Under the pieces are notes generated by a model. The model saw only the letters and a list, made by a program, of their open reading frames with translations, did no database searches and was not told where the DNA came from. Positions 1 through 64,000 of a DNA stretch of 64,000 bases are shown one piece after another. Source of the DNA: Jaminaea rosea. Lineage: Eukaryota; Basidiomycota; Exobasidiomycetes; Microstromatales. Position numbers and translations under genes: made by a program. The number at the start of each line of letters is the position of its first letter. The first letter of the stretch is position 1. Where the stretch lies: assembly GCF_003144245.1 (NCBI RefSeq), contig NW_020289975.1, positions 1,817,496 through 1,881,495 of the forward strand, written 5' to 3'.

Positions 1-1329
1 GCAGTACGCTGAGTGAGTTGGGTGTGTGGCTCTTGACTCGAGGCTCGGCGCAATCGCTCATCTCGCCGCTCCTCCGCTCGCAGATACGCCAAAGGCATCT
101 GGTACCCTATTGGTGGATTCTACAAGGTGGTCGAGGCATTTGAGTCCATAGGCCGCAAGCTCGGCGTGGACTTCAAGTACGGCACAGCTGTCAAGCGCAT
201 TGTGACGCGACCAGGCAGCAAGCAGGTAGAGGGGGTCGAGCTTGCCGATGGTACGACGATCGAAGCGGATGTGGTGGTGAGCAATGCCGACCTGGTGTGG
301 ACGTACAACAACCTCCTGCCAAAGGACCCCTACGCTAAGACGCTCGCGTGCAAGGATCAGTGAGTGGCCTGGCGGCGGAGCACATCTGAGTGCACATCAA
401 GCAACTGACCATTCCCTCGTGACTCTCCTCTCCTCGCACTCGCAGAACGTGCTCCTCCATCTCCTTCTACTGGGGTCTCTCCCAGACCGTACCCTCCCTC
501 GGCGGACACAACATCTTCCTCGCCGAAGCGTACCGCGACTCGTTCGACGACATCTTTCAGCGTGGCTCCCTACCTACCGAGCCCTCGTTCTACGTCAATG
601 TGCCCTCCCGCCTCGATCCGACCGCTGCTCCGCCGGGAAAGGATACGCTCGTTGTACTTGTCCCGTGTGGACCGTTGCCGCAGGAGGGCAAGAAGGGACA
701 AGAGACAGGGCCGCGCAGTCGCGAGGAGTTTGCAGAGGTGACGAAGAGGGCGAGAAGGCAGGTGCTGGAGACGTTGAGGAGACGGCTCAAGGGGGTGGAT
801 ATCGAGCAGCTCATTGAGCATGAAGTCGTCAATGACCCCTTTGATTGGCAGGAGCGTTTCTCACTTTGGAGAGGAAGTATCCTCGGTCTCTCGCATACCA
901 TCCCGCAGGTGCTGTGGTTCAGACCCAGCCCGCAGCATAGGAAGTACGACAACCTCTTCTTCGTCGGGGCGTCCACTCAGCCGGGAACGTGAGTGGAAAT
1001 GGCAGAGAGGCAGGCAGGCAGGCAAGGCAGCACAGTTACTAACCTCTCTCCTTCCCGTGCACGTGCGCAGCGGAGTCCCCGTCGTGGTAGCAGGCTCAGG
1101 TGTGGTAGCGGACAAGGTGGACGCACATCTCCGCGGGGAAAGCGAAGGGTGGGCGAGCTGGCCTGCTCTGCGCGGCAGCATCGGCCTTGCAGGGGTCATG
1201 CTACTCGGCCTCGCCCTCGCGGGTATCGCCTCGAGCGTCGTTGCCATCCTCGCTCTCGTGGCTGGGCTGGCGCATTACTTTGGTCTGGTTGACGTGGGCG
1301 GGCTTGTGTACAAGCAGCTCAAGGTGTGA
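1..1329 (+). CDS. Phytoene desaturase (CrtI/AL-1 type), 3' part
   Basis: FAD-dependent desaturase that introduces double bonds into phytoene in carotenoid synthesis, acting at membranes. The 5' end lies outside the window. Exons fit 1-12, 84-359, 446-988 and 1071-1329, all with GTGAGT-like donors and phase-consistent joins. Visible family motifs are GIWYPIGGFYKV early in the fragment, the IEADVVVSNAD stretch of the FAD fold, and the C-terminal FFVGASTQPGTGVPVVVAG signature in which the last intron falls. A hydrophobic stretch after residue 300 of the fragment (LAGVMLLGLALAGIASSVV) looks like the usual C-terminal membrane anchor of fungal enzymes. It converges on the Pho88 gene 157 bases away. 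Identity is secure; whether it makes lycopene or a more desaturated product cannot be read. Confidence 0.95.
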
Positions 1330-1486
1330 GCAAAGGGGAGCGTGATGTCAACGTTGCATTGCCAGCTGGTGCGCTCTCTCACTGAAGCGCGTGGCTGTCA
1401 TCAACTGCCCCTTATCTCTGGACCTGAAAACTCAATATCTATACCACTCCCACCCTCGTCATTCTCCATCTGTCTCCTCCGAGCAT

Positions 1487-2321
1487 CTACTCGGCCTTCT
1501 TGGCACCCTTGACACCACCAGCCTTCTCGGCCTCCTTGATAGACGCAGCGTCCGTAGCGGGTCCAGCGTTGCCGCCCATACCGAAGGGACCAGCAGGGGC
1601 CTTGAAGGGTCGCTTGAGGTCGGTAGTTGTCGGCTGGCCCCAGAGCCAGATCTTTGCCTCGTTGGACTCGAGTGCGTTCTTGACTGGGAGGATAGATTGG
1701 ATGATGAGGCTGCGCGGGCGTAAATCACAGCGAGAAGAGGCTGTCAGCAGGACGATACCATGGGCGGGAGCAGGCGCACGAGCAGACTCACGGGTTGGTG
1801 TAGCCAAAGTAGAAGTGCATACCAGCGACCATCGCCATGCCCATGTAGATCCCGCGCATAGCCTTGGAAACCTCAGCCAGATCATAGTCGCGGTGCGTCG
1901 TGGTCACGAGCTCTCCTGGCTCTTGAGACATGGGCGACTTGGGCGTCACGTACTTGAGGACCGTAAGGTCATTTGCCTTCTTGATCTGTTGCGCAGCAGC
2001 GGGAGAAGGGCGAGGGCGGGGACAGGAGGGCGTGAGTGGCTACGAGCGGTGGGTGGTAGTGACCATGGTCGTGAAGTGCAGCGACTGACCTTGAGAGAGA
2101 TGAAATAGTTGATCAAGAGGCAGATGACCTGCGCCGAGACATAGGCCACACGGGCGTAGAGGAGGTACTGGGGCTCCTCCTCAAATGGGATGCGCTTGGC
2201 CACTTGCATCGCGCCCTGCATCGCGCGAAGATGGATGTTAGCCAGCTGGCCGGTGATCATTCTACGCTGCTCGGCACATACGCACCATCATAACGGCCAT
2301 GTTAGCGACTGCGGAATTCAT
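1487..2321 (-). CDS. PHO88: Pho88/Snd3 family ER membrane protein
   Basis: Member of the Pho88 family, known in yeast as an ER membrane protein first linked to phosphate uptake and later named Snd3, part of a targeting route for membrane proteins. Four exons (minus strand): 2321-2286, 2215-2090, 1985-1792, 1709-1487, giving 192 residues, close to yeast Pho88. The first exon is only 12 codons. Its join to MQVAKRI reproduces the spacing of the yeast N-terminus exactly, which decided the start. Other shared landmarks are YLLYARVAYVSAQVICLL (membrane segment), YVTPKSPMS, GIYMGMAMV, and the C-terminal DLKRPFKAP block. The tail is Lys/Ala-rich. It is divergent from the heme oxygenase gene, with about 1 kb between them. 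Confidence 0.95.
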
Positions 2322-3342
2322 GCTGGGCTAGAAACCTGTTGGGCGGTGATGATGATGGGATGGGAAGAAGTCGAAGTGCAGCGATGCGCCTCGAAGCGGC
2401 GCAGCTCTCTCTCCGCCAAGCGGCAGGCGGCATCGTGGAGCCTCGCTCGTGGTCTCTCCACGAGGCAGTCGTTCCAACTCGACTGAGCGAGCGGACCGTC
2501 GGCGGCAGGCGTGGGCCGGAGCCGCGTCGCGGTGATTTGGCCCAGGCCAAATAGAAAGTGGCTTGCTTTGCTTGGACCCGTGAGTGATTTGGGCAAGGCG
2601 GGCGCTGATTACCCTCTTACACCTGGCCCCTTAGAACCCCTCTCTCTTCAGTCGCACTCTTCCTCAATACCACCCCACGCTCCTTCTATCAATTGCTCTT
2701 TTATAGTTTTTGCCTCTCCATCGCCTCCGTCACTCACACGCGCCGCCAGTTTCAGCCACCTCACCACCTAGCCGCGCGTCTATCCAACGACTCAGCGCCA
2801 AGCTAACTCAGCCATCACCCTCATTTTGGTCGCGTCACACCGCTCGACTCGCTCGCAAGTCCTACTCTCCGCCCAATCCCCCCTTTCTTCCTTCATTGCG
2901 CGCGCGCATAACTGCCCTCCTCCTCGCGCCGGATCAGATAAGATTGTAGCGGGCGCCAGACCCCAGCCTTCATTCTCTCGTCGAGTCCCTCAGTTCAGCT
3001 GCACTGCTCCAGTGCTGCTGCATCACGGAGAGGCCAGCAAGTCCGCGACGTCCGTTTCGCCCTCTAGCACCGATTCGCAGCCGCCTCGTTCTGGTGCCGT
3101 TCACCACGCCCAAAAGAAAGGCAGAGCTCGATCAAAGCCCCTCGCTGCCAAGTGCCATCGCAAGACTCTGCTCTTTTGCTGTTGCGACGCGTAGCCAGCG
3201 CAAAGAGGTTGCCAGTCACGGAGCCCGTTAAGAGAGGCACGTCTCATCGACACACGTCTTCAAGCTTCCCCTCTCAATCCTCTCATCCACCTGTCATACA
3301 TTCACACCATCTGCACATCACAACCACCCATCTACCGCAACG
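2322..3342. promoter_or_regulatory. Divergent intergenic region between PHO88 and heme oxygenase
   Basis: No convincing gene. The half nearer the heme oxygenase (about 2620-3340) is strongly pyrimidine-rich on the plus strand, with many CT-runs and the leader-like ACAACCACCC just before the ATG. This is typical of a long fungal 5' leader or promoter. Short open frames here have no family features. Confidence 0.5.
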
Positions 3343-4704
3343 ATGCCCTGCCCCTTTGCACGCCTCGCCGCCTTCGCAAGTCCAATCGATATCGCAGCAG
3401 CCAAGGTATACCATCAACAGAACAATCTCTACAGTGACAACGGTGCATCCTCCTCGAAGCCCGTCGCCTCCTCGTCAGCATCCTTCCCCCCTCTCTCTGA
3501 ATATCTCAAGCATGCCACAGCCAAGGCGCACCGAGAAGTCGAGTCGAGTCAAGGCGTGCGGCAGCTCATGGGCTTCGCGTCTTCCTCGTCATCATCGAGC
3601 GATTTCACCTTCTCTCGACTCGACTACGTACGCTGGATGATCATGCTAGCCTGCATCTACGCAGCACTCGAGGCATCTCTCACTTCGGCCGGTAACAAGG
3701 CAGCCGAGATGGCTCCAGCCCTTGCTCCCCTCTACGCTTCTCGTCCGGCCTCGGCACCATGCAGGACGCTCCTCAATCACCTGGCACGCTTTGACGCCAC
3801 CATGGCAGATATCGAAGTCCACCTCAGAGTCTTGCAGAGCAGCGAGGCCAACGAGGAGGGGGCTGGGCTCAGCCTCAGCGAGATCGTTGACGTGCTAGAC
3901 GACGACGACTCCGAGGCATCAGCAGAGCTTCGCTTGTCGATTGCACCCGTCCTCTCGCTCCTACAGTCCTCGCCGTCTTCCTCCAAGCTGCAGGACGATC
4001 ACCTTCGACTCCTTCACCCAGCCCAAGCCCTCGCCACTGCCCAATACGTGCGCCGCCTCACGGACATTGCCGGCATCGGGGGCGAGCCTGACCTTCTCCT
4101 GGCACACAGCTACGTCCGCTACCTCGGCGACTTGAGCGGCGGGCAGCACATCAAGAGGAGGATTGAGAAGCTTTTCCCCCTCCCTGCCGCTCCCTCACCG
4201 TCGACTGGTGGCTTTGACTTCTACGACTTCCCCTGCCCCACATCAGACGAGGACCTGTCCGCCGGCGCATGGCACCGCGAGCTCAAGGATCGCTTCCGAG
4301 ACGCGATGGACGCTTCGGTATCTGCTAGTGCCGGGATGGACAGGACAAAGATGATGCGAGCACAAGGTCGCGAGGCTCGTCTGGCCTTTGAGCTCAACAA
4401 GGACCTCTTCGAGTCGCTCGTGGGGAACAAGCCGGCTACGATCTTGCCCGAGCTGGGCAGCGAGAGCGAGTGGAGCGAGGAGGAGGCGGACGAGTTGCTT
4501 GCTACTATTCCTCCTGCCATTCAGCAACCCATATCGGGCGGCAAGTCAACCACAATACCCGGCATCGGGGCAAAGCAGCTCCTCGCCCTCTCCTCCATGA
4601 CAGCAGCCCCTCATACAGCCGTCCTTCCCCTCGTGTGCTCGGCTCTCGTTGTTGCCGTGCTCGCAAGAGGCGTCGTAGCTGTGGCTGCCGCGGCTACAGC
4701 CTGA
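3343..4704 (+). CDS. HMX1: Heme oxygenase (Hmx1-like)
   Basis: Predicted to split heme to biliverdin, iron and CO, probably at the ER. Single exon of 453 residues, longer than yeast Hmx1 because of Ser/Ala-rich insertions near residues 35-48 and 85-92 and an acidic loop near 185. The heme-oxygenase fold is marked by LKHATAKAHREVE (residues 55-67; H63 is the likely proximal heme ligand) and by YVRYLGDLSGGQHI (GDLSGGQ at about residues 262-268), the distal helix signature. A hydrophobic C-terminal segment (about residues 420-450) would anchor the enzyme in a membrane, as in other fungal and animal heme oxygenases. The start is the first ATG of a frame followed directly by the conserved domain. 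Confidence 0.93.
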   Translation: MPCPFARLAAFASPIDIAAAKVYHQQNNLYSDNGASSSKPVASSSASFPPLSEYLKHATAKAHREVESSQGVRQLMGFASSSSSSSDFTFSRLDYVRWMIMLACIYAALEASLTSAGNKAAEMAPALAPLYASRPASAPCRTLLNHLARFDATMADIEVHLRVLQSSEANEEGAGLSLSEIVDVLDDDDSEASAELRLSIAPVLSLLQSSPSSSKLQDDHLRLLHPAQALATAQYVRRLTDIAGIGGEPDLLLAHSYVRYLGDLSGGQHIKRRIEKLFPLPAAPSPSTGGFDFYDFPCPTSDEDLSAGAWHRELKDRFRDAMDASVSASAGMDRTKMMRAQGREARLAFELNKDLFESLVGNKPATILPELGSESEWSEEEADELLATIPPAIQQPISGGKSTTIPGIGAKQLLALSSMTAAPHTAVLPLVCSALVVAVLARGVVAVAAAATA

Positions 4705-4886
4705 AGAGTCCGCCATCATATCACCACTCTTCCCCTCACCGCGCTTCGTTGTCACCTCCGTAGATCGATAGAGCCCGCACGCGCGGGCCGTGGGCTGTAG
4801 CTATTAGAGAAGTAGAATACACGTGTTTGTCGCTACCGGTAACAGGATTTCCTGAAAGTAGAGTTCGCCAAGAGCCAAGTCCTCAT

Positions 4887-6205
4887 TCAGCCTTCCCTTC
4901 GCCTCTTCTTGCCCCTCAACGCCTCAGACTCTCTCTTGCCCCTTGCACTCTTGCTGCCCCCACCACCGCCGCCACCGCCACTGCTACTGCCGCTCGTCGC
5001 CATCGGCGCACTCGCACTGCTCTCTCCCCGAGCCTCCGCCCTCTCAAGATACTGAATTGTCTTGATATCAAGCGGGACCTTCTCCTCCTCCATCAACCAC
5101 TTGGCCACATCGTGCGCCTCACTGCGTATAGCTGTATGAAGCAGATCCGGATTGAGGAGGTAGTCGCGCATCCTCTTCCCCTCATCAGGGGTGGTCAACA
5201 ACAGCTTACGTACCGCGGCATCGTGCCGACCAGTAGCTTCATCGAACAGCTCTCTCAGCTCGTCGCAGACCTCGCGGAATTTGCGTCGCTCCTTCTTACT
5301 CTGCGGGACATTGAGCAAGATCTTGACCCCTGTGAGCCAGTTCGCTCGTACTGCAACCTTGAGTGGCAGGCCTTCCTTGGCCTTGGCCGCCTGCCCGTCA
5401 AAGCCGACGAGGAGACGCGTGAGGCCCTCGTCCTGAGCGAATACGGCCTTGGTGAGGGAGTAGGCGTCATCCGAGTCTGTGATGAGTAGCTTGTGCCCGT
5501 CGTGGTGGAAGAGGAGGGCGCGAAGCATCACCAGAAGATCGTTGGTGTGCAGCGTAGGAGCAGGACCCAGTCGACTGAGGACATTCAGGACTGCGTGGAC
5601 ATCCACATCCGGCGAATCGGAGGGGGGGAGGCTGGTAGACGCCCGCTCTAAATCAGTGAAGAGGCGCTTAGGCAGTACCCGCTGCATTGGCCAGTAGTCG
5701 GACGGCTCATCCGAGTCCATGCTGATGCGCTCTCTGATCTTGTCGTACCGCTCATCGTCCACCAGGTGGTCGTTCAGTATGCTCATCACTCGATGACTGC
5801 AGATTGGGAAAGTGAGGCAGAACGCCAGAATGGACATGTTGCCTCTATTGTCCTTGCAGGCCTCTTGGACCGAGACGTAGGGAGCATTCTTGTCAGGATA
5901 GAGAGCCATCTCTACTTGGCTTTCCGCGTTCAAGCGCAGACGAGGGATTTCGAAGCCATACTGGTAGGTGGAATGCCACCTCTGGAGTAGGTAGGCTGCG
6001 CGAATGGTGTTTGGAGCATGGAGGAGAACGGAGCGTAGATGATGGTTGACCTCGAAGAGGGCGGAGGAGTGGGATGAGATGACGATGTCCCAGATGAGCT
6101 GCGTGCGCGCACGAAGCATTGAAGAACAAGGTCAGTTTGTGACGTTGCCCCTTCCAAGCAGCCTCTCGCACTCACCTCAGTAGGCAAATCAAGCAAGCCA
6201 GCCAT
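4887..6205 (-). CDS. F-box-like protein of unknown target
   Basis: Two exons: 6205-6176 and 6098-4887, giving 413 residues. The first exon codes 10 residues and splices to make LLDLPTELIWDIVISS at residues 3-18, an F-box-type start (L-P-x-E-L-hydrophobic), which decided this start over an internal ATG. F-box proteins link substrates to Skp1-cullin ubiquitin ligases; no substrate can be read. The middle is helical with spaced Leu/Ala positions that recall degenerate ankyrin-like repeats (for example LLVGFDGQAAKAKEGLPLKV). The C-terminus has a run of nine or so glycines and a Lys/Arg-rich tail (GKKRRREG) that could be a nuclear signal. I know no specific family for the body of the protein. Confidence 0.75.
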
Positions 6206-6567
6206 GATAGGCAAGGGGTATCGAGGTGTTGATGCCGCGTCTCACGGCCAACCGGCGACGCCCTGTAGCAGCCGTATTGGAGGTCAAGATAGCGTCCAGT
6301 GTGTGAGGCTGAGGGCTCACATCTACCGAGCCGCGAGGGGTCCCAGCGGTAGGGCAAGGAGCAGAGGGAGGGGAGAGAGGACGCGGACCATTTGGCCGCG
6401 CTCAAGCCAGCCTCGGCGTGAAATTGAATGCAGGTCAAAAAATCGGCGCCTTCCCGTCAACGCCTTCCGAATCTCCCACGCCGCCGCCATGGTTGAGTCG
6501 CAACGAGAATTTCTACGAGATGGCATTGAGATCTTGCTCTATTACAGCGTGACGACAGACCTTGCCC
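6206..6567. other. Intergenic region with no recognised feature
   Basis: About 360 bases between the start of the F-box gene and the stop of the carrier gene, both on the minus strand. It would hold the F-box gene promoter and the carrier terminator. I see no RNA gene or repeat. Confidence 0.4.
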
Positions 6568-7642
6568 CTACGACTCCTTCTTCACCTCTTGAACCGTCTC
6601 CTTAGCCACTGCCTCTCCCTTGTCCAGCAGGGCGAGCGTGTTCTCATAGACGGTGAAGACGATTCCCCCGCTCAACACCAGTCTCGTCAGCCTCGGCGTC
6701 GTTCCCTTCCAGAACCGCCTCACTCCTTCATCTCTCAGCATGGTCGTGAGACAGTTGAGTGTTGACGTATACTGACTCGACGCTGAGCTTTGCATTCGTG
6801 TCTTGAGGACGTCAAAGGGCATCGTGCAGTAGACGGTCACGATACCAGCGATGGCTCCCATACCGAACGTCTCGACGCTGCCCGGTTTGCGCCCGTCCTT
6901 GGTCGCTATCGCCTTGAGAGAGCTGTACGTTGTCAAACGAACAGCAGAGTTGGCCCCCTGACGCATCATTGTCGGGCCCAACCCCTTGTAGATTCCCGCG
7001 ATGCCCTCTTCCCGCAGGATCTGTGCTGACCCGGAGAGCAGGCCGGCGTATTTGCGTTCCGGCTTGGGGCGACGAGCATCGTCTATCAGACGGGTTTTGA
7101 TGGCTTCAGAGGGGGTGACGGCGAAGAGACCTTCGGAGAGGCCGGCGATGAAGCCTGCCAGGATGGAGCGCGGGAGGGAGAGTTGGCCGGTCTGCGGGTG
7201 GGCGAGATGGAGAGGGCAGTCAGCGAGGAACGACGAGGGGGTCTACTGATTGAAACTTAGGCTCACTTGCTTGTCTGCTACCGCAAGCTTGATGCTGTCG
7301 TAGCTGAGGAAGCGCACGCCTGCCTTGAGAGCGTTGCCCGCTACAAGGGCCGAGCAGCCAGAATAAAGCCCTCGTACACCGTACTGCGCGACCGTCTCGC
7401 GGACGATTTGAATGGGGCCCGGAGGCTTTGCGCCTGCCGAGACTGCAAATTGAGCTCGTGTCTTGACGAATTCGGTGGGATATGTAGCTGCGGGCGGCGG
7501 AACGAGGAGCTCGAGGTCAGCGAGGGCTGCAATATCAGCCTACTCCTCTGGTCGGCGCTTGCTCACCAAAGCCCTCAACAGCGCCAGCAAAGGCTCCTGC
7601 CGCCAGCGAGTGCAAAGGCTTCTCTTTGCGCTTCGACGCCAT
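6568..7642 (-). CDS. CTP1: Mitochondrial tricarboxylate (citrate) carrier
   Basis: Inner-membrane exchanger of citrate for other carboxylates, supplying cytosolic acetyl-CoA. Three exons: 7642-7567, 7487-7267, 7191-6568; 306 residues, the normal carrier length. The three tandem repeats each show the PxD/ExxK/R motif: ATYPTEFVKTR, AVTPSEAIKTR and CTMPFDVLKTR. MRQGANSAVRL, GIVTVYCTMP and WKGTTPRLTRLVLSGGIVF match yeast Ctp1 closely, so the assignment is more specific than carrier family. Both introns are in phase and use GTGAGC donors. The start MASKRKEKPLHSL leads straight into the first transmembrane helix. Confidence 0.95.
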
Positions 7643-7863
7643 CGTCGCTTGGTAGAGATGGAAGGGGCAACAAAGATTGGGACCTGAGCTTTCAGAGCGG
7701 CTCATCACATCTTCCTAGTCCGCGTAGCGCCGGCTGGTCCGGACGACGGCGGACTGCGAGGCCGAGATGCAGCACAGAGAGAGGAGAGAGACACAGAGAG
7801 CGAAAGCAACACTTTGGGAACCCCTTTCACCTACTACTCCACACTAGCGACTCCTCGCCCGCC

Positions 7864-8751
7864 ATGTCCAGGCTACTCCCCACCGCTCTGTCACCATTCA
7901 CAGCTCTGATGCCAATTACGGGCACCTACGATGTCCTGACAGTGCCCGTCCTCCTGCCTTCATCGACGGTTGCCTCGCTCCTCCCTCAGGAGCTGCGATC
8001 CCACCTGCTCCCTGTCCCGGCAGAGGTACTTGCCGATCTAGGCCTGACTCCGCAAAGCGCCGATGCTGCGGATCAAGAAAGCAGACAGCACCTCGTTGTG
8101 CTCCAGCTGGGTAGGCAATTGGGTACTGGCCCTGGTCCTATGGCTCTTCATTTCCAGGAGGCCAAGATCGAGGTGCCTTACGTCAGGCACCCAGATTGCC
8201 CGGATGAGGACAAGACCTACTCATTCAAGCTCATGTGGTGAGTAGAGATGACGAGCAGTAACCCTGGCAACGTGGATCACCATGTTGACGATATTCACAC
8301 CCCCGTACGCAGCATCTTTGACTCCAAAGTCCTCTGCATGGGCTCGGCAGTGCAAGCTGGCTTGACCTCCAAGACAACTTCCTTCACCCCTACAGACTCT
8401 CCCTCCTGCTTCGAGGCGAGCGCTCCTTCCATATCCTACTCAGCAGAAGGCTACATGAGTGTCGAGGCCACCTCCACTCATCACGCAGGCGGAGACGCTG
8501 GTCCTCGCACCGCAAAGGCGTTGTCAGAGATGGCTTGGTTCGGCGCTGCTACGCCTCGCAACTCGGCTTCACGCTTTCAGTTCGACGAGGGATCCGTAGA
8601 TGCGTACGATGTAACTGCCACGCTCCAACTCGACGCCTTCAGCCTCGATCAGGCAGCCACAAAGCTAGACGACGTGCAAGTGCAAGGTCTCGGATTCCGA
8701 ACCACTGCCCACTTTACAACGCAGAGCCTCGACGTACGAAAGGCGTCGTGA
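7864..8751 (+). CDS. Unrecognised protein, possibly acetoacetate-decarboxylase-like fold
   Basis: Two exons, 7864-8237 and 8313-8751, 270 residues. The join CTC ATG TG|C ATC TTT keeps frame across a standard short intron. The order of features (TYDVLTVPVLLP, a Gly-rich GRQLGTGPGP, KIEVPYVRHP, then a beta-rich C-terminal half) faintly recalls the acetoacetate decarboxylase-like superfamily seen in fungal proteins of unknown role, but I would not assign activity. No signal peptide or membrane helix. Its last 38 bases overlap the 3' end of the kynurenine monooxygenase coding region on the other strand. Confidence 0.6.
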
Positions 8752-10360
8752 ACCTCTCCAATCCTCCGCGGCGCCATACCCATCCCAAACCCACGGTTGC
8801 GCCAACGACTGCTGCCCCTCCACCGACGATGACCCTCTGTAGGAGCCTCTGCTGCCACTCCTCCCTCTGCATCGCCCTCGCGTACCCTACGTCTGGGCTA
8901 AACGTCACCATCGAGTATAAGCTGCTCCACCACCCCTTGGGCAGCCATGTCATCAGCAACGAGTCGAGCTGCTTGCGTAGCAGGTAGAGCGGGTCTACCA
9001 CCGAGGAGGACATGACGCGATAGTTGTCCGCCGCGAGGTCCACGATGGCAACCAGGTCGGCATGCCGGTCGCGGGTGTACTGGGAAAGGGCTGACGCAAG
9101 GCCCACAGAGGAGGACGGGTGGTCTCCTCGCACCCCATGCTGGTCGAGCAGCTCGGCAAAGACTCCAACATCCTCGAAACCGCAGTTGAGCCCCTGCCCG
9201 TAGAAGGGTAGCATAGCGTGTGCTGCATCCCCCAAAATCACTGCCCTCCCACCGTAATGGTAAGGATCGCATTTGATGCTGGACAATCTCGCCCCCTTTC
9301 CACCTCGACGCAGTACCATCTCCACCAGCTCCTCCTCACCAAATAGAGGAAGAGCGTCGGGGAACTCTTGGCGGAAGAAGCGCAGTACGGCTTCGCGAGT
9401 GGTTAGGGTTGAGAGGATCGAGTTGGGGGCGAAGAGGGTCGAGGTGAAGGAGTGGTCGAGGTTGGCTAGAGCGATGAGCATGAAGGTCTGGCGTGGCCAG
9501 ATGTGTAGGTGGTGTGGGTCGAGGGCGTATTCGATGTCCGTGCGAGATGAGGACGAAGAGGAAGATGCAGAGGAAGAGGGGTCCTGAGTAGGTGCTTGAG
9601 CTGGTGGGATGCGTAGCTCGATGTATTCCGAGTCGATGTACTCCTGATGAAAGTTGAGCGGTACGAGCCTCGCGAGAGTGTTGCGCACAATCGAGTTGAT
9701 CCCGTCACATCCCACCACGAGGTCTGCCCATCTTGTGCTCTTCTCCTCTTTGCCCTCAAAGCTGTCGAAGCTGAGGGAGCACTGCCCCTGCGCCTCCTTC
9801 TCACCGACATGCTCTTTGGCCTCCAGGTCAATAGCGCGCAGCTTACAGTCGAAGTGCAAGCTCACTTTTGGGTGTGCAGCAGCCGCTTCAACGAGGAGGG
9901 TATTGAGCAAGCTCCTCGATACGGAATTGATATGCTCTCCAGCCGTGCTGTACGCCTGACTATTGCTCGATGGTCCTGCCCCTCCTGCTTTTCCATCGCC
10001 CTTGGTATGAATCATCCTAGCCCGCATCGGGACAGCATGACGGAGGAGGACTTCTGCCAGATTCTCCCCTTGACTGTCCGAATGCTGGACGGCGCTGAGG
10101 GCCTTGAGTCCGCGTGCGGAGATGGCGAGGTTGATGCTGCGGTCGATGGGCTTCGTAGGGGCGGATTTTTCAGCCAGCTGCGTATCATTGTTGCTGCTGC
10201 TGCTGCTGCTGGCATGAGCTTGAGGCGGAGGGCGAGGGTCGCTGCGACGCTCATAGACGTCTACATCGAAACCGCGGTTGGCGAGGGAAAGGGCGGCGAG
10301 GCAGCCTACGGGGCCTGCGCCCACTACTGCCGCCCTTGAACGTGACGAGGAGGAAGCCAT
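8714..10360 (-). CDS. BNA4: Kynurenine 3-monooxygenase
   Basis: FAD- and NADPH-dependent hydroxylase of the kynurenine route to NAD, normally on the outer mitochondrial membrane. One uninterrupted exon of 548 residues. GAGPVGCLAAL (residues 14-24) is the Rossmann FAD motif. RSINLAISARG, PMRARMIH, INSVSRSLLNTLL and GRAVILGDAAHAMLPFYGQGLNCGFEDV-type sequence (second FAD motif) are diagnostic of this enzyme. Ser-rich insertions lengthen it relative to yeast Bna4. Near the C-terminus VIVGGGAAVVGATVGLGWVW is a likely membrane anchor. The last 38 bases overlap the convergent upstream gene. Confidence 0.95.
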   Translation of the reverse strand: MASSSSRSRAAVVGAGPVGCLAALSLANRGFDVDVYERRSDPRPPPQAHASSSSSSNNDTQLAEKSAPTKPIDRSINLAISARGLKALSAVQHSDSQGENLAEVLLRHAVPMRARMIHTKGDGKAGGAGPSSNSQAYSTAGEHINSVSRSLLNTLLVEAAAAHPKVSLHFDCKLRAIDLEAKEHVGEKEAQGQCSLSFDSFEGKEEKSTRWADLVVGCDGINSIVRNTLARLVPLNFHQEYIDSEYIELRIPPAQAPTQDPSSSASSSSSSSRTDIEYALDPHHLHIWPRQTFMLIALANLDHSFTSTLFAPNSILSTLTTREAVLRFFRQEFPDALPLFGEEELVEMVLRRGGKGARLSSIKCDPYHYGGRAVILGDAAHAMLPFYGQGLNCGFEDVGVFAELLDQHGVRGDHPSSSVGLASALSQYTRDRHADLVAIVDLAADNYRVMSSSVVDPLYLLRKQLDSLLMTWLPKGWWSSLYSMVTFSPDVGYARAMQREEWQQRLLQRVIVGGGAAVVGATVGLGWVWRRGGLERFTTPFVRRGSAL

Positions 10361-10644
10361 GCTGCTATGCTGTGACGGCGATGTCTAACCAGCGTAAAAG
10401 ATTCAGTGAGTAGAAGGGAAAGACACTCGGTGTGGACCTGTCGGCCTCCACGAGCGGATAGAGCTCGTAATCAAGGGCTCAGTCAGAACTTTTGGCAGGG
10501 CTTCCCGTTCCGGCAGGCGGGCGGCGCGGATGGACTCGCGGCGGGGCGGCGGACTGAGCCTAGATGGACTGGACTGGACTGGACTGCGAGTCCACCATCT
10601 TGCCTTCCTTACCATCACTACCAACACCTCTCCTCATCACTACC
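10361..10644. promoter_or_regulatory. Divergent promoter region and putative left edge of mobile block
   Basis: Lies between the start of BNA4 and the start of the dioxygenase gene. It contains a four-copy GGACT tandem repeat (10566-10585) running into a perfect 6-bp hairpin with a 3-base loop (10580-10594, TGGACT/AGTCCA). No open frame of note. Confidence 0.45.
10566..10594. repeat. (GGACT)4 tandem repeat with adjoining hairpin
   Basis: Four exact GGACT units followed by GCGAGTCCA, so the last unit forms a short hairpin (stem TGGACT, loop GCG). It may mark the left end of the Crypton/dioxygenase block, but that is only positional inference. Confidence 0.6.
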
Positions 10645-11906
10645 ATGCCCAGGAAGACCCTGGCTGTCATCAGAAAGGCTAGGAGGGATGCAGAGGCTAA
10701 GCAGAAGGTCAGAAAGGCTGCTTTGATGGTGGAATTGGCCCTAGACAGCACGTCACATCACCAGTCCAAGGGCCAGAACATTGCTCTACAGACCACCACG
10801 TCCATCACCAATCTTCCAGAGGCCATTGAGATGGCTAGAAGCACCTGTGGGTCAGGAGGAAGTAAGAGAAAGGCAACCAGTGAGTTTAGAGCCTCTCCTG
10901 GTCTTGCTTACCACTCATGTTGACGAGCAGCACCTCCCTCCCCACAGAGAAAGCCTCTCCCCTCACTGTCCAAGTCACCTCTTCGTCGTCATCTGACTTA
11001 GCAAAGCCAGCTGCAAGTTCTAGTGAGTAGATCAGTGCTGCAGAGCATCTAGAGGCTTGAGCTGATGCCCTTTGCCTCGTTACCATTCTAGGCTCGGCCA
11101 GTACCAGTGAGTGGGCTCAGCTTGAGGGCAGAAGGACAGTGTTGCAGCGTGTTAGTACCTCCTCATTGAGGCAGGGGCAGCTTGCTGCTACCTCTGTCCG
11201 TGAGCAAGGGCTACCCTGCTTTGAGGCTATGAAGGCGCAGACCAAGGCGGGGATCTGGAAGAGCCGTCACGGCAACATCAGTACCCACCTTGGTCTCTGG
11301 CTCAACTATGGGCAATTGGGGTACCCTGTGTCGCACGAGCTAGCTGGACCTGTTGCAGACCAGTTCCTCGAGTGGCTTGGCCAGTATTCCAAGTCCTACA
11401 TTGAGTCGCTGGAGCCCCTCCTGGCCAGTGATCTTCGAGCAGCTTTCCAGCAAAGGACTGCAGCATTGGAAGAGATTGCTGAGATCATGGAGGAGAAGGG
11501 AGCCAATGGTCGGCAGCAAGTGGCAGGCTTTGGCACCTGGTGGACCACCGTTGCCATCATCCGTGACTTCACAGATGTGTATCACGATGACGCCGAGGAT
11601 GCCCAGCCCTCCATCTTGGTGAACTTCCAGTGCCCTGTTGTCCTTGAGCTGGGTACCGGTCAGAAGGTGGATGTGGACGAGGGAGATGTGGTGTTCTTCA
11701 ACAGTGGAGAGCTGCTGCACAGAGTTGTACCGGCGGAGCATGCTACAGAGGAGCAGATCAAAGGGAGGTGGGCTGTTTCTTTGTTCACAAGGCAGCTGCA
11801 GGAGGACAAGGCTTTGGAGGCTGTTTGGAGGGTTCGTCCCAGTGCTCTGGGGGGCCCAGCAGCAAGGGAGGGAAGGAAGGGCAAGGCGAGGCCTCTTGAG
11901 CTGTAA
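10645..11906 (+). CDS. 2OG-Fe(II) dioxygenase-like protein, TET/JBP-like
   Basis: Three exons: 10645-10879, 10948-11022, 11092-11906, giving 374 residues; all joins keep frame. The N-terminus is a short basic coil (MPRKTLAVIRKARRD). The C-terminal half carries the iron and 2-oxoglutarate pattern expected of this fold: DFTDVYHDDAED supplies an H-x-D pair, GELLHRV the distal His, and GRWAVSLF the Arg that would bind 2-oxoglutarate, with a strand-rich core between. TET/JBP enzymes oxidise methylated pyrimidines, and basidiomycete copies are known to travel with KDZ transposons; here the neighbour is a Crypton. Another 2OG oxygenase subfamily is possible. Substrate is unknown. The frame is intact. 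Confidence 0.7.
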
Positions 11907-12535
11907 TTGACTCTCATGTACCCAGCCTATGAGCTGCGCAACTCCCACCTTGAATTTCACCCCGGTATTCCAGCTACCAAATTGTCTTGACACGTTGTTG
12001 TAGCCTTTCAAATCTCAATAGGATTGCATCTGTCCCCATTGAGTATGAGACGTACGAAGATGGTGACCATGCAAGCACGCTGCAGCAGAACGGACAGAGA
12101 TCACGCTGCAGGGTATGTGAATGTGTCTAAAAGTTGCGCACGCACAGGCCATGCCATTACAATGGCCACGGAAGTGGCCACATGGCTGCAAGCCAAATCC
12201 TGGCTCGCAATGCCATTGTACGGCAACAGAGAAATATGTGAGCAAATCAACAAGTCTGAGCAGAACTGAGCGTCATGCAAGAAGTGCCTGGACAGTCTCT
12301 TCAAGATACCTGACCCTCGCAGGATTTGCTTGGCTCCCCGTCTTGCACAGTGTCTCGAAAGCTGGTGACCATTCAAGCACTTTGTGCACGTCGAGAGCGT
12401 TTTGAGCACGCAACATGTACAAAGGACTTGTGTTGAAGCCAACAATCAAAGATAATAGGTATGAGGACCTCCTTCATGTTGAAATCATGCTATTGGATTG
12501 AACTGCAATGAGAGTTGCCTTCTGTCTACAGCCAT
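11907..12535. other. Spacer between the two mobile-block genes, with an imperfect repeat
   Basis: AT-richer than the flanking host genes and without a plausible gene. TGGTGACCATGCAAGCAC (12061-12078) recurs as TGGTGACCATTCAAGCAC (12363-12380), 17 of 18 bases equal. It must contain both 3' ends because the flanking genes converge. Confidence 0.5.
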
Positions 12536-14713
12536 CTACTGGCCTCGACGCGTCCTTCCAGAACTCTTCCTTGTGTGCTTGCCTGCTTCACGCGTCGCGT
12601 TGGCTTGCCTTACCGCACCTTTTGCTAAAGCGCGTAGGTGCGCAGCCTCCTTGTCAATTGCAGCAATGTATTCGCCAAGTTTCTTGTCTTCTCCCCCATA
12701 AGCTTGATAGAAAGCACGAAGATTGGCACCACGTTTGAGATAGGCATCATAGATCTTTTTGCGGTTTGTGTAGAGGCTCGCATTGCCACCCTCACCCTTC
12801 TGACGCATGGCAGGTACCCACTCACGGAGTGGCGTGAGGCCATTGGAAGGATCCCCTAGCTCCCATTGAGAGACTACATCAAGGACTGTCGATGCTTTTG
12901 GTATCTTTTGGGGCATTGGCTTGCCATGAACGTTGATGATGACATTGGTGGTCGAGTGACTGTGATAATGAAACGCACCTTCCATGGTGGGTTGTGGAGC
13001 TGATGGGTGTATTGCACTGGCCTCTGCCAAAGAATGAGGAGCACTGTTGAGGTTTGCGTTGCCAGTAGCTCTGCTTTCACTGTCAGTGCCAGTAGGAGCA
13101 GTGAGTAGTTGTTGTTGTGTGGTGATGAGGTTTGTGAGCTCGCGACGCTCTGCTTCAAACCACTCGCGCTGCTCCCGTCCAGCCTGCTGAAAGGCCGCAA
13201 CTGCATGGGCCACCACACCGCTGTCTCCGCCGCACCAATGCTCGCGGCGGTTGGTCAACAGCAATGGGTTCTCCATGTCTCCAAAATAGCCCTCATGCTC
13301 GCTCATCACATTGATAACATAGCGCTCAATGGTATGCAGACTCTCTCCAGCTCCCCAACCGCCCCACCAGCGAACAAATGCAAGTGACTTCTTTGGCTCC
13401 CCGTAGTTATTGGCCCAAATGAAGGCATCCTGTGCGCCACCACGGCGAAAAGAGTGTGATGTATAGCGGTAGAGGCCAATAGACTGAATGGTGTCAGTGG
13501 CATTGAACACCTGATCTAAAAGACTGTTGACTTGGTGTGCACGCAGCATGCGCCTGACATCAAGCTGACCCGTCCGAGGATGGTAACCAGGGAAGACGAG
13601 GTCCTGGGGCTCTGGTGTGCGCTTGTGCACCCATGTCCAATACTTTCTCCAACGCACCACTGCCTGAATAGCGCTGACCTTGGGACGCTGAGGTAGATCA
13701 AAGAGCATGTAGGGTCTGCTGTTGGCAGCGTCTAGCTGATTATTCTTGCGCCATGTGAGGGTGACACTGACGTAGAATGTCTCTGTCTCTGGGTGCAAAA
13801 CTGGCACATGTTCAACCTCACCCCAAACCAGCTTGCAGGCTTCGTCACAGCGCATCCAAAGCCTATAGGCCAGAACCATGAAAGCATACATAAACTCTGT
13901 GTGCGTACGCTGGGGTGAGAGCACATTGGGGGTGCTGTCAAAGTTGCGCTGCTTGCTCTCCAATATGTCGAGCAGCTTTTCTAGCTTTGGATACAGCATT
14001 GGTAAGGCGTGACGGACAGGTGGCTGAGTAGTTGCAGAGGACCTTTGAATGCTCTTCTTGAGCTGAAGGTAGCGCTCACTATAGACAGGGTTGCCTTCCC
14101 AGACACCATTGACCCAGCGCCAGCCAGAGCTCTTTTGGTGCGAGCAATGAAAGGTGGCATGGAAGTGCTGCGCCAATGCACTGTGGTAGTTCTTGATGTT
14201 GTCATAGCGAAGCAGCTCAGAGTGGGCTGCTAGCCACCTCCAAACAGCTTCCTCGCTCCATTGGTTCAGCTCGCGCAGTCCCCTCTGGATGGGTCTTTCA
14301 GGGTCTACAGGCTGCTCATCCAACCACGCCTGCACCCTTCCAACCTTGAAGGAGTAGTCTTGAAGTGTTCTTTCAGACTTTCCATGCTTTGCAATATAGT
14401 CTCGACCTTGTTGGTCAATGTCTGGAGCAGGCACTGCAGAAGCCCTGTTGTCGATGGGCTCAATGGGCTCAGTAGGCTCAGCTTGTATCATTGGCGTGGT
14501 ACGGCGGCGTGCAGGAGCAGGCAGGGCCAGCTCAATGGCTGGAAGGTTTCCCTGGCGCCGACTCCTACGTGATGGATGAGATTGAGGACGCATTGTGTTT
14601 CGCCCACTGTTGTTTCCCTTTGAATGATTTCTGGAGATGATGCAATGATTGCGGCACTTGACCGTGGCAGGAGGCTGTAGTGTTGGTGTGTTGTTGTGGT
14701 GCTCGTCGCACAA
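12536..14713 (-). CDS. Crypton tyrosine recombinase with GCR1_C-like DNA-binding domain
   Basis: Transposase-like tyrosine recombinase that would cut and join DNA through a phosphotyrosine. Single exon, 725 residues, no internal stop. An N-terminal SAM-like core (about 100-230) precedes the catalytic domain. Catalytic candidates are R288 (WMRCDEACKL), H420 and R423 (YTSHSFRRGGAQ) and nucleophile Y465 (HTIERYV). Residues about 606-670 (VLDVVSQWELGDP, then LREWVPAMRQ and YTNRKKIYDAYLKR) match the pattern of the GCR1_C domain typical of fungal Cryptons. A Lys/Arg-rich tail follows. MRPQSHPS at residue 41 is an alternative start. It converges on the dioxygenase gene. Confidence 0.88.
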   Translation of the reverse strand: MCDEHHNNTPTLQPPATVKCRNHCIISRNHSKGNNSGRNTMRPQSHPSRRSRRQGNLPAIELALPAPARRRTTPMIQAEPTEPIEPIDNRASAVPAPDIDQQGRDYIAKHGKSERTLQDYSFKVGRVQAWLDEQPVDPERPIQRGLRELNQWSEEAVWRWLAAHSELLRYDNIKNYHSALAQHFHATFHCSHQKSSGWRWVNGVWEGNPVYSERYLQLKKSIQRSSATTQPPVRHALPMLYPKLEKLLDILESKQRNFDSTPNVLSPQRTHTEFMYAFMVLAYRLWMRCDEACKLVWGEVEHVPVLHPETETFYVSVTLTWRKNNQLDAANSRPYMLFDLPQRPKVSAIQAVVRWRKYWTWVHKRTPEPQDLVFPGYHPRTGQLDVRRMLRAHQVNSLLDQVFNATDTIQSIGLYRYTSHSFRRGGAQDAFIWANNYGEPKKSLAFVRWWGGWGAGESLHTIERYVINVMSEHEGYFGDMENPLLLTNRREHWCGGDSGVVAHAVAAFQQAGREQREWFEAERRELTNLITTQQQLLTAPTGTDSESRATGNANLNSAPHSLAEASAIHPSAPQPTMEGAFHYHSHSTTNVIINVHGKPMPQKIPKASTVLDVVSQWELGDPSNGLTPLREWVPAMRQKGEGGNASLYTNRKKIYDAYLKRGANLRAFYQAYGGEDKKLGEYIAAIDKEAAHLRALAKGAVRQANATREAGKHTRKSSGRTRRGQ

Positions 14714-15136
14714 ATGTGGCTCCGTCCCGAGACCAGCTCCTGCACCAAGTCCATCCTGAGAGCACGCTAAAACCCCCCTCTTCAGTCCATCCCATGGGTC
14801 AATTCCGAAAAAATTTCGCCCGCTACGCGGGCAAATGACACAGTTCCAGAATGCATACAGCAGATGGACCTGATATGGGCTGCACAGCGCCAGCTGAATG
14901 GACCAACTTGCATGATGTCTGGTCCATTGATCCCGCCCCGCTGCCTAGATTTGGCTGGTGCTGCCAGCCAAAAGGCGACGGTCCACCCTCGGTCCACTCC
15001 AGGTCCTTTCCGAAGAGGAGGCGGGAGCGCTGCTTCCGCCCTCCCTTTGGTCGTGGACTCGAGCTTTGTCTTGCAGAAATCAAATCTATCAATCAAGGGT
15101 CTCGCCTCCTCAAGCGCTGGAGCGAGAAGGAGAGAC
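14714..15136. promoter_or_regulatory. Region between the Crypton gene and TRM9, with tandem hairpins
   Basis: Shared upstream region of two divergent genes and probable right edge of the mobile block. Two adjacent hairpins occur at 14806-14818 (CGAAA/TTTCG) and 14818-14832 (GCCCGC, loop TAC, GCGGGC). No gene is seen. Confidence 0.45.
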
Positions 15137-16355
15137 ATGATGGCGACGAAAGCAAAGAAGTCGGATCCTACTCCGGCTCAACTGACGGGTCATGGTCAGG
15201 AGGGGTTCGATGCTGCGGAGTGGGAGCGTAACAACGTTCACGAGTGAGGCGCGCACGACATCCTTGCATCGAATCTGGGAGAGCTGACTTGCTGCCCATC
15301 TGCCGTGCATAGCGTCTACTCCTCCATCGCTTCACACTTCTCCGCCACGCGCTACAAGCCATGGCCGCTCGTCTCGTCATTCCTTGCTAGCCTGCCAGCA
15401 GGGTCAATAGGCGTTGATGTGGGTTGCGGGAATGGAAAGTACCTCCATCTAAGGAACGCGCTTCATCCTGAGGCCGGTGAAGAGCAACAACGTAATGACT
15501 GCCTCACCATCGGCCTCGATCGATCACGAGAGCTCGTCAGCCTTGCCCAATCTCAAACTTTGGCGAGAATGAGCGACCCCTCCTCCTCTTCTTCTAGCAG
15601 CAACGGTAGCTCATCCTCATCTCTCCCGCCATCGACGTGGCTCAACGAGGTGACAGTAGCCGACGGTCGTGCGCCTCACTTTCGCGCACACGCATTCGAC
15701 TACGCCATATCCATTGCGACGGTACATCACTTCTCGACACGAGAGAGAAGAAGAGAGGCAGTGAAAGAGATCGTGAGGTTGGTAAAGCCAAGGCCGCCTT
15801 GTGAGGAGGATGACATTAATGAGCAAGACGGTGGTGCTGCTGTTCCTGCTTCCGAAATGAGCCAGGGGAGGAGACGAAGCGGCAGGGGCAGGGGCAGATT
15901 CCTCATCTACGTCTGGGCGCTAGAGCAGCGAGGGCAAGAGCGACGCAAGTTCGACGAGCAAGACGCACGGCGGCGCGCCGAGGAACAGGCGGCAGCGACT
16001 GAAGGCCAGAAGGCAGAAGGACGAGACGTCATGGTGCCTTGGATGCTCAAGAGTGGTGCCCAACTGAAGCTGGACGATGGACAGGAAGAGCAGCAAGGCG
16101 GAGAAGTGTACCAGAGATGTGAGCTCAAGCACCACTCCGCCGTCTCCTAGAAGCGACAACACTGACTCTCCATCTCACACGTTCGTAGACTATCACCTCT
16201 TCGAAGCGACAGAGCTCGAAGCTCTTGTCGAGGAAGCAGTGGCCGACATGTCTGGCATCACCGTACGGAGGGAGGACTCAGGGTGGGAGCGTGGCAACTG
16301 GTGGGGCGTGTGGCAGGTCGTGGACGCGATGGCTTCTTCGCAAGCGAGTAATTGA
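15137..16355 (+). CDS. TRM9: tRNA (carboxymethyluridine34-5-O)-methyltransferase Trm9
   Basis: SAM-dependent enzyme that finishes the mcm5U/mcm5s2U wobble modification, working with Trm112. Three exons: 15137-15243, 15313-16118, 16189-16355; 359 residues against about 280 in yeast, the excess being low-complexity loops rich in Ser, Glu and Gln. Splicing restores NNVHDVYSSIASHFSATRYKP, the family start. IGVDVGCGNGKYL is the SAM motif, DYAISIATVHHFSTRERR and FLIYVWALEQ follow, and the last intron is removed to give RYYHLFEATEL and ERGNWWGVWQV, which match the yeast C-terminus. Two adjacent ATGs (15137 and 15140) could both serve. Confidence 0.93.
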
Positions 16356-16574
16356 GCATGACGATGGTGCACATGGTTGCTGAAACGCCAAATTCTTAGG
16401 CCGACGCTGAGTGGTCACAGGTCGAAAGACGGCTAGCTGGACCACACAACGAGTGCAGACCGTCCGCTGGACACCGCGATCATCAGGATACCGAGGCAGG
16501 CGTAGATCGTGCGCCGCCTCTCTGACGGGCGAGCGATGGTAGGCTGCATTGTGCCCTCCATTGTAACGAAACGC

Positions 16575-16618
16575 ATTTGCTACTGCTGCTTGTGCTGCTG
16601 CTGCTATTGCTGCTCCAT
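16575..16618. repeat. CTG-rich microsatellite
   Basis: Imperfect trinucleotide run of TGC/CTG units in the 3' flank shared by TRM9 and the SPX-RING gene. No coding role is seen. Confidence 0.55.
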
Positions 16619-16634
16619 GCGACGCGCCCTACTG

Positions 16635-19097
16635 CTACATGCACACACATTTATGATGCTCCAAGCCAAACTCGGCCAGCTCCTCCTTCTTCCTGTCCCT
16701 CTCATTCTCATGATCCTTCTCCGATATCTCATTTGGGAACCACATCTTCAGCATATTGACCGTAGCCGCGTCCAGATTGCGCCCGTCGGCCGTCTTCACT
16801 ACTCCTGGCGCACGACAGAGCGGGCAGTCTGTTTTGCCCTGCTTCTGAAGCTTGACGAGACAGCGAATGCAGAAGAGGTGCGAACAGTCCAGACGGATGG
16901 GGCGCCATGCGAGACCCGTGCAGATGGCGCAGGAATAGTCGTCTACTGAAGGGAGGATGGGAAGAAGGGTGGTGGTGAGGAGTGTGAGGAGAATGTGTGG
17001 AAGGGACTCGGAGAGGAGCCCCGTGGTCGACGAGGGGAGAAGGGCCGCGAGAGAGGGATGTGTGCCGTGCGCAGGAGCTACGAGGGTGCCTGTCATCTCG
17101 GCGGGGAGGTGCATGCCCAGAGAGGCAGCAGCTGCGGCTGATGCGGCTGCACGTGTGCTCTCTTGTTGACGGACAAATTCGCGCAAGCCTGAGCTCGCGG
17201 TAAGCGCCGTGCGCTTGTCGTGCTTCTTGAGGATCTTCCTCGCTGCTTCGACGTTGACGCGCTGGAACTTCTTGACATCCAGCAGCGCCAGATTGAGTCG
17301 AAGGAAGTCTTCCACCGCATTGGTAGATCGCGAGTCGCGGATCGGTAAGGTGAGAGCGTTCTGCACCGCCTTTTTGTTCCTCGATAACCTCGGACTCTCC
17401 CCGCCGACACTACTTTGCGCCAACCAGCCGCGCTTGACCAGCTCCTGAGCGAAGCGCTTGAGTCGCGCCTCACTCTCGTCGACGCTGAGCTCCCCACGAG
17501 TTTTCTCCGTTTGGCCCTCGAAGATCTGCATGTCGACCCACAGCTGGAAGATCTCCCGCCACACGTACAGGTCGTTCTTGCTTGCGTAGGGCGAGGCGGC
17601 GCGTGCGACGGAGGCGCAGAGGTCTTCCGTGGAGGTGATGAACTCTTCGCGTTGAGAGGCTTGCAGCTCGGAGAGCTGGGCGAGAGAATTGGTCAGGGTA
17701 TCGAGGAATTGGGTGTCCGCTGTGAGTGGAATGATGATCTCACGGGTGCGCATGACGGAGGGCGGTGGAGTGGGATGAGGAGCGTGTTGGTGTGGGGCGG
17801 GATCGTCCGCGAGCGAGGCTCTGCGCGAGCCCGGCTGAGAGGGCGGCAGCTCTTTGATTCGATCTGCGATGCCCATTTCAGAGACCTTGTCGTCCTCGTC
17901 ACTTGCCCCCCCTTCGTCATCTGCATCGCTCTCGGAGTCAGAGTTGACGGGCGATTCGATGGTGAGACGAATGCGTGGGATAGGATGCTCCGTTGTTCCA
18001 CCCAGCTCGTACTCAGCTCGAGCTCGACGACCGTCCTTGCCCTGCACCCAGCGAGCCTGTCCTGGACCTCGAGCAATGGTAGGAGACGCTTGAGCTGCGT
18101 GCATCGACTTAGACTTGCCCTTGACCTCCCAGCCCAATCCTGTGCGTTCCCTCCAAGCATGCCCTCCCCAATCGTGACGCTCGTCTTCGGCCTCTGGGCT
18201 CAAGCTGGTCTTGTTATCGCGAGGCGGTGTCACCTTATTTCCTGAGCTGTTGCCACTATGGCTGTGCCGACGCAGCATCTCGAGATCTTTGCGACCCATG
18301 CGCCATGAAGCACCCGGCGACGAGTCTCGATCAGAGCTGCCGGTGACTGGGTTGGAGCTGTGCCGCTCATTGTCGCTCTCTCTGCGCTTGCGGATGCCCA
18401 ACAAACTCATCGGGCTTGCCGCGGCCGGCTCTTCGGCAGAAGAAGGGTCAAGGAGGTGAGTATGGTGATGGTGCCCGTTGCTGCCTTTCCCTTTCTCAGG
18501 AAGCGGCGCCGAGCTCTCCCTCGAGCTCTCACCACCACTCGATCCGCTCTTGCCTCTACTGGATCGTGGCCGACGACGGTCCCGAGTGTGCTCAAGGTGG
18601 GACACCCATTCGCCAGCAGGCGTCGACTCCTCCTCAATGTCCACGGCTGGCGCTGGCATGCTCATCGCGGGGACTTTCATGCTATGCTCAGCGCTCTTCC
18701 TCCTCGCCTCCTCCTCTTCCATGAGCGGGCTCAACGGATCGACGAAGTCGGACGGGCCTTGCCTGCCAGTGGACAGTTTGGCAAGCCCGGCTACGAGGCC
18801 TGCCGTCAATGAGTCATCTCCCGACTCGCTTGCGCTAGCACTGTCGCTCCTACTCCTGCTGCGACGTTGCTGCTGCTGTTGAACGGGCGAGGAAGATCGT
18901 GCAGCAGCTTGCGCTTGTTCTTCTGGTGGCTCGAGAAGATCTCGTAGGACATCAGCGCTGAGGCCAAGACTCTCGAGTTCTGCAACAGCGCCATTGATGA
19001 GCTTCTTGAGCTCCTTGTACTCGAGGCCCTTTTCGCGCCATTCTTGAGGGAAGTTGGGATCCGTGAGTGTTGCGAGGTAAGTTTTGGCAAATTTCAT
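16635..19097 (-). CDS. SPX-RING E3 ubiquitin ligase (BAH1/NLA-like)
   Basis: Single exon, 820 residues. The N-terminus (MKFAKTYLATLTDPNFPQEW, then EYKELKKLIN) begins an SPX domain, which binds inositol pyrophosphates and reports phosphate status; the rest of the SPX lies after a long Ser-, Glu- and Arg-rich insertion, near residues 440-640. A C3HC4 RING starts at C723 (CAICTGLAWRP, CSHLFCIRCL, CPLCR) and ends near 761. The order SPX then RING resembles plant NLA and fungal homologues that ubiquitinate phosphate transporters. The protein ends in CVCM, which has the form of a prenylation box, though the second aliphatic position is Cys. Confidence 0.9.
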   Translation of the reverse strand: MKFAKTYLATLTDPNFPQEWREKGLEYKELKKLINGAVAELESLGLSADVLRDLLEPPEEQAQAAARSSSPVQQQQQRRSRSRSDSASASESGDDSLTAGLVAGLAKLSTGRQGPSDFVDPLSPLMEEEEARRKSAEHSMKVPAMSMPAPAVDIEEESTPAGEWVSHLEHTRDRRRPRSSRGKSGSSGGESSRESSAPLPEKGKGSNGHHHHTHLLDPSSAEEPAAASPMSLLGIRKRRESDNERHSSNPVTGSSDRDSSPGASWRMGRKDLEMLRRHSHSGNSSGNKVTPPRDNKTSLSPEAEDERHDWGGHAWRERTGLGWEVKGKSKSMHAAQASPTIARGPGQARWVQGKDGRRARAEYELGGTTEHPIPRIRLTIESPVNSDSESDADDEGGASDEDDKVSEMGIADRIKELPPSQPGSRRASLADDPAPHQHAPHPTPPPSVMRTREIIIPLTADTQFLDTLTNSLAQLSELQASQREEFITSTEDLCASVARAASPYASKNDLYVWREIFQLWVDMQIFEGQTEKTRGELSVDESEARLKRFAQELVKRGWLAQSSVGGESPRLSRNKKAVQNALTLPIRDSRSTNAVEDFLRLNLALLDVKKFQRVNVEAARKILKKHDKRTALTASSGLREFVRQQESTRAAASAAAAASLGMHLPAEMTGTLVAPAHGTHPSLAALLPSSTTGLLSESLPHILLTLLTTTLLPILPSVDDYSCAICTGLAWRPIRLDCSHLFCIRCLVKLQKQGKTDCPLCRAPGVVKTADGRNLDAATVNMLKMWFPNEISEKDHENERDRKKEELAEFGLEHHKCVCM

Positions 19098-19757
19098 GAC
19101 GGGCGATGATGAGGGAGGATGATGGTATCGGCGACGGAATAGAAAGAGTAGAGAAGAAAGTGGCTGCTATGATCCGATCATGGATGTATAGATATGTGGG
19201 AAGGATGAGAAGGAGGTGAAGCGAAGGCGCGAGGGAGGGAAGACAGAAAGAGGGAGCGCGATGTCGCACGGGCGCTTGAGCGGAAGAAAGCCCGATTGAC
19301 GCCTTGGCTGCGAGTGGCTGCATGGGAAATTGCGAGGCGATGAGACGATGGGTGCCCTGACGGCGCACGAGGGCAAAGGGTACGCAACAGCAAGACCTTG
19401 TTGAAGCCTATGCTCGCAGTATCACCATTCTTTCGTCCGCATCGAGGTCTCTTTGAGATCCACTCGCTGTCATATTCACCTCATCCCGCCCTTTCACCCA
19501 CCCCCAGGACCTCTTGAGCAGCAACCGGCGGCATACGAACGTGGGCCTATCGCAGAGCCCAGTGAGCGAATCAGGGCCCGGGTGAACCTGGTGTCTTCGC
19601 GGGCGGCGGGAGAAGCGGCAAGGGCGGCTCGGACGCGGAGACGCGAGAGTCAAGGCTGCGTGCAGTTCCCCACATCAATTCGGAGATATCGAGAGGCCCA
19701 TCTCGAGCGACCACTCGATCCCTTCCTCGTTCCCAACACTGCGCGCTCGTTGCGACC
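19098..19757. promoter_or_regulatory. Divergent promoter region
   Basis: About 660 bases between two divergent genes. The side next to the SPX-RING gene is purine-rich on the plus strand, matching its pyrimidine-rich leader. No gene is supported. Confidence 0.45.
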
Positions 19758-21078
19758 ATGTTTCGAGTCGCGACGCTATGGCGAGTCGTAGCTATTGCGC
19801 TTCTGGTATTCAGCTTGGTAGCAAGCGCCGCGAGCGATGCTTACGATCCGGAGAATGAGGGCTTGCTCGACCGAGTCCTGAGGGTGAGCATGGCCGAGCG
19901 ATAACAACGCCCGGCGACCGTAGCTCAACCCGTCGTCATCACTGCTCGCACAGACATTCCAGAAGAGGGTCATGAGCCGCACAGACGAGGAGATTACAGG
20001 CGCTCGTCTTCAGATTGCCGCAACGCTGAACCCGGTCTTCAACTCGCGCGTGACGTCGATCGTAGGCAAGTACGACGGCTCTTCGATCAATACCGAGGTG
20101 CTTCATATGCCACCACCGCCAGAGGCGGGCATCGACGACAGTATTCCATGGAAGAGCTTTGCTGCACCAGGCACCCGCGCAGGGGGGAGCAAGGTATGGG
20201 TCATCCTCGTTTCTGCCCCTTCGGGCGATGCAGCATCGAGGCACTTCAATCAGGTGTTCAACAATACCCTCAATCTCGTCGAGCCGCCGGAGGGAGAGAC
20301 GGTTGAGTCAATCATCGCCCAGGCAAACCCGGGGCCGTTCGCCAATGTAGCAGAGGAGGAGGAGATCAAGTCAGAAGAGGCTTTGGAGCTCGAGAAGAAG
20401 CGCAGGGAGCGACTTGAGATGAGGAGGCAGAAGGTCCGTGATTGGCACTTTGGGGTTGTCGACTTTGAGAATGAGCCCGATCTGATGTGAGTGGGCGTGG
20501 GAATGACGCAGGGGAGAGACAACTTGCTGATTGCTCGATGTCATGCTGCTGATTCTTCCCCGCAGGTGGGCATGGTGGATCTGGAAAGTGCCAGTGATGG
20601 TGTTCATCACCCCCTCGACGAGCCCGGACCGCCTCTACGACATGCGCTTCTGGAAGGTCGTGAGTAGAGACGCGAGACGCGACTGGCGACCTCTAGCTGA
20701 CGTCGTGACGCTGGCTCGCAGGCCTTCATCTCTGGCCTCACGCCCGAGTACATTCTCTCATATGTCGCCTCTGGAGCATGGAAGACGGAGCTCAAGGTGT
20801 GGAAGAGCCATCTGGCACCTGGAGGTAAGCGCAGCGGCCTACCAGCTCGATTGGCCAAGCCATCAAATTGGCTCTACGACAAGACTGCGGCGCTTCCCTC
20901 GTGGGCGCTCGGTATCTTGAGCACGGCCTTGGGCGGGTCCTTGATCTCTTTGATGCATTCTTTCGGTGGAAAGAAAGATGAGAAGAAGGAAGAGGGGAAA
21001 AGAGCGACGGGTGGGCGTGCTGTGGAGGCAGGTGGTAGCTCGACGAGCTTGCAATCGCAGTCAAAGAAGAAACAGTGA
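19758..21078 (+). CDS. Unrecognised secretory-pathway membrane protein
   Basis: Four exons: 19758-19883, 19954-20486, 20566-20659, 20722-21078, 369 residues. The start gives a clear signal peptide (LWRVVAIALLVFSLVASAAS). The lumenal-type domain holds KVWVILVSAPSGDAASRHFN, a strand-helix pattern, then a charged coil (EEEEIKSEEALELEKKRRE), then a Trp-rich hydrophobic block WAWWIWKVPVMVFI. A second hydrophobic segment near residue 305 (WALGILSTALGGSLISLM) could be a membrane helix, followed by a Lys-rich tail ending KKKQ. Together this suggests an ER protein. I do not recognise the family; a thioredoxin-like or oligosaccharyltransferase-like fold is only a guess. The third donor could lie 3 bases earlier. 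Confidence 0.72.
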
Positions 21079-21463
21079 GGGCGGATGATCATCACCAATA
21101 GATACACTTTTTCTGTCGAAGTTACCGTGGTGCCTGGGCCTCTCACTTGATCGCCGTTGCCGCCTGCTTGGATGGTCTTGTTTGTGCCACGCATCTCGTG
21201 AATCGCAGGGCAGAGGCCGCCTGGCCTGCTCCGCTGATGTCATGCGAGGGGTGGCTTGTGCTGAACCGGCCAGCTCTACTCTGCTCTCCAAGCACTGGCC
21301 AGGTGCTGTCGACGGTCCGCGCGCCCAGTCGGCCTGGCCGTCAGTCAAGTCCGAGCAGGGCACGTCCCAGAGTCAGAGTGAAGCGGCCGCCCCATCGACT
21401 ACAGCCTTTTGACATCGAACCACCACCTTCGAAACCAACACCAACAACCACACTATCACCAAG

Positions 21464-22131
21464 ATGCCGCTCTTCGTCCTCAGGTGAGTGTGCGAGATGG
21501 ATGCAATGGGTTTGTATCCGCATGGCAGCTCCTGACCACCATCATCCTCGCTGCGTGCTCCCCTCCACTCTGTCTCTCGCCCTCGCAGCCCCGCCTCGCT
21601 GGCGCACTCTGCCCTCTTCGCCGGGTACTACTCGTACCTCTCGGCCAATGTCGTCTCTCTCCGCCTCAAGTCCGGCGTCATGCTGGGCACTGGAGAGGCA
21701 GGCTCCGTTCGCGCCAAGGACCACAAGCCCTCGCCCTCGGACTCGGCCAACGAGGAGGCCCTCAAGCGCTCCGTTCGCGCCCACGGCAACTTCGTCGAGT
21801 CGACCCCCTTCAGCTTCTTCATGATCTTCCTCGCTGAGCTCAACGGAGCGCCTACGTACTTGGTCCACGCCGCCTACTCGACGCTCTTCCTCGCTCGTGT
21901 CGCCCATGCTGAGATTGGCATTCGCGCCGCTGACACGCTCGGTGTGGGCCGACCCATCGGCACTTTGGCGACCATGCTCGTCACCCTCGGTGCCGGTGCC
22001 TACAACGTGGGTACCGCGTGGCATGAGACGATCGTTCGTTAGGACTTTGTGACTGACTCTCTCCACGTTCTTTCGCCTCGCAGCTGAGCCTCGGATGGGA
22101 GCCCCTCAAGTCTTTCATCGGCCTCAAGTAA
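21464..22131 (+). CDS. MAPEG-family membrane protein (microsomal GST-like)
   Basis: Small four-helix membrane protein of the MAPEG group, related to microsomal glutathione S-transferases and eicosanoid enzymes. Exons 21464-21483, 21589-22006 and 22084-22131 give 161 residues. VRAHGNFVESTPFSFF is the hallmark helix (R-x-x-x-N-x-x-E-x-x-P). The last exon is inferred: reading straight through instead ends after WHETIVR, whereas removing the GTGGGT-to-CGCAG intron gives GAGAYNLSLGWEPLKSF, a typical MAPEG end. The first exon is only 20 bases. Whether it conjugates glutathione or reduces peroxides is not clear. Confidence 0.85.
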
Positions 22132-22522
22132 ATTGTGAAGCTTATTGTGAAGTGACCTGACAGGTAGACTGGGAGAAGCACAGACGACAAGGGTAGCGAA
22201 GTGTTACCCCAGCTCCTGTTTGCTCTCCTTGTCTCGCATCCCCCACCTCTCATCCTTCGGACATCATATCCTCCCAATGCAATCGCTCGAGTTGCTAGTC
22301 ACTTCTTCTTTTGTCCGTACCGCTTCTGGTGAAAGTAATCAAATTGCGTCGCCTTGAAGCCGCTGCCCACTCCGAATGAAGTGCAAAGAGGCGACGTTGC
22401 CGCTGCTGCTCAATCTTGCCTTTCTTCCGTTCGGTGCCTTCTTCAAGATCGCGGTCAAGAGTGTGTCCATCTGACAGGCAATCGTGACAATCGACACTGG
22501 AGAGAAGCAAGACTGACTTCGC
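22132..22522. other. Intergenic region with no recognised feature
   Basis: About 390 bases between two plus-strand genes. Short open frames on both strands have no family features; it likely holds the MAPEG gene terminator and the next promoter. Confidence 0.35.
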
Positions 22523-23389
22523 ATGCTCACCGTGGGTGCAAGAAGAGCGCAAGGGAGCAAGGCATCAAGCAAGGTGCGACAGGGTGCTGGGTTCATTGGA
22601 GCCTTAGGAAGAATTTCTCTCGATCCTCACGTCGCAGGATCATCAACGCCGATTGTGAGGCTCCTTGCACCGCTTCGACAGTTCTGCAGCAGCGCTACGA
22701 AGCATTCACTGGCCGACGATCAGCTAGTACATCCATCCTTCAGGGCAGAAGCGTCAATGACTGCCGAGATGTCTGCGGCCTCCTCTTCTTCGACATCAGC
22801 GTCTGCGGGACCGCCATCGACCTCAGGGGAAGCCTCCATCTCTTCCAACAGCAGCTCATCTCCATCCCTCATAATGCAGCTCATTCTCCCACCTCAACTG
22901 CTCTCAGGCCCAGACGCCTGGCCTCGTGGCCCCCTTATGACCCAAGCAGCGCACGCAGCCGTGGCAGCCCTGGTCAGCTCCCTCCCCCTCTCAGCTAACG
23001 CGCGCGAATACGTTGGCACGCCTGAGGCTCTTCGCGGGATGCACAAGGTCGCACTGAAAGGGCCAGAGAAGGGCGAGGCGGGCAAGGAGGGGTTGAGAGG
23101 GTTGAGTGACAAATTGAAACGGGGGAGGGAGGAGTGGGAGCAGAGGCAAAAGAGCGGCAAGCTGGAGGATGGGGAGGAGGAGTTCCCGTTACATCATCTT
23201 TGGATCGAGCAGCCGGAGGATGTGCCCACTTGCATTGCTGTGGCACCGAATCGGAAGCCTGCGGTGAGTTGTCGACGGGCGTGGCAAAGAGACGATGGCG
23301 CTGAGAGAGGCTAAGCTGCCCCGCGCTTCGTGTTCCCAATGCAGGCACTCAAGAAGATCCTCAACAAATGCTCGCTGATCAGGGACTGA
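22523..23389 (+). CDS. PTRHD1-like (PTH2-fold) putative peptidyl-tRNA hydrolase
   Basis: Exons 22523-23263 and 23345-23389. The second exon adds 14 codons ending KKILNKCSLIRD and completes the domain. From MQLILPPQLL onward the sequence follows the PTRHD1 branch of the PTH2 fold: WPRGPLMTQAAHAA, RGMHKVALKGP, LSDKLKR, and HHLWIEQPEDVPTCIAVAPN. This group is named for resemblance to peptidyl-tRNA hydrolase 2; true hydrolase activity is unproven. The start is uncertain: the first ATG (22523) gives a 78-residue Arg/Ser-rich leader that might be mitochondrial, while ATG 22757 gives a shorter Ser-rich leader and 183 residues overall. Confidence 0.85.
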
Positions 23390-23541
23390 GGCAGAGAATT
23401 GGTCGGTGGGCATCAACGAAACTCACGCATGCAGAGAAAAAGCGATCATGCCGCAATGTATCATCGTTACGTGCGGACTTAGCCGGCGAGCTGCTTGTCT
23501 TCCAGCGTCCCCCGCCCCTTCTCATACTCTTTTCTCTTCTT

Positions 23542-25146
23542 CTATGACAGCGTGGCACCCGCGAAGTTCGCAGCATAGCATGCGCCCTTCTTGGTGCGCA
23601 GCAATCTCGCCCTCTTGTCGTTTCCCTCAGCATCGGCACCAACCCAAGCAGCCTCCTTGCTCTCCGTCGTCGCGTAGTCGGGCTGAATGGCTTCGAAGAT
23701 CCTGGACAACGATGAGTGGAGGGTAATAGGTCAGCTCGAGCTCCACGAATTGATGTCGCGGCGCCGTGCACTCACTTCTTCTTGGGGTTCAAGACGTCCA
23801 ACGGTTCCTTCCCCTCGTACCCCTCGACTTCAATTTTTTCGCCCACCTCTGACCCTTCAGGCGGGTAAATTGGCTCAACACCGCCGTCTTTGCCCTCCTT
23901 TGCTGTCGCACAAAGAAGCATGGCGTGCGACTTGATGCCACGCATGGCTACTGGCTTGAGATTGCAAATGCCCACGACCATGCGGTCCTTCATTGCTTCG
24001 ATGGGTACGAAGTTGACCAGACCAGAGAGGACGGTGCGGGGCCCGGTGGGCTCGCCAAAGTCGACCTGAGCGTAAAGAGCGAGTATCAGGGCGTGAGCAA
24101 AGCATTCTCTTTGCAAGGCTGCCTTCTGCTTAGGGCACGTACCTGCTCGAGGTACAGCGAGTCCGCATCCGGGTGCTTCTGAATGTCCACAATTTTCCCC
24201 ACTCGCAAGTCAACCATAGATGGGATGGGCGCAGACGACTCAGCCGCAGCTGCTCCGCCCTTTGGAGGCTTCTCCTTCTTCTCACCGCCCGCAGCAGCCT
24301 CCTTTTGCTTCTTCTCCTTCTTCTCCTTCTTTGCTGCCGCTTTGACTGCTGCTGCATCTGAGCCCTCAGCAGCAGCTCCCGCTCCTGCCGCTGCTGCAAT
24401 TGCAGAGCTAGCTGCTACATCTCCCTTCCCTTGTGCCTTGGCATCACCAGCGGCCTCGTCAGCAGCCTTTGCCTTTGCCTTGCTCTTTTCCTTCTTCTCC
24501 GCAGCCAAGTCCTTTCGCTCAACAGGCGGCATCCCCTCGTAGGCCGGGTCCCACGCCTTGACGCTCGATGTTGCCGAGGCGAAGGTATGGGAGAGGTGGG
24601 AGACGTATCGCGCTACGCTTGGGTGGGCGTACTGGTCTGCGGGGGCGAGGGTGGAGACGGAGGGGTAGAGGGTGCCGAGAAGGGCAATGTCTGCTGCAGT
24701 GGGGGAGGTAGTGTTCGCGAGGTAGGTGCGCGATTGGAGCTCCGCGTCGAGGGACTGTGAGCGAGGGGCGAGGAGACGTGATCAGCATATAGCCTCGAGT
24801 AACAAGGAATGATCCCTCACTGCTGCGCTGCGCACCTTGAGGTCGATGGTCTGCTCAGCGTCAATCTTGCTCAGCCACGACTCGACGTCCTTCTTGCTCG
24901 CATCGTCGGGGCCGAAGATGTCCTTGGACTTGCTCGTGGCCTCTGCCAGCGAGGTAGCGAGGGCGGGCAGGGCTTGAGTGGAGAGCGAGGCGGCCTGAGA
25001 GCGAGTGACCAGAGCGAGAGGGGAAGAAGTCAGGCGATGCTCTGTAGCAGCTGAGCAGGACAGCCGGCAGTCTCGATGCTCACCTTGTCCGCCTGTAGGA
25101 AAGCCGAGTACACTTCGACGAGAAGCTGTCGTGCTCTGGCTGCCAT
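23542..25146 (-). CDS. ARC1: Arc1/AIMP1-like tRNA-binding synthetase cofactor
   Basis: Cofactor that binds tRNA and aminoacyl-tRNA synthetases. Five exons: 25146-25084, 24994-24836, 24754-24143, 24065-23776, 23701-23542; 427 residues. Residues 1-150 are GST-like (RTYLANTTSPTAADIALLGT). A Lys/Ala-rich linker follows (KKEKKEKKQKEAA). The C-terminal 170 residues are the EMAPII/OB-fold tRNA-binding domain: MVDLRVGKIVDIQKHPDADS, FGEPTGPRTVLSGLVNFVP, MRGIKSHAMLLCA, NPKKKIFEAIQPD and RTKKGACYAANF. The fourth intron falls inside the PKKK stretch; reading through it would stop early, so splicing is needed for the full domain. Converges on the PTRHD1-like gene. Confidence 0.93.
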
Positions 25147-25662
25147 GCTGTTGAGTAGTCTGAGGTGTTGGGAAGATCACAAGGTGCAAGTGGGCGTTGG
25201 CCCCGACTCGGGACTCGACTCGACTCGACTTTCTGCGCGCGCCTCTCGGACGGACGGACCAGACAACTTCGACTGCTCAAACGGCGTCCCTTCCTTTCTT
25301 CTTTTCTCTCCCATTGTTTAACATTCATCTGCAGCCAACCTCATGAGTGTCAGCTTTCCAACTCCTCAAAGAGCTGGGTGGTCGGCGGGGGCATCAGTCT
25401 TCTGAAAAGGAGCTGCTCCTCGCTGTACCACATACGCACTCAACAGTGCTTGCAGTAGAAGAATGAGTTCACTCTGGGAGGGCTTTACTTAGACTGGCTC
25501 GCTGCCTACCTCCCCACCTCGGTGGGGATATGGTCCTGCCGGTCACCTGGCTCTTGTACATCTCGATGGCTTCAGGAGCAATGTAAATGTCATGTTACGA
25601 TGTTGGGTCATTGCTGTGCTCGTCGCTGTGATTCGTCACGCGGGCTTCGTATCCTTTGTCTC
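25147..25662. other. Intergenic region
   Basis: About 500 bases holding the ARC1 promoter (with a short run of CGACT repeats near 25207-25225) and the 3' flank of the SAP-domain gene. Nothing coding is supported. Confidence 0.4.
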
Positions 25663-26968
25663 TTAATGATGCTCCCCGCCCTTCTTTTTCGCCGGCGCAC
25701 CCAACGAGCCTGCGAAGAGCCCACCAAAGAGGATGGCGCCCAGAGCATACACACCCCTCTTCTCGTCTGCATTCAAAGGCCTCTTGGCCGATCCAGCGCC
25801 TGCACCGCTACCCGCAAACGACCCAGCCCCAACACCACCCTCGCTGCTCGCCGCGGCCTTGACCTGCCCAAACACCTTGCTCGCATCTTCCACGACAGCA
25901 GCTGCTGCCTCACTAGCCTTCTGCCCCACTTCCGCCAATCCCGTAGCCTTGAGAACGCTGGAGACCTGAGGGCCGAGCGTGCTGCCTTTCAGTCCCGCAT
26001 CGGCCTTGAAGCTACGTGCGGCTGACTCGATTGCTTGGGCAGCGGCATTGGGCGCAGATCCCTCGTGATGAGTGGCGTCAAAGGCATGGCTGACATCCGA
26101 GGTGTCCGAGGCGGTAACCAGCTTCGGGCCTCGAGGGGCAGGCACTTCCTCTTCACGGCGGGTGTACATGGTTACGATGGGCTGCGAGCGCGAGGCGAGG
26201 GGAGTGATGAATGTCAGCTCTGGATTGAAGAGCCTGATCGATCCCTGGCCACATGATGCTCACAATCTCGGGGCCATGCTCCTCCTTGACCATCTCAACG
26301 GGCACTTCAACCTTGAAAGTCGTCGGATGGTGAGAAGGCTCCTTCTGTGGGGGTACACCAGGAGGGTTGGAATCCGGGTCCATCTTCTCCTTTGTCGAGA
26401 TGGCAGGTTGGCCCTGTCCCAGTGGCTGGCCGGCATGGGCTACCTGACCCGGCTTGATGTTTTCAGGCTGCGGAATTGAGGCACCCTCACCTGTGACTGT
26501 GTGAGACGGGCCAACGGGGTGGCGTGCCGTGGAGTTGGAGTCATTTGGAGAGGGAGTTGATGATGGAGAAGACTTTGCGCTCCCCTTGGACGACTGCGCC
26601 TTGGCATCGCCACCACGCAAGGAGGCGAGGGATGAATTTGTCCTCCTGTGCGCCTTTGCCTTGGCCGGTACCGGCTCCTCGCGCAGGCCAGACCCGTTCT
26701 GCCTCGCATCATCGTTCAGCAGGCGAGCGACGATGTCTGCTCTCCTTCCACCAGTGGTCAGACCCCTCTGCTTGCACTCGTCCTTGAGCTGCGTTACGTT
26801 CCTCTTGTCATAGGTCTCGCGGGTGAGGAGGACGGTCGAGACAAGGGAGCGAGTGGGAAGAGGCGGCACCGAGCTGGCAGAAGGTGAGGCCACGGCCGCT
26901 CGCAGGGAACCCAGCGATCGTGTGGTACGTAGTGAGCGCGCACTCGATGTGAGAGCGACGCCGATCAT
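25663..26968 (-). CDS. Mitochondrial SAP-domain protein (Aim34-like)
   Basis: Exons 26968-26264 and 26181-25663; 407 residues. The start MIGVALTSSARSLRTTRSL gives an Arg/Ser-rich, acid-free N-terminus typical of a mitochondrial presequence; an ATG further up is possible. A SAP motif follows (YDKRNVTQLKDECKQRGLT, then GRRADIVARLL), a helix-turn-helix unit that binds nucleic acid, as in yeast Aim34. The centre is low-complexity (Ser, Pro, Lys). The second exon ends with a hydrophobic segment (GVYALGAILFGGLFAGSLG) that could insert in the inner membrane, then Lys/His residues. Role is unknown beyond the family link. Confidence 0.8.
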
Positions 26969-28018
26969 GGTTGGTGACTTGAGGAGAAGGGGATGATGAT
27001 GGAGGTGAGGATGAGAGAGATTGAATCGACCAACACCCGCCTGTCGGGGCTCCGTCATGGCCGCTTGAGTCGAGACCGGCCTCGGCGCGCGCCGCTTGGC
27101 CCTCCCGCCCGCCCCGTGTTGACAGGTGCTCAATGACCTTCTCCCCACGAACGGCTCACCCAAAAACATCGACGATGACTTCAACGCCGGTAATGGTGGC
27201 AGAATGCACACTCAAATTGCATTCTCGATTGCTATGCTCTCTCTGGCCCTTGATTGGCTTGAAGCATTCTCAGTGCACACGAATCGGACACACGTTGACC
27301 GCTCTGGGCGTGAGTGAGAGTCAGCCCACCCTCCGCCCTCCAAGTCTTCTATGCTTTTGCCAAGCACGGTAATGTGAATCTCAGTCGTACTCATTGCAGT
27401 GCTGATTGAGCCGCGATTTTTGGCTCCTCTCAGACCCCCTTGGTAGCTACCACTGCCTCGCCCACAATCGACGTCATCTGCCTGCCCTTGGTCGAGCTAT
27501 TCCGAAGTGTCGCTGGATCGGCCCGCTTGCTCCAGTCGACAAGCCACGGCGTTCAAAGTCGAAATCGATTGAGGCGAAAGGCGGACGGCTGAGCAGGCAG
27601 GCGAATTTGGGAACCACGGGAACGTCGCGAGTTGGCGGCCGCTCATGCATCGGGTCGACCTCGCGGAAATGCGTGCGTCATAGAGACAAGCGCTCCTCCC
27701 CCCATTGCTCACTTTGTCTTGGTCTTTCTGGTCGATGCTATCGCACTCTCCTATCATCATCATCACCATAGATCCTCGACCTCTTCGCACACCGTCCGCT
27801 CGTAGAACTTCCTCTTCTTCTTTCCTCCAAGCCGCCCCTGCGCCATTCTCAGCATCGTCAAGCTTCCCAGCGCCACAAACGGCTGCCTCCTCGAACCCTC
27901 TCACCCGCCATTGTCCGCTGCAGCAACTACTGATCGTGGATCGTACCTCTGGAATCGCAAAACTCCTGCCTCCGTTGAACTCCCCTTCACTTTCTTCTCG
28001 CAAGTCGTCGCCCACACC
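26969..28018. promoter_or_regulatory. Long divergent intergenic region
   Basis: Just over 1 kb between the SAP-domain gene and a secreted-protein gene. Pyrimidine-rich from about 27700 to 28010, as expected of the leader of the plus-strand gene. Open frames here are short and featureless. Confidence 0.4.
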
Positions 28019-29119
28019 ATGTCGCGGGCGAATCGCAGCTGCTCACTTGCGGCCGTCCTCCTTGTGACGATTCTCGTCGCCCTCGCCCAATCACTGCCCA
28101 GCATCTCAGCAACGCCCCTCGAAGCGTCATCGCGGTCGTCTTCGTCAGGTTCCCGCCAGCTGGCAAGAAGAGCGAGCAACCCACAATTCGAGCCGCTTCC
28201 TAATGCTGTGGACTTCTTCAATCCGCTGGAGAGGGGAGGGTCCATGCTTACGGTGAGTTGCGGTGCGCCTTTTTGACAGGTTAGTGCAGAGCGGCAAGCT
28301 GAAACAGCTTCATCCTGAATCTTCCACAGATCATTCCTGGCCCTACCACCGTCGGCCTCGGCGAGCCAGTCAATGTCATCGTCTCAGGACGCAGCTCGAA
28401 GAGCGTCCTGGAACCAGTAGGCTTCCTCCTCTACGTGACGTGAGTCCATGTCCTGCGCCAATGACGCCAGTCCCATGCGAAGCTGAATGTTTCTCGCCAT
28501 TTTTTCGCGCAGCTCGATCAACTTCGGCATCTCCTGTCTCGGCCAAGCGAATGGCACCCTCCAACAGACCAACCTAGGTGACGGCCGCGGAGCCCGTATC
28601 CAAGGTACAGGTGACGGGACCAACGGGGTGATGCGCTTCAACTACTACTCGCCTTACGTCGGCACCTGCAAAGAGACCTTCCAAGGCGGCAATCACTTTC
28701 GCTGGTGGGTCCAAAACGGCACCGAAGCCAACTCGAGTGCCATCTTCCTCGCCGCATCTCGTGAGCTGCCCCTCGCCACCAATCATATGATCGATACGGA
28801 TGGGTACAACAGGGGCAGGGACGAGCTGGTGGGGAACGCCACGGGGATGACAGAGTGGGAGGGGAACAGGTACAATACGACAGTGACGTGGATCCCGGCG
28901 GGTCTGCTGTTGAACGCAACGAGTGAGGGGATCAATCACCCCGACGTGGCACTGCCGGGACAGCCGACGCAGGATGGGCGCGTGGCCGTCTTGACAGTGA
29001 CGCAGCTGGCGGGCTCAGCGGCTAATGCTGCGCTGAGGGGTACCACGCCGGGCGTAGAGGCATCGTTGCTAGTCGCGGCTGTCGCCAGCTTGGTGGCGCT
29101 CGCCATGGCGCTGCAGTAA
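28019..29119 (+). CDS. Secreted, probably GPI-anchored glycoprotein of unknown function
   Basis: Exons 28019-28252, 28330-28439, 28513-29119; 316 residues. The N-terminus is a signal peptide (SLAAVLLVTILVALAQSLPS). The mature part has at least five N-x-S/T sites (for example NGT, NSS, NAT, NTT) and the phrases VMRFNYYSPYVGTCKETF and FRWWVQNGTEAN, which look like a beta-rich extracellular domain. The C-terminus ends with a hydrophobic stretch (LLVAAVASLVALAMALQ) after small residues, the form of a GPI-anchor signal. I do not recognise a named family. The second exon carries IIPGPTTVGLGEPVNVIVSG. Confidence 0.78.
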
Positions 29120-29537
29120 GCCCTTGAGCTCCTCGCTCCTCACTCCCCGCTCCTCCTTTTCATAGACGCAATTTGCGAACCGCGTAACTCTCCTTCTCAT
29201 CTTGTAGCAGCATACACTTTTCATGACTCTGACATCAGTCTTGCTTCGTCTTTCTTACATCGTAATTGGATTCGTGACGGAGCATTGCAGAGTGTCACGT
29301 TTGTGCGCGAGGCAGGACATGCATTTCAGCGAAGGGACGTTGCTTGAGCGGGTAGATTCAGTGTATGTCATGGAGTGATTAAAAGTACAATTGAGGTGGT
29401 GCAGAGCGGTCAAGTCGAGAAGGCGGCGAGGACGGCGGGCGGCTGGAGGTGTACAGCGACCGACGGGCTGGTGGTATGGTGGAAGATGGCGGAGGCGGTG
29501 TGTAATGGCGCACATTGAGGAAAGAGTCTCGTTGATA

Positions 29538-30085
29538 TCACTTTGACTCTGGGAGCTTGCATGCCACCTGTAGGACGAAGGTGAGTGACGGTGAGCATTC
29601 GACCTCACGGCACGGCATGTCCGTCCCCTCCCACTCGTGCGCTCCACACCCACAATCTTCAACTTGTCGACACTGATCTCCTCCCCTCCATCCATCTTCA
29701 TGTTTCCCTTGACATTGAATGTCCAAACCTCGTCGCAAGAATTGTAGTCCTTCAAGTGGCCCTTTACAGTAGCTTTGGCCTTAATCTTGGCGTGTAGGAC
29801 CTCGGCGATGGACTTGTCGAACTGCTGGAGGACGCGGATTGCTAGGACAGGGTTGATGTGGCCCGATTGGATCAGTGTGTCCAAGGAGGAGGTGAGCTGC
29901 ATGCCGATGCTGCGTGAGGCAGGAGAGAATGAAGCATAAGTGTAAGTGGAAAGTGCTGAGTCGAGGCGGCAATGAGGGACGAGGTGCCGTCCCTCGCCTC
30001 TCGCTGCTCGCACCGCATCCGCTCACCTGCTCCTCCTGTAGAGCTCGTAATGGCTCTGCGAAGCATTGTTCCTCGACGACGACAT
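29538..30085 (-). CDS. TOA2: TFIIA small (gamma) subunit
   Basis: General transcription factor subunit that stabilises TBP on promoters. Three exons: 30085-30027, 29909-29654, 29567-29538; 114 residues, the family size. [20 protein letters not shown] spans the first junction. [20 protein letters not shown] and EVWTFNVKG form the helical bundle and barrel. The last exon is only 30 bases; splicing ATT to GTG gives [11 protein letters not shown], matching the C-terminus of known gamma subunits. Reading through the second intron instead adds a long unrelated tail, so splicing was preferred. Confidence 0.93.
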
Positions 30086-30387
30086 CTTGGCAACGATGCG
30101 GCGACGCAGCGTGTGTCCGGGCGAGCGACGGTAGGGATGTCAAGAAGACAATCGTTGACGGCCGCATTATGGTCGCTTCTCCGCCTTGCCGTCGATGGCT
30201 TTGGCCCGGCTCGCGTGGCTCGACTCTCCCGCCAAGGCGTGCTCCACTCAGACGCCGCCGCCGCCGCCCAAGCTGCAGCCCAGCAAGAAGATGTCGACAT
30301 CGACGAAGAAGAACACCCGGACCCTTAGGAGCGCTCGCGGCCGTTGCTTCTCTCTTTCCCTCTCATCATCAATTACACTCACACGCA
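30086..30387. promoter_or_regulatory. Divergent promoter between TOA2 and APS kinase
   Basis: About 300 bases. A short plus-strand frame from ATG 30137 to 30328 codes 63 residues with an Ala/Asp-rich end; I cannot support it as a gene. It could act as an upstream open frame for APS kinase. Confidence 0.4.
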
Positions 30388-31081
30388 ATGGCAACCAACA
30401 TCACCTTCCACCCCGGCACCGTCACCTACGAGGAGCGCAGCCAGCTCTTGGGCCAGAGCGGCGCTACTATCTGGCTCACCGGCTTGAGCGCTTCGGGCAA
30501 GTCGACCGTCGCTACTGCCCTCGAGCAGCACTTGCTTCACCAGAAGAAGTCGGCCTACAGGCTCGACGGTGACAATGTGCGATTCGGTCTCAACAAGGAT
30601 CTCGGATTCAGCCCCAAGGACAGGGAGGAGAACATTAGGCGCATCGCCGAGGTGAGCGCGACGCGGTTGTGGTCAATCGATGTCGTATGGCAGGAGCTCA
30701 CCAGACCTTCTTCTACATACCTTTCCCCCACAGGTTTCCCTTCTCTTTTCCTCTTCCTCTACCCTGACCATCACCTCCTTCATCTCCCCCTACTCCGCAG
30801 ACCGCGATCTTGCCCGCTCCCTGCACGCAGCGCACAACCCGCCTCTCCCCTTCATCGAGGTCTTCATCGATGCCTCGGTCGAAGAATGCGAGAAGCGTGA
30901 CCCCAAGGGCCTATACAAGAAGGCCCGCGCCGGAGAGATCAAGGAGTTCACCGGCATCTCGGCCCCGTACGAGAAGCCGGAGAAGGCTGAGATTCACATC
31001 GATGCGGATAAGACGAGCGTCGAGGAGAGTGTGAGGATTATTAGCCAGTACTTGGTTGAGAAGGGGTATTTGAAGGTCTAG
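30388..31081 (+). CDS. MET14: Adenylylsulfate (APS) kinase
   Basis: Phosphorylates APS to PAPS in sulfate assimilation, in the cytosol. Exons 30388-30651 and 30734-31081; 203 residues, the usual length. The P-loop GLSASGKST is at residues 32-40. [29 protein letters not shown] and [16 protein letters not shown] are APS-kinase signatures, and [24 protein letters not shown] follows. The intron splits IAE from VSLLF, and the CACAG acceptor is the only one that keeps both frame and the conserved alignment. It converges on SWC5, 59 bases away. Confidence 0.96.
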
Positions 31082-31140
31082 AGGAGCAGGAAAGTGGAGT
31101 GGAATAGATGGCATACCAGCTGCGTACGCGGGCGTCTCTC

Positions 31141-32239
31141 TCATCCATTCGTCCGATCCTTGACCCTTTCCAAGAAGTCTCGTCTGCCCAGATACCCAGC
31201 CATACTGCCTCCCTTAGCACCTCCTCCTTCCTTCGTTTGACTTTCCATCTCTTCTCTCTCCCTCTCGCTCAGCGCCTTCCCTGACGCCGCCGTACCTGAT
31301 GGAGCACCGCCGCTACCCGCCCCCTTCCAGCCTTCCCAATCCATCTTGCTCTTCTCGAGCGTGTTCATCTTCTTTGCATCCCCATCACCAGCAGCAGATG
31401 CGAGGGCAGCAAGCTTGGAAGTGCGCTTCTTGCGCGCAGCTGGCGCTGGCGGGCGCGAACTCGACGAGGAAGATGAGGCTGGCTGCGGCTGCGGCGCTGA
31501 CGGTGACGATGTCGAGGAGGTAGACAGCGGCTGAGGGGAGACCATGCTGCCGCTGCTGGTCGGTGCCTGCTTCTGCTTCTTGAGGAAGGCGACTGTATCG
31601 GGGTGATCGGCCGGAAGTAGGCGCTCCCGGGTCGTCTCTTCGCCTGCGAATCTGATGCGATCGATGACCTTAATGAGCGGCTGGCCTGCCGCCTCTGTCG
31701 AAGCTGCCGCCGAGGTTCTAGAGGATGAGCTAGAGGCGTCGTGATCTGTCCCGGCCTGAAACGATGCCCAAGCTGCTTCGTCGGCAGCCGTCTTGCCCAC
31801 AGAAGGGACCCTAGAATTAGAGAGGAGAACATGTTGGGCGATTGATCAGTATCATCGTGATTCTGATTGATGCTTGCCAGACTCACCTCTTGGCATCTTC
31901 TTTACCAACGTCCTCCTTTGCTCTCCTTCTCTTGCCCCTACCCAAAGTCGCGCCACTTGCATTCGCGCTTTCTCCTCCTTCCTCTGCCTCCTTCCTGAGG
32001 GCTACGAGCTCGTCATCATCTATACCTTCTGCTGCGTCCCCATCGCCCTCATCTCCACTGTCGCCCTCCTCGTCTGAGCTTGCCTCATCCTCCGCACCAG
32101 TCACATTAGAGGCAGATGGCTGTCCGTACTCGCCTTCGTCCTCCTCGTCTTCCTTTCCTTCAGGGCCGTCCCGACGGCGAGCTGAGGTGTCATCAAGCAT
32201 CTGTGCTAGCTTCGCGCCATTCTGAATGTCAGATGACAT
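31141..32239 (-). CDS. SWC5: SWR1-complex subunit Swc5 (BCNT domain)
   Basis: Subunit of the remodeler that loads histone H2A.Z. Exons 32239-31887 and 31810-31141; 340 residues. The first exon is very acidic (DEEDEGEYGQ, SSDEEGDSGDEGDGD), as expected of the histone-binding N-terminus. The second codes a Ser/Pro-rich middle and the C-terminal BCNT domain, seen as MNTLEKSKMDWEGWKG and YLGRRDFLERV. The start is the ATG giving MSSDIQNG; upstream in-frame sequence is not family-like. Confidence 0.92.
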
Positions 32240-32462
32240 GGCACAGGCCACTAAGGATGAATCGCCGTAGATGAAGAGACGGGAAGGGAAGCAAGAAGTA
32301 ATGGAGGCGCATGACGGAAAGAGGACCGACTGCTTTCGCCGACTTTTACTCCACCGCCGCGGCTCGCACGGCCTCACACGCTTCAACGTTGCGAACGATG
32401 CTGATTAGCACGATGGTATTACAGGACAACGTCGACCAGCGCCTCTTTCCCGACGATCATCA

Positions 32463-33718
32463 CTACAGTCTCGAACTTGCCCGCGGCGTCGTGACCCCGG
32501 CATTACCGCCGCCGCTGCTGCCGCTGCTACCCACTTCCTTTGTTTGCCCAGCCCCATTCTCGTCCGGCTTGATCCTAAATGACTCCCCCTTCTCATCGTC
32601 ATCTTTCGGCTGCTCAAGCCCGCTCATTCTCGGCCGCACTCTTCGTCTCCTCGTCGCCATGGGGCCCTTGAAAGCTAGCCAGATGAGGGCGGCCTGGGAG
32701 GGCTGATTAGGCGCCAAGTTGGTGAAGGTGGGTGTGCTCCCGTACGCCAAGGCCGCACAATGGATGAGGATGTCGCTGCATGTGCAGTTGATCGCCGATT
32801 CAGTCAGCATTCTTGCCACGCAAAGAGTCCACACCGACCGCTACTCACCTCGTCAAGCCTCTCACCGGGTTGCGTCGATCCCAAAACGTATGCCTCCTCA
32901 CTCTCCTGTCGAACCACCTGACGTCCCTGCATGTATGCCAGTCTGACGGGCCTGACTCCTCTGACCAAGGTGCGTTCACTGGATCCTGCTCAGTCGGCTC
33001 CTCTCCCAGCTTAAGTGCGAGACGGAGTTCAGGATGCGGGTGATGCTGTAAGAAGGCGCGAAGGGGGAGGGAGAAGAGGCGCTCTACCTCGGTCGGGTTG
33101 AGGGATGGCTGCGATGACGAGGCACGGCAAGCCGTCAGCTATGCAATTCAACGCTGTTCCTTGTCCGTTCTACCCACCTTGATCATCGGATCAATCAAGA
33201 GCACCACAATCGGCGTGACCACCAGCTCATTGGCGGACAAGAAGGGCTGCAACTCGCAGAGCTTCCGTACCCTCCTCGCGTCGATTGGCAGTCCAATCTC
33301 CTCCCATGCTTCTCGTCTCGCCGTCGCCTCTAGACTACCATCGCCTAGCTCGTACCGACCACCAGGGATGGCCGTATCGCCTGCGTGAGATCGGAGTGAC
33401 GCCGCCCGCTGGGAGAGCACGACATGGAGGTCGCTGCGCATGCGAGCGAAGACGGGGAGCAGGTTGAGCTCATGTGAGCTCATGGATAACCACTACTTCT
33501 GCCAGCTGCTCAAGCGCCCATACGCACCCTCTTCTACCTCCAAAGATGCCTAGCAGAACAGCCGCTCTGCGATAAGCGGGCACATCACCAGGGCAAGGCT
33601 CGCTCTCTGGATCAGGAATGTGCGAGGCCAAGTTGCGCAACGCCTGAAGGGACTCCTCGGTCAGGGGTCCGAGCTCGTCTGCAGAGGGAAGGTCGGGAAC
33701 TCGGCGACGACGGGGCAT
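32463..33718 (-). CDS. PCD1: Peroxisomal Nudix hydrolase (CoA diphosphatase, Pcd1/NUDT7-like)
   Basis: Predicted to cleave CoA or oxidised CoA to phosphopantetheine and ADP. Four exons: 33718-33528, 33433-33178, 33108-32849, 32775-32463; 339 residues. AVLLGIFGGRRGDLHVVLSQR spans the first junction, followed by LRSHAGDTAIPGGRYE and the Nudix helix RREAWEEIGLP. NELVVTPIVVLLIDP and RRHTFWDRRNPVRGLTSDILI are typical of this branch; the third intron is needed for the latter. The protein ends in SRL, a peroxisomal type-1 targeting signal, after a low-complexity linker. The acidic residue pattern just before the Nudix helix is degenerate, as in many Pcd1 proteins. Confidence 0.9.
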
Positions 33719-34029
33719 TGCGTTAACGAGAGCGAGAGAGGCTGAGGTGGTGATGGTTGGGATGCTGCGAAGCTGACGCACCCACGCACGCGCACGGACG
33801 GACAATGTCGACTTGCACAGTCAGCCGTGAGAGCTCCACTTCCGCTTCCTCTTCAGCTTGACCTCATCATCAGGCCTGAGCCGCTCGTGAGACAGCTTCG
33901 ATGATCAAAGGATGACATTGGGTATGAAGAGAGGGTAAAGGCAAGCAGAGAGAAAGGGGCGATCAAATGGATCTGGAATGCAGATGCGGCTTGGTAGCCT
34001 GCAACGAGGTTGCTGCCTGCCCAAGTGCA
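33719..34029. other. Intergenic region with no recognised feature
   Basis: About 310 bases between two minus-strand genes: promoter of the Nudix gene and 3' flank of the histone-fold gene. No coding or RNA feature is seen. Confidence 0.35.
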
Positions 34030-34466
34030 TCACTTGGACGTCTTGCTTTGGCTAGCCGCTCCTTGAGCCTAGTAGCGATGGGACGGCAGCATCGAAACGT
34101 CAGTGATCACTTCTCTATCTCTACCCCCGCTGCTGCTGCTCGCTAGCTGACACTCACCAGTCGATAGCGGCTCAACCATACCCTCCCCAACTTCTCGTAC
34201 TCGTCGAATCCTAATACCCCCAGAGCATAGAGCACATCGTCTCCGTTCAACGTGCTGCGCTTTTGTGCATCAGCCCTCTCTTGCGCCTCGCTGGTAACCA
34301 AGGCAATGAACTCTTGCGTGCAGGACTGCATCAGGAGCTTGGTGTCCGAAGAAAGCTTCATTGTGGGAGGAAGGGACTGTTTCATTAGGCGGGAGACGTT
34401 TGCGATTGGGAGTTGCGTGGGCGTGGGTGCGGATGATGCCTCGTCTTGATCGGCATGGGTGGACAT
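34030..34466 (-). CDS. Histone-fold transcription factor, NF-YB/Hap3-like
   Basis: Two exons: 34466-34158 and 34068-34030, 115 residues. LPIANVSRLMKQSLPPTMKL starts an H2B-type histone fold like the CCAAT-binding subunit Hap3. FIALVTSEAQERADAQKR and TLNGDDVLYALGVLGFDEYE continue it, ending WLSRYRL. The short second exon adds AQGAASQSKTSK. The fold is also shared by Dpb4/POLE3 and NC2-beta; the phrase LNGDDVLYAL-GFD fits NF-YB best, but divergence in the second helix leaves some doubt. It would act in the nucleus with NF-YC-type and HAP2-type partners. Confidence 0.8.
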
Positions 34467-34869
34467 GATCGAATCGATGAGGTAGTATCTGTGGTCTTTC
34501 AGCTAGCTGAGATGGTATCAAGGAAGAGACGATTGAGAGAGGGAGGTCGGGGGGCAGCAGACCTGATCGTGCTTGCAGACCCCGTTTCCGGTATCTTATC
34601 TCTCGGAGCCGATTCGCGCCGTGAAGCCAGGATGACCACAAACAAAGAACAGAATGGTAACGAGCACAGCGCGCGAAGAGATAAATGATGGCATTACAGG
34701 AACCGTATCGTCAAGCAGTGAGAGCATGAGGTAATTTGGGCAGAGCAGAGCAGAACATGCGCACAGCGCACGAGCAGCGAAAAGGCAAGGCCAGCTTCAG
34801 AGGAAAAGGACGTTGCTGATCTCGGACCTTGTGATCATGACCATGATGGAGAGGCGGCGGTGGCGGTGC

Positions 34870-35714
34870 TTACTTGGCCTCAGCATCAGCCGTTGGCTGG
34901 CCAAGGAGCTTCTCGATGTCACTGGCCATCGTAGCCGGCTTCGTCGTTGGGCTGTAGCGCTGAACGACCTTGCCTGACTTGTCAACAAGGAACTCTGTAG
35001 CGGGAGGCAAGCATGTGCGTCAGATGCCGATCTCGTAGGAGCGTCGAGGGCGGGGCACTCACTCGTGAAATTCCACTTGATGCCCTGAGTGCCGAGAATA
35101 CCGGACTTCTCGCTCTTGAGGAACTTGAAGACGTCATTGGCGTTTGAGCCATTAACGTCTGACTTTGCCATCATGTCGAAGGAGACTGCGAGCGCGAGGG
35201 GAGGGAGAGCGTGAGTATCGAGGCGTCTTATTGCGTGAGAAGATGAATGACTCACCTCCGTAGTTCTAGAAGGAGAGAAAGGTAGGAGAAGACAAGGGGT
35301 GGCAGCAAAGGGTATTGATGGTCAGCTCTCGATCGGATCCAAGGGAGGTTTGGCTGGGCGCTCGCAGCGTCTCCATCGTTGTGCCATCATCAATCACCAC
35401 CGTGCTACCAGCTGAGACGCAGCCTGCTATCACAAATCCGCCCACTCGCCACGCCGCCTCACCTTCTGGCAAAATGCGCCGATGCCATCGTCGTTCTCCG
35501 GGTCTTGGTTACCAAACTGATTGCAGGGGAAGCCCAGAACGACGAGACCCTGGTCCTTGAACTTCTTGTGCAGGTCCTCGAGCTCAGCAAACTGCGGTGT
35601 GAACCCACACTTGGACGCAGTGTTGACGATCAAGACGACCTTGCCGTGGAGCGTCGAGAAGTCGTAGGCGTCGCCTTTTGGTCGCTCGGCCTTGAGGTCG
35701 TAGAACTGAACCAT
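34870..35714 (-). CDS. Glutathione peroxidase / thiol peroxidase (Gpx3-like)
   Basis: Reduces peroxides using thioredoxin or glutathione; yeast Gpx3 also senses peroxide. Four exons: 35714-35463, 35265-35256, 35185-35063, 34994-34870; 169 residues. The second exon is only 10 bases (AACTACGGAG). It is needed to write [15 protein letters not shown] correctly. Catalytic Cys is C36 ([12 protein letters not shown]), with C64 (LGFPCNQFG) and C82 (AFCQKNYG) as the other conserved cysteines; C82 matches the Gpx3 resolving Cys. Selenocysteine is not used. KWNFTKFLVDKSG spans the last junction and includes the active-site Trp/Asn. Confidence 0.95.
35256..35265 (-). other. 10-base microexon of the glutathione peroxidase gene
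   Basis: Flanked by TTCTAG on one side and GTGAGT on the other. It codes N-Y-G plus one base of the next codon. Skipping it would break frame and remove the invariant NYG. Confidence 0.88.
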
Positions 35715-36200
35715 GGCGGTCGATGTGATGTAGTGTACGGATGAAAAGATAGCGTGCAGTAGAGAAGGAAGGGAAAGAGAGGATGCAAAGAGAGATAAAG
35801 CTGCTGCAGCGATTCGACGTCGTCCAGAAACAGAACCCCTTGTCCCTCCGGCGAGACACACTCCTGCGAGTGGGAGAGCCTTTCAATGACCGGGACGAAC
35901 AGCCGGCGGCCGTGTCGCTGAGTGCGGCGTCGAGCTTTTTCCGCGACTGCCAAAGCAACACAGGCGCAGGATGGAGGTCGAGAAGTGGCGGTAGTTCCGC
36001 GCCAACCCTTAACCACGAGGCGGCGAGAGCAATCAAGGGCGGCGAGTGGAGGAAGTTACGGCCTTAGGTAGGTAGAGGGTCGACGGATGATGATCAATTG
36101 CTGCGCTTCTCGCCATCATAACCACCACTACCAATCGTTGCCCATCATAGGAATCTTCGCCTCCAAGCCCAACTTTGCCGAACTCCCCGACAATCGCAAG
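35715..36200. promoter_or_regulatory. Divergent promoter between glutathione peroxidase and glutaredoxin
   Basis: About 490 bases between two divergent redox genes, so they may share control. I did not find a clear Yap1-type or Skn7-type site by eye. Confidence 0.4.
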
Positions 36201-36749
36201 ATGGCAGCCAAGCAAGCAGCAGAGGTGCGTGTGCGAGGCGGTTGGCATGGGCGAGGACGATGATTGACCTCTGCGAGAATTCCCGCCCCTCAACCTTCGC
36301 ACTTGCAGAAGCTCATCTCCGAGAACCTGATCGCGGTCTTCAGCAAGAGCTACTGCCCTTGTGAGTGCGCGCAGAAGAGCGCATGCGATGGTGAGGCCAT
36401 CTACTGACTTTCTCTTCACGCCGCCGCCGCCGCCGCATCATAGACTGCCGCCAGGCCAAGCAGGTCATCTCTTCGCTCGGCCTCCCATCCAACAAGGTCG
36501 GCATCGTTGAGCTCGACCAGATGAACGACGGCTCTGACATTCAGGTGAGACGGCTGGCGCAGCGTAACATACCAGCAGGAGAACATCGCTGATCACAACC
36601 ATTTCTCCCCCTCGCAGGCCTACGTGACCGACAAGACGGGCCAGCGCACCGTCCCCAACATCTTCATCAACGGCAAGCACCTCGGTGGCTGCTCTGACAT
36701 CCTCGAGGCTGAGAAGTCCGGCGAGCTCAAGAAGCTCGTCGCTGCTTAG
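36201..36749 (+). CDS. Dithiol glutaredoxin
   Basis: Small glutathione-dependent thiol oxidoreductase. Four exons: 36201-36224, 36309-36360, 36444-36544, 36618-36749; 102 residues. The active site CPYC (C24, C27) is itself split by the second intron (CP-Y then C). [18 protein letters not shown] supplies the cis-Pro and glutathione-binding Gly-Gly motifs. Splicing is fixed by these motifs. The short N-terminus lacks a targeting signal, so it is probably cytosolic (Grx1/2-like). It is divergent from the glutathione peroxidase gene. Confidence 0.95.
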
Positions 36750-36919
36750 ACGTTTTCTCTAATCGACTGTGCTCCTGGGTGCAATGAAATTGTGACAGTC
36801 CCCCATGTCGTGCCCGTTTGTAGTCTGTGTGCTCGCTCCCCTGCCTTCTCCACTCTCTCAAATCCTCCGACGCGCTTGCTACCTTGCCAACTCACCTCGC
36901 ACTCACAACTACGCAAGAC

Positions 36920-37825
36920 ATGGCGGAGCCGCTCAAGGGCTCGGACGAGGACATGTCAAGCTACAAGACTCGGCTCGTATGCTCGCACATCCGCAATTGT
37001 CTCTCACAGCATCGCAGCGGCAAGAAGCCGCTCATTGTCGGCGTGCAAGGCCCGCAAGGAAGCGGCAAGACGACATTGACCACAGGCCTAGTGAAGAGTC
37101 TGGCACAGCAGTCAATCAAGGTCGCCGTCTTCTCCATAGACGATCTGTACTTGCCATTTGCGGGATTGGAGGAGGTGGCGCAGCGCAATGCGGGAAACGT
37201 GCTCCTCGCGGGCAGAGGCCAGCCTGGCACGCACGACGTCGAGCTTGGGTCGAAGATACTCAGGGAGCTCAGCGGGATCAACGACGGCTCTGGCTCGACT
37301 GTATCGCTGCCAATTTTCGACAAGAGCCAAAATGGAGGCAAAGGGGATCGGTCAGCGGACAGCGTACCGGTCTCTAGCCCGATAGACGTCGTCGTCTTCG
37401 AGGGGTGGTGTCTTGGCTTCGCCTCATTGCAGCCTAACGCCCTGCGTCAACGCTACAAGGCAGGCGCACAAGGAGATACCCGCTGCTACTTCTCCTCGCA
37501 CGCCCTGAGCCACCTCGAGACGATCAACGCCAATCTCGCTCAGCTGGAGCGCGCCTGGTATCCATACCTGGACGCCTTTGTGCAGCTAGTGCCGCAGACG
37601 ATCGAGACGGTCTTTGAATGGCGACTAGAGGCGGAGCATGCTATGAAGGCAAAGAATGGAGGCAAGGGCATGACGGACGAGGAAGTGCGAGGGTTTGTGG
37701 AACGATACATGCCGGGCTACGAACTTTTCGCTGAAGGAGTGACGCAGGAGGATGCGCCATGGAAAGGCAGGCTATTGAGGATTGGGTTGGACGAGAGGCG
37801 AGACGTTACTTTTGTGGAGTCATGA
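36920..37825 (+). CDS. P-loop kinase of the glycerate kinase/Tda10 family
   Basis: Single exon, 301 residues. GVQGPQGSGKTTLTTGLV is a P-loop, SIDDLYLPF follows as in Tda10 and plant D-glycerate 3-kinase, and RGQPGTHDVELGSKIL, SPIDVVVFEGWCLGF and FVERYMPGYELF complete the family pattern. In plants the enzyme makes 3-phosphoglycerate; the substrate of fungal members is less certain. The start is the ATG giving MAEPLKGSDEDM, preceded by a pyrimidine-rich leader. It converges on the GST gene 74 bases away. Confidence 0.9.
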   Translation: MAEPLKGSDEDMSSYKTRLVCSHIRNCLSQHRSGKKPLIVGVQGPQGSGKTTLTTGLVKSLAQQSIKVAVFSIDDLYLPFAGLEEVAQRNAGNVLLAGRGQPGTHDVELGSKILRELSGINDGSGSTVSLPIFDKSQNGGKGDRSADSVPVSSPIDVVVFEGWCLGFASLQPNALRQRYKAGAQGDTRCYFSSHALSHLETINANLAQLERAWYPYLDAFVQLVPQTIETVFEWRLEAEHAMKAKNGGKGMTDEEVRGFVERYMPGYELFAEGVTQEDAPWKGRLLRIGLDERRDVTFVES

Positions 37826-37899
37826 GCGAAGCATCAGACCAGGTGTCTTTTCTGATTGCAGCACGAGTAGGTTTGAGACTGCTCATCTGCTTCATATGC

Positions 37900-38956
37900 T
37901 CACTGAGCTGCTCCCTGCTTCTTCCTCATATCGGGCACAGTGTGCGCATACGTAGCCTTAGCAGGCGCGGCAGCCTCCATCCTCTCCACCCATTTTGCGA
38001 CAAGAGGTGTCTTAGAGAGCAGCTTGGGGCCCTCGGGGATGCTCTTGAGATCAGCGAGGATGGGGTATACGTAGAGATCTGCCCAGCTGAGATCGTCGCC
38101 AACGAACCAGTCACCATGAGCGCCGTTGGCTTGCTGGTTCTCTTTGATGAAGCCTTCGAGGAGGTCGAGGACGAGTTGGCCACCCTCCATTGCCTCTTCG
38201 ACTGCGACGCCGATTGTGGCCTCATCGGCCTTGTTCTGTTCGAGGCTCTGGCGAACCTTGATGATGCGGGCTTCGAGTGCCGTGAACACGCTGCGGCAGG
38301 CCACGAGGTGGTACATCAGCTTCTGCATTAGCTCGTGATGAGTGTTGTTCTCGCATGTGCTAGCGTACTCACGTCGTGCTGGCAATGCTGACGATTTGAT
38401 CGACTGAAGCACGCAAAGCAGCCGTCTTGAGGAGGGCTTGTGGTTCGCGCGAGTCCAGGGCAGGGTTGAGTTCCGAGACTTTGTTGCCTTTGCCGTGTGC
38501 GATGGTGCTGAGAGCATCGTCGATGTATCGGCGAATGGCGTTACTCTCGTACAGAACGATCTGCGGGAGCGCGACGTGGGACTATTGATCAGCTTGTGGT
38601 GTGCGGGTAGTCATGGATCTGAGAGGGCCGCCTCACCGTCTGCTTGGGCGAGAAGAGAGGGTTTGGCCTGTGGACAAGGACTGGGACAAGGCCGAGCGGG
38701 TTGTGAGCCTTGATCTCAGAGGAATGAGGAGGGTGATGACGGAAGACGAATGGCAGCTGGAGGTGGTGAAGAGCCATGGTGATGGTACGAGTGAACGTCG
38801 AGAAAGGTGCGCCGTACTGAGAGGCGACGAGGACCAGGAAGGTAGCAGCGACGTGAGCGCACCAATCAGACTGCCCCACTTCCACTGCGATCGTCTACTC
38901 ACCACCTCGAGCATACCAAGCTCCTCCGAGGAGCCGCGGACATCAGGAGTGGTCAT
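37900..38956 (-). CDS. Glutathione S-transferase family protein
   Basis: Four exons: 38956-38903, 38816-38637, 38581-38373, 38290-37900; about 277 residues. The N-terminal thioredoxin-like half is YGAPFSTFTRTITMALHHL, HNPLGLVPVLVHR and IVLYESNAIRRYI (the E-S pair binds glutathione). The C-terminal helical half is RASVDQIVSIASTTVFTALE, DDLSWADLYVYPIL and WVERMEAA. The last junction was chosen so that SIASTT joins VFTALEARII in frame; other acceptors give a stop. The third exon could start 21 bases later. The closest type (eEF1B-gamma-like or ure-like) is not clear. Confidence 0.85.
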
Positions 38957-39186
38957 GTTGGGTTGGACGAGAAGGGAGTGACAGGGTCCAGTAGAGTGGG
39001 AAGAAAGCGGAGATAGAGGCGAGGAACAATTTGGAGTGGCGATTCCCAGGAACACGCCCGTGCGCTCGATTCGACTCGACTCGCTGCTCCCGCCTCCACT
39101 CGTGGCGAGAACAGCCAAACAGAGGTCGTAGTGTCGGCATCGCGGCGAACATCGCAACTTCGGTCGACCTCACGCGACACTCAAGA

Positions 39187-39968
39187 ATGCGCGTGGGGAT
39201 GTCATGTCTCTTCTCACCTGACCATACCATGCTGGCGTCACCATCATCAACGTCACTGCCGTCTCATACCACAGGCCACTGCCATTGCGGCAAAACGCGA
39301 TACCGCCTGCGCCTGACAGACATTGAATCTGACCTCGCCCTGAGCGGCTATTGTCACTGCAGTAAATGTCAACGCCTCAACGGAGCCCCCTTCGTTTGGA
39401 CGACGCACTGGGAGGAAGGAGCAGTCGAGTGGCTTGAGCCAGAGCCAGACCGGACCGACTTTGACTCCCCCAATGGTTCGCTGATGCGAAGAGCGGCGGA
39501 CGTGCTGACTGATGGAGATGCTCTAGTGATGCCGCTCAAGCCAGACCAGCCGACACTGCCAACTGCGAAGTTTGCGTCAACGATGACCATCTTTGAATCG
39601 ATGGAGGGGCGAAAGTGGAAGCAGAGATGCTCGACGTGTGGGACGCCGATGGGTAGCTGGAATGAGGCTAAGAGAAGGTGAGTGGGCGGGATCAGAGATG
39701 AGACATCGCTCGTGCCATCAGAGTTGACCCAATTCTTTTTTTTTTGTCGCGTCCATGCAGATGGTCAATCTGGCCGTCATCACTAGCTCGATCGTATCAG
39801 CCTGAAGGTGACGGCGCCTCTTCACCCGAAGGCGCCATCCACCCGTCAATCCTCGCCGCCATCCGCGCCGATCATCACCAATTCTACGGCCCCTGGCGAC
39901 TGATGAACATCAATGATGACCTACCAAAGTGGGATGGATACAAGGAGCAGAGCCAGCGAGTTCCGTAG
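39187..39968 (+). CDS. GFA/CENP-V zinc-fold protein
   Basis: Exons 39187-39677 and 39761-39968; about 232 residues. Zinc ligands of the GFA fold are seen in HCHCGKTRY, GYCHCSKCQRLNGAPF and RCSTCGTPMGSW. The group includes glutathione-dependent formaldehyde-activating enzyme and CENP-V; activity in fungi is mostly untested. The second exon adds WSIWPSSLARS and a C-terminal FYGPWRLMNINDDLPKW block typical of fungal members. The start could instead be ATG 39229 (MLASPSS). A run of T precedes the intron acceptor. Confidence 0.87.
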
Positions 39969-40274
39969 CATCGTCGTCGTCGTGGTGCGGCTGATTTGAA
40001 ATCGGACGCAGCGATAGCGGTGATGCAAGCGCGCTGCCGGGCCCGGCCTGCTGCACGCATGCGCTTCGACTGGCGGACAGGCCGGAGACCGGACCCCTTC
40101 GGCGATGCGTGTGCGTGGGGGACCAGTTGAGAGAGGCGGGGCCCGATTCAATAGACGTTTGATCCTCTCCATCCGAACGACACCATCCACTTAACGGCGC
40201 GCAATCTCACCCCGTGCTACCTCTACTGTTATCCTCACACACGCACCCTCATACACGCACATACCGCTTCCAAA

Positions 40275-40855
40275 ATGGCAAAGGAAATTGAGGCTTCGGA
40301 GGTTGCGAACCACAAGTCGGGTGGGTATCGGACGAGATGTCGGGCAGTGGTGTTAACAGACATTGAGATCTGCAGTGGTGGTGGCAATCGGACGAGGGCA
40401 TCATCGCATCGCTGCTGATGACAAGGCAGTAGCCACCACGCCGCTCGAGCTTCGTCATCGTCAGCGCCGCCATCGCCAGGCGGTGGACTTGTACGCCCAA
40501 TTGCCACATAAGCAATGCTGACTTTGTTCCTCCTCATCGCCACCCTGGCCCCTATTCTTGTCTCAGACGAGTCAGCGTGGGTCATCGTTGACGGCTCAGT
40601 CTACGACGTGACCGAGTTCCTCGAGGAGCACCCCGGTGGCAAGAAGATCCTGCTGAAGGTGAGTCGCGCGCTTGCGATCGGCTCAATTCGCATCAATCAG
40701 CATCGCTCACCCACCTCTTCCCCCCTTCATTTCGCCACCAGAACTGTGGCAAGGACGCATCTGATGCATTCTGGAACTACCACTCGGAGAAGGTGCTCAA
40801 GAACGTTGCCGAGGAGTACAAGATCGGCGAGATCAAGGCGGGCTCCAAGCTCTAA
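40275..40855 (+). CDS. Short soluble cytochrome b5
   Basis: Heme-binding electron carrier. Exons 40275-40320, 40567-40658, 40742-40855; 83 residues. EFLEEHPGG (H37) and FWNYHSEKV (H60) are the two axial heme ligands, and [12 protein letters not shown] is the usual core strand. No C-terminal membrane helix follows, unlike ER cytochrome b5, so this is a soluble form. The first intron, 246 bases, is much longer than others in the window; the second is 83. The start is fixed by a family-like [15 protein letters not shown]. Confidence 0.92.
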
Positions 40856-41072
40856 TCGTACTGGGCTGTCTCGGATCGTAGACACTGTATTTGCCCGTTG
40901 CCCGGCGTGTTGCCTCTAGCTGAATGTAATCGCGCGAACGCACACTGATCACCCTGGTGCACGACTTCTATTCGATGGTATGAGACCTGAGGCACGTCTA
41001 TAGCCACATCTACAGCTGCAAACGGTTCCACGAGCTCCTGTCTATGCAATCCGGCTCTCTAAGAGTACGACT

Positions 41073-42196
41073 CTACTCCTTGCCATACCAGTCCAGGACG
41101 AAGTTGATGTTCGCCTTCACTTTCTCCGGCACATTCTGTGGCTGTGTCATAATGGCCATCTTCATGCTCCCCTCCAGTCCCGAGATCCCTCCGGGCTTGC
41201 CCTCCCTCGCCAACAGCAGTGGCTGCAGAACGTCGAACAGCCTGAGGCTCACCTCATTGCTTGCATCGACATTCTGCTTTAGCACCTTGAGCACCTCGGA
41301 GACATCCACTGGCCCGTGATGCTCCCTCCACGAGTCGTAGTCTGTGGAGGTAGCCACAGTCACGTAGCCAATCTCGGCTTCGCGTGCCAATTTGGCTTCG
41401 GGGAGGGCAGACATGTTGATGATGTCGCCGCCGAGCTGTCGGTATGCGAGGGATTCAGCTCGGGTTGAGAACTGTGGGCCTTCCATTACCACGAGGGTCT
41501 TGTTGCCATGCACTTGAACATCCGGGTAGTTGCGCGAAAGGACGGAGCGAATGCTGGGCGCCGGGGCATAGCGAGAGAGATGGAGAGTCAGCTATCCTGG
41601 TCTTTCCTTCAATTCTCCCCATCTTCGCCATGCTCACGTCTCCTCGACGACCTTGCGGACTTCTTGATCGTAAGGCTGCCCCATTCCCGCGTGAGCTACC
41701 ACGCCCGCCTCGCCATCGTATCCAAAGAAGCTCGAGCGGCGAATCCCTTTGGTACGGTCAAAGAGCTGATCAGGGACGACAAAGTCTCGCGGACGGACCT
41801 CTTCCTTGAGCGATCCGACGGCCGTGAAGGCGACAATGAAGCGGACGCCAATGGACTTGAGGGCAGCAATGTTGGCGAGGTTGGGCACGCCGGAGGGGGT
41901 GATGTGGTGTGTGAAGCCGTGACGAGCCAGAAAGGCGATTGGCACGCCCGAGGGCGTTTCTGAGATCGTGATCGGAGACGACGGACTGCCCCAGGGCTTC
42001 TCGGAAGGAGAATGCGGGGGGTTTAGGGAGCAAGAAGGGGTGAGTCTGTGAGGCCGCGATTCGCCCGGGATCAAATGCAACGCACCGTCTTGACTTCGAT
42101 CTGCTGGACCACCTTGAGGCCCTGCAGCTTGTACAAGCCAGAACCTCCAATGACGCCGATGATGGGCTTTGCTTGCAGGCCAGCTGTAGATGACAT
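41073..42196 (-). CDS. MEU1: S-methyl-5'-thioadenosine phosphorylase
   Basis: First step of methionine salvage: splits methylthioadenosine from polyamine synthesis to adenine and methylthioribose-1-phosphate. Three exons: 42196-42086, 41996-41638, 41553-41073; 316 residues. IGVIGGSGLYKLQGL, FLARHGFTHHITPSGVPNLANI, RPRDFVVPDQLFDRTKG, VMEGPQFSTRAES and GDIINMSALPEAKLARE are diagnostic. The second exon is taken to start at CCC so that VKT joins PWGSPSSPI as in the family; the AAG acceptor is unusual but a nearby GAG would add one residue. Confidence 0.95.
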
Positions 42197-42513
42197 GGCT
42201 GATGGCTGAAGGGAATAAAGGGATCAGAGAATGGATGGAATGAAGACGTGCCTACGTGCGTGCGTGCGCTCTTCGTGCAGCTCTTCTCGCAGCTCGCAAT
42301 CTTCCAAGACGAGCACAGGCCACCGTCCTGTCTCGGCGCCCCACGTGTTGGCTCCCACGCATCCGGGACTCGGCCGCACTCACACGATTAACCTCAATCT
42401 CCGGATGACCGAGCAGCGAGCAGCAACCAACTTGACACTTCCGTCCATCCTACCTTCTCACGCAGCTTCGTGCCTCGCCATCTTGATACCCAGTCCTCAC
42501 TCTCATAACCGCT
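42197..42513. promoter_or_regulatory. Divergent promoter region
   Basis: About 320 bases between MEU1 and the thioesterase gene. No gene or repeat is seen. Confidence 0.4.
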
Positions 42514-43164
42514 ATGGCTCCGAAGCCACCAATGCCCCTGGGCGACGCCCACGTCCTCATCAAGGACATGCTCCTCGCCCTGTCCTCGCCCGACTCGCCA
42601 GGATTCAGCAGGCAGGCCATTAACTCGACGTGCAAGATGATCGAGGCGAAGCGGATCAATAATGAGGGGAAGGAGGCATCACAAGAGGAGGTAGAGAAAC
42701 GGAAATTCTTGGGCAAGGCCGTCTTCAGGATGCAGTGCCAGGCGCAGATGGCAAATCAATTGGGGAGCATGCACGGAGGTTGTGTGGCTACGATTGTCGA
42801 CAATCTGACGAGCGTCGCGGTGAGTGCACGGCGCGAGTGACAGCAAAGAGGGAAGATGACGCTGACTCCCTCTTCGCCTGGCTCCTGGTCGCACGCGCAG
42901 GTCTACCTACACCTCGCCGACCTCGAGCCGACGACCCCTTGGGCCTTCCTCGGCGTGACCCAGTCCCTGTCCGTCGTCTACCTCGCGGCAGTCCCCGTCG
43001 ATTCATGGGTGGACATCGAGTGCAACGTGATCAGCTTGGGAAGCCGCATCGTCGTTGTCACATGCGATATGTATCTGTTGGAGTCGGAGGACGGCGGGCG
43101 CATCAGAAAGACGGCTAGCGGGACGCACACCAAAGTGGACAATTCTTTTGCCTCGAGGATGTAA
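42514..43164 (+). CDS. Hotdog-fold thioesterase (ACOT13/THEM2-like)
   Basis: Exons 42514-42819 and 42901-43164; 189 residues. GSMHGGCVATIVDNLTSVAVY, across the junction, is the catalytic hotdog helix (H-G-G then D). TQSLSVVYLAAVPVDSWVDI and the strand VISLGSRIVVVTCDMYL follow. This class hydrolyses acyl-CoA thioesters; the chain length preferred is unknown. No targeting signal is clear. It converges on the IF-3 gene, 60 bases away. Confidence 0.9.
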
Positions 43165-43224
43165 GCGCGAGGCGCGATGGTGCATAGCAGCCACGAATAG
43201 ATGCGTGACCGGAGATACTCTACT

Positions 43225-44079
43225 CTAGACTGCCTCGTAAATTAATGTCACTTTGTGGTCCTGCTGCCATTCGGCCTCTCTGGCTTGTTGAACCTTGAAT
43301 GTCTCGCGCGGTCTTGACGGCGGCGCAGTCGGTTGTTTTCCCTCCTCGGCCTCATCACTTGCACTCTCGCTTTCTGCTTCGATTGCCGTCATCTTCTCGT
43401 GTAAGCGCGCAACGAAGGCCTGCTTCTGGTCCATGCTCCCTGCCTTCATCCCCTTTCTCGTCACGATGACAATCTCCACCTGACCCTTCTTGCCGCGCTT
43501 GTGAAAGTGCCTGCTAGCCGTCTTCACCTTGTGCTCGAGGTCATTCTCCGTCACCAACCACGTCAGCTGCAAATTCATCTTCTTGTTGCGCTCCTGCGAC
43601 GTCTTTGAGCGCACGCGATTTTTGAGGTCTTTGGCCTTTTCGTAAGCTGCCTTTTTGTTAATGATCTTGCAGATGGGATAGCGACCTTCGCCGCCCTCTG
43701 CTACCTGAACGACGAAGGACTCCTTGCGATCGATGTCTCGGAGGAGCTTGCGAAGGTCAACTGGTTTCTCGGACAGGCCGCCCTCTGGCAGGACGAGGCT
43801 GATCATCCGCGAAGGGATGTCCTCGTCGCGGAGGTCGGCGGCATGATTGGACCGTGAGGATGAGAAGTGGCGGTGAGCGACTGCGAGGGGCGGGCAATGG
43901 GCAATGGAGCCGCGAAGCCGTGCGCAGCCCTGCGCCGGTAGCCGTGAAGTGGAAGCAATCGTTGAAGAGGGAGCCGACGATGCTGTCGCCCCGTTGAGGG
44001 CCCATGGAGCGGTGGGCCGTGCTGCCAAGACGGCTGCCCTCATGGTCGTTGCTGCTACGGCTACGGCGTTGGTTGACAT
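43225..44079 (-). CDS. Mitochondrial translation initiation factor IF-3 (Aim23-like)
   Basis: Single exon. From ATG 44079 it codes 284 residues with an Ala/Arg/Ser-rich presequence (MRAAVLAARPTAPWALNG). The frame also stays open upstream to 44574 (449 residues), but that extension is Arg-rich and featureless. The IF-3 N- and C-domains are marked by PICKIINKKAAYEKAKDLKN, LQLTWLVTENDLEHKVKTA, FHKRGKKGQVEIVIVTRKG. A charged C-terminal tail ends KVTLIYEAV. Binds the mitochondrial small ribosomal subunit. Confidence 0.88.
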   Translation of the reverse strand: MSTNAVAVAATTMRAAVLAARPTAPWALNGATASSAPSSTIASTSRLPAQGCARLRGSIAHCPPLAVAHRHFSSSRSNHAADLRDEDIPSRMISLVLPEGGLSEKPVDLRKLLRDIDRKESFVVQVAEGGEGRYPICKIINKKAAYEKAKDLKNRVRSKTSQERNKKMNLQLTWLVTENDLEHKVKTASRHFHKRGKKGQVEIVIVTRKGMKAGSMDQKQAFVARLHEKMTAIEAESESASDEAEEGKQPTAPPSRPRETFKVQQAREAEWQQDHKVTLIYEAV

Positions 44080-44608
44080 CGTGGTGCGTCTTCGTCGTCG
44101 TCGTGGAGGAGATTGCGACGGAAAGAGAGCAATCCACCTCGTCCAGTCTCGTGGTCGTGTCGTGTCGGCTTGGCTTGGCTTTCGGGCCGAGCTGACGATC
44201 AGGAAAAGAGCCAGAGCAAAACGGACCCACGGCACTGACGGCAGCGTCGTCTTCCTCCCCGTCCGACGGGACTCGGTGAAGTCTAACTTCGCGCAGGAAG
44301 CGCCGCCCTCCTGCCGTGCGTCCTTGAGTGGGGCCATCGGAGTCGTGCAGCAGCCTTCCCCCCTCGCAGCGCTGGATCTGCCTGCCTCCACCGCTACCAA
44401 TCCACGTCTCTCCGCCCTGTTGCGAGAATGCCGATCGAAGAAGTGAGGGCGGAGACGGCGTACGATGGGTCTTGTGAGCGAAAAAGATGTGCTGCAGAGC
44501 CAAGCAAGCGGCCCGAAGTGAAAGGTATAATACAAAGCAGCATGATCGCCCACATCTTTCTTTCTTCTCCCCATCTAGTATTTATCCAAAAGACTCTCAC
44601 CACCCACG
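44080..44608. promoter_or_regulatory. Divergent region between IF-3 and aldo-keto reductase
   Basis: About 530 bases. The part to 44574 is open in the IF-3 frame but does not look coding beyond that. The rest is the promoter of the aldo-keto reductase with TATAAT near 44525. Confidence 0.4.
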
Positions 44609-45680
44609 ATGTCTCTCCCCACTCACTTTACTCTCAACAACGGCAAGAAGATCCCTTCAGTCGGCCTCGGTACGTGGCAGTCGCCACCTGGCCAGGTTCG
44701 CGATGCTGTTGAGGCTGCCATCCGCGCTGGCTACCGTCACATCGACTGTGCCTGGGGCTACCGTGAGTGACTGCACCGGCAAAATGGCTTGGTGTGTAGC
44801 GCTGACTGACCCCGTCCCCTCTCGCCTCGCCTCGCCTCGCCTCGCCTCGCCTGGCACAGAAAACGAACACGAGGTCGGAGAGGGCATCAAGGCCTCGGGC
44901 GTCCCTCGCGAGGAGATCTTTGTGACCTCGAAGCTCTTTGAATTCCACCACAACCCCGAGCACGTTCGCAAGGCCATCAACCACTCGCTCTCGCGCTTCG
45001 GTCTCGAGTACCTCGACCTCTACCTGATGCACTGGCCCGTAGCTCTCGAGCCCGAGGTCAAGGGTGACGACTTGCCCCTTGCGCCCAAGAAGAAGGCCAA
45101 CGGTAAGCCTCAGGTCAACAAGGACCTCTCGGACAATGTCCTCCCCACCTGGCGCGAGATGGAGAAGCTCGTCGACGAGGGTCTCGTCAAGTCCATTGGT
45201 ATCAGCAACTTCAACATCCGCCGCACTCGTGCTCTCCTCAAGGAGTGCCGCATCAAGCCCGTCACCGACCAGGTCGAGCTTTCCTTCACCTGCCCGCAGC
45301 CCGACCTCATCGCCTGGCTCAAGAAGAACGACATTGTGCCCCAGGCCTACTCGCCCTTGGGCTCCACGGGCGCCTCGCACGCCTCGCTCAAGGAGATCGA
45401 CACCCTCGCCAAGAAGCACGGTGTCGAGGGCGCCAACATCCTCATCTCGTGGCAGGTCGCGCGTGGCTGCAATCCGCTGCCCAAGTCGGTCACCGCCTCC
45501 CGCATTGCCAACAATGCCAAGCTGGTCAACCTCACCAAGGAGGAGGTCGACGAGCTGGAGAAGGCCGCCCTCTCACAGCAAAAGAAGCGCGTCTGCGACC
45601 AGTCCGACGACTTTGACTATGACATCTTCGAGGAGAACCATCCGGAGAACAACGACGCCGCTCAGGCCAAGCTCGGTTGA
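44609..45680 (+). CDS. Aldo-keto reductase
   Basis: NADPH-dependent carbonyl reductase, TIM barrel. Exons 44609-44762 and 44860-45680; 324 residues, the family length. The catalytic tetrad is present: D46 and Y51 ([13 protein letters not shown] across the junction), K76 (FVTSKLFEF) and H109 (YLMHWPV). [29 protein letters not shown] and [18 protein letters not shown] are the cofactor-side motifs. It resembles fungal aldehyde/glycerol-type reductases; substrate is open. Codon use is strongly biased to C-ending codons, suggesting high expression. Confidence 0.94.
44819..44850 (+). repeat. (CTCGC)n tandem repeat inside the aldo-keto reductase intron
   Basis: About six tandem CTCGC units just before the CACAG acceptor. 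They take the place of a polypyrimidine tract. Confidence 0.8.
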
Positions 45681-45898
45681 GCGAGTGCGCGCACAGATGG
45701 TCGTGATGTAGGCGGTCTGGCGCACGGTGAAGGTGGATTTCATTCGCAACTCGTGTATCACGCAGGGCTCAACACTATTCGTTACGGCAGCTGATCGTGA
45801 TCGTCATGCCAATTCCACTACCATGCTCGACTAATGCTGCGCTTGACCGACTGAGGGGCGCGACAATGATGTGCGTGCGAGTCCCGGACATCCCGCGC

Positions 45899-46244
45899 CT
45901 ACGTGACGATGCACTTGGCTGGCGCAGCTGCGGTCAAGAGCAGGGGTTGTCAGCGATCATGCATGTGCGTGATTTGACCCTAACTCACGAGGCTTGAGAC
46001 ACCCTGAACCCCCAGCCGTGCATCCGGTGCTGCAGTCAGAAGACTGGCATACCTGCTTGACCGGTACGTACGCCTTGAACGAGACGCATGGACCTCCGGT
46101 GCCATGAGCTCCGGCCGCCGGGTTTCCCGTCACTAGATGGCAAGAGGTACAGTCGGTGTTGGGGCAGCAGGCACCTAGACCTGCTCCATGAGCGCCCGTG
46201 GCGATGAGAGCCGCGGACATGCAGAGCGCAGAGTTGAAGTGCAT
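45899..46244 (-). CDS. Small secreted cysteine-rich protein (module family, copy A)
   Basis: Exons 46244-45989 and 45927-45899, 94 residues. A signal peptide (FNSALCMSAALIATGAHGA) is followed by GACCPNTDCTSC, PCVSFKAYVPVKQVC, SSDCSTGC and GCLKP, then a phase-1 intron and the tail exon giving PAPAKCIVT. The cysteine order and the GxCVSxK phrase match the other five modules of this family in the window. The spliced tail was found by comparison with copies B and C: read-through would end in an unrelated HAHA tail. No enzyme motif is seen; small size, secretion and disulfides suggest an effector or cell-surface role. Confidence 0.82.
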
Positions 46245-46777
46245 GGTGCGTCGAGAGGTCACTGCTTGCGCGAGGTGATGGACATGGAGAAGGAGGGCGC
46301 CTTTGGTGAGGTCAAGTACTCACATCGCTCACAGCTGCTCAAATAACGGCTCATAAGTGGGAAGAAGCCCACGCCGACTGTAATTGCGTACTGAACGACG
46401 GCAGGTATGGCGTCGATCGATACCACTGCTCTCGACCCATCTCGCGTCCCCGACGGCTCGCAAGCATCATCTGCTCAGTCGCCGATGCTTCGCACGCCGT
46501 CTTTAGGGAACACGGAGAAGCAGCAGCGGGCGTACGCATGCGCGCGAAAGTAGATGGAGAGCAACGGCTTGGCATTTTGGTGGGCACGTTATAGGTTCGA
46601 GATAGACAAATCGAGGAAGTGAGGAGCTGATCGTGCAGAATATCGAGCAGCACAAGAGGGGGACAGGACCAGGCGGATGGCATCGAGGAAGGATGTGTTC
46701 GACCGCAAGTGGCAACATCTTGCCCACCGATCACCGTACTGCTCTCTCTCTCGCGCGTCAGTGCTTGCCTCTGACGC
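46245..46777. other. Spacer between cysteine-rich copies A and B
   Basis: About 530 bases, including the promoter of copy A. A long minus-strand open frame (46351-46845) passes through it, but the sequence looks non-coding (no motif, biased shadow of GC-rich DNA). Confidence 0.35.
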
Positions 46778-47089
46778 CTAGTTGACAACGCACCTGACTG
46801 ATGAGCATGCAGCCCTTGAAGAACCCTCCAGCAAGAACTTACCATCGGAGAGACAGGTCCCCGCTATGACGGTCAAGCACTGCTGACAGTTGTACTCAGC
46901 GCAAATTTTCTTGGGAAGCTGGACTGGCTTGTACGAAACGCAGACGCCGACTGGATTGGCACCCGTCGAGGCTCCATTGACTGGCGTGCACTTGGAACAC
47001 TCGCCATCACTGCAGCATCCGCCTATGATCGACCCCCAGGAAAGCGGAGCGAAGAGGACGAGGAGCGCAAAGGTGCGAGCAAGCTTCAT
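46778..47089 (-). CDS. Small secreted cysteine-rich protein (module family, copy B)
   Basis: Signal peptide MKLARTFALLVLFAPLSWGS, then GGCCSDGECSKC, GVCVSYKPVQLPKKIC, YNCQQC and GTCLSD, ending RCVVN. Two readings are possible: a 103-residue protein with no intron, or removal of a 45-base GTAAGT-to-CAG stretch (46842-46798) in phase 1, giving 88 residues and joining CLSD to VRCVVN. Because 45 is divisible by three and the stretch holds no stop, both forms keep the same tail. The intron position matches the intron in all other copies, so I favour splicing. Confidence 0.82.
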   Translation of the reverse strand: MKLARTFALLVLFAPLSWGSIIGGCCSDGECSKCTPVNGASTGANPVGVCVSYKPVQLPKKICAEYNCQQCLTVIAGTCLSDGKFLLEGSSRAACSSVRCVVN

Positions 47090-47134
47090 ATTAGAGCGAA
47101 TCGGCGAGTGCGGGCGTATTTCGCGGCTGTGCTG

Positions 47135-47188
47135 TGGGGTGTGTGGAAATGTAAGGAAGAGTGGGGTGTGTGGAGATGTAAGGAAGAG
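47135..47188. repeat. 27-bp tandem duplication upstream of copy B
   Basis: Two adjacent units differing at one base (TGGGGTGTGTGGAAATGTAA... and TGGGGTGTGTGGAGATGTAA...). It lies 46-99 bases upstream of the ATG of the minus-strand copy B, in its promoter or leader. Confidence 0.8.
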
Positions 47189-47828
47189 AGAAGCGACGTG
47201 CCCGCTACTTTTGTACCCTGAAGAGAGACTCGAGACAATCCATCGCGCCGTACGCCCTCAGCCCTGCTGAGCTCACCAATTCACGGCTCTTCTTGGACGG
47301 GCGCAAGGTGGTTCCGGTCGCCAACTACCAAGGGTGATGTCGAGGCAGCGCTTGTTCTCACGCCAAGGGCAGACGGCAGCGGCACAAGTGAGCAGTAGAG
47401 TTCAAGGTCACAGGGATCGCTTGACGGTGATGCTTCGCAGGCGAGTCGGGAAATCGACGGTAGCAAGGGATTTGGAAGCTGAAGGTGACAAATGGTACAA
47501 AAGGTAGTGTTGGAGCGGCTGCGCAGCGATTTTCAAGATGAGAGTGGGAGCAGCACAAGTCATGTCTTCGTGACGGAAAGGGATCAGACGTAGCAGACAA
47601 CATGCAAAGGAGCCGCAGCTTTGTCAAGAGTCAAGTATTTCAGAAGACGCCGGATGTTTGCAGGCGTGGGAATAGCGGGGCTGAAGGACAGGAGAAGCGA
47701 TCGAGGACGTTTCAAGTCACTTTGTGACGGTGAGTGCTCTACAAAGGGGATGAGAGTAATCCGCATGTCTCGATGCTCGCCTGTCGTGCTTGACGCTCCT
47801 GCCGATACCTTGCCTCTGCCTCTTGCGC

Positions 47829-48196
47829 CTAGTTGACGACGCATCGAATGGGAGTAGAGTCTACGCGGACAAGGTGCATGATGGTAGTGAGTATTTAATC
47901 GAGTCGTCCTTTTTATGGCGAACCTTACTGGGCAATCCCAGGCAGCCACCCCCGACGACGGTGGAGCACCGCTGGCAAGTATCGTCGCTGCGCGCTTTGC
48001 GGGCAGGTACTATAGTCTTGTAGTACGCGCAGCTACCCACACGGTTGTTGCCTGAGGAGGAGCCGCCAACACCGGTGCACTGTATGCACGAAGCATCCCG
48101 GCAGCATGCGCCGATGAGAACTCCAAGCACAGGACCATTCATGGGGAGGGAGAGGGTTACGAACGCGACGGCCGTGAAAGTACGAATGAGTTGCAT
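47829..48196 (-). CDS. Small secreted cysteine-rich protein (module family, copy C)
   Basis: Exons 48196-47929 and 47860-47829, 99 residues. Signal peptide region LIRTFTAVAFVTLSLPMNG, then IGACCRDASCIQC, SSGNNRVGSCAYYKTIVP, DTCQRC, GGCLGLP, a phase-1 GTAAGG intron, and the tail NSTPIRCVVN. The tail and its stop codon context (TGCGT[C/T]GTCAACTAGGCG) are nearly the same in DNA in copies B and C, which points to a recent common origin. One of the expected mid-module cysteines is replaced (KARSDDTC). Confidence 0.82.
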
Positions 48197-49918
48197 GGTG
48201 ACGTGGTTCGGGAGGTTCCTGAGAGGTTCTCGAGAGGTGCTGATTCTGGTTCTTGAGAAGTCCCAAACTCTTTATGCAGCGATAGCTTGTCGGGGTATGT
48301 GAGGAGGGAAGGAGAGAGAGATAAGCTTTCCTTATACCTCGAGCCCGCGTACCTTGGAAGTACGAGCAGGTACTCAGCAATGTTCCACTCAGTTGCCGCA
48401 CCTCCTAACCCGGAGGTCCATGCCCGTGCCTGCGTGCACATTTCTGGCCGAGGAGGTGACCCTCGACAAGAAGTCATACCGGAAGGATCCAGAACAGTAC
48501 CCTGGGAACCGCAATTGCTCTCCCACACTGCATCGGTCCACTCAGTTGCCGCAGCTTCAGTCTCGCGACCTCTGTATCCGAAGCTTGTAAGTACAATCCG
48601 GCCGACAAAGTGAGGGAAAGGAGACACAGATAGCGGTCGCCACGATCGAGCAGGCGCCATACGAGAAATGCCAGCTTTACGGCTCGCTTCGGAGAGTCTG
48701 CTCGCTGACATGAATGATTCCGACCAGCTGCGTTTGCTGGCAGCCATCGCAGCGATGGCGCAGCTGTGCGAAGAGTGATCCTCATCTAGCCGCCAACCTC
48801 GCTAAATAAGATGAGCGCTTGCGATCGCCCAGCCTTCTGACCCACTCACGGACACACCCAGCACGCCTGTGAGACGTCTCACCGTGGGAGCATCTTGGCG
48901 GGGCTTGCGGGCACAAGAGTTGTTCCGAGCAAAGTGAGTGTGCTGGTGTCGACGGCAGGACCCTATCAAGCAAAGATCTGCCAAGTCTCCTAATGCCTGA
49001 GCCTGTGTTGCTGCGACAATGGAGCATTGCATGTCTTGAGGGCGAGGGAAGGACTCATGAGCCGAGGGCGTGGGCCACTTGGAGCTTCGCGCCGCGCCGA
49101 CTCTGTCCACCTGCACCCGGTTTTAGCGCACCTCCTTGAAGGTGACCCACTTGATCCTCTTTGACCGTCAGTCTCGTTCTTTGTGGGGCCCACCAGGTGG
49201 CAGAGCGATTTGTTTAGCGGCACTCACTGGCAGTGCGCGAGTTCTCAATGGGCCCTATTGCTGCAGCAATGAGGCTGCTATACTTTTGAGGGCAACAGGA
49301 GAGGAGTTGCCGAGCACAGAGCGGGAGAAGGTGGAATGCAGAATTGGTGAAGGCTTCGATTGCTGACCACTCCACTCACTCAGCACCCCACCTCCCATCT
49401 CCCTTCCTTACTTGCTTTTCACTTCGTCGTCAAGAGCCGCCGCTCCTGCGTTCATCTATCGGCGATCACAAGCTGCTCAGAGACATCCTTCCTGGCCTTC
49501 TCTCATTTGCTGCCACAAAGATTCTCGTACGTCGATCGTCATCGCACTTGACCCGTTACTTCGCACTGGGAAAGTGCAAGGTGAGGATTAGCGGCCCGCT
49601 TTCAAGACTGAGCTGCTGACTGACAGTATATCCCTTTCGCTTCCCTCCGCTATCAGGCACAGGCTTCGCCGAAATGGCGTAGATTGGCTCGCCTCGGGGG
49701 CATCAAATCACAAAACCGCCTCTCGTTGCCTTCGCTCCGCCTTCGAACTCCGTCACCGGCGGCTCCTCCTCGTCAACTTGCGTCTCAAGATCGAAGCCGA
49801 TGGGCCCAGACAAGGAACATGAAAATATGTCGGCTCAAGGCGACGAGGGGAAGAGGGATGGGATACAATGAATGAATTTTCGAGGGAGTGCGACGCAGTA
49901 GCGGAGGAGCGGGCAAGC
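48197..49918. other. Gene-poor stretch
   Basis: About 1.7 kb with only short, featureless open frames. One 17-base direct repeat, TCCACTCAGTTGCCGCA, occurs at 48384-48400 and 48537-48553. No transposon ends, RNA genes or recognisable gene fragments were seen. Confidence 0.4.
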
Positions 49919-50015
49919 TCACTTGCCTTTCTTGCCCTCGGCGGCAAGGTAGGAGAGACTGAGCTTCTTCAACTCCTCAGGGATGTCCCGCGGGGCATCC
50001 GCCGTATTGTCGCTC

Positions 50016-50623
50016 TTAGGCCCCTTTGGCCCCGTCTTCTCTGTTCCTCGGATATGACGAGGACGTCAGCCTATCTGCGGGGCTGAGGAAGACGGGGATG
50101 GGGCCGAGCGAGTCGCTAGGGTGCAGGTGGCGCCCATCGAGGAAGAAGGCCTCTTCTTGCTGCTCACCGCCGTCCATGCGCCCGCCTTGGCTTGCTGCTG
50201 CTGCTACTGCCGTTGCCGTTGCTGCGCCGCCCATCAGCTTCTGCTGCGGGCTCAGCGCAGGCTCTTGCTGATGCTGTTGCTGCTGAGGCTGCTCCTATGA
50301 CTGCTGCTGATGCTGCTGCTGCTGATGCTGAGGAGGCTGCTGATGAGAGGCGGCTGCTGAGCAGCGGCAGAGGAGGGGATGACGGGCGCCGTGATGGTGG
50401 GCTCAGGCTGTGCGACGGCTCCCGCGTAGTTCTCCGGATCTATGTAGCGCCTTGCGACGTCCGGACGAGCAGGAATCTTGCAGCCATACACCTCCTCCCA
50501 GCTGGACTCGAGCCCGCCGCGGATCGAGGCCAAGCGCTGCGTCTCGGCGCGGGACCTCGACAGAGCAACGCCGGCGTCCCAAAGCTCCTTAGCCGCGGCG
50601 TCCCTGCTTTTGCGAGGGGGCAT
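50016..50623 (-). CDS. Putative Gln-rich protein of unknown function
   Basis: Tentative exons 50623-50384 and 50288-50016, 170 residues. The first exon reads MPPRKSRDAAAKELWDAGV and WEEVYGCKIPARPDVARRYI, which looks like real protein. The second is Gln/Ala-rich then EEAFFLDGRHLHPSDSLGPIP. The joining intron runs through a CAG/CTG repeat, so its ends are uncertain. A further piece (AKSD-less frame, 50000-49919, DIPEELKKLSLSYLAAEGKK) also looks coding and may be the true C-terminus through one more intron. I know no family. Confidence 0.4.
50190..50345. repeat. CTG/CAG-rich low-complexity tract
   Basis: Imperfect GCTGCTG runs on the plus strand, coding Gln, Ala or Ser runs on the minus strand within the putative Gln-rich gene. 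Prone to length change. Confidence 0.65.
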
Positions 50624-50855
50624 TGTGGACAGGTGAAGGTCGATCTGGTCATGTCCACAATGCGGTGACTCGGGTCATGGTTTCGACCCAGCCGGGTGCC
50701 ATGGGCATACTGGTCTTGATTCTCTTCTGGCGAACCTCCAACGCTGCCTAGAGCGATGATTCCGGGTACATCCTGTAGACCCGCCGTCTCCAGGCCGTGG
50801 ACTTCAATGCGTTCCTTGTCGCGGATGTACTGTACTTGATTTGGTGTTCAGCTGC

Positions 50856-53653
50856 TTAGATGGTGTCGTGACTGACGTCTAGCAATTGAAACTGTCTGAG
50901 GCGTCGCAGAAAGACCGCATCCTCGTCCCGAGTCGCCATCTGAAGGTTGACGAGTGTCGAGCGTCGTTGACCAGCCAAGATGCCTTTCACGCCCCAGGCT
51001 TGAACGCTGGCATTGACTGAGCTTGGCGGACCCCCCATCGACTCGTCAGAGACACGACAGCCGCTCGCTGGGTCGAAGAAGAATGGCACGCCGTGCCATG
51101 TATGTGCCAGCAATGTCGGCGCGAGCTCGGGGCTCGTCTCCTCACTCAGGTCGAGCAGAGCGCCAGAGAGGGCATCTCGACGGCCGTAGATGTGCTCGTG
51201 CACGATCCAAGTCTTGATGACCCTCTTCCAGTCGTCAGCTCTGGTCTGTACGCCACCTTAACGGCCTCCGCAGCGCCAGACGAGCACCCCAAGATCGTCG
51301 ATGATGACGTCGTCGCATTCCTCAAGCGACCGAATGTAGGCGCGGTAGCCGATCTCGGACAGCTGCTGCACCGATGCCGACTGCTCGAAGAACGCTGTTG
51401 GCATCTTGTCGTCATTGACGAGGCAGGGCTCTTTGGCTGGACCCAAGGTGGAGATTAGCGGCGCCTTGAAGCCTGCAAATTCGCGGGCGACCCTCTTCTC
51501 GTCCTTTCGCGACATGTTCTTGATGTAATTCAACTCGACGTCCATCGCATCGCTGAACGGTGTCTTGCCGCCAAGAGCGCTCGCTTGCAGGGCCTTGACC
51601 TTCAACGGGCGGCGAGTGCTGTAGGACCAAGACGATTGCTGATCGACGGCTGTGGCGAGTGCTGGCCGCATGACGTCAGGAGGGGGCTGAGGCTGGCGTT
51701 GATCTGCTTCGGGTCCAGATCCGGCTCTGCGTCGACAAGCGCGGTGGCGGCAGCGGCGATCAGGCACTCATCTTTCGTCAGCTCGGCAGTCGCTCCCGAT
51801 CGGTACTTCTTGTCGGCCTCCTTGACGCCGTAATCAGCGACGAGAGGCGATCTGTGAGAGGACGAGTCGTCGCATCGTCGAGGGCGTGAAGGGACATTTG
51901 GACCTTGATGGCGATGGTCACGAAGCCGAGTCCAGAGGCCTTTGACATCTGCAGCCAGTTTGGGAGCCGCCTGCATGCATCGAAGAGATGACCGATGGGC
52001 TTGCCAGTCCTGAGGTCGTACTGTTGCCAAAGGTCGATCGATGCCTTGAAGATGCTGCGACTAGCCAGTGCTTCAACGCCGAAGGGTACCGTGCGAGGCG
52101 TAGGCGACGACTGTTGAAGGTCGAGGTGTTCGCCCAGCGGGCAGACTTCGCACAGCATTGCCGTCTGCTCAGCTGAAGTCGCATTCGAGCGCAGAATGGT
52201 CTCGATGGTCTCGTAGTCCCACTCGCCTGGAAGGACGGCGCGGTACATGGACGACTTGAGCTCTCCAAGGCGCTCCATGACCTTGATCGCTTCGCCCTTT
52301 GTCATGCGAGCTGTGTCGTATGCCGCCATTTTCTCCGCGCTCCTCATTCGCCAAGTGCTGCTGATCGAGCTCTTGAAGGACTGCAGGCGAACCCATACGA
52401 CGTGAGCTGCGCAGTGCTTGCCGAACATGTCGGCGCACTGGATGAGCTTGTCTCGCAGATGGACGTGTTGCGAATTGGGAAAGTGGCAAGTGTGAGAGCC
52501 TGCGATGGTCAGGTAAGCGGCGTCAGCTCGGGCTGGGAAGCTCACTCCGCGACTGCTCTGCTCACCTTCCGTGCACCCTTCGATACATGGCATTATCTCT
52601 CGACGCTTCGCCTCGGCATTCAGTTGACGGCCACCGCCAAGCGCGGCAACGCCCAACTCCTCGCATTCTGCGTCGATGACCTGAGGGGAGAGGCAGCAGG
52701 CGTGAGCGTACGTTCGTCTCGTTGACCGCGGCTCGGCTGGCAACGCACATCCCAACGCCAACGCTCGTAGATTGCCTCGGCGGTCTCTCTGAGGGCGGCG
52801 AATGGGCGGACCTGTAGGCAGCGTCAATGCGTCAATGTGGAGAAGAGAAGCGCCCAAAGGTGTGGATGAAGACGGCACTCACAAAGGCGTCTCGAATTGC
52901 GCGAACCATTTCATCGCCAAAGCGCTGGACGTCTCCCGCTTCTCTGGCTTCGTTCAGTCCAAACATGACAGCCTTGTTGTTGAAGGCGGGACAGACGAGT
53001 AAGTCGCCGCTCTTTGCGATTGGTCGGACCCAGAATCGGACGACTGGAGCCCCTCGATCGTCCGCGAGCCTACCGAGCTTCCTCCGGATGGCGGCGTGTG
53101 AGAGTCCCATCTTCGCCAGATCAAGGGCGTAACGGAAGAAGGCAACTACGTCGGTGTTGAGGATGCGCGCTGCGAGCTCACTGTTGCTCTTGTGAACAGT
53201 CTTCACGCCGCAGCTTATGCCCGCCGAGCTTTTGTTGTGCTCGGTGCCATTCGCAAAACGTACTTTGCTGCTGGTGGGCGGAATCTGGCTGAGCGTCGCA
53301 GTTGCGAGCGAGAAAGAGATGGCTGGAAGATTTGCCTTCTCTCTGTCTTGCTCGACAAACTTGAACAGGACGAGGCTCGCGTCGCGCTTCATCTCTTTTG
53401 CGAGCTCGAGCTGTTCTGCAGGAATGCCATTCCGGTCGAACGGTTGGACGTCATTCCAGAAGGTCGGCGTGTTGCCATGCACGAAGTTGAACATAATTCG
53501 TACGTCGTCGAGATGCTGCATTACGGCGTACTCGCTCTTGGCATCCGGGCACTTGGGCGCAGGCGGTCTCTTGGAGAAGTCGCTGTGCTGGCTGTTCCGC
53601 GTACCGCACCGCGCAAGCCAAGTCGCCGTGACGCTTCGCTCTACAATCAACAA
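50856..53653 (-). CDS. Unrecognised multi-exon gene, 3' part unresolved
   Basis: Four blocks splice in phase: about 53653-52883, 52811-52749, 52680-52566 and 52499 to about 51860, with GTGAGT, GTGCGT and GTGAGC donors. They give a roughly 480-residue helical protein with phrases such as NTDVVAFFRYALDLAKMGL, RFWVRPIAKSGDLLVCPAF, HLRDKLIQCADMFGKH and LFDACRRLPNWLQMSKASG. Coding-like sequence continues to 50856 (PFSDAMDVELNYIKNMSRKD, HTWHGVPFFFDPASG), but I could not follow a single frame through it, so the gene may have more introns or be decayed. No signal peptide, zinc motif, nuclease or polymerase motif is apparent. It sits inside the cysteine-rich island. Confidence 0.4.
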
Positions 53654-53759
53654 GGAGAGAGGCGAGTCAGCGTATAGCTCATCGCTCTACCTGCCCCTCC
53701 CTACACGTACCTTACGCTGAGCACCCCCGTCGTTTGCTGGCCTGGTTTATGGCTGACAA

Positions 53760-55171
53760 TTCCAAGTGCTTTCCTTGAAGCGGTCGAGGAGAGGGACGGC
53801 TTTGGCCTGGCGAGATGGAGAGGCACGGTGCTGTAGCTTGGAGGAGCTTTTGCTCAGACCCATAGGGCATCCTTGCGTGCGGGCTTGTGATGGCTCGTAT
53901 GGCGGGCGTGCGTTGAGTTTTAGCTTTTCTTGCCACGCCACTTGCTGAGCCTGGGGGCGGGCAAAGGGTCTGTGAGCACGATGAGTGCCATCAAGAGCCG
54001 CCTTCGACTGCTCACCTTTGCCTTCTGTATAATCTCAGAAGTATTCAGGGGAAGCAGAACGTCGTGCTCGCCCCTCAGTGGTATACATAGAACTCAGCGT
54101 AGCCCATAGGTATGAGTGTCCGGCAGCCGTGACATGATGACGCTAGGCGTGTATACACTTCCTCGCGGCCATCACCAAGGTCTGGGTGGACAGAAGAAGA
54201 TGCCGAGCGTAACACTGACCGCTGCGCGCCGGCTGCATCGTCGCCGCATAGCTGGTCTCGTCTTGTCCTGAGTGTATGGGCGCTTCTTGACGGTGACTGA
54301 GCACGCTGAGCATGCTGGGCCATCCGTTCACGCCAAGCCTGCTGCCAGGCTCCGCCAGTCACACATCCCTCGAGGGTAAGTGAAGCTGATGAAGCTATGG
54401 TGCCGGCAAGTTTGGATTACGATGAGTGGTGATGAGGTCGCGGTGATGGTGCGGAAGAGATTGCTCGTGCACGGCGTGATTGTTTTGGAGGCGGGACGGG
54501 AGCCCGGGTCGACTCGGTCCGTCGCGAAGGCAACCAGCAAGAACAAAGCACGAAGCGACCCCTCGACGATCGCGAGCCAATTCGGGTGGCCCCTGCGCCG
54601 CGCCTCGTTTGTCGCTCACGCGGCGTGTTGGGATCCCCTTCCTTCCTGCGCACTCGCACAAGCCTCGCTCCCTTTGCTCCGCAATATCTCGATGCTGAAC
54701 GGCATACCGCGGCCCAGCCGATGGCAGCGACACCGCCTAGCCATTTTGAGAGTTTGCGAGTAGCCGCCCGAGCTGATGGAGGGTGATGATCCGGCTGTGC
54801 GGGCCCGTAGTGCGGCAATAGCGAGCCCAACCCCGTGCCCGCGGTTTGCAAGTGGCAATGGTAGGCTGACCTTGCGCAGTCACTTCTCGAGGCGCGAGCG
54901 ATCTGTCGCACCACTCAATGTAGGGCAAGACCCACACTACTTGCTTGCCTCGGGCCATGCTAGCAACCGGCCGCCATGATCACCCGATGCTCGAGGTGGT
55001 GCTCAGGAATGCGCCCGCTGCCAGGCTAGCGGCGTACTTGAACCCTCAAGGACCTGCTCTACACACTCTATTCTAGCTTTTCCGTCGCGTTTGTCCCCCA
55101 CTGCCCCCTTCCTCGCCCCACAAACACAACAAAGATTCCTGACCAGATATCAAATCCGACCTTTCAACACC
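53760..55171. other. Gene-poor stretch upstream of the three-module gene
   Basis: About 1.4 kb with short open frames only. The last 150 bases are CT/CA-rich and contain TATTCTAGC about 95 bases before the ATG, as expected of a promoter and leader. Confidence 0.4.
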
Positions 55172-56897
55172 ATGCGTGCTGCTGCCCCCTTCACCACTAT
55201 GCTAGCCTTCCTCGCGGTTGGCTCCTACCTACCTCTATTCGTCGCATGCAATGACTTGCAGAAGCCCGACATTGTCCAACATCGCAACACCGACACTCAC
55301 GGCGCTCATTCTCGAGCGGTCAAGGTCGAGATCGGCCGTTGCCATAGTAAGCCTGGCTGCACCAATTACGCCAAGGGCGTCGCAGGCATCACCTCAGGCA
55401 ACAATGACGTAGGCTCCTGCGTCAGCTACTCGACTGATTACGGAGGTATCAAAGTGTGCGCTCAGAAGGGATGCTCTCAAGGGTGCAAAACCGTCAATTT
55501 CAAGGCTGAAGACTGCCTCAGCTTGCGTAAGTCCTGGTCGCGTACAGCTGTGGGGGCAAGGCTGACCGTGGCCTCCATCTGCACTCTACAGCGGGCACCG
55601 ACACGGTGCAATGCGTTGTGCTTGGCAGCGGCTCGATCAATGTCGATGAGAAGATCGACCTGATCGGTCGCCAGTCCCCTCAAGTCGGTGTCCACCATGA
55701 TCAAGCTAAGAAACGTACCTTCGCGTCAGGCGCAACGCTCGACACCACCATCGACGCCCGTGTTTCTCGTTTTGCGCACGCCGTCATGACACCCAAGGTA
55801 CGCACAGCTCAGCTCGGCCGTGAGCAGGCCGAGGTCCGCGCTTCACAAGTCAAGATGGGATCCTGCTGGCAGGATTACCGTTGCGACGGCAACGGCACCG
55901 CTAGCAACGGCACGGACCTTTCGGGCGCGGCAAGCGGCAACAATGATATTGGCTACTGCGTCGGCTTCAAAGCTGGTTTCGCGGGCAAACGACTGTGCAC
56001 AAACTCAGGATGTACCGGTACTTGCGTCGATCGCAAGTTCAACGCGGGAGATTGTGTACATTTCTGTGAGCACGAGGGGGCGTCAGGGAAAGTGTAGTAC
56101 TGACCAGACTTGCGCTACAGCATCGGGCGCGGGTATCGGTTGCGTCGTCCTGGGAAGCTCGAGCTCTCGACGATCTCAAGACGACCTCGAAGGGAAGGTC
56201 GAAACGGGGCGCAGTGTCCAGACTCCCGAACCGCAGCAGAGGGCTGCCGGCGAGGGAAGTAAACGAGCCTTTCCCGTAGCCGCACGCACAATTGAAGGTC
56301 TTGGACCCCCAGACAACAACGGCGGCGATGCTGCACCTCATCAAAACCACTCTCTAGTTCAGGATGTTACGTTAGGAGAATGTCACGAGTCGTACCACTG
56401 CAACGGTAACCACTCGTCCGTCACGGGTCCGCCCAACGGGGGCAAGAATGTAGGACCTTGCAAGAGCTTCGCACCAGCCATTGTAGGTCAGGAGTGGTGT
56501 GATACCGCAGGTTGTACTGGAAAGTGCACATTTGGCAATTTCAGTCGTGGTAATTGCCTTGGCTTCGGTGAGGAGACGTGAGCTGGTGTACATCCTCATG
56601 AAGGACGCGCTAACCGCCTTCCGTCGCGTCGCGCCTTCGCCTGCAGACAACCTAGCCAGTGTCGCTTGCGTCGTCTTCGGTCGCCCCGGCTCTCCACTCA
56701 TCCGTCGCACTATCGACCTCAGTGGAGCTCTCGAGGCCAGAGACAGCGATCAGACCGCTACCACCGAGCTAAAGGAGGGTAGAGCTATCCGTGACGCCGA
56801 CGCTGGGCCCGTCACGAGCGGCGCGGCTCTTTCCGAACAGCGGAGCCTCAGCCACGACACTGCCGAGTCCACCCAAGACTCCCTCAAGCTCGAGTAG
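55172..56897 (+). CDS. Secreted protein with three tandem cysteine-rich modules
   Basis: Exons 55172-55526, 55592-56065, 56121-56567, 56647-56897; 508 residues. A signal peptide (TTMLAFLAVGSYLPLFVA) precedes three copies of the module also found singly in copies A-C. Each copy has G-x-C, a Cys about 5 later, SGNN-D-V/I-G-x-C, two or three further Cys pairs, D/N-C-L/V, a phase-1 intron, then CVV. Module cores: IGRCHSKPGC to DCLSL; MGSCWQDYRC to DCVHF; LGECHESYHC to NCLGF. Linkers of about 60-80 residues hold dibasic sites (AKKR, SSRR, SKRA) and N-glycosylation sites occur in modules 2 and 3. No enzyme motif. Likely a tandem-duplicated, perhaps Kex2-processed, secreted protein. Confidence 0.85.
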
Positions 56898-57528
56898 GTC
56901 TGCCTGTGGGAGCCTTCATTATGTTCCAAGCCCAAGCTTCGTATCAAGAACTCTCTATTTTCCAATCACTCTTTCCTCCATACTCGACGTGAAATTCACA
57001 CTGCTTGTCATCAACCCTCGCCTTGCGGAGCTGTGCATCCCATCTGCTGCACTTTTCCTCGCTTCCCACATCCAGAGCCATGTCAACGTTGCCGCTAGCC
57101 GGTCCCTCAAATCAGCTCGTACCCGCTTCTGCCAGCAGTATCGAATGCCTCGCTTGCTGCCTCGCTACTCACACCTGCGTGTTTCTTTTTCGATAAACTT
57201 CATTTCATTATCATCCCCAGCCTACACCCCTCAACAGACGAAATTTAGAGCGGCGTGCCTTGTGATTGTGCTGCGCTCGATATCGGGCGACATGCGTGTA
57301 AGATGGGTGGATGGAGATGGTTGTGGTATCAAAGAAGGAGAGTGGAAAGGAGAGTGTTGGAAGCAGAAGAGGAGTCGACGGGCCAGTGAGGGGGAGGAGG
57401 CCCTCCTGGTCAGAAAGACAGCTGCCGTGCAGTTGCGAATAGGAGGTGTATTGACAGGAAAGGGAGAGGGGAGCGGTGGCGGTGGCGGTGGCGGGAGCGG
57501 TGGCGGTGAAAGGAGGGCCAATTCCCTC
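56898..57528. other. Convergent 3' region with GGTGGC repeat
   Basis: About 630 bases between two converging genes. It contains a GGTGGC/GGCGGT run near 57474-57510. Open frames crossing it look like shadows of the repeat. Confidence 0.4.
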
Positions 57529-59008
57529 TCATGCCGCAAGCCCGCCTGGCACAGCGGCAATTTCCTTCTCCGCCGACGGTGTCAACACCTTTGGCGCTGT
57601 CTCATTTGAGTTCAAGGCCTCCTTTGACTCTGCACCGTCCATTGCGGAGGCTGTTGCAGGGGTCGTGGCTGCCGTCGCTTGCGCCTCTGCCTGTTGCTGA
57701 GTCGAGGGAGTTGCTGCCGTGCCGTGCCCCAATTCTGACTGCTGTCTCGACTCCTGTGGCGTAGCGAAGGCTCCAGCCGTGTCGCTCGACTCTCGCACGG
57801 CGGCCGAAGGAGCTGGCTGCGCTGCTGCTGGCGCTGTGGGCTCAGGTGGATCAACGTTGTTCATTTGAGCAGGAAGGACAGCTGCGACTGGAGGCGCTGC
57901 GATAGGCGCTGCGGCCTGCGCTGGGGTCGCATCCTCCGTCTTGGTCGCTGAAGGGAGCACAGCCGCAACGCCATTGCGCCCGTTGCTCATCGACGACCTC
58001 GGTGGTGCTGGCTTGCGGGATTGGCTGTTGCTCTTGGTCACGGTGGCGTGCGCTTGATTCTCTGTAGCTTGCACGGCCTTTGCGCTTGCGGTCGGAGCAG
58101 TAGAAGCTGACCTGCTCGTGGCAGCCGTGGTAGAAGATGAAGTGGCGGCTGCAGTCGCTTGATCAGCCCAGCGATCCCCCTCAGATGCCTCGAAGCCGCC
58201 GAGCAGCTTCTCCTTGCGTTTGTGCGACTCGTCGAGGTCCTGGCAGAGTGCGGAGAGGGAGAGTGATCAGCTTACAGGGAGCATCGAGGCTGCATTTCTC
58301 TCTCTCACCCACCTTGATGCTGTGCAGCGTACCAGCTTCGGGCAGGTTGGAGGAGAATTGAATGTCGTCTGGCTTGGAGACTTGCTTTACCTCGACGTCC
58401 TCCTTGGGATCTGTGACAAAAGTGGGGACCCATTGCCGGCGGCTGCGCGAGAGAAGCAGAGAATATGTCAGCCCACCTGCCTTATCTTCTGCTTCTTGGC
58501 TTCCTGCTCACGCCTTGAGGAAGTTCTGCAAGTCGTCCCCCGTCTGCGGGGGCTTGCTGATCGATCCTCCCGATGTCAAGTCCAGCTCTCCCCACGCCAA
58601 CCCTTTGCCTGCAAAGAGGTCAGATGGACGACCACCGGAAGGCGGCCCTGCTGAGCCAGTCGAGAGCGCAGAGGGCGAAGTCTGCTTTGCTAGCGGTGCT
58701 GCGTCTGCCATGCTGGGCAGAGCTGGAGGAGAGGTGGGTGCATCGAGGACTGGCGGTCGAGGCCCCTCGGATGTCGACTGCTTCCTTCTCGAGGTGCTCC
58801 CAGACGAGAAGAACTTGCTTCTGCTAGCCTTGAGAGAGCCTGGACGTTGAAGTGCTGCATTGTCATTGGCATACGACGATGCCTGTCGCTTGGCAGTTGG
58901 CGGTGCGTTGGAGCCAAATTCGCTCGTCGTCATCGTCGGCTGGGCGGCATCAACTTCAGACGTCGACGACTTCCTCGCCTTGGATCGCAGACTCTTGAAG
59001 AAGGCCAT
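57529..59008 (-). CDS. Unknown conserved-looking protein with low-complexity tail
   Basis: Three exons: 59008-58512, 58442-58313, 58239-57529; 445 residues. The basic start MAFFKSLRSKARKSS leads to a Ser/Pro-rich part. The ordered-looking core spans the junctions: DLFAGKGLAWGELDLTSGG, LQNFLKARRQWVPTFVTDP, DDIQFSSNLPEAGTLHSIKD and HKRKEKLLGGFEASEGDRW. The final exon is Ala/Gln/Thr-rich. The phrase AGTLHSIKDLDESHKRK looks like a motif kept in related fungal proteins, but I cannot name a family. No signal peptide or membrane segment. Confidence 0.7.
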
Positions 59009-59568
59009 GGCTGCGACGACTGAAGCGGAAGAGTGAGAATAGGCTGGGTGGGTTTAGAGATGGAGAGAGCAAGTGGATTGTGGGCTGCTCGCGAGTGTTG
59101 CCCTCTCCGCTTTGCCAGCCAGCCAAGCCCAGTCTGAGCGGGCGGCCGGGACGGCGGCCGACGACGACGACGAAGCAAGAATAGAGCGCCGCTGGGGCCA
59201 TCTGCACGCACGTCCGGTCAACGTTCCAGCGATGGCCAAGAATCAGGGCCGCTTGCAACTCGTTTCGACGGGGCAAGACGAGGTCAGAATGAGCTTCGCA
59301 AATAAAGGCAGGACCCCAACATCCGATTACAACACGCCACGCCCCTTTGTGCGACTCACTGCGAGCAGCATCGCGATCCCTGCCTCCTCTCATTGAATCG
59401 CAGGACGTCGCTGCCCGCCCCGCCGCCGCCATTCCACTCCCGCGGCTTCCTTCGCTCCATTGACGCTCGCCTGACTCCGTCGGACGCCGCCCGCCACTCG
59501 GCTTTCGCCCCTTCCGACCTCAACCCCGCTCTCCTCATTCACGCACGCATTGAGCCTCAAACACGACA
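59009..59568. promoter_or_regulatory. Divergent promoter region upstream of alanine aminotransferase
   Basis: About 560 bases between two divergent genes, pyrimidine-rich close to the aminotransferase ATG. No gene is supported. Confidence 0.4.
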
Positions 59569-61307
59569 ATGGCCGGACACGCACGCTTGACCACCTTTCC
59601 ATCGCTCCTTACTCGTACCACGCAGCCCTCGTTGCTTTCGTCTTCGTCTCACCTCGTATCTCGAGGGCGCCTCGTCATGGCCACTGCTTCTTCTTCCTCT
59701 TCGGCCTCCGGCTCACGGAATCAGTCCTCTTACCAAAAGGTCTTGCAAACCAACACCATCAATCCCCATGTCCTCAACGTCGAGTACGCCGTGCGCGGCG
59801 CTCTGTCCAACAAGGTGAGTACGCACGAACTACTCGACAAGCAGTGCCGCATCTGACGACTGCCTCATCTCTCTCCCCCATTGCGCCCCCACAGGCCGAT
59901 GAATTCGCCGATATCCTCGCCCACGGCAAGGCCAAGGAGCAGGGCCTCCCCTTTGACTCGATCATCTCGGCGAACATCGGCAACCCGCAGCAACAGCCCT
60001 TCCTCGCTCAGAAGCCTCTCACCTTTTGGCGCCAGGTGGCTGCTCTCACTGAGCTCCCTTCGCTTATGCAAGACGAGGTGGTGCGCTCTCACTTCCCTCG
60101 CGATGCAGTAGAGCGAGCTCAGCAGATCCTCGACGATGTAGGCTCAGTCGGGGCGTACTCACATTCCAAGGGCGCCGCAATCGTGCGCAAGCATATCAAG
60201 GAGTACATTGAGGAGCGCGATGGCGGCCACCACTCAGACGCCGAGCACATCTACCTCACGGCGGGTGCCTCGGGAGGCGTAGGGCAGGTCATGTCCGTCC
60301 TCATCTCTGGACCCAAAGACGGCGTAATGATCCCGATCCCGCAGTACCCACTCTACTCTGCCACTTTATCGCTCTACGACGCCACACCCGTTCCGTACCA
60401 CCTCGACGCAGAAAAGGACTGGGCGGTAGATGTCGAAGGCATGGCTCGCGCAGTAGACGAGGCTCGCAGCAATGGGACAGACGTACGATCGTGCGTCATC
60501 ATCAATCCTGGTAACCCAACTGGTTCCACCTTGACACTTGAGAATATCCAAGGCATCATTCGCCTCGCTCACGAGAAGCGACTCGTCCTCCTCGCGGACG
60601 AAGTCTACCAGGCCAACATCTTCCAACCAAAGGAACGTCCCTTCCATTCGTTCAAAAAGGTCCTCAAGGACTTCTCCAAGAGCTCTGATCCCGCCGAGCG
60701 CGCCATTGCCGACGACGTCGAGCTGGTCAGCTTTCACTCCATCTCCAAGGGCGTGAGCGGCGAGTGCGGCAGGCGCGGCGGCTACTTCGAGCTGTGCAAC
60801 ATTGACCCGGATGTGGAGGCGCAAATCTACAAGATGGCCAGCGTCAACCTTTGCGCCTCACTGCAGGGACAAGTCGGCGTGGACCTCCTCGTGAAGCCGC
60901 CAAAGGAAGGCGACGAGTCCTACCCACTGTACCGCGACGAGGTGCAGGCGATTTACGACACGCTCAAGTCGCGCTCGGAGAAGATGCGAGATGCCTTTGC
61001 CAATCTGCCCGGCGTCAGCTGTGGTGAGGCTCAGGGGGCGCTCTACCTCTTTCCGGAGGTGTCTGACCTGCCGCAAAAGGCGCTCAAGGACGCGGAGAAG
61101 AAAGGGCAGAAGATCGATCTCTGGTACTGCTTCCAGCTCCTCGAGGCGACGGGCATCTGCTGTGTCCCTGGTTCTGGGTTTGGCAAGCAGCCCAACGACA
61201 AGACTGGATCGTTCTGGTTCAGGACGACGATCTTGGCAAAGGAAACGGATGAGTTTGTGGAGAGGTTCGGACGCTTCCACCGAGAGTTGCTGGACAAGTG
61301 GGCGTAA
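59569..61307 (+). CDS. ALT1: Alanine aminotransferase
   Basis: PLP enzyme exchanging the amino group between alanine and 2-oxoglutarate. Exons 59569-59814 and 59895-61307; 552 residues. The N-terminal 45 residues (MAGHARLTTFPSLLTRTT) are Arg/Ser/Leu-rich with no acid, a mitochondrial presequence; MATASSSS at about residue 37 could start a cytosolic form. NTINPHVLNVEYAVRGALS, NIGNPQQQPF, AGASGGVGQVMSVLI, INPGNPTGSTL and SFHSISKGVSGECGRRGGY are signatures; the PLP lysine is about K367. FWFRTTILAKE near the end carries the substrate Arg. Confidence 0.95.
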
Positions 61308-61534
61308 TGCGGGGGAGAGTAAAAGATGGACCCAGTGAGCGTCTGCTCCAACATCATCTGTACCTAGCTTAGAACACAATCGTCATCTAATCAGCGGAGC
61401 GCGCGAGGGTCAATGCAAGAATGAGCTGCTATTGTCGGGGTGATGGTATTTGTAGAAGCGGATTGATGAGGGCAAGGAGCGCGGACGCGCAAGTCAGGGG
61501 CCGACGACCAGCGTCCATCCCTTTCCTTCACGCA

Positions 61535-62434
61535 TCACGCCCAGTCCTTTGCAATCTTGAAAGCCCACGTCCAGTCGGCATAGACGGTACCGTCGTCGTC
61601 GATGACCCTGAGAGGCAAGGAGAAATGATCAGAGCCGGCGTCATTGGTGCGAAGTCGTTTCGCGGACTCACCTGCTCCTGACGACGTTGGTTCCACCTCG
61701 TGCCAGCATACCGCTGGGCGCCTCTTCTTGAGCGAAGCGCTTCTCGTAGGGCTCAGCGCGAGGGCCGTAGCTACCAATCATCTCTTCGAGCTTGTCCACT
61801 GCCAAGCCAATAGAGAGGAACAGCGTCAGTTGGGGTGCCGTGGAATGACTGCGAGACCGCAGCATGGATGTGCTCACCCGTGATGCCTGCTCGCTTGACT
61901 ACGTGAAGGTACTTAAGTCCTGACAGGACCTCTGAGCCGACGCTGTGTGCGGAGAAAGAAGGAGGCGATATTAGCAACCAGCCTGTTTTGGGCGCTCGGC
62001 CGCTTGCAACTCACGTAAAGGAGATCGACACCTGGTAGTCGACGCCCTCCTTGACGGTGAGTGGGTTCTTCTTGAGAGCCTCGAGCTGCTCTTTACCCTG
62101 TTCGAGGTTGATCGATACGCGTCCACCCGGTGCTGACGCAGAGACGAGCGAAAGAGAGTGCAAGGCGAGCTGCGTGCGACAGCGAGGGGTTAGCGCCGCG
62201 CATCGCTGGCTTCTTTCAATGTTGCACACTCACCTTTGGCTTCGACGGGTCTCCCGCCCCTCCTTCACCAGCTCCAATGCCAAGCGACGCTTTCCAGCGA
62301 GCCAGGCTCTCGTCATTGGCGTCGAGCTGCGCATACTCCTCGACCGTCTTCTTCTCGCCAACCTTGTAGCCTTCAGTCTGCGTTGGGCGGAGCTCTTCGT
62401 CGCCGACGGAGGGGTCTTGCTGGTGAGATGACAT
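61535..62434 (-). CDS. RDI1: Rho GDP-dissociation inhibitor
   Basis: Holds Rho GTPases in the cytosol by masking the prenyl tail. Five exons: 62434-62234, 62169-62015, 61942-61878, 61798-61672, 61607-61535; 206 residues, the family size. The regulatory arm has [20 protein letters not shown], then [11 protein letters not shown] starts the immunoglobulin-like domain. [52 protein letters not shown] and [11 protein letters not shown] are the prenyl-pocket strands. Each junction is fixed by these motifs. Confidence 0.96.
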
Positions 62435-62785
62435 GGCGGCGTGAGTCGAGTGGCAGAGAGCAGAGGTCTAAAGTAATTGTCGTAGTAGTGGTGGTGGACC
62501 TCGACGAGATCAGGGGTTGATAGGGAGCAAGACAAGGAACACAAGCACAGCCAGCGCAATCGCAGTCGCGGTCGCGGACTCCACTCTCTCTGTCCAAAGT
62601 CGAGACCAACCAACAGAGCGGGCGGAGAACCGGCGGGCGGGCTGGCGCGGCGTCAAAGGCGTCAGACGCGGCGCAGGCGGGGCAGCCTTCAATTCGCCTT
62701 GGTCAACCATCACTTCATCGCTTCTCGTACGAACGCCGAGCCATTGACAGAGATGCATTCAATGCGTGCCGATTCTCACGGCCGC
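62435..62785. other. Intergenic region with no recognised feature
   Basis: About 350 bases: promoter of RDI1 and 3' flank of the DUF3140-like gene. No coding or RNA feature. Confidence 0.35.
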
Positions 62786-63234
62786 CTACATGTTCTTCAG
62801 AGGGTCGTGGCCCCAGTTCCTCAGGCTCCTCACACTCTTGGTGTTCTCCAGCTCCTCCTTGCTCTTTGTCTCCTTCATCTTCTCCTCCTGAGCCAGGTGC
62901 CTCTTGTTGTACGAGACGACCTTTCGCATGTGCTGAATGTCCTCTTCCGTGTACTTGTCTGCCTCCTTCTTCGGGTTACGCTTCAGAATGTCGACAATCT
63001 TGCGGCCAGAGTCGTGCCCAACTGTCTCGCCGGACTCGCCGCCCCAGCCTGCCGACTCGGACGACTCCGTCTTGAGCCACTTCTCCAGCTCGGAGGCCGA
63101 CATGTTGACGAGCTCGTTGAACTCTTCGATCTGTGGATGCAGAAGCGAGGAGGCGAGATGGTCAGGAGGAGGCCGTACACGCGGGGCTGCCTCACGCCGC
63201 GCGTACTTACAACTTCGTTGTCTGGCTTGACCAT
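62786..63234 (-). CDS. DUF3140-like small protein
   Basis: Exons 63234-63211 and 63130-62786; 122 residues. The first exon codes only MVKPDNEV. The rest follows the pattern of DUF3140 proteins: EEFNELVNMSASELEKWL, GHDSGRKIVDILKRNP, YTEEDIQHMRKVVSYNKRH and NTKSVRSLRNWGHDPLK. These proteins are found in bacteria and fungi and are thought to be nucleic-acid-associated, but function is unproven. All helix, no signal peptide. Confidence 0.9.
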
Positions 63235-64000
63235 GTTGGATCGCTTGCGTACGGTGACGTGGAAAGGTGTAGCAGAAAGAGGTACTGACTGGTGTAGCTG
63301 ACTTGTTAAGAAGGGACTCGTGGATGGAAGGCAAGCTCTCAGGGATGATACTCTATATACGGCTAGTCGTCTGACCGCCCGCGAGATCATGGCTGCTGCA
63401 GGGTCTTGTCGACGCTGAACCCTGGGCCTGTCATAACACTCCTTTGCCCGCCCCACCTAACGTAAGCTCGACCATCTGAATGCGTCGACGTCGAGCGATG
63501 CGGTGGATCCACTGGACGATGCATGATGGTGGCTCGTGCGGGGCGGACAGCGACGTCATTCGAGGTGGAGTTCGACTCAGCTTCCGTTCCGGTGGCAGGC
63601 TCCTTCCCCATAATCACCCCCCTCCGCCTTCCTTAGGTGGCCGCTGCTCGTCTCGTGCACTCTTGACTTTCATCGAGAGGGAGTCAGGCGGGGCCGTGGC
63701 GCCCATCAATTTGCCCTGTCAAACGCCTTCCAATGCCATTGACTCGTCGTCGTGACCCTGGGACATCGCTGCCTGGCCGAGCTGCTGTGCGTGGGCGCCC
63801 CGGCGGCTGCCGCGCAACGCGCTCCCGTTGTCGTCGCCGCCCGTCGCGACCCTTATTTTCTTCGCGTCATCCCTAACCATCCCTCACCGCAGCCAATCGA
63901 CTGCGGGAGGTCACCCTCACTGCGGCAGCCTACCAGGTCTCATGTTAGCATAAGGTAAGTAGCGCATAGAGTGCACAAGAACAAGCACAGCAACGACACG
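63235..64000. other. Right end of the window, no gene supported
   Basis: About 770 bases. Holds the promoter of the DUF3140-like gene, and perhaps the 5' region of a gene beyond the edge. Open frames are short and without motifs. Confidence 0.35.

Follow-up and report, generated by a model that had tools for sequence, protein, structure and literature searches.

The four small genes A-D, which together carry six cysteine-rich modules, are by sequence part of a much larger gene family than the four genes described in an earlier note, and this family comprises about thirty genes, or more, in the genome of a yeast-like fungus (16.6 Mb, 21 contigs). It also seems to be undescribed, as far as searches of Pfam, the PDB, a protein database and the literature reach. 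The family is ordinary in kind; what is unusual is a triple protein made by exons and the size of the family for a small genome. We consider it about evenly balanced whether this is, as proposed below, a multigene family of small, diverged secreted proteins, perhaps confined to this fungal lineage, that are folded, cleaved and active outside the cell.

The window is the whole stretch of 64,000 nucleotides that was analysed (contig C1:1817496-1881495), and positions given without a contig refer to it. Exon-intron models of A-D were derived directly from the DNA, with the following features:

45899..46244, minus strand: gene A (exon 1 46244-45989, intron 45988-45928, exon 2 45927-45899); product of 94 aa, predicted to be secreted, with a single 10-Cys module; spliced tail CIVT
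46778..47089, minus strand: gene B (exon 1 47089-46843, intron 46842-46798, exon 2 46797-46778); product of 88 aa, predicted to be secreted, with a single 10-Cys module; spliced tail CVVN
47829..48196, minus strand: gene C (exon 1 48196-47929, intron 47928-47861, exon 2 47860-47829); product of 99 aa, predicted to be secreted, with a single 9-Cys module that has no C6; spliced tail CVVN
55172..56897, plus strand: gene D (exons 55172-55526, 55592-56065, 56121-56567 and 56647-56897); product of 508 aa, predicted to be secreted, with three 8-Cys modules from four exons
55328..55525, plus strand: module D1, portion before its intron (AlphaFold2 model, pLDDT 86); spliced tail CVVL
55592..56065, plus strand: D exon 2, 474 nt, phase 1-1 (D1 tail, linker with one KR site, D2 body)
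55852..56064, plus strand: module D2, portion before its intron; spliced tail CVVL
56121..56567, plus strand: D exon 3, 447 nt, phase 1-1 (D2 tail, linker with RR and KR sites, D3 body)
56369..56566, plus strand: module D3, portion before its intron; spliced tail CVVF

All six modules of the earlier note are present here, and their cysteines can be aligned with one another. Their kinship goes beyond chance, given that a whole-genome search with C recovers B at E 5.8e-13, and a search with D1 recovers D2 at 1.1e-6 and D3 at 3.0e-4. Single-module searches also find copies elsewhere on contig C1 and on contigs C4, C8 and C14. A profile of the six modules, run on DNA around these single-module matches and thus on places already matched, detects ten of eleven further copies with E-values of 5.3e-15 to 8.4e-6; the remaining one (L017) reaches no better than 0.89. 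When the profile was iterated on DNA around the matches, 30 module exons were obtained, a number that stayed constant over five rounds and corresponds to 28 genes on the assumption that each module, those of D aside, sits in a gene by itself. The best non-member scores E 0.12, and the E-values of this profile are not independent because it was trained on its own matches. One of the 30 exons (L065:2175-2363) is absent from all single-module searches.

Five more copies were read on contigs C3 (two), C6, C8 and C19, which brings the total to 35 module exons, belonging to 33 genes spread over seven contigs. Among these five, the C19 copy (L074) is partial, and one on C3 (L073, C3:1368770) is doubtful, with an E of 0.0055, odd spacing and the longest branch of the tree. 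Further matches, seen in the search tables only, lie on C12 (E 1.2e-7), C2 (2.5e-4) and C16 (4.8e-5, one internal stop), and weaker ones on C13 (0.04), C20 (0.05) and C1:1938612 (0.04). Genome-wide copy counts of this kind are lower bounds.

Each module spans approximately 66-80 residues with eight core cysteines, and some copies have more. The core positions that recur across modules are cysteines C1, C3 and C5-C10, although in L067 and L063b-e, the five members of the group at C14:130-138 kb, the module exon has no cysteine at the C1 position. The spacing C5-x12-C6-x4-C7 occurs in 25 of 29 rows. Module C, which lacks C6, may be a diverging copy. The additional cysteines C2 and C4 occur together in 6 of 23 modules and are both missing from 16, with C2 alone in one (L014d); this association (Fisher p 7e-5, uncorrected for relatedness) suits, on sequence grounds, an optional C2-C4 disulfide. 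The count excludes L067, L063b-e and L074, whose first cysteines are outside the sequence used or cannot be placed, and L017, which has both C2 and C4, is outside the 23-module set.

The C-V/I-V tail proposed earlier is found in all six window modules, but it becomes contiguous only once an intron of 45-79 nt is removed. Among 30 modules surveyed, 17 have a spliced tail, seven continue to the last cysteine with no intron, and six have no settled model. In all 17 modules with a chosen spliced tail, a phase-1 intron precedes the last cysteine, starting 10 nt after the C9 codon in eight, 13 nt in module C, 22 nt in two and 34 nt in six. The donors and acceptors are choices from several candidates, guided by the tail motif and made without regard to phase. 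In a tree of 28 rows, nine with intronless tails (L014g, L064b, L065a-c, L071-L073 and L075) split from the other nineteen with support of 94/96, which is below the starred level; two further intronless rows, L016 and L014d, are placed among the nineteen. The intron of gene B (46842-46798) is 45 nt long, in-frame and free of stop codons, so its retention would yield a longer protein with one extra cysteine.

Gene D carries the module three times. Because its middle exons are flanked by phase-1 introns, a copy of such an exon could be inserted with the reading frame kept. D1-D3 may have one origin; they are not recovered as a single clade in the module tree. We propose that a Kex2-type protease cuts the D linkers after KR or RR and would thereby free three modules; enrichment of KR/RR sites is not significant.

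Secretion was judged by hydropathy alone. All 13 N-termini considered, those of A-D and of nine other genes with an in-frame ATG before the module (a few further such genes were left out), lie above the mean of 237 control frames. The share of controls at or above each N-terminus ranges from 0.008 to 0.089; ten are equalled by 4% of controls or fewer, and the remaining three are D (5.5%), L014d (6.3%) and L065c (8.9%). The signal peptides ascribed to all copies by the earlier note are thus borne out as signal-peptide-like N-termini of A-D, but D2 and D3 have none of their own and share that of D. Eleven of 30 modules have no ATG ahead of them in their own frame and would need an upstream exon.

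The modules had been said not to fit hydrophobins, CFEM or other families, and this holds: no Pfam family reaches its cut-off in any of 23 modules. Hydrophobins have eight cysteines, of which Cys 2-3 and Cys 6-7 form adjacent pairs, and CFEM domains have a characteristic cysteine pattern of their own; the spacings here differ from both, and neither a hydrophobin nor a CFEM model is among the Pfam matches. Scores under the cut-offs came from DUF3586 (PF12131; D1 only, 20.3 bits, E 7e-4, cut-off 25), SLR1-BP (PF07333; 2 of 23 modules, best E 0.0022), a CPL1-like model (PF21671; 1 of 23, E 1.4), and defensin-like, DUF5766, Ig_Shg, N36 and EGF_BRNP1-3 models (1 of 23 each). Crystall_2 (PF09076) matches only D1, at 12.8 bits (E 0.11) against a cut-off of 25 bits. 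By sequence, no relative beyond chance level was found in the PDB; matches at E 0.97, 0.97, 1.8 and 0.35 (the last a scorpion toxin over 30 positions) were taken as chance, and one of these searches gave no match at all. A viral fold library gave six matches, the best at E 6.0.

A confident profile match to a described family had been named as a refuting outcome, and a 17-module profile finds nothing in the protein database at E 1 or better. Only 19 candidates passed the word filter in that search, so distant kin could have escaped; unspliced B, with one candidate, likewise gave nothing at E 1 or better. A control search with the neighbouring alanine aminotransferase indicated that the database is rich in Ustilaginomycotina (smut-group) proteins, which makes the empty module searches informative as far as that filter reaches. 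Since the modules are much less conserved than the aminotransferase, the control is no proof that module kin would surface. The literature searched, a scope that leaves most subscription papers and preprints outside, does not describe the family, and the available portions of PMC13211469 and PMC10942635 contain nothing on it.

The AlphaFold2 model of D1, made with the six-module window alignment, has six strands (mean pLDDT 86, pTM 0.68); a double Greek-key beta fold has eight. A fold search with this model lists two PDB chains, of which MiAMP1 (1c01), a plant antimicrobial protein and a small disulfide-rich beta domain, alone is aligned along the model (residues 1-66), with a weak fold score. 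MiAMP1 has six cysteines, in contrast to the 8-10 of most modules, and by sequence its hhalign probability is 0.4%, with 17 of 100 shuffles scoring as well. When the two halves of the module profile are aligned against one another, the match covers 16 columns (E 0.0024 and a probability of 12% by hhalign, with none of 100 column-shuffled controls doing as well). In having two similar halves the module would resemble MiAMP1 and the beta-gamma-crystallin-like killer toxin WmKT; WmKT is absent among the matches listed for the D1 model. The KP4 and KP6 killer-toxin folds are alpha/beta sandwiches and may still apply. The D1 model has no helix of four residues, but the last exon is missing from it, and the absence of both folds among the matches listed falls short of discounting them. 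A structure model of B had no match in the PDB library.

We propose that the core cysteines pair as four disulfides, or five with C2-C4, and that the module folds into a compact domain made of beta strands only, whose two halves resemble each other as in the double Greek key of beta-gamma-crystallin, MiAMP1 and WmKT. Outside the cell, the cysteines would keep the scaffold while the loops diverge against changing targets. The proteins probably act there on microbes or on a host; antimicrobial, killer-like and cell-surface roles are all candidates beside that of an effector. We lean slightly towards antagonism of microbes on a plant surface rather than action in a plant host, given a possible leaf-surface yeast as the bearer of the family. 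The fullest version of this proposal is in our judgment unlikely: that disulfide-locked double-Greek-key domains form a sequence family new to science, with about thirty or more genes in a small yeast genome, as a secreted interference arsenal that includes a precursor cut by a Kex2-type protease into three different modules.

Plant-host effectors are a plausible but less favored alternative, in which the modules would be released in leaf tissue to dampen or alter the defence of the plant, with expansion driven by an arms race. The proteins are small, secreted (by hydropathy) and cysteine-rich, features expected of fungal effectors, and they are clustered, as had been claimed before, and diverged, with 22 other modules sharing 18-43% identity with D1. 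PMC9816061 describes fungal secretomes with expanded, disulfide-held groups that have a common fold and little common sequence, and effector groups whose growth is by expansion of tandem subclusters in which the disulfides are conserved. In PMC10462633, the beta-gamma-crystallin/WmKT double Greek key is counted among orphan candidate effector folds, which occur in >80% of 20 fungi. The modules resemble such proteins in size, secretion, cysteine content, clustering and divergence, and differ in that one protein bears the module three times through symmetric exons. Rust-fungus proteins with two fused killer-toxin-like domains, as covered in section 16 of PMC9816061, are likewise fused small secreted domains in an expanded group, but they belong to the cluster of Ecp2 (PF14856), a Pfam family that no module here matches. 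Against an effector role, structure-related groups are not necessarily confined to plant pathogens (PMC9816061, section 16), and the nearest named kin are Microstromatales, an order in which at least one fungus, Jaminaea rosea, is termed a phylloplane fungus (PMC7766764). The neighbouring alanine aminotransferase shares 77% identity with its counterpart in Parajaminaea phylloscopi, 68% with that of Sympodiomycopsis kandeliae and 99% with an assembled protein (best 120 of 7994 matches listed); both genera belong to the Microstromatales (Sympodiomycopsis through a title cited in PMC7766764), which places the bearer of the family in or near that order.

It is improbable, in our estimation, that the modules are cell-surface or matrix proteins that bind the fungus's own wall or each other in adhesion or protection. 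The module at C8:435787 (L075) closes an open frame of 851 aa in which the sequenced stretch ahead of the module is repetitive and Pro/Lys/Ser-rich, and the weak C13 match (E 0.04) lies within an 870-aa frame; however, no such stalk is seen in A-D, and every other complete member that was read is a short protein. Membership in a described family that our searches missed, such as Mig1/Mig2-type smut or CPL1-like proteins, seems improbable to the same degree. The Mig2 genes of Ustilago maydis are likewise a cluster encoding secreted cysteine-rich proteins, and the CPL1-like, DUF3586 and SLR1-BP scores point in this direction, but the 23 modules reach no Pfam cut-off and the 17-module profile, with its 19 candidates, matches nothing at E 1 in the Ustilaginomycotina-rich database.

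Large families of secreted cysteine-rich proteins are usually taken as a sign of plant pathogenicity. Should the bearer of the present one be a yeast that lives on surfaces, the same expansion would have occurred for competition or self-use. Its intron phase, the optional cysteine pair and the exon-made triple protein make the family a good set for studying how such families grow. Tree labels group by genomic place (12 changes versus a shuffled mean of 19.2; 0 of 200 shuffles as low), and NG86 dN is below dS in all six paralogue pairs tested (0.27-0.78 versus 1.2-3.1, with dS near or beyond saturation).

Several observations concern the surroundings of these genes. The view that A-D occupy a gene-poor island of about 11 kb is uncertain, since the minus strand between C and D (50252-53653) has long frames of 366, 273, 169 and 123 aa with no Pfam match; these are perhaps a multi-exon orphan gene. 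Conserved genes flank the cluster at 43225-45680 and 59802-61304, and encode an IF3-like protein (25.0 bits, short of the 26.9 cut-off in Pfam), an aldo/keto reductase and the aminotransferase. Elsewhere, the open frame at L075:655-1299 (C8:435100-436400), with its C-terminal module after repeats, resembles a stalked wall protein. The internal stop codon in the C16:95051-95182 match suggests gene death within the family. Finally, some copies, at C14:10-17 kb and at C6:5 kb, are within 5-17 kb of the end of their contig and perhaps subtelomeric.
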